Source: a virus
Reading direction: 5' to 3' (one strand)
Virus record (IMG/VR): IMGVR_UViG_3300017598_000362
Coordinates: 1 to 21,796 of that record
Length of the DNA: 21,796 bases
The notes below the pieces were generated by a model that worked only from the letters and a program-made list of their open reading frames with translations, did no database searches and was not told the DNA's origin. Shown here in pieces: positions 1-21,796 of the stretch. A program made the position numbers and the translations under genes. Numbering within the stretch: the stretch's first letter is position 1; each line of letters begins with the position of its first letter.

Positions 1-194
1 AAAGACTTGGTGTTAAAAGAGGTGATATAAGAGGTTATATGGCTGGTTTCCGTAATCCATGGACAGGTGAAATGAACAATGCACATATGGGTACTATGGA
101 AGATTCTGCTACTTATACTCGTTACGGGCATATTGGAGTAGCTATCATCGACCCTAGTAGAACTGCTTGTATACTTCCAACTATGTTAGCATAA
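1..194 (+). CDS. Major capsid protein, C-terminal end (partial)
   Basis: The reading frame is open from the left edge (first full codon at base 3) and ends in TAA at 192-194, leaving 63 residues. The fragment contains GDIRGYMAGFRNPWTG and later RYGHIGVAIIDPSRTACILP. It reads like the final spine/P-domain strands of an HK97-fold capsid protein, where a conserved 'IxDP' strand near the C-terminus is common. A hairpin follows at once, and the next genes are crAss-like virion genes, which fits the capsid gene position in Crassvirales. The identification is inferred from style and context, because most of the protein is outside the window. Another structural protein is possible. Confidence 0.6.
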   Translation, partial: RLGVKRGDIRGYMAGFRNPWTGEMNNAHMGTMEDSATYTRYGHIGVAIIDPSRTACILPTMLA

Positions 195-226
195 GGAAGA
201 TAAAAATATTAGCATAAGTAATGCTT

Positions 227-252
227 AAGAAAGGGTTTAAATATCCTTTCTT
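227..252 (+). terminator. Hairpin after the capsid gene, possible weak terminator
   Basis: AAGAAAGG (227-234) and CCTTTCTT (245-252) form a perfect 8-bp stem around a 10-base loop. The stem is AT-rich and only a short pyrimidine run (TTTCC, including the last stem base) follows, so termination is probably partial. It lies in the 94-base gap between the capsid gene and the next gene. It could instead act as a 3' mRNA-stabilising structure for a highly expressed capsid transcript. Confidence 0.45.
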
Positions 253-288
253 TCCATTACGTTAATATTAATTTAAAAATAGACAAAA

Positions 289-1161
289 ATGGCAGAGATG
301 AATGAAGTTAAAGTAGAAAAAAAGTTTAAACTCCCTAATGAAAAAGTTCAAGTAGAGTTCATTAAAAGGGAAAAAGGTAATGTAAAGAATAAAAATCATG
401 TGTTGTACGGTGGTATGTTAGAAGGGAGTTCGAGAACTCTATCTCCCAGACGATCCTCTACTACTTTTAAGTATGAGAAAGTACTTACGGATGAAGAACA
501 AAAGTTCCTTGAAAAAAAGCTTGGTACAGAGAAAGAAGGTCTTAATGTATATAAAAAGGATAATAATTATTGGGATTCTGTTACAGTTATTCTTAAAAAA
601 GAAGGTATAAGTCTTGATCTTTCAGACCCTATTGATTACATAAGATATAAAATATTATTATCTTATACTGATTTAGTTGCTCCTTCAATTGATGCACATA
701 AATTAAAGAATAAACTTACATATTCTTTTGTTATTGTTCATAAAGGAGATAGAGAAAATGAGAAGGTTATTAAATATAACGTTACAAAAGAAGCTTACTC
801 TATTGCATCTAAACTTGATTTAAGTACTGAGAAGACGAGAGAATTTTTATATTTATATGGAGTTAGGGTTTCTGGTGATGCTTCTGTAAAATGGATTAAA
901 GGTAAATTAGCTCAAGTTGTTGAGGATGATCCGGGTGGAGTTGTAGATTTATATACTTCTGGAAATTATGAAACCAGATCTTTACTTGCAAGAGGAGTTC
1001 TTTGTGGAGTTATAAAGGATGTTGGAAACAAATTTTATCTTGAAGATGGTGTAGCACTTGCAGCGGAAAATGAAATATCATCTTTAGCTAATAGTATTAA
1101 GTTTTTGGATGATCCTGTTAATTCAGATATTAGAATGCGTGTTGAAGCTAAAATAGGTTGA
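289..1161 (+). CDS. Conserved phage protein of unknown function (290 aa)
   Basis: The function is not known to me. The N-terminal ~60 residues are Lys/Arg-rich with a GGMLEGSSRTLSPRRSS stretch (41-57), probably flexible. A folded region follows with LNVYKKDNNYWDSV (85-98), then LDLSDPIDYIRYKILL (109-124) and APSID (131-135). The C-terminal part carries RSLLARGVLCGVIKDVGNKFYLEDG. This arrangement (a W-containing segment, an LDLSxPxDYIxYK segment, then a C-terminal G-rich hairpin) is one I recognise from unannotated proteins in large Bacteroidota phages and crAss-like phages. No membrane segment or enzymatic motif is visible. Its place directly after the capsid gene suggests a head-associated or packaged protein, but this is context only. 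The start ATG follows an A-rich stretch (GACAAAA) without a Shine-Dalgarno sequence. It ends in TGA, one base before the next ATG. Confidence 0.75.
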   Translation: MAEMNEVKVEKKFKLPNEKVQVEFIKREKGNVKNKNHVLYGGMLEGSSRTLSPRRSSTTFKYEKVLTDEEQKFLEKKLGTEKEGLNVYKKDNNYWDSVTVILKKEGISLDLSDPIDYIRYKILLSYTDLVAPSIDAHKLKNKLTYSFVIVHKGDRENEKVIKYNVTKEAYSIASKLDLSTEKTREFLYLYGVRVSGDASVKWIKGKLAQVVEDDPGGVVDLYTSGNYETRSLLARGVLCGVIKDVGNKFYLEDGVALAAENEISSLANSIKFLDDPVNSDIRMRVEAKIG

Positions 1162-1162
1162 T

Positions 1163-1807
1163 ATGACTAATACAGAATTTGCAAATGAGTTTGATATAAT
1201 TTATGAGAATATTAGCAGTGGTAATGCTCCCGGGTTAGAACCATATGAAAAATCTGTTATTCTTACTCAGGCACAGGAATCGCTTGTTCGTTCTTTATTA
1301 GCTGCTAAAAGTTATGATCCTATAGCAGATCTTATTGATACTGTAGAAATTACTTCTTCAGCAGTAACAACTAAAATAGATCCTCGTTCTGTGGCGTTTA
1401 TATTACCGACAGATTATCTGGAAATATCTAATGAGGTTGTAATTGATGGAAGTGGTCAATATTCTGTAATACCTTTACCTTATGTAGAATATACTACATT
1501 AATGTTAAAGCCTTACAAGTATCCAAGAGTAAGATCTGCCTGGAAATTGTTAAATACAAATGATTCTGATGCTAAGATAGTAGAAATATTAGCAGCATAC
1601 GGTATAACTCCGGTTACGTATAAAGCAACGGTAGTAAATTATCCTACACCTATTATATTCACTGGTGTAACGCAAACTATACGTGGAGTATCGGCACCGT
1701 CTGACACTAATTTAAAGGATTCTTTGCATCCTTCTATTTTAGATCATGCGGTGAAACTAGCAGAACAATATTATTATGATAAAGCACCTCAAACAGCTGA
1801 GAAATGA
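1163..1807 (+). CDS. crAss-like virion structural protein, paralogue A
   Basis: The N-terminus (TEFANEFDIIYENI, then APGLEPYEKSVILTQAQE at residues 23-40) matches a family found in almost every crAss-like phage next to the capsid and neck genes. It is usually labelled structural or ring/tail protein. The rest is predicted mixed alpha/beta. A segment around residues 80-100 (RSVAFILPTDYLEI) resembles the 'LPxDY' strand of neck adaptors, and the C-terminal helix contains SILDHAVKLAEQYYYDKAPQ. It is 214 aa. The start is one base after the upstream TGA. The end overlaps the next gene by four bases (ATGA), implying coupled translation. It shares its N-terminal motif and C-terminal helix with the next gene. 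The likely role is a subunit of the portal-tail neck or tail hub; which ring it forms cannot be read from sequence. Confidence 0.75.
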   Translation: MTNTEFANEFDIIYENISSGNAPGLEPYEKSVILTQAQESLVRSLLAAKSYDPIADLIDTVEITSSAVTTKIDPRSVAFILPTDYLEISNEVVIDGSGQYSVIPLPYVEYTTLMLKPYKYPRVRSAWKLLNTNDSDAKIVEILAAYGITPVTYKATVVNYPTPIIFTGVTQTIRGVSAPSDTNLKDSLHPSILDHAVKLAEQYYYDKAPQTAEK

Positions 1808-2502
1808 CGTTAACAGAAATAAGTGACATATTTGATATGAGAATGAATTCGTTCATTCCTGGTAGTCTTGTAAAAGATGAATATGAAAAATCTGTTTATC
1901 TTACAAGAGCACAGGATGTGTTTTATGATTCTTTATTGTTAGATTTTGAATCTAGTAACGAAATAGGACAAGTGCTTAAAAAACTTGTATTTTCTGTAGA
2001 TTTTTCTTCTGCTTCTTCTACAAATATGTATGGTGGACATGTTATACTTTTTACAGAACTGGTACGTAAAATATTAAGGGAAAGATATGTTACAGGTGTT
2101 ATTTCAGGTTCTGTTTTATATAGTGAGAGAGACCTTTTGGTTAAAGAAGAAAGGCTTGCAGAAATAGAAGAGTCTTTAACGAATCCTTTTAGACAACCAG
2201 GTTTATCTACATGTTTAAGGGCAGTAGAAGAAACTTTAACTTTTAATAAAGTACAGTTATATATTAATCCTGCTCTAACTGTACCTTTTGGTCATTATTA
2301 TGTAACTTATGCGAAAGAGCCAGAGCCTATAGTTCTTCAGGATTTACCTGATAATTTAGAAGTAAAAGGACAGAATACTGCTACTGTTGCTCTAGCTTTT
2401 GATGATGAGGAGGTAAATAAGATTATTGAAATAGCTGTAAATCTTGCATTGCGTGATGCAGGTATTTATGCTCAAAATAAAGCTCAACAAGAAGCGGAAT
2501 AA
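1804..2502 (+). CDS. crAss-like virion structural protein, paralogue B
   Basis: This 232-aa protein starts with TLTEISDIFDMRMNSF and carries DEYEKSVYLTRAQD, the same signature as the preceding gene. It ends in a similar helix (KIIEIAVNLALRDAGIYAQNKAQ, residues ~205-228). The pair is best read as an old tandem duplication that diverged so that the two products occupy different positions in the virion, as with stacked ring or hub proteins. The ATG overlaps the upstream stop (ATGA). The middle region (residues ~70-170) is predicted beta-rich and poorly alignable to paralogue A by eye. No membrane or catalytic motif is seen. A neck/tail role is inferred from family and location. Confidence 0.72.
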   Translation: MTLTEISDIFDMRMNSFIPGSLVKDEYEKSVYLTRAQDVFYDSLLLDFESSNEIGQVLKKLVFSVDFSSASSTNMYGGHVILFTELVRKILRERYVTGVISGSVLYSERDLLVKEERLAEIEESLTNPFRQPGLSTCLRAVEETLTFNKVQLYINPALTVPFGHYYVTYAKEPEPIVLQDLPDNLEVKGQNTATVALAFDDEEVNKIIEIAVNLALRDAGIYAQNKAQQEAE

Positions 2503-2530
2503 ATTTTTTATTAATTTAATACTTATAATC

Positions 2531-3682
2531 ATGAATACACAACAAAATGTTTTACAAGTACTTGCATGTGATTTCACAGGGCCTCAAGCTACCCAAAATG
2601 CTTTAGCGGATTTACCTGTTGGTGAACTTGCCTTTTATGATAAAACAAATACTAGACAGCCATCTGGTGCTGGTAGGTTTGTACTGAATAACGGAGGAAA
2701 GTTTATTGAAAGTAATTATCTTGCAGATTTTGCTGGATGGGATCTTAAGTCTTATACAGCTCCTGAATTGCGTGTAGAGACTGTTACTATTCCTACTCCT
2801 GTTGTAGGTAGTGTGTATATAGTCCAGGTTATTTTAGATATCCATGGAATGACTGGAAAATATATTATGCATGGTGTTTATAAAGCTCTGACAGGTGATA
2901 CTGCAACAAATGTTGCTACAGCGGTTGCTCTTTCTTTGAACAATGCCATAACACGAGAAGGCAGTACAGCTATAACTGTTACTTCGTCTGGTGCGGATGT
3001 TATTATTACTGGTAAAATGCAGACTTATGTTGCAGGTAAAAAACTTGGATTCCAGGTTCCTTTTACTGCTTCTTTATCATCTCCGGAAGATGCTGCTGTT
3101 GCAGGTGTAGTAGCTACTAATTATGCTACAGGTACTGTTACTCTTGATAGTGGTGGTGGTGGATCTGTTGATACCATAAAAGTAAATGGTGTAGATGTTA
3201 TGTCTGGCGCAGAGGCTTATGATACTAATTTACCAGATACTGCAACTAATGTAGCTGCTAATATTACAGCACATACTTCGGTTCCGAATTATACTGCAGT
3301 AGCCGTAGGTGCTGTAGTTACTATTACTTCGGAAGAAACAGGTGGTACACCTAATGGTTACACTGTAGTTTCTACTGCTACAACTATTGTAACTACTGAT
3401 GTAAATATGAGTGGTGGTCACCTTAAAGGTGGAGACAATGGTGTTGGAACTGGTAATTATGTACATGCTAAAGAATATTTTGCATGGGGTAACCAAGATT
3501 CATTCAGATATAATAGTTTTAGGAATAACTTTACTCCTAAAGTTCTCTCTGATGATTCTAAAACTTATAATGTGCAGGCTGTTTCTGAGGATGTGTATGA
3601 ACCAACAGCTCATGCGGATGTAAGAGTTTCTCTTCAGGTTTTACTTGCGTTTAATTCTGCCGGGTCTTCTCCTGCAACCTAG
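2531..3682 (+). CDS. Beta-rich virion protein with two repeat domains (383 aa)
   Basis: I start this gene at the ATG at 2531. The longer open frame from 2444 runs inside the previous gene and its extra N-terminus (Cys/Met/Lys-rich) looks non-native. The protein has an N-terminal unit (1-80, with LPVGELAFYD and SGAGRFVLNNGGKFIES), a first beta domain (~81-203), a Gly-rich linker (208-211), a second beta domain (~204-305), and a C-terminal unit (309-383, KEYFAWGNQDSFRYNSFRNN). The second domain (DTIKVNGVDVM, TATNVAANI, VTITSEETGGTPNGY) resembles small Ig-like/beta-sandwich domains common in phage tail and decoration proteins. Both domains contain a 'D-T-A-T-N-V-A' segment, suggesting duplication. 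A strong terminator follows, as expected for an abundant structural protein. Candidates are a capsid decoration/auxiliary protein or a tail tube/hub protein; I cannot choose. The stop is TAG. Confidence 0.72.
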   Translation: MNTQQNVLQVLACDFTGPQATQNALADLPVGELAFYDKTNTRQPSGAGRFVLNNGGKFIESNYLADFAGWDLKSYTAPELRVETVTIPTPVVGSVYIVQVILDIHGMTGKYIMHGVYKALTGDTATNVATAVALSLNNAITREGSTAITVTSSGADVIITGKMQTYVAGKKLGFQVPFTASLSSPEDAAVAGVVATNYATGTVTLDSGGGGSVDTIKVNGVDVMSGAEAYDTNLPDTATNVAANITAHTSVPNYTAVAVGAVVTITSEETGGTPNGYTVVSTATTIVTTDVNMSGGHLKGGDNGVGTGNYVHAKEYFAWGNQDSFRYNSFRNNFTPKVLSDDSKTYNVQAVSEDVYEPTAHADVRVSLQVLLAFNSAGSSPAT

Positions 3683-3703
3683 AATTTAAATTTGATATTT
3701 ATG

Positions 3704-3742
3704 AATAGCCTGTACCTTAAATGAGGGCAGGCTATTTTTCTT
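3704..3742 (+). terminator. Strong intrinsic terminator
   Basis: AATAGCCTG (3704-3712) pairs with CAGGCTATT (3728-3736). The upper stem can extend imperfectly through TACC/GGG, and TTTTTCTTT follows from 3735. This is a textbook Rho-independent terminator and separates the head block from the fibre and lysis genes. Confidence 0.85.
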
Positions 3743-3771
3743 TATGCTTATTTTTTCGTACTTTTGATAAA
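3735..3771 (+). promoter_or_regulatory. Putative Bacteroidota-type promoter (-7 box TACTTTTG)
   Basis: TACTTTTG at 3759-3766 is an exact match to the Bacteroidota primary-sigma -7 consensus TAnnTTTG. The expected upstream -33 TTTG element falls in the terminator's T-run, where TTTC (3737-3740) sits 18 bases before the -7 box. Transcription would begin roughly at 3771-3775, just upstream of the ATG at 3783. The position immediately after a strong terminator and before the tail-fibre block supports function. The spacing and the imperfect -33 box lower certainty. Confidence 0.6.
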
Positions 3772-3782
3772 AATACCTCGCC

Positions 3783-4349
3783 ATGATAAATATAACACAA
3801 TTTAATTTTACAGCAGACTTATCAAATATAGAATTAGTATTTGAATCTACTACTACAGAAATTATTGACTTGCAAATGTTTATAGGGGACGATTATCCAA
3901 ATACTCCTGTGGATTTAAGTGGTAAATTAACCGGGGCTAGTTCTTATGATTTTAGTGGGGCCAATGCTCTAACTCCTACAGATCTGGGTTTACCGGAAGG
4001 TACGCCGTTATCAGGAATATTCATTGTAAATATCACAAATAATGATCCTACTCCTGATATTAAAGAAGCTGGAATCATGAGTGATTATCTGCTTGTACTT
4101 TGTTTAGCTAATAAAATCATACAACAAAATCAAGAGTCAGATCTCAATGAGACTACTTATTTGTTTCTATTAATAGAAGCTACTAAGTCTTTTATGAGTG
4201 AAGAACAGTATGAGCAAGCTTTAGGGGCGTATGATAGAGCAGAATCTATTTGCGAGGCTGATCCAAACAATTATGATACTGACATACTTCCTTGTGGGGA
4301 AGGTACCGGATGCTGGATTATTGACGGAGTTTATATAGTTAAAAAATGA
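3783..4349 (+). CDS. Tail-fibre-proximal virion protein, unknown (188 aa)
   Basis: This is the first gene after the terminator/promoter junction. The N-terminal ~95 residues are predicted beta-rich (NITQFNFTADLSNIELVFES, then SGIFIVNITNNDP at ~81-93). The C-terminal half is helical, with a TPR-like segment (SEEQYEQALGAYDRAESI, ~139-156). It ends in a short Cys-containing tail (C157, C171, C177) closing with GCWIIDGVYIVKK. Proteins of this layout, with a beta N-terminus, a helical repeat and a cysteine-bearing tail, often precede tail fibres in Bacteroidota phages, but I do not recognise a named family. Its ATG is not preceded by a Shine-Dalgarno site, and its TGA overlaps the next start (ATGA). 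A fibre attachment or fibre assembly role is plausible from position only. Confidence 0.65.
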   Translation: MINITQFNFTADLSNIELVFESTTTEIIDLQMFIGDDYPNTPVDLSGKLTGASSYDFSGANALTPTDLGLPEGTPLSGIFIVNITNNDPTPDIKEAGIMSDYLLVLCLANKIIQQNQESDLNETTYLFLLIEATKSFMSEEQYEQALGAYDRAESICEADPNNYDTDILPCGEGTGCWIIDGVYIVKK

Positions 4350-4936
4350 GTATATTAGACAATAAAATAGACTTTATACTGTCTAAAGAAGACTTCATAA
4401 ACACTAGTCTAATGACTAAGTCTATGACAAGGCAGGATATTTATGGTAGAGTAAATACTAAATTGAGTATTGAAATCACTAAACTTATGTTTATACTGCA
4501 AAGTAAAGACTGGTTTGGAGAAAATACTAAATTAGCGTTATACCAGAAACTAGTAGATATGACTAGAAAACAAGGATTAATATTTAAAATCCCGAAAACA
4601 GAAGTTGTTTATCAAAGTACTATATATTATGGTGTAGCTTTACCTGGACTTCTTGAGGAGGATATTAGTACTGAATTAAGTTTAGGTTCTTCTGACACCA
4701 GGGCAGATAATATGTATACATACAATACCACAGGTACTGAAGTATACTATTATGCTTATCCTAGAGAATGGGGAAGCTTGTCTAAGATATATGACGATAA
4801 TGGATATAATACACTAGATGGGTATTATGAAAGAGAAGTTCAAATTGATATAGGCGGAATTAATAAAGATTATTATTTAATGGAATTTAAGGTGGTAAGT
4901 TCAACACTTGATTTTGATATAACCTTTGCATTTTAA
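4346..4936 (+). CDS. Tail/fibre-associated protein, unknown (196 aa)
   Basis: The N-terminal two thirds are mostly helical and polar (IDFILSKEDFINTSLMTKSM, then KLALYQKLVDMTRKQG). The C-terminal third carries TEVYYYAYPREWGSLSKI (from about residue 131), ending in LMEFKVVSSTLDFDITFAF. That 'YYAYPxxWG...' beta unit recurs in tail and baseplate proteins of Bacteroidota phages, where it often sits at the C-terminus and probably mediates trimer contacts or attachment. Translation is probably coupled to the preceding gene (four-base ATGA overlap), and the fibre gene begins two bases after its stop. The likely role is a connector between the tail and the fibre encoded downstream. This is inferred from domain style and gene order. 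Confidence 0.65.
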   Translation: MSILDNKIDFILSKEDFINTSLMTKSMTRQDIYGRVNTKLSIEITKLMFILQSKDWFGENTKLALYQKLVDMTRKQGLIFKIPKTEVVYQSTIYYGVALPGLLEEDISTELSLGSSDTRADNMYTYNTTGTEVYYYAYPREWGSLSKIYDDNGYNTLDGYYEREVQIDIGGINKDYYLMEFKVVSSTLDFDITFAF

Positions 4937-4938
4937 TT

Positions 4939-7900
4939 ATGGCAACTCAAGGACATATTCCTATAAGTTCAAACTTTGATAGAAGGTCTCCAATACCTGT
5001 AGACCCCTCTTTATACAGAGATGATATAGCAGATAGGGATGCTATACCTGTATGGCAGCGTTATCCCAATATGCAAATTGACATATTAGGTAGTAATGTA
5101 AGTTATAAACTTATATTAGGTACTGTCGATATGGATCTTGCAAATAACGCTAACTGGGTTGAGATTTTCAATACTCTGGATCCTAGTGACTATTATACAA
5201 AAATTAATCTACAGACTTCTGGAGAGTCAGAGGTTCATTGGGATAATATAACCAATGCTCCAAGTACTTTTGTAGCTACGTGGGGAACTATAATAGGAAC
5301 TCTTGCAGATCAAACAGACCTAAATAACGCATTAGGAAATAAAGAAGACGTTTTTGCTAAAAATACAGGATTTAATTTACCGCTTGGCGTTATTGCAAAT
5401 ACTGTAGCTGAAGGAGATCATAAGCATTCCCAATTATACCAACCAGATGGAACTAATCCATTCGTTTATACAGACAATGCAGGTAATTTATTTGTTGATG
5501 GTGATATCATACAAAGTGGTGTCGGATATGAAACACATGTAGAACAAGTATGGAGTGCATTAGATTTAATTATAACTAGAGACGGTGCTGTCGCTGGACT
5601 AGGTGCAGGAGAATACACTGGTATTCAAGCTACACTTTATGATGGCGTCAATGACGGTCAATTAGTATTTGATAATGGAGGTGTAGCCAGAGTAGGGGAT
5701 ATAGGAAGTTTACAACCTATTGCTACCAGGGAAGAAACTCCAACTGATGGATACTATGCTCAATGGTCTACGGCTAATCAAAGATTTGAAACTGTAGCTA
5801 TATCAGCTAATAGGATAGAAAACACAGCAACAACTTCTTATGTAGAATATGGTAATAGTGGAACAGATACATTTCTTACTAGTGTCTCAACTTCATCAGG
5901 TGGTGCAGGGGATTTATTTAGAATGTATAATGGATTAAGTGGACTATTATTTTCTATAAATGATGAAGGAGCTGTTTTATTTAAACATTCTCTTAATAGC
6001 AATGATACTACTATAGATGGAAATAATATTACTTTAAGAGGTATAGCTGCTGTAGGTAATTATATATATGGTGATGGTGGTGCTTACTTTAGGCTGCCTG
6101 TGGGAAATGGTCGTGCTTATCATCAAGTATATCCTAAAACATCAACGGAAGAAATATTAAGGTTTAGCTCTTCTACGGGAGTTAATTATCAGGGTTCTTC
6201 GGTACATCATAACAAATATACAATGTACGGAGCTACTATCCCTATGTTACGCTGGAGACATCCATTAGATAACTCACATAGTGATTTTGTGGATGGGTTA
6301 CATATAGGGAGTGATTACCATCATAATTCTTTTCCAATGGGGGCAACATATATATATTCTGCAGACTCAAGAGAAGCAGCAGCAGCATATGACGCTCAAT
6401 CGATTCATCTTATTCCCGGTAAAATTCTTGGACTCAGTACAGGAGTTGACGGTGCAGTAGTTATTGGTGCTTCTGATAGAGCAACTCCTATATATTTTAT
6501 AGATAATACAACTATAATAGGTAAAGATGGAAGTAATAATTTATTTTTTACAGATGCAGTTACAGGAACTAAGACTCTTGCAGAATTAGCTGCAGGTTCG
6601 ATAGGTCGTAGAATAGAAAATACGGCTACGACTTCATACTTGGAGTATAGTGATTCTGGTGGAGATGCCTTTTTAACTGCTGTAACAACTCTTACAGGGG
6701 ATGACGAAGTATTTGGCATTACTAATGGTAGTGCAGATAAAATATTTAAGATGAATGCTCAGGGAAGTTTCTTTAATGACGGATTTAGAGCATTCGCATA
6801 TCATCCTGTACAGCATAGTATTTATATAGGTGATAGAAAATTAACTGATCCACTTTTAACGGGTGCTAGCAGAAATATAGGTATAGGTGAAGGTACATTT
6901 ACAGATTTATCAACCGGTGATGATAATATATTAATAGGTTATTATGCTGGAACAAACATGAGCACAAGTACGCATAATGTCGCTATTGGCTCATATGCAA
7001 TGACTTCAATGGTAGCATCAAGCGATAATAACGTAGCTATAGGTTATAGAGCTGGGTATAGCGCTATCGGAGATGGAATTATTAGTATAGGAGCTTTTGC
7101 CGAAAGAGGAGGAAACTCTACGATTAGTATTGGTTATTATGCTGGATACGGAAGTACAGGAGCAAACAATATTCATATAGGGGCTAATACGGGTGCTGTT
7201 TCAGGTTATACTGGTACTCGAAATATATTCATAGGAACATATTCAGGCGGAGCAATGGGTTCTGGTTTTGATAATGTATTCATTGGTTCTTATTCAGGTA
7301 GGTATGAGACAGGGTCTAATACTTTTATGGTATCAGGTTTATCAGCAGCGGAACAGGTTGATGAAGCTACGGCTAGGACTAAGGCGTTGATTTATGGTAT
7401 ATTTGATCCGACTACAACAAGTCAAACTATTAGGTTTAATGCTAATGTAGGAATAGGAGTAGCTCCCGGAGGTGCCCCGTTGACATTAAAAGCTCAAGCA
7501 GAGGACGAAACAGTTTTTAGAATAAATGAGGTTAATAGTAATGCAAGAGCTTTTGAAATTGGCTTTAGTGGAACAAACTCTCCGTTTATACATTTTAAGC
7601 GAAGATACTCAGATATTGCTTATGATGTGATGACTTTTGACAGGACAAACGGATATGTCGGAATTGGAACAACAAGTCCAGATTATCCTTTACATGTTTT
7701 GAGGGCAGGTGGTTCAGGAACGGCAGCTTTTATGTCCGGTTCAGGTTATAATGTAGATACATATTATGGGCATGGAACTACATATCAATGGAGACTAGGT
7801 ACTTCAAGTGTAGCTGATTTTAGATTAAGAGATGAAGTAGCAGGAGCAACTAGACTGTTAATTGTTCAGGCAACAGCTAAAACTCATATGATCGGTGTCT

Positions 7901-8265
7901 ATAATAATTCAGTTGCTAATGCTGCAAATGTTTATGTAGCATCAGATGGGGCACTATTAAGATCAACCTCTTCGATAAAAATAAAGAAACAAATTAAAGA
8001 TTATATTGACCCTAACTTTGCTTTACAATTTATTCCTGTTTCCTTCACAAGTAAACAAGACAATACAAAACATATTGGTTTTATAGCTGAGTGGATGGAT
8101 AAAGTAGATCCAAGATTCGCAACTAATCAAGAGGAAGAAGGCTTAATGGGATTAGATATGAATGCTATTGTATCTGCATTAACAGCTACAGTTCAAGAAC
8201 AACAAAGAGAGATAGAACAATTGAAGTCAGATATAAAGGCAATTAAACAATATTTAAATTTATAA
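4939..8265 (+). CDS. Tail fibre with YadA-like repeats and S74 chaperone
   Basis: This is the receptor-binding fibre of the virion. The order of parts is as follows. An N-terminal attachment region (1-95) contains DRDAIPVWQRYPNMQIDIL. Next come HWDNITNAPSTFV and GTIIGTLADQTDLNNAL (100-132), a shaft motif seen in many Bacteroidota phage fibres, and EGDHKHSQLYQP (158-169). A duplicated 'RIENTATTSY' module occurs at 292-348 and 558-612. A run of YadA-like left-handed roll repeats (646-800; NIGIG, ILIGYYAG, NVAIGYRAG, IFIGTYSG) suggests a trimer. Two 'VGIG...P' elements lie near 837 and 907. The C-terminal ~100 residues are an S74 intramolecular chaperone with SSIKIK (Ser1011, Lys1016), HIGFIAEWMD and a coiled-coil end. 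S74 domains fold the trimer and cut themselves off just before the serine, predicting a mature fibre of ~1010 aa. It sits between small tail genes and the lysis cassette. Confidence 0.9.
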   Translation: MATQGHIPISSNFDRRSPIPVDPSLYRDDIADRDAIPVWQRYPNMQIDILGSNVSYKLILGTVDMDLANNANWVEIFNTLDPSDYYTKINLQTSGESEVHWDNITNAPSTFVATWGTIIGTLADQTDLNNALGNKEDVFAKNTGFNLPLGVIANTVAEGDHKHSQLYQPDGTNPFVYTDNAGNLFVDGDIIQSGVGYETHVEQVWSALDLIITRDGAVAGLGAGEYTGIQATLYDGVNDGQLVFDNGGVARVGDIGSLQPIATREETPTDGYYAQWSTANQRFETVAISANRIENTATTSYVEYGNSGTDTFLTSVSTSSGGAGDLFRMYNGLSGLLFSINDEGAVLFKHSLNSNDTTIDGNNITLRGIAAVGNYIYGDGGAYFRLPVGNGRAYHQVYPKTSTEEILRFSSSTGVNYQGSSVHHNKYTMYGATIPMLRWRHPLDNSHSDFVDGLHIGSDYHHNSFPMGATYIYSADSREAAAAYDAQSIHLIPGKILGLSTGVDGAVVIGASDRATPIYFIDNTTIIGKDGSNNLFFTDAVTGTKTLAELAAGSIGRRIENTATTSYLEYSDSGGDAFLTAVTTLTGDDEVFGITNGSADKIFKMNAQGSFFNDGFRAFAYHPVQHSIYIGDRKLTDPLLTGASRNIGIGEGTFTDLSTGDDNILIGYYAGTNMSTSTHNVAIGSYAMTSMVASSDNNVAIGYRAGYSAIGDGIISIGAFAERGGNSTISIGYYAGYGSTGANNIHIGANTGAVSGYTGTRNIFIGTYSGGAMGSGFDNVFIGSYSGRYETGSNTFMVSGLSAAEQVDEATARTKALIYGIFDPTTTSQTIRFNANVGIGVAPGGAPLTLKAQAEDETVFRINEVNSNARAFEIGFSGTNSPFIHFKRRYSDIAYDVMTFDRTNGYVGIGTTSPDYPLHVLRAGGSGTAAFMSGSGYNVDTYYGHGTTYQWRLGTSSVADFRLRDEVAGATRLLIVQATAKTHMIGVYNNSVANAANVYVASDGALLRSTSSIKIKKQIKDYIDPNFALQFIPVSFTSKQDNTKHIGFIAEWMDKVDPRFATNQEEEGLMGLDMNAIVSALTATVQEQQREIEQLKSDIKAIKQYLNL
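5812..5982 (+). repeat. Fibre module repeat, copy 1
   Basis: Residues 292-348 of the fibre: RIENTATTSYVEYGNSG followed by DLF...NG...LF.IN..G...F. It matches copy 2 at 6610-6774 in protein sequence, but the DNA differs at many synonymous positions, so the duplication is old and is not a recent recombination product. It probably forms a beta domain of the fibre shaft. Confidence 0.8.
6610..6774 (+). repeat. Fibre module repeat, copy 2
   Basis: Residues 558-612 of the fibre: RIENTATTSYLEYSDSG followed by VF...NG...IFKMN..G.FF, aligned to copy 1 with two residues fewer. The two copies start 798 bases apart. It leads directly into the YadA-like repeat region. Confidence 0.8.
6874..7338 (+). repeat. 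YadA-like left-handed roll repeats in the fibre
   Basis: At least seven degenerate repeats of about 14-30 residues share the core N-[IV]-x-I-G-x-x-[AS]-G. Examples are NIGIGEGTF, NILIGYYAG, NVAIGSYAM, NVAIGYRAG, TISIGYYAG, NIHIGANTG, NIFIGTYSG and NVFIGSYSG. Such repeats form the trimeric left-handed beta-roll of YadA-type adhesin heads. They suggest a trimeric, surface-binding segment and a likely site of length variation between related phages. Confidence 0.82.
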
Positions 8266-8269
8266 TACA

Positions 8270-8623
8270 ATGGCAAAAATTATATATGATAGCTGGGCAG
8301 TACCATTAGGATATGTAGGTATAACATTATGGCCTTTTGGGATTCATATAGCATTATCGGAAGAAGAGTATATTAGGAAGTATGGAAGAGAAAGGCTAAA
8401 TAATACTATTAATCATGAAAGGATTCATATAGCTCAACAAAAAGAATTACTTGGTATATTCTTTTATATTTTGTATGTTTTAATTTGGGTAGTATGGTTA
8501 TTTAGGTACGGTAAAAAAGCTTATCGAAATTTACCTTTTGAGAAAGAAGCTTATGAAAATGCAGGAAATTCTGAGTATCTAAAAACTCGTAAGTTATTCA
8601 GTTGGATTAAATACTTTAAATAA
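8270..8623 (+). CDS. Small membrane protein with HExxH motif (putative metallopeptidase)
   Basis: This 117-aa protein carries INHERIHIAQQKELL with a perfect zincin motif, H49-E50-x-x-H53. A hydrophobic segment follows (62-78, IFFYILYVLIWVVWLF), then the conserved-looking FEKEAYENA (90-98). Glu91 or Glu93 there could be the third zinc ligand, as in gluzincins. Similar small 'NHExIHxxQQ...FExEAY' proteins are common in Bacteroidota genomes and phages but have no assigned function I can name. It begins four bases after the fibre stop and ends four bases before the holin-like gene, so a role in lysis or envelope processing is the natural guess. It is far shorter than known phage endopeptidases and has no separate cell-wall-binding domain, so peptidoglycan cleavage is uncertain. 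Cleavage of a membrane or virion protein is an alternative. Confidence 0.75.
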   Translation: MAKIIYDSWAVPLGYVGITLWPFGIHIALSEEEYIRKYGRERLNNTINHERIHIAQQKELLGIFFYILYVLIWVVWLFRYGKKAYRNLPFEKEAYENAGNSEYLKTRKLFSWIKYFK

Positions 8624-8627
8624 AGTT

Positions 8628-9095
8628 ATGCATAAATTGACATACGTTTTATTGATTATTTCTATTGACTGGTTGTTAAAACTTGGACAGTATTTTGAGA
8701 CTTATATATTCCACGATTGGGGATTTATTAAATACTTAGGTATTCTTATTGTAGTAGATACTTTAATAGGAATATATAAAGCCAAAAAACAAAAAAAGTT
8801 CAGTTGGAAAAAACTTGGAAAGTTACAGGATAAATTAATTACCTATATTAGTATATTAGTATTAGTTCATGTCATAACCTCTTTTACTGTAGAGGATAAA
8901 GTAGTAACACTATTTCATTGGATACGTCTTGGTGCCTTATCTGGCATTATGGCTAAAGAAGCTGTATCTATTTTAAAAAATTTAGCCGCTGTAAATAAAT
9001 CTTTTATACCTATATGGATACTGAAAAAATTAGAGGCTTTTGATAAATCAGGAAAATTTGATGACGAAGAACCTAAAAATGACACAGATGATTAA
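8628..9095 (+). CDS. Holin-like membrane protein (Phage_holin_4-like)
   Basis: This 155-aa protein has three or four hydrophobic segments: ~5-20, ~32-50 (YLGILIVVDTLIGIYKAKK), ~68-86 (LITYISILVLVHVITSF) and a weaker helix at ~95-118. The 'VVDTxxGIxKAxKxKKxSWKKLG' stretch after the second helix resembles the Cph1/TcdE-type holin family (Pfam Phage_holin_4), whose members have a D-T-x-x-G element and a basic loop there. The C-terminus is charged and acidic (KFDDEEPKNDTDD), as in many holins. Holins assemble in the inner membrane and open it at the programmed time. Its neighbours are an upstream HExxH membrane protein and two downstream coiled-coil membrane proteins, making a lysis cassette. The stop overlaps the next start (ATGATTAA). 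Confidence 0.72.
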   Translation: MHKLTYVLLIISIDWLLKLGQYFETYIFHDWGFIKYLGILIVVDTLIGIYKAKKQKKFSWKKLGKLQDKLITYISILVLVHVITSFTVEDKVVTLFHWIRLGALSGIMAKEAVSILKNLAAVNKSFIPIWILKKLEAFDKSGKFDDEEPKNDTDD

Positions 9096-9438
9096 AACAG
9101 TTAAGTTCTATAAAAGACGTACCTATGCATTATTTACTATTTTAATGTTAGTAATAGGGTATTACGTAAAGACTGATATTGTTAATTTAGTACAACATAG
9201 AAAACAACAAGATACTATTAGTATACGGGATTTAACTATTAAAGAATTAAACTATAAAATTTTAGAAAGTTACGAACAACTAAACTATAAAGAAAAAGAA
9301 ATTGAAATCTTAAAAATCAATGTTGAACTTTTAAAAGACGCAGTACGTGAAAAAAGGAGTTTTAATAATAGTAATATTATTGACACTAAGTCAATCCATA
9401 CGGACTCAACAGGTAACGTTATTAAAATCGGGGAATGA
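9088..9438 (+). CDS. Membrane-anchored coiled-coil protein, possible i-spanin-like (Rz-like)
   Basis: The frame is open upstream (TTG at 9040, ATGs at 9061 and 9079). I prefer the ATG at 9088 because it overlaps the holin stop as ATGATTAA, exactly the overlap used at 11730, and because the product then begins with a clean basic-hydrophobic anchor. That gives 116 aa: KFYKRR, one membrane helix (about 12-27, YALFTILMLVIGYYV), then a long charged helix with heptad-like spacing (about 39-85) and a polar tail. The N-in single-helix anchor followed by a periplasmic coiled coil is the plan of inner-membrane spanins such as lambda Rz. Its 3' end overlaps the next gene by 92 bases in another frame, as spanin pairs often do. 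There is no sequence match I recognise, so the role is inferred from topology and location. Confidence 0.6.
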   Translation: MIKTVKFYKRRTYALFTILMLVIGYYVKTDIVNLVQHRKQQDTISIRDLTIKELNYKILESYEQLNYKEKEIEILKINVELLKDAVREKRSFNNSNIIDTKSIHTDSTGNVIKIGE

Positions 9439-9784
9439 TACAATAGCAGTATTACCGTTAAAAGCCATAAGGAATATTAATTCTCAATTAAAAGAGGCGA
9501 GAGTTATAAAGGCTGAGTCTATTGTGTTAAAGAAAAAACTAGTATATTCAAATATTACACTACAAGAAAAAGAAAGTATAATACTCAAACAGCAAAGAGA
9601 AATAGTCTTAAAAGACTCTATAATAAATATACAAAGTATAAAGATTAAACGTCAAGGATGGGATTGGTTAAGAGCTGAAAATAAGTACGAGAGAGAAAAG
9701 AAAAAAGTCATTAAATTTAAAAGGTTTTTTATAGGTAGTTTAGTTTTATCTACAGGAATTATAACTTTAATCTTAATCAAATGA
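9347..9784 (+). CDS. Signal-peptide coiled-coil protein with C-terminal membrane anchor
   Basis: It starts at GTG (9347), chosen because it yields a clear signal-like N-terminus, MKKGVLIIVILLTLSQS (1-17). A long charged helical region follows (about 40-120, e.g. LQEKESIILKQQREIVLKDS), then a C-terminal hydrophobic helix (RFFIGSLVLSTGIITLILIK, ~126-145). The protein contains no cysteine, so it cannot be a lipoprotein. A signal at one end and a membrane anchor at the other resemble the plan of unimolecular spanins, except that those are outer-membrane lipoproteins at the N-terminus. It could be a variant spanin, a partner of the preceding coiled-coil protein, or an unrelated virion or membrane factor. 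It overlaps the previous gene by 92 bases in a different frame. A 75-base gap follows to the ATG I prefer for the next gene. Confidence 0.6.
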   Translation: MKKGVLIIVILLTLSQSIRTQQVTLLKSGNDTIAVLPLKAIRNINSQLKEARVIKAESIVLKKKLVYSNITLQEKESIILKQQREIVLKDSIINIQSIKIKRQGWDWLRAENKYEREKKKVIKFKRFFIGSLVLSTGIITLILIK

Positions 9785-9788
9785 TTAC

Positions 9789-9817
9789 TTTACATTATCT
9801 ATATCTTGTCTTATACT
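9789..9817 (+). promoter_or_regulatory. Putative sigma70-like promoter before the neck genes
   Basis: TTTACA (9789-9794) and TATACT (9812-9817) are separated by exactly 17 bases. This gives 5/6 matches to each of the classical -35 and -10 hexamers. They lie in the 75-base gap between the lysis cassette and the neck block, with 42 bases from the -10 to the ATG at 9860. Bacteroidota promoters normally use TTTG/TAnnTTTG, and no such element is present here. In such AT-rich DNA a chance match is possible. Confidence 0.35.
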
Positions 9818-9859
9818 ATAAAAGGAAAAGTATTAGTAAAAACTTAATTGAACTATAAC

Positions 9860-10507
9860 ATGAAAAAGGATAGATTAATTTATGATGTAAGAGAGGCAGT
9901 CAGAGCTTATAGTAATGATGCTAAGCTTACTAATGCTTATGTGTTACATAAAATAGATGTTGTAAGAGCTAAATACATTCGACAGCATCAACGTAAAAAT
10001 CCTGGTGAGTCTAAATTAGGATTTACGCAAACTTTATTAATGGCTACAGAACTTGTGGATAGTTCATATTTATCTACTGTCACTGTTGGTACGACTTTGT
10101 TACGTACAGTAAAGGCTTTACCTACTATTATAGGTAAAACTTTTTTAAAAGATGTAGTTGTACGTCCTGTAGATAGAATAGTTGAAGAAATAGAATATAT
10201 GGATAAAGTCAGGGCTATAGTTGCTACTATTCCTAAGCTTATTTTTGCATATTTGGATGATGATATGCATATGTATTTCGTACAAAGACAAGATTCTATA
10301 TATAAATTTTTACAAAATGTAGCTATTAGTGTTATACTAGAAACACCTGAAGATATAGTTTCTATTAATGAGCTTGACACGGATTTAGTTGAATACCCTA
10401 TAACTGAAGCTATGTGGGCATTAATGAAACCTGAAGTATTAGAGTATATGTATAAAATTATGCAAATACCGGTTGATCAGTTAGACGATAATCAAACACA
10501 ACAATAA
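9860..10507 (+). CDS. crAss-like neck/ring structural protein (215 aa)
   Basis: The start is taken at the ATG at 9860; a TTG at 9848 would add four residues (MNYN) with no family support. The N-terminus reads IYDVREAVRAYSNDAKLTNA, then VVRAKYIRQHQRKN (33-46). This 'xxVRExLRAYSDDSxLTxxYxLxxIxxxRAKYxRQ' opening is one I recognise from a protein conserved across crAss-like phages, always located shortly before the ring-1 and muzzle genes. The remainder is predicted alpha/beta, with no membrane segment or enzyme motif. It is probably a component of the portal-tail neck (a ring protein, perhaps that called ring protein 2 in the crAss001 virion), though the exact ring is an inference from gene order. 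Confidence 0.75.
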   Translation: MKKDRLIYDVREAVRAYSNDAKLTNAYVLHKIDVVRAKYIRQHQRKNPGESKLGFTQTLLMATELVDSSYLSTVTVGTTLLRTVKALPTIIGKTFLKDVVVRPVDRIVEEIEYMDKVRAIVATIPKLIFAYLDDDMHMYFVQRQDSIYKFLQNVAISVILETPEDIVSINELDTDLVEYPITEAMWALMKPEVLEYMYKIMQIPVDQLDDNQTQQ

Positions 10508-10522
10508 TTTAAACGGCAGAAA

Positions 10523-11041
10523 ATGGGAATTAAACAAGGAACAAGAAGAACAAGTAAAACAGCTATGCGACTTGAAACCGTATATAAAAGTTTTATACGG
10601 GCTTCAGATAAGAATAAGAAAGATCTAAAGAACCAAACTATGTATACAAATATACTTGTTACTTTGTTTAATAAGATATTTCATTATATTATCCATGAAG
10701 GATATGAATTTACGTATAGAAAACTAGGTACTTTTTCTTGTATAAAGTATTTTCCTTCAGTAAGAGAAACAAAAACAGGATATTTAGTATCTAATAAACC
10801 TGTAGATTTTGCTGCAACTTCCAGGAAAAGAAAAGAAACTGGAAATAGTAAATTATACGTATATTATGATAATTCCAGAACAGGTGGTTATATTTATAAA
10901 GTAATTTGGGATAAATCTCGGACAGCGTTTCTTAATATGACTTATTATAGATTTGCATTACAAAGAAACCTTAGAAAACTTTTATCCGAAGCTGCAGTAT
11001 CTGGAGAAGCAATGGCAAGACATGTTGACTTTAAAGTTTAG
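10523..11041 (+). CDS. Basic conserved crAss-like structural-block protein (172 aa)
   Basis: This Lys/Arg-rich protein starts with GIKQGTRRTSKTAMRLE and has a helical first third. A GYEFTYRKLGTFSCIKY segment (60-76) resembles the 'GxxxxLGxRLGxxxIxK' hairpin of this crAss-like family. The C-terminal motif is GGYIYKVIWDKSRTAFLN (121-138), then YYRFALQRNLRKLL, a 'GYxYxxxWDKxxxxxxNxxxYxFxxxRxxRKLL' signature found in the same genomic slot in other crAss-like phages. The slot between the AYSND and ring-1 proteins has in some crAss-like genomes been annotated as IHF-like DNA-binding protein, but I see no clear HU/IHF fold signature. The basic charge would suit contact with DNA or with the portal. 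It ends in TAG, and the next ATG follows after three bases. Confidence 0.68.
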   Translation: MGIKQGTRRTSKTAMRLETVYKSFIRASDKNKKDLKNQTMYTNILVTLFNKIFHYIIHEGYEFTYRKLGTFSCIKYFPSVRETKTGYLVSNKPVDFAATSRKRKETGNSKLYVYYDNSRTGGYIYKVIWDKSRTAFLNMTYYRFALQRNLRKLLSEAAVSGEAMARHVDFKV

Positions 11042-11044
11042 ATT

Positions 11045-11737
11045 ATGATAACAATAAATGATATTATGTACCGTGTGTACCGGAATCCTTTACTACAGAA
11101 TGTACGTAAAGTTGATATTGTAGAGGATATTAAATCAGTATTGAAATTACTGAATGTGCCAGTACATTTGGAAGAAAAACGCATTGTAATTAATGTACAA
11201 GAGTATCGTGCTATATTACCAAAGGACTTACATCAGGTTAAACATGTTATAGCTATGAATGTTGGGGGATACCAGAGAAGACTTAGACATTCTTCAGATA
11301 TAAGAGTAGAACATCAAGGGGAGTTTAGGGATAAAATAGTTTCTACTGCTACTTATAAAGTAGTTCCTGGTTGGTTATACACTGATTTTAAATCTGGTGA
11401 TGTAGAAGTTATTTATACCGGTTTTACTTTAGATCCTGATGGTTATCCACTTATTCCAGATGATGAATCCTTATTACTTGCTATAATAGCTTTTGTAAAA
11501 GTAAATTATTTTACTACTTTAGTAGAAATGGGGCATATGGCTATGGGTATTTTAGAAAGAGCAGAGCAACAGTATAACTGGTATATGGGGCAAGCTTCTA
11601 ACTCTTTAGATATGCCTACGTCTGAAGAAACTGAATCATTATTTAATGCTTTAATTAGACTTATACCTGATAGAGATTCTTTTGAAACTAATGATAAATT
11701 TAGAAGTAATAAAGAAATACTAAAAAATCATGATTAA
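11045..11737 (+). CDS. Ring protein 1-like neck/tail adaptor
   Basis: The opening TINDIMYRVYRNPLLQNV (3-20), LKLLNVPVHLEEK (33-45), and the strand INVQEYRAILPKDLHQVKHV (49-68) match the crAss-like family annotated as ring protein 1 or tail tubular protein. It is related in position to P22 gp4-like adaptors below the portal. The C-terminal half has the expected helical region (IPDDESLLLAIIAFVKVNYF, then a helix with ERAEQQYNWYMGQ) and a polar tail. It is 230 aa, close to what I expect for the family. The gene overlaps the muzzle gene by eight bases (ATGATTAA), so the two are probably translated together. The product would form the dodecameric ring joining the head-side neck to the muzzle. Confidence 0.82.
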   Translation: MITINDIMYRVYRNPLLQNVRKVDIVEDIKSVLKLLNVPVHLEEKRIVINVQEYRAILPKDLHQVKHVIAMNVGGYQRRLRHSSDIRVEHQGEFRDKIVSTATYKVVPGWLYTDFKSGDVEVIYTGFTLDPDGYPLIPDDESLLLAIIAFVKVNYFTTLVEMGHMAMGILERAEQQYNWYMGQASNSLDMPTSEETESLFNALIRLIPDRDSFETNDKFRSNKEILKNHD

Positions 11738-14700
11738 ACGTGAGAGATATACTGCGACTCATTTAGATACTGATAGTGCTCCGGATAAAAGGGACAATAC
11801 TTCTTATTTTGCAGCTTTTAATTTAGAAGTTGTAAATAACGGAAGAACCTTATCTATAAATCCAACCAAAACTAAAGGTATTTTTGAATCAGGAGGACCG
11901 ACTTATCTTAATACAATAGTCGGACATGTTGTAGTAAACGATCTTCTTTATTTATTTGAATACAGAGGGTTTGGTACTTATCGTGATATTATCCATAAAG
12001 TTACTAAAACAGGAAATATTACTGAAATAGTTAAATCCGATTGGGGTTGGTCTGATGCTACTCAGTTAGATGTTGTAGGTAATAGAGAAAATGAAGACAT
12101 TATTAAAGTATATTGGGCGGATGGAACAAACCAATTACGAACTTTAAACTTAGTTGATCCGGATTTATATGATGGAATGAATGCAGATATTGTATTACCT
12201 GTGGAATTAAGTAAACCAACTGCAGAAATAATTCAAGGTGGTAATTTGATAGCAGGAAAAGTACAATATGCTTATTCTTTATTTAACTTACATGGAATAG
12301 AAAGTGTAGTTAGTGCATTATCAGCACCATTATCTATATCACTTAACATGGAAGGTGGGGAAAGTGCAGAAGTGATGCCTTTATCTGCAGAAGTTGATAT
12401 AACAGGTATAGACACCACTTTTGAGTATATACGTGTATATTCTATACACTATCAGGAAGTAAATCAAGTTCCTAAAATAACTCTTATCTATGAGACACAA
12501 ATAACAGGTACTACCTTAACAGTTATAGATGACGGTAACTTATTTATCAGTGAATTAAGTTCAGAGCAGTTTAAGTTTTTAGGAGGGGTAGTGTTAAAAC
12601 CAACAACTATAGCTATTAAAGATAATAGGTTATTTGCAGCAAATTATCAAACAACTAATTTTGATATACCTCATACTTCACAAATGGATTCCAGGGTATT
12701 TAGTTATGATAACGGTACTCCAGAATTTGGTATAAAACAAGCAGGAGGAAGTGAAGAAAAGTATGTTAATCCTGCAGCACTTTGGGTAGCTGATCCTGAT
12801 GGTGTACATGATGCTATAAACTACGATTATGATATATATAAATATCAAAGTAATGGCGCTACTCCAGGAGCTGAGGGAACTAACTTTAAATTAGGTTTTA
12901 ATACAACTACTACTGTAGATAAAGATACTCGTTCTCTTAAACAAGGAGAAATATACAGAATAGGTGTAGTATACAGGGATCAATACAATAGGGCTACGCC
13001 GGTAAAGTGGATGTGTGATCTAAAGATCCCTTATTATACTCCTGGAACAGCTGTATTTATAGATTGTCAGTTTAATAACGCTTCAGTATTTTATACACTT
13101 GGAGTAAGGTCTTTTCAACTTGTTATAGTTAAAAGAGAACCAAAAGACCGTTCAGTATCTTCACCAGGATTTATAGTTCCCGGGGCTACATTTGAATGGA
13201 GTGATAGTAGTGAACCAGCTACTGGATATACTCATCCATATTATACTTTAAAAAGATTATTTGATTTTGCAACTACAGCTAACGGAGGTTATCTTTTAAA
13301 TGATTATACTCCATCTTATGACTATGATACTCCTGCAGGGTATGTAGTTGCTGAACCGATTAAAAATGATGATATACAGTTTTTTTATTCTTCAGATACC
13401 GTTTTTGACATAGAAAATATGTATCCAGTTTCTCAAGCACATATATTAGGTACAGCAAGAACAGGTATTCCTTTTATAGCTGGAGAAACAAAAATCAGCT
13501 ATTTTAAGGACGGAGGACCAGATAATACCTTGGTAGTTTCAACAGGATTACAGTACCAATTATATAACTCATTGGTACCTGACATGCCGGATTTTCTCAT
13601 GTATCATAGTGCTGTAGCTTCTCCTACTTCTTTATTTACTTTTGAAGTTACTATGTTTCATAAGTATCTCCAATATGAAGTAATGAATCCAACAGATTAT
13701 CTTGTTAATGACAAAAAAAGCTTAACTGACAGTACACCTTTAAAAAGATTAGAGTCCGATGTTGGAAATAAAGTATCTAATATTCTTACTATTAAAGATG
13801 CTTTATTCAGAGATTCTGGAAATGAAAGAAATACAAGTATTGATATGGGTTTTGCAGGTTGTATGGTTTTATTTTTTGAGCATTCTGATTGGCATGTAAG
13901 TAGTGGGGGTGGTGGAGACTATTCTATATTTAAACCTGTAGGAACTATAACTACTACAATACACCTACCTTTGATAGAATTATTAAGAACTATAACTAAT
14001 CAATATGGAGGATCTACCTATGAAGATAAAAATAGAAATAATTATCTATTAAATGGCCCGGTAGTAAAAACTTCTAATGGTGGAGGTGGTGTTGGTGTAA
14101 GTAATATTGAATTAGGGGATGTTTATATTGGCCCTTTAATTGTTAATAGAGTAGACGGATTAAACACACAAAAACAGGCTTATTGGAATAATTATGAGTA
14201 TGTGTCTATAGGTAATGTAGAACATAATGTAGATATTTATTCCAGAAATGATGATATGTATGAGTGGTATCAAGGTTTAGATGTTAGTACTCTATATGGA
14301 TTATTTAGATTAGAAGATAACCATAAACTTTTAGGAGCTTATAACCAACAAAATGAATTAATATTAGGTATATCAAAACCTGCAACTTTTAGTACAGTAG
14401 AGAATTTTGAAGCAAGTATTATAGCGAGTAAACAAAAGTTTCCGAATGAAGTAATTGATTCTTGGACAGATTTCTTGGTAAATGAAACCATAGATCTTAT
14501 AGGTACTTATGGATCTATTACTAAACTATATAATTTCACTAATGAAATATTTTCTTTTCAAGAGCGTGCTGTCTCTGCTATAACTATTAATCCAAGAATA
14601 CAAATACAAGCAGATGATGGTATCGGTGTTGAATTAGGAACAGGTACAATATTGTATAATTATAAATATCTTACTACCAAATCCGGAACTAGTGATATGT

Positions 14701-15344
14701 GGTCTGTAACTGATGATAGTATTTCTATGTATTATTATGATGATGTCTCAAATAGTATAAATATACATACCGGAGAAGAATTTAGTACTACAAAAAAGAT
14801 TAGAAATTTAATGAGTGGTGTTATTAATTATGGTATTGTACGAAGTATTTATGATATTGGCAAAGAGGATGTTCTATTTTCTTTTGGTAATAAGACTATT
14901 GTTTATAATAAATATATAGGTGGATTTACTAGAACCGAAAATGAACATGAATACTTACATGCTTTTAACAATAAGATATATTCTATAGTAAGTGATAATT
15001 TATATGCACATTATATTGGTACTGATTACAATTTAATGAACATTACATACTTATTAGCTCCTATGCCTACTATGGATAAAGTATTTCATAATATAGAGTA
15101 CAGAAAAGTTGGAGATAATAATTTTAACTCTATTGAAGCAGAAGATACTATTGGAAGAACCGGTATTGCTGCTCCACCTACTATTTATAATAAGTTTAAT
15201 ATAAACAGAATTCATATACCAAGAGTGACTGGTGGTATGGAACGTTTTAGAGACGTAAATATTTTATTAACTTTACAAAGTCCTCAAAGTGCAGATGGGC
15301 TTTGGGTAGATGATATGGTATTAATGTATAACATAAAAGGATAA
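11730..15344 (+). CDS. Muzzle / tail stabilisation protein
   Basis: At 1204 aa, this fits the large beta-rich crAss-like muzzle protein (older name: stabilisation protein, compared with P22 gp10). The N-terminal ~90 residues have NTSYFAAFNLEVVNNGRT, then YLNTIVGHVVVNDLLYLFE (59-77), the 'IGxxxxxxxLxLF' beta strand typical of the family. IIKVYWADGTNQLRTLNL (~122-139) is its hallmark, a propeller-like 'KVYWTDGxNxPRxxNI' blade. The long middle is a succession of beta strands with aromatic-rich loops. The C-terminus (RFRDVNILLTLQSP, VDDMVLMYNIKG) resembles the closing strands of the family. The protein forms the distal tail nozzle through which cargo and DNA pass. It overlaps the ring-1-like gene and is followed by the cargo gene after four bases. 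No insertion or frameshift is visible. Confidence 0.85.
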   Translation: MIKRERYTATHLDTDSAPDKRDNTSYFAAFNLEVVNNGRTLSINPTKTKGIFESGGPTYLNTIVGHVVVNDLLYLFEYRGFGTYRDIIHKVTKTGNITEIVKSDWGWSDATQLDVVGNRENEDIIKVYWADGTNQLRTLNLVDPDLYDGMNADIVLPVELSKPTAEIIQGGNLIAGKVQYAYSLFNLHGIESVVSALSAPLSISLNMEGGESAEVMPLSAEVDITGIDTTFEYIRVYSIHYQEVNQVPKITLIYETQITGTTLTVIDDGNLFISELSSEQFKFLGGVVLKPTTIAIKDNRLFAANYQTTNFDIPHTSQMDSRVFSYDNGTPEFGIKQAGGSEEKYVNPAALWVADPDGVHDAINYDYDIYKYQSNGATPGAEGTNFKLGFNTTTTVDKDTRSLKQGEIYRIGVVYRDQYNRATPVKWMCDLKIPYYTPGTAVFIDCQFNNASVFYTLGVRSFQLVIVKREPKDRSVSSPGFIVPGATFEWSDSSEPATGYTHPYYTLKRLFDFATTANGGYLLNDYTPSYDYDTPAGYVVAEPIKNDDIQFFYSSDTVFDIENMYPVSQAHILGTARTGIPFIAGETKISYFKDGGPDNTLVVSTGLQYQLYNSLVPDMPDFLMYHSAVASPTSLFTFEVTMFHKYLQYEVMNPTDYLVNDKKSLTDSTPLKRLESDVGNKVSNILTIKDALFRDSGNERNTSIDMGFAGCMVLFFEHSDWHVSSGGGGDYSIFKPVGTITTTIHLPLIELLRTITNQYGGSTYEDKNRNNYLLNGPVVKTSNGGGGVGVSNIELGDVYIGPLIVNRVDGLNTQKQAYWNNYEYVSIGNVEHNVDIYSRNDDMYEWYQGLDVSTLYGLFRLEDNHKLLGAYNQQNELILGISKPATFSTVENFEASIIASKQKFPNEVIDSWTDFLVNETIDLIGTYGSITKLYNFTNEIFSFQERAVSAITINPRIQIQADDGIGVELGTGTILYNYKYLTTKSGTSDMWSVTDDSISMYYYDDVSNSINIHTGEEFSTTKKIRNLMSGVINYGIVRSIYDIGKEDVLFSFGNKTIVYNKYIGGFTRTENEHEYLHAFNNKIYSIVSDNLYAHYIGTDYNLMNITYLLAPMPTMDKVFHNIEYRKVGDNNFNSIEAEDTIGRTGIAAPPTIYNKFNINRIHIPRVTGGMERFRDVNILLTLQSPQSADGLWVDDMVLMYNIKG

Positions 15345-15348
15345 AATC

Positions 15349-16926
15349 ATGGCGACAAAAGCGTGTAGAGGTTTAAAAGTAAAAAAAAGTAAGAAAGTCA
15401 ATCCTTATTCTGCTGGTGGTATACTTGGAAGTACTGCTACAGGAGTTGCTGGTGGTGCAGTTGGGGGACTTCCAGGTATGATTATAGGTGGTGTTGTTGG
15501 TTTAACTAAAGGAATATTTGGACATTCAGCAGAAAAAGCTGCAGAAAAAGAAGCAAAAGATCAAGAAAGATTAACACAACAAGCAGCCCTACAAACTAAA
15601 TTAGCAGGTATGACAAGTAAAGGAGGTAAATTATTAAATGCAGCAGGTTTAGAAGTTAATCCTTTTAATACGAATGCTCAAGGTGGTTTGTTATCTGGGA
15701 GTCGTATGTACGATCCTGAATCAAACATAGAAGAATTCAATCAGGGCGGAACTCATGAACAGAATCCAAATGGTGGAATTCAGGTTGGTATTGGAGCTAA
15801 TGGAAAACCTGATACAGTCGAACAAGGTGAAACTGCTGTTATTATAAATGGACGTAAATTTATCTTTAGTGATAGAGTAGAGTTTAGGAATAAAGGTGAA
15901 TTTCCTACTTTTATGAAAGATAGTACTTTTGCTGATGCTTCTAAAAATCTTGAAGAGGCTTTTAAAGATCGTCATAGCCCTGAAGATAAAGCTACTAAAA
16001 AAGCTTTCCTAGAAAGACTTGCTGAGAAACAAGAAACTGTAAAAGAACTACAAGAGAATCCTGGACTTGAAGAAGAAAGCCAACAGAATCAATTTCAAGA
16101 TGGAGGTTTTTTTGGGAAAGAGTTTATGCAAAATATACAAAACCAAACTGCTGTATCACTTAATATACCTGGTAGAAAAAAAGGGCAGGCAGGATATGTA
16201 GAAAGAATAGGAGAATACGACTTATATCGAGGGCCTTTACAATTAGAGACTCAAGGATTAGGAGATCCTAATGAATTATTTCCTTATACTTCTCCTGAAA
16301 CTGCTGTAGGTACATTTCCTGAAAGTAAAGAAACACCTTTCTGGAAGGATGATGAGAAACTTGGAAAAGTTGCTTTAGGCTTAGGTGCTTTAGGTTCTCT
16401 TGCTGGTGTATTCGGTAGTATGAGAGCAAGAAATAAAATGCAGAAACCTGGTGAAGTAAAAGCACACTTACTAGATACTTCAGGTATTACACCTGAGTTA
16501 GTAAATAGACAAGACATACTTAGAGAAGTTGCTCAGACTCAACAATCTGCTATAGGTGCTTTAGGTGCTAAAGCTTCTGGTGATTTTGGGGCTTTTGCGG
16601 CTAATGTTGCGGGTATTCAAGGTAAGACTGCTCAGGCTACATCCAGAGCTATGTTACAGGCAGCTGAACTGGATGCAAAAGAAAAAGGGCGTATACAAGA
16701 ACTTAAATTAGGCGCACAACGTTTTAATGCTCAGTCTCGAAACCAAGCTGATTTAGCTAATGAACAAAATCTTGCAGCGTATGAAGCACAGAGAGCTGCG
16801 TATTCTCAAGGTATTGTAGCTAATATTAGTAGTCTTGGACAGACTGCTGTAAATTATGCTATAGGCACACAAGCAGGTAAATATGGCGGTCTTGCAGAAC
16901 AACTTAAAGCTTTAATAAATACATAA
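15349..16926 (+). CDS. Virion cargo protein, cargo protein 1-like
   Basis: The 525-aa protein begins with a basic stretch (KACRGLKVKKSKKVN) and then a Gly/Ala-rich hydrophobic segment with glycine-zipper spacing (about 22-58). A diagnostic block follows: GGTHEQNPNGGIQVGI (133-148), TVEQGETAVIINGRKFIFSD and a helical region with FADASKNLEEAF. This is the conserved 'GGTHExNPxGGVxxGxDxxGxPNLVEEGE' block of crAss-like cargo proteins. A second hydrophobic Gly-rich helix (338-360, LGKVALGLGALGSLAGVFGS) precedes a long Ala/Gln-rich helical C-terminus. In the crAss001 virion, cargo proteins are held in head and tail and ejected with DNA. The two glycine-zipper segments suggest membrane insertion on delivery, though that part is inference. 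It is first in the cargo block, directly after the muzzle gene. Confidence 0.82.
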   Translation: MATKACRGLKVKKSKKVNPYSAGGILGSTATGVAGGAVGGLPGMIIGGVVGLTKGIFGHSAEKAAEKEAKDQERLTQQAALQTKLAGMTSKGGKLLNAAGLEVNPFNTNAQGGLLSGSRMYDPESNIEEFNQGGTHEQNPNGGIQVGIGANGKPDTVEQGETAVIINGRKFIFSDRVEFRNKGEFPTFMKDSTFADASKNLEEAFKDRHSPEDKATKKAFLERLAEKQETVKELQENPGLEEESQQNQFQDGGFFGKEFMQNIQNQTAVSLNIPGRKKGQAGYVERIGEYDLYRGPLQLETQGLGDPNELFPYTSPETAVGTFPESKETPFWKDDEKLGKVALGLGALGSLAGVFGSMRARNKMQKPGEVKAHLLDTSGITPELVNRQDILREVAQTQQSAIGALGAKASGDFGAFAANVAGIQGKTAQATSRAMLQAAELDAKEKGRIQELKLGAQRFNAQSRNQADLANEQNLAAYEAQRAAYSQGIVANISSLGQTAVNYAIGTQAGKYGGLAEQLKALINT

Positions 16927-16948
16927 AAATAAATTTAAACATTTAGTT

Positions 16949-19288
16949 ATGCCAAATAGATTTTCACAAATAGTACAACCGTATGTAGCTAATCCTATTG
17001 ATGTTAATATGTTTGCTATGGTTCCTATGGCTAAAGCCCGTGCTAAGGCTTTGGGCATAAAAGCTGCAGAGTCTTATATGTTTGATTATAATATTGATCA
17101 GAAGGATGCTGCTTATATCAACCCTTTAGTTAAAGGTGTTACAGATCAAAAGGATGCTATAGTAAATCGTGTACGTACTGAAGGTGTATCTAATGACCTG
17201 GTAGGTGACCTTATACAGACTAAAAGAAATTATGATAAAGTTCAAACTGATGTACGTAAAGCTGAAGAAAATAAAAAACGTATTGATGCTTGGAATAATA
17301 AACTCTTAGTGTTACATAAAAATAATCCTACTTATATGGACTTTGTTAAAAATGAAGAATATGGTAGAGGCTGGAGTGGTACTTTCGGTGAAAACGGTAG
17401 TATTAATACTTTTGATGCATCTTATGGCCCTCAGTATTTTGATATGACTGCAGGTTATACTAATGCCCTTAAAGGTATTAGGATGGAGTTAGATAAAGAA
17501 ACTAGTGGTGGTGGTTATATAACTACAATAACTGATCCTAATACAGGGCATAAACGTTCTATGTTTGTAAGTTCTCAAGGCACTAAAACTTTTAGTAACA
17601 AATCTAAAGTATTAGCTCAACTAGATATATTAAAAGAAAAGTATAAGGATCCTACAACTACAGAAGGTGCTTATGCAAATTATATAGGAATGACAGATGC
17701 TGCTATTGATAAAATGGGGGAGAACATTGCTAATAATATGATTCAAACTGAAATACAAAAAGGTAATATTAGTAGAAGGTTATTACCTCCAACTACTGTT
17801 ACTCCTCCACCTGGTGATGACATTGAAGAACCGTTCAATCCTGCAGATAAACCTCCCGGGAATGTTTTTGAAGTTAAAACTAAAACTGAAGTCGGGTATG
17901 TACAAGAATTAAATGATTTTAATAAAGATAAATTAGTTAAAAATACTGTGTATCATTTATATGATTTACCTAGTGCAGCTTTTGAAGAATTTGGAAATTT
18001 TGGAGAAAGATACGCTGAAGCTAAAGAGTCAGGTAGTTGGTGGGATTCACCGCTTACTTACTTTTTTAAAGCACATAGTGCAACTTGGGATAGGATTAGA
18101 GAACGAAAAGGCAAAACAGATATAGAAATGGATAAGTTTAATGAAATGTCTACTGCAAAAAAAGAAGCTTATACAAAACGTTTTGTAGATAAATTTTCTA
18201 TGGATTATATGACTAAAGAGGGTATAAATTTAAAATTTTCAAATAATTGGTCTGAAGAAAACGGATTTCCTATTGTAAAAAAGGATATAGTTGAACAGGA
18301 GTTTGATAAAACTGCTGGTGCTTTAATATTTGATAAAGGTAGAGGAGCAGAAGGTAATGAAGCTTTAGTAGAAGGTATTGTAGATTTTTCTATTAAATCT
18401 TCTGATACTAAAAGAGCCTATTCATTTAATCAATCAGAATCTAGTCCTTTTGCTACTACTAAAGGATTTAAAAATAATCCTAAAGCATATATAGAGTATT
18501 TTGCTACACAAGCTGATATGTTTACTGGAAATCTTGCTGTTAAAAATCTTGCTACAGGTAAATTAATAAATCCTTCTACTAAAAAGGGGCAGGATTTACT
18601 AAAAAAAATAAATCAAGCTATGCGTAATTTTTCTGGAGCTGCAGGAAAAGACCCAAATGGTTTATATAATATGGATTTTCCTGGAGTTGGAACATCAGAA
18701 CCCGGGCTATATAATGTATATGACGAAAATACTGGGGCTAATATTTATTCAGAAAAACTTGCTTATGGAGCTAAAATAAGAGTATTTGAAACTGGGGAAA
18801 AGGGGGAGAAAGCTCAAATTGGACAATTTCTTATAGGAAATACCCCTACTGATAGAGGAACTAAAGAATTTCAAGATTTATCCCGTCCTATGGAACAAAT
18901 GGGAAACCTTAAAGATAATGAAGTATTAGAAGGAACATTTTTTAAAAGAGTTGGATTAGATTTTAAAAAAAAGTCTTATAAAAAAGTTCCGGTAGAAATT
19001 CATAGAAATACTTTTGAAAGGCAAGGATTAGATAATAAAGGAAATTTAGTTATTATACCTAGAGATCAATTAATGTATTATATACAGGGGGAAGAGTTAC
19101 CTCGTTGGTATAATGCTGCTGATATAAAATTTTTTAATATACCTAAAAATGCTAAACCTAGACGTTCCGGTAAATATGGTTTAAAAGAGGTTGCGGATAA
19201 TATAGTTAGTACTATGAGTCCTGAAGTTTTTACTAGGACTATGAATAATACAACAAAGATTTGGAGTAATCATGGACCTTTATATTAA
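16949..19288 (+). CDS. Large virion protein, probable ejected cargo protein (779 aa)
   Basis: The N-terminus has QIVQPYVANPIDVNMFAMVP (7-26), followed by a helical region containing KARAKALGIKAAESY and INPLVKGVTDQKDAIVNRVR. This 'YVxPxxxxxxxxxxxxKQxxY ... INPxxK...VxxxV' opening is found in internal/cargo proteins of many phages with large structural modules and is followed by helical linkers, as here. The middle (about 270-305) has a Pro-rich linker (LLPPTTVTPPPGDD). The C-terminal half is mixed and includes DPNGLYNMDFPGVG. No catalytic motif, signal peptide or membrane helix is evident. Its position between cargo protein 1 and a longer cargo-like gene supports a role inside the virion. I do not know its exact function. 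The start context is TTAGTTATGCC, with no Shine-Dalgarno sequence. Confidence 0.68.
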   Translation: MPNRFSQIVQPYVANPIDVNMFAMVPMAKARAKALGIKAAESYMFDYNIDQKDAAYINPLVKGVTDQKDAIVNRVRTEGVSNDLVGDLIQTKRNYDKVQTDVRKAEENKKRIDAWNNKLLVLHKNNPTYMDFVKNEEYGRGWSGTFGENGSINTFDASYGPQYFDMTAGYTNALKGIRMELDKETSGGGYITTITDPNTGHKRSMFVSSQGTKTFSNKSKVLAQLDILKEKYKDPTTTEGAYANYIGMTDAAIDKMGENIANNMIQTEIQKGNISRRLLPPTTVTPPPGDDIEEPFNPADKPPGNVFEVKTKTEVGYVQELNDFNKDKLVKNTVYHLYDLPSAAFEEFGNFGERYAEAKESGSWWDSPLTYFFKAHSATWDRIRERKGKTDIEMDKFNEMSTAKKEAYTKRFVDKFSMDYMTKEGINLKFSNNWSEENGFPIVKKDIVEQEFDKTAGALIFDKGRGAEGNEALVEGIVDFSIKSSDTKRAYSFNQSESSPFATTKGFKNNPKAYIEYFATQADMFTGNLAVKNLATGKLINPSTKKGQDLLKKINQAMRNFSGAAGKDPNGLYNMDFPGVGTSEPGLYNVYDENTGANIYSEKLAYGAKIRVFETGEKGEKAQIGQFLIGNTPTDRGTKEFQDLSRPMEQMGNLKDNEVLEGTFFKRVGLDFKKKSYKKVPVEIHRNTFERQGLDNKGNLVIIPRDQLMYYIQGEELPRWYNAADIKFFNIPKNAKPRRSGKYGLKEVADNIVSTMSPEVFTRTMNNTTKIWSNHGPLY

Positions 19289-19299
19289 AATAAGATGTT

Positions 19300-21796
19300 A
19301 TGCCATTATATGATAAAGAAGGAAATCCTATTAATTACTTACAGGAAGATTATGACCCTGTAAGTCAAACTAATGTAACTAGTGATGTACCTGATATATC
19401 TACACTAAGAAAAAGCCATCTTAATATAGGAGCTATAAAAGGTAAAGATAGGCTTAGTGAATTTGAAAGTGGTTATTACTATAATCAACCTACTAGTACA
19501 ATTGATGAGGACTATGATAATTTTGCAGGCCCTGTAAAATCTTGGGCAGATATAGAAGCTAATAGGGTTAATATGCAAAGTCAATGGTCTAAGGCCAAAC
19601 ATGCTGCTTTAGGTGGTGTAACTGGTGCTGCAGGTATTGCTTTACAGCAGATGGGTTATATGACAGACCCTCTTTCTTTCACTAAAGCTTTAGGATGGTT
19701 TGATGGACAGATGATTAATCCTATAAGTATGGCTATGACTGAATCAGGTAATTGGTTAGAGCATGGTTCAGAAGAGTGGATGCCTATTTATGAAAACCCT
19801 GATCCTAATGATCTTACTGATCAGTTATTAAAGTGGAATACGGCAAGTTCTGTTCTTAAAAGTACTTTAGGTTTTCTTATTCCCGGGGCTGCTGCAGTTA
19901 AAGGTGGTGCAATTCTTACTAAAGGAGCTATTGGCATGGGTAGGATGGCTAAAGTTTTAGGTAAACTTACACGTATGCCACGCCTTGCTAAAATAGAAAA
20001 TGCAGCTATTAGAGCTGATAAGTGGCGTCAAGCTTTTCCTTCTTTATATCCTGGTTTAGCTAAATTTGTACAAAGAGGTGGGCCTTTAGTAGTTAATACT
20101 GTAGGTGAAGCTATGTTTGAAGCTAATGATGCTCAGGAAGAATACTTACGAAAAATAAGTCCAGGTTTAATTTCTGGTACTATCGATGTTAAGGAAGCTA
20201 ATAATGTTGGAAATGATATAGCACAAAATGTGTATCAATCCAATATGTTAAAGATGGGATTAGATGCTTATATGATGACTAGACTTGGTAGAGCTATGGA
20301 TCCTACTCGTGCTTTAAAAGGAGGTTTAACAAATGAATTATTAAGTCAGGCTATTTCTGCTCCTATGGAAGGTATAGAAGAGATGTATCAGGCTATTGCA
20401 AGTAAGGAAGGACAGTATAAAGCTTTAAAAGAATTAGAAAAACGAAATAAAAATAGTGAGATACTTAAAACGTTTAAACGTTATGGTGAATGGGAAAATC
20501 CAGATGTAAGTACTGAATTTAATCAAAGAGTTTCAGATTATCTTACACAAGATGATGTATTACTTGAAGGTATTATTGGTGCCCTATCCGGGCCAATACA
20601 GTCTTTTGGTGCCAGGGTATTAGATAAAGGTCCAATTAATGCTTTTAGGTTTAAGTCTGATAGAAAAAAAGAGGAAGCTGCAGAAGATGCACTTGATTTT
20701 CTTAAAGTCAGACAGCGTGATCTTATTAAAGCACAGCAAGGAGTAGGTGTTATGTATAAAATGATGGAGAATCTTTCTACTACTCCGGAAGATCTTGCGT
20801 ATGCTTCAAAAGGTTTAAACTCTTTAGGTAATCCGGATATATCAGTAAGGCTTGACAGGGCAGAAACAGTAGCCCGTCTTACTGAACTTACAGAAGGTAA
20901 TAAACAAAAAGAAGAAATAGTAAGGCGTAATGTTTATAACTCTATGGTATTAGATGCTATGGCTAAAGGTACGTTTAAATCTTTAGAAAAACATGCGGCT
21001 GAAGTAAAAGATACGGACTCGGATGCAGCCACACTGCACAAGTACATTCAAGAAAATAAAAAGAAACTTAAACGAGTAAGTCATTTAAGGAATAAAGAAG
21101 AAGTTCTGTACTATATTAATCAATCTGAAACTTTTAACGCTACTTATGATGTTTTAGAAGATGATTTGAGTAAACTTATGGTTTCTCCTGAATATAAAGA
21201 CAGGCAGACAGGAGAACTTACTGAAACAGCTAAAGTACAAGTTAAAAGTATACAAGAAGTTTTAAAAGGACTACAAAAGAAAATTAATGTAGTTAATGAA
21301 GTAATAAAGGATAAGTCTAGCAGAAAAAACCAAATTCGGTTAACTAATTTTGCGATTGAAAGAGGAATTCGTGATACTGCATTAGAAAAACTATCTAGGA
21401 TAAACACTATTAATGCTTTAGATAATTTTGATAAAGTGTATCCCGATCTTATGTTTACACAAGAGTATGCTGCTGCTGTAGCAAGAGTTACAGATGGTAA
21501 ACCTGTTCCAAAGTCTAGAAGGTTTAAATTTAATTTTAAAGGTATTTCTAAACAAGTACCTGAAAAGATTACAGAAGCAACTAAGCGTGTATCTAAACAA
21601 GTTACAACTAAAGCAAAAGAAGTAGCAAAAACTGTTAAAGAAAAAATAGCTGATACTGATATTCTTCAAGTAACTACTGATCTTGTAGATAATGCAGTGG
21701 ATGCTGCTATTGCTGCAAGAGAAATACAGGTTCCACCAGATATGATAAGCAGGATCAAATCTGATATTAAAAAGGCTGTAAAGGGTAGTGTAGCAG
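19300..21796 (+). CDS. Giant virion/cargo protein, N-terminal part (truncated by the window)
   Basis: The frame starts at the ATG at 19300 and stays open to the right edge, over 830 codons. It is easy to miss because no stop is present. The start is 11 bases after the previous stop and has the same GTTATGCCA context as the gene at 16949. The first ~85 residues are acidic and polar (PLYDKEGNPINYLQEDYD). A hydrophobic Gly/Ala segment follows (~104-120, ALGGVTGAAGIALQQMG), and another (about 191-215, LGFLIPGAAAVKGGAILTKG). Long charged helices come next, with TDVLEDDLSKL-like coiled-coil stretches. Near the edge is a Lys/Thr/Val amphipathic run (KRVSKQVTTKAKEVAKTVKE). Giant proteins following cargo protein 1 in crAss-like phages are ejected cargo, and some further downstream carry the virion RNA polymerase. 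No polymerase motif is seen in the visible part. Confidence 0.75.
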   Translation, partial: MPLYDKEGNPINYLQEDYDPVSQTNVTSDVPDISTLRKSHLNIGAIKGKDRLSEFESGYYYNQPTSTIDEDYDNFAGPVKSWADIEANRVNMQSQWSKAKHAALGGVTGAAGIALQQMGYMTDPLSFTKALGWFDGQMINPISMAMTESGNWLEHGSEEWMPIYENPDPNDLTDQLLKWNTASSVLKSTLGFLIPGAAAVKGGAILTKGAIGMGRMAKVLGKLTRMPRLAKIENAAIRADKWRQAFPSLYPGLAKFVQRGGPLVVNTVGEAMFEANDAQEEYLRKISPGLISGTIDVKEANNVGNDIAQNVYQSNMLKMGLDAYMMTRLGRAMDPTRALKGGLTNELLSQAISAPMEGIEEMYQAIASKEGQYKALKELEKRNKNSEILKTFKRYGEWENPDVSTEFNQRVSDYLTQDDVLLEGIIGALSGPIQSFGARVLDKGPINAFRFKSDRKKEEAAEDALDFLKVRQRDLIKAQQGVGVMYKMMENLSTTPEDLAYASKGLNSLGNPDISVRLDRAETVARLTELTEGNKQKEEIVRRNVYNSMVLDAMAKGTFKSLEKHAAEVKDTDSDAATLHKYIQENKKKLKRVSHLRNKEEVLYYINQSETFNATYDVLEDDLSKLMVSPEYKDRQTGELTETAKVQVKSIQEVLKGLQKKINVVNEVIKDKSSRKNQIRLTNFAIERGIRDTALEKLSRINTINALDNFDKVYPDLMFTQEYAAAVARVTDGKPVPKSRRFKFNFKGISKQVPEKITEATKRVSKQVTTKAKEVAKTVKEKIADTDILQVTTDLVDNAVDAAIAAREIQVPPDMISRIKSDIKKAVKGSVA

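Follow-up and report, generated by a model that had tools for sequence, protein, structure and literature searches.

A pair of small genes that overlap out of frame and encode no cysteine, here called P1 and P2, lies in the lysis cassette of a crAss-like phage, and three more crAss-like lineages carry the same layout in the corresponding slot; it is a real, recurrent non-lipoprotein gene pair at the spanin slot. Our analysis inclines us, with moderate confidence, to the view that the pair would act as a two-component equivalent of a spanin that dispenses with a lipoprotein and performs the outer-membrane step of lysis, an estimate that concerns function and not the location of the P2 tail.

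The gene pair and its cassette

The window, by which we mean the whole 21.8 kb stretch of DNA analysed, is a complete virus record, yet a fragment of a crAss-like phage genome. Its ring protein 1 (11045-11737) matches PF24228 far above the Pfam cut-off and leads in tblastn searches to crAss-like phages, the nearest of which is ~33% identical. The cassette runs in the order tail fibre gene, zincin, holin, P1, P2 and ring protein 2 (Table 1). The zincin is the first gene downstream of the tail fibre gene (1108 aa), the last 8 bp of the holin gene are shared with the start of P1, and the ring protein 2 gene forms the downstream edge of the cassette and marks the phage order. No endolysin or other peptidoglycan hydrolase was identified within the window. 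The NHE.IH motif of the zincin is invariant across seven relatives; the family is common in Bacteroidota phages, is present also in Flavobacteriaceae chromosomes, and sits beside holins. The zincin match in Shigella phage Henu10 (OQ791282.1, H72) is identical to that of Riemerella phages, with coordinates equal to those in Riemerella phage PT15, and the host label of this record may be wrong.

Table 1. Features of the lysis cassette in the window and of the pairs of like architecture in other crAss-like contigs (each in its own numbering)
Feature	Position	Strand	Description	Basis
Zincin	8270..8623	+	HExxH, membrane-associated protease-like, 117 aa	phrog_15610 'protease', E 8e-26
Holin	8628..9095	+	Phage_holin_4_1 family, 155 aa	PF05105, 43.9 bits (cut-off 22.2); PHROG holin families
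P1	9088..9438	+	116 aa, ATG start, no Cys, i-spanin-like topology	ORF and sequence
P2	9347..9784	+	145 aa, GTG start, no Cys; signal peptide, long helices, hydrophobic C-terminal tail	ORF and sequence
P2 signal peptide	9347..9391	+	MKKGVLIIVILLTLS	Sequence; putative signal peptidase I cut before Gln (TLS/QS)
P1/P2 overlap	9347..9438	+	P1 C-terminus and P2 signal peptide, 92 bp, out of frame	ORF coordinates, re-encoding null
P2 tail	9725..9781	+	FFIGSLVLSTGIITLILIK, hydrophobic, C-terminal	Sequence; charges counted
Tail ring protein 2	9863..10507	+	CrAss_Ring_2	PF25702, 65.6 bits (cut-off 27)
L131 pair	P1-type 4471-4809, P2-type 4727-5143		Overlap 83 bp	
L133 pair	P1-type 3390-3800, P2-type 3658-4143		Overlap 143 bp	
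L163 pair	P1-type 574-930, P2-type 821-1213		Overlap 110 bp	

P1, for which an in-frame ATG at 9079 offers a second possible start, carries a single N-terminal hydrophobic segment, a transmembrane (TM) segment at about 9121-9171, and the rest of the protein presumably forms a charged, helical region in the periplasm. P2 begins with a putative signal peptide that appears to fit the Q-rule of Bacteroidetes signal peptides (PMC5837995), its proposed cleavage site lying ahead of Gln. Its hydrophobic C-terminal tail (mean hydrophobicity 2.4 over 17 residues) is preceded by a K/R-rich stretch of net charge +6 in 15 residues, with a single Lys at its end. The preliminary description of this DNA had given P1 an N-terminal anchor, and P2 a signal-like N-terminus and a C-terminal membrane helix; a single N-terminal hydrophobic segment is present in P1 and both hydrophobic ends in P2, and its statement that neither protein contains cysteine was confirmed, which makes a lipoprotein impossible within the pair. 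The coiled coils that it had assigned to both proteins did not stand, heptad contrast being no better than in shuffled sequence (P=0.31 for P1 and P=0.97 for P2). Helical periodicity relative to shuffled sequence was likewise not above chance (P=0.20 and P=0.57, respectively). AlphaFold2, run for P2 on a shallow alignment of four rows, predicted long helices at residues 38-67 and 72-144 with pLDDT mostly of 65-82 (mean 69.7). Since the periodicity does not exceed chance and AlphaFold2 predicts helices in P2, this protein is most safely described as having "long charged helices".

Recurrence in other crAss-like lineages

Tblastn against 50,697 phage records gave no match for P1 or P2 of the window, nor for the P2 proteins of contigs L131, L133 and L163 or P1 of L163. 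The only relative of the window pair in IMG/VR is L002, a separate contig of practically the same phage with identical frames and no lipobox; as the two differ at one position in 1.9 kb, this comparison carries no evolutionary information in the pair region. About 80 crAss-like contigs were gathered via ring protein 1 and 80 contigs via the zincin, and 199 sequences were scanned on both strands for the overlapping-pair architecture itself. Overlapping pairs without lipobox came up in the lysis slot in four crAss-like lineages, namely the window, L131, L133 and L163; besides these, the scan matched several lipobox proteins and one antisense case that is clearly spurious. A further 85 loci, of which 80 are zincin loci of bacterial genomes, yielded no pair; they span 0.94 Mb, chiefly of Flavobacteriaceae chromosomes, and the scan was slightly stricter there through an extra filter on charged residues.

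The layout found consists of a gene for a protein with an N-terminal TM segment (N-TM), overlapped out of frame by a gene encoding a signal of the signal peptidase I (SPI) type, a helix and a C-terminal tail, with ring protein 2 downstream and no lipobox. Its recurrence in L131, L133 and L163, in architecture and at the same slot, is what would be expected of the conserved pair without lipobox envisaged in the preliminary description. Gln follows the putative cleavage site in all four lineages, as it does at the equivalent site in Croceibacter phage P2559S. L163 has two relatives, L304 and L305, and the P2 of L304 is 90% identical to its own. According to gene calls for holins and endolysins that were read from the sequences rather than made by family search, L131 has two holin-like genes ahead of the pair and an M15-type endolysin after it, L133 a small TM gene and an amidase ahead of it, and L163 an amidase, while in L304 a 94 aa holin-like gene with two TM segments lies directly upstream.

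In all four lineages the pair is found a short way ahead of ring protein 2 or of the genes next to it, and this constant position between the holin/endolysin genes and ring protein 2 argues against an envelope function apart from lysis. Small phage membrane proteins often serve in superinfection exclusion or surface modification, and a role in superinfection exclusion or in late modification of the cell surface would fit that general pattern; given the position, we regard it as quite improbable for P1 and P2.

No homology of the window pair to the other pairs can be detected by sequence (BLASTP E>0.6; hhalign E 0.07 over 14 columns), so that their comparison rests on architecture and synteny, and on these values the window pair was rejected as a proven homologue of those in L131, L133 and L163. 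A P2 profile (A6) searched in 400 genomes of one bacterial family gave weak matches, mostly in long ORFs, that were judged to be chance, and a genome scan with the P2 of L131 found no relative. A weak C-terminal motif (around N.....DS[LF][WF]) is common to the P1 proteins of L131, L133 and L163 and absent from the window P1; it is a possible interaction site.

Both frames as genes

The overlap of 92 bases in different frames that had been described for the pair holds at the coordinates of both ORFs. As a null for this overlap, P1 was re-encoded with synonymous codons and the P2 frame was checked in each trial. The P2 frame stays open in 1.4% of the re-encodings, and an open frame combined with a start and a signal-like core arises in 0.13%; the overlap in the window is more than chance. 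Selection was assessed in a single comparison, that of L163 with L304 (85% identical over 720 bases), which carry an architecturally equivalent pair and not that of the window. Where only P2 is encoded, nonsynonymous changes make up 7 of 22, against an expectation of 76% (P=1e-5), which indicates that P2 is under purifying selection in these phages, and where only P1 is encoded they make up 34 of 51 (P=0.05). The overlap itself has accumulated 7 changes in 110 bases versus 51 in the remaining 247 bases of P1 (6.4% vs 20.6%; Fisher P=5e-4). Both frames are thus kept in L163 and L304, and the concern that one of the two might prove unconserved in homologues is not borne out there.

These results bear on the suspicion that the pair is an artefact, with one frame being no gene, or P2 being a u-spanin that lost its lipobox through sequencing error or a wrong start. 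The GTG start of P2 would suit such a reading, and there is a precedent in phage ADB-2, whose u-spanin homologue lacks a lipobox, suspected by Kongari et al. to reflect sequencing error (PMC6139136). An artefact is nevertheless extremely improbable in view of the 0.13% outcome of the re-encoding null, the identical frames without lipobox in the separate contig L002, the same layout in three other lineages, none of them with a lipobox, and the purifying selection on P2 in L163 and L304.

Lipobox search and class assignment

The lipobox scanner, which reads every frame and allows for alternative starts, picks up 10 of 10 N-termini of known lipoproteins. Neither the window nor the contigs L131, L133, L163 (86.8 kb) and L304 (81 kb), contigs that may be incomplete, yielded a credible lipoprotein ORF; what the scanner matched were short ORFs, either shadow or hydrophobic ones, and an upstream start of the window structural gene at 2444-3682. 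A separate lipobox-containing spanin, which would have told against the preliminary reading, was therefore credible neither in the 21.8 kb window fragment nor in the two larger pair-bearing contigs.

With respect to the known classes, P1 has the features of an i-spanin, that is, a type II inner-membrane protein with a helical periplasmic domain, its orientation being inferred from sequence. The arrangement of the genes, with a 92 bp overlap and a place directly after the holin, corresponds to that of Rz/Rz1 genes, which are overlapped, embedded or adjacent in the lysis cassette. An o-spanin is an outer-membrane lipoprotein with a lipobox; P2 contains no Cys, and no ORF nearby carries a lipobox in any frame. 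A u-spanin bears an N-terminal lipoprotein signal and a C-terminal transmembrane domain (TMD); P2 has no Cys and an SPI-type signal with Gln at +1, and it does possess a hydrophobic tail, although with a charge pattern the reverse of that in lipobox u-spanins. Membership of the pair among classic Rz/Rz1 or u-spanins thus fails on the lipobox, and neither P1 nor P2 matches phrog_25644.

The slot in other crAss-like phages

The contents of the slot were surveyed in 78 crAss-like loci, of which 14 had too little upstream sequence and 24 had no candidate. The slot is filled by N-TM proteins of the phrog_25644 type in 21 loci, DUF6549-like proteins in seven, lipobox u-spanins in seven, the non-lipobox pair in four and a single chain in one, counts that are not independent, as several contigs are near-identical. 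The single chain (L159, 3977-4627; 216 aa) has an N-terminal TM segment, a long helix and a C-terminal tail, and resembles a P1-type and a P2-type protein fused together. It matches Rz-like spanin families of PHROG at E 5e-7, 1.5e-4 and 2e-4, which is support rather than proof, since the unrelated N-TM helical protein of L168 also touches phrog_89 (E 0.011) and helical composition may account for part of the match. Riemerella phage RAP44 has the order zincin, holin, lipobox u-spanin and endolysin, which is the window order with a u-spanin at the place of the pair.

The phrog_25644-type proteins of L008 (7150-7728), L181 (44184-44783), L291 (22998-23621) and the 21 crAss-like loci combine an N-terminal TM segment with C-terminal beta strands and adjoin holin and endolysin. 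An AlphaFold2 model of one of them has four C-terminal strands (141-188), and a PDB fold search with this model returned nothing significant; the type is a possible non-lipoprotein unimolecular spanin. Bacterial chromosomes of the family of G001 (L283, L284, L285 and L287) hold, in this order, a CHAP-like hydrolase, a PF05105 holin and an N-TM protein of ~200 aa with a beta-rich C-terminus, a possible host-encoded lysis-like cassette. The PF05105 neighbours in this family were rejected as equivalents of the pair, their arrangement being different.

Tail charges and proposed mechanism

In all eight lipobox u-spanins the net charge after the C-terminal TM segment is +2 to +4 and that before it -1 to +3, versus +3 to +6 before and 0 or +1 after the tails of the non-lipobox proteins (window, L131, L133 and the L159 chain), a comparison of small samples; the L163 tail has a Glu inside, and its charges were read by eye. 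Because the pattern is reversed relative to the lipobox u-spanins, we infer that entry of the tail from the periplasmic side is favoured. A tail this hydrophobic would, on the other hand, normally be retained in the inner membrane through the Sec translocon, and the pair would then have no direct contact with the outer membrane. Given a spanin-like role, we judge residence of the P2 tail in the outer membrane an about even prospect, residence in the inner membrane as a type I i-spanin plausible to a somewhat lesser degree, and any other location a small chance.

Two alternatives place both proteins in the inner membrane. According to the first, P1 (type II) and P2 (type I) would pair through their periplasmic helices to regulate the holin or to sense the envelope, in the manner of an antiholin or lysis timer. 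The hydrophobicity of the tail (mean 2.4 over 17 residues) suits an inner-membrane anchor, the pair directly follows the holin, and L159 carries both hydrophobic ends in one chain. However, the tail charges are the reverse of those of a usual type I inner-membrane anchor and of all lipobox u-spanins examined, the slot is elsewhere filled by spanin-type or spanin-like proteins, and no alternative spanin lipoprotein was found in the L163 or L304 contigs, so that we consider this role unlikely, if deserving of attention. The second alternative, which we rate lower still, takes P1 and P2 as inner-membrane subunits of a spanin whose outer-membrane contact would be made via a host outer-membrane protein or a phage lipoprotein encoded outside the fragment. 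In the view of Kongari et al., a type I protein with a C-terminal TMD might serve as an i-spanin (PMC6139136), and the window record is a fragment; nonetheless, the larger L163 and L304 contigs of the same architecture show no phage lipoprotein.

The spanin-like reading of the preliminary description, which we prefer to both, keeps its footing in the lysis-cassette position, the overlap architecture, the lack of a lipoprotein and the recurrence, while its coiled-coil part is given up. In such a mechanism P1 would stay in the inner membrane through its N-terminal TM segment with its remainder in the periplasm, while Sec would export P2 and signal peptidase I would cleave it ahead of Gln; judging from the predicted helix length, P2 would form a helical rod roughly 15 nm long. 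The two proteins would join up across the periplasm; once the holin has triggered and the peptidoglycan is removed, they could collapse the envelope in spanin fashion, with the P2 tail as a second membrane anchor that would replace the lipid of an o-spanin. In our working model the tail enters from the periplasmic side and its K/R cluster lies at the inner surface of the outer membrane, which is rich in phosphate. If the pair works as proposed, it would constitute a second means of bridging or rupturing the outer membrane, one without lipid, show annotators of crAss-like and other Bacteroidota phages what to search for, and turn a stated open question into one testable by gene deletion.

Comparison with known systems

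In the survey by Kongari et al., about 13% of phage genomes, those of three Bacteroidota phages among them, were without a recognisable spanin; that study identified the outer-membrane subunit by criteria that relied on a lipobox (PMC6139136). We inspected these three "spanin-less" phages, P2559S, P2559Y and B124-14. P2559Y has a phrog_25644 protein after its amidase, and B124-14 an N-TM protein after its endolysin. In Croceibacter phage P2559S (L289, 27300-28065) the endolysin is followed by gp29, an N-TM helical protein, whose gene is overlapped in another frame by an ORF of 185 aa (27508-28065) with a Q-rule signal peptide, a helix and a beta-like C-terminus, of which RefSeq annotates only the last 79 codons (gp30).

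A broader conjecture, offered tentatively and with low confidence, is that many Bacteroidota phages use non-lipoprotein spanins with a C-terminal outer-membrane anchor, either a K/R-flanked hydrophobic tail, as in the window pair, or a small beta domain, as in P2559S and phrog_25644, each occurring either split, paired with an N-TM partner, or joined to the N-TM in a single chain. If true, spanins anchored in this way would explain the "spanin-less" Bacteroidota phages. In the literature searched we found no description of such a pair in crAss-like phages, the crAss-like review mentioning spanins only in general.

The pair resembles Rz/Rz1 of lambda in its two small lysis-cassette genes that overlap out of frame and in the type II inner-membrane topology of the first product, but P2 is a long, helical non-lipoprotein (no Cys, SPI-type signal) with a hydrophobic tail, whereas Rz1-type proteins are short, Pro-rich lipoproteins. 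With u-spanins (T1 gp11, RAP44, the crAss-like L161 and Flavobacterium phage 11b gp49) P2 shares an N-terminal export signal, a periplasmic domain, a hydrophobic C-terminus and the slot; it differs from them in lacking a lipobox, in having its positive charges before and not after the C-terminal segment, and in its overlapping N-TM partner gene. The phrog_25644 proteins (phi14:2 g076, phi38:1 gp084, P2559Y gp23 and those of many crAss-like phages) are likewise non-lipoproteins with an N-terminal TM segment at the same slot by the holin or endolysin, but are single proteins with a C-terminal beta-rich region instead of a tail helix. DUF6549-like proteins (Bacteroides phage B124-14 and the crAss-like L005) are N-TM helical proteins without lipobox adjoining endolysin or holin, and in contrast to the pair each is a single protein with its own C-terminal domain and without an overlapping partner. 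The P2559S pair, which follows the endolysin, has in common with P1 and P2 an N-TM partner overlapped out of frame by a helical protein with a Q-rule signal and no lipobox, while its second protein ends in apparent beta strands and Trp rather than in a hydrophobic helix.
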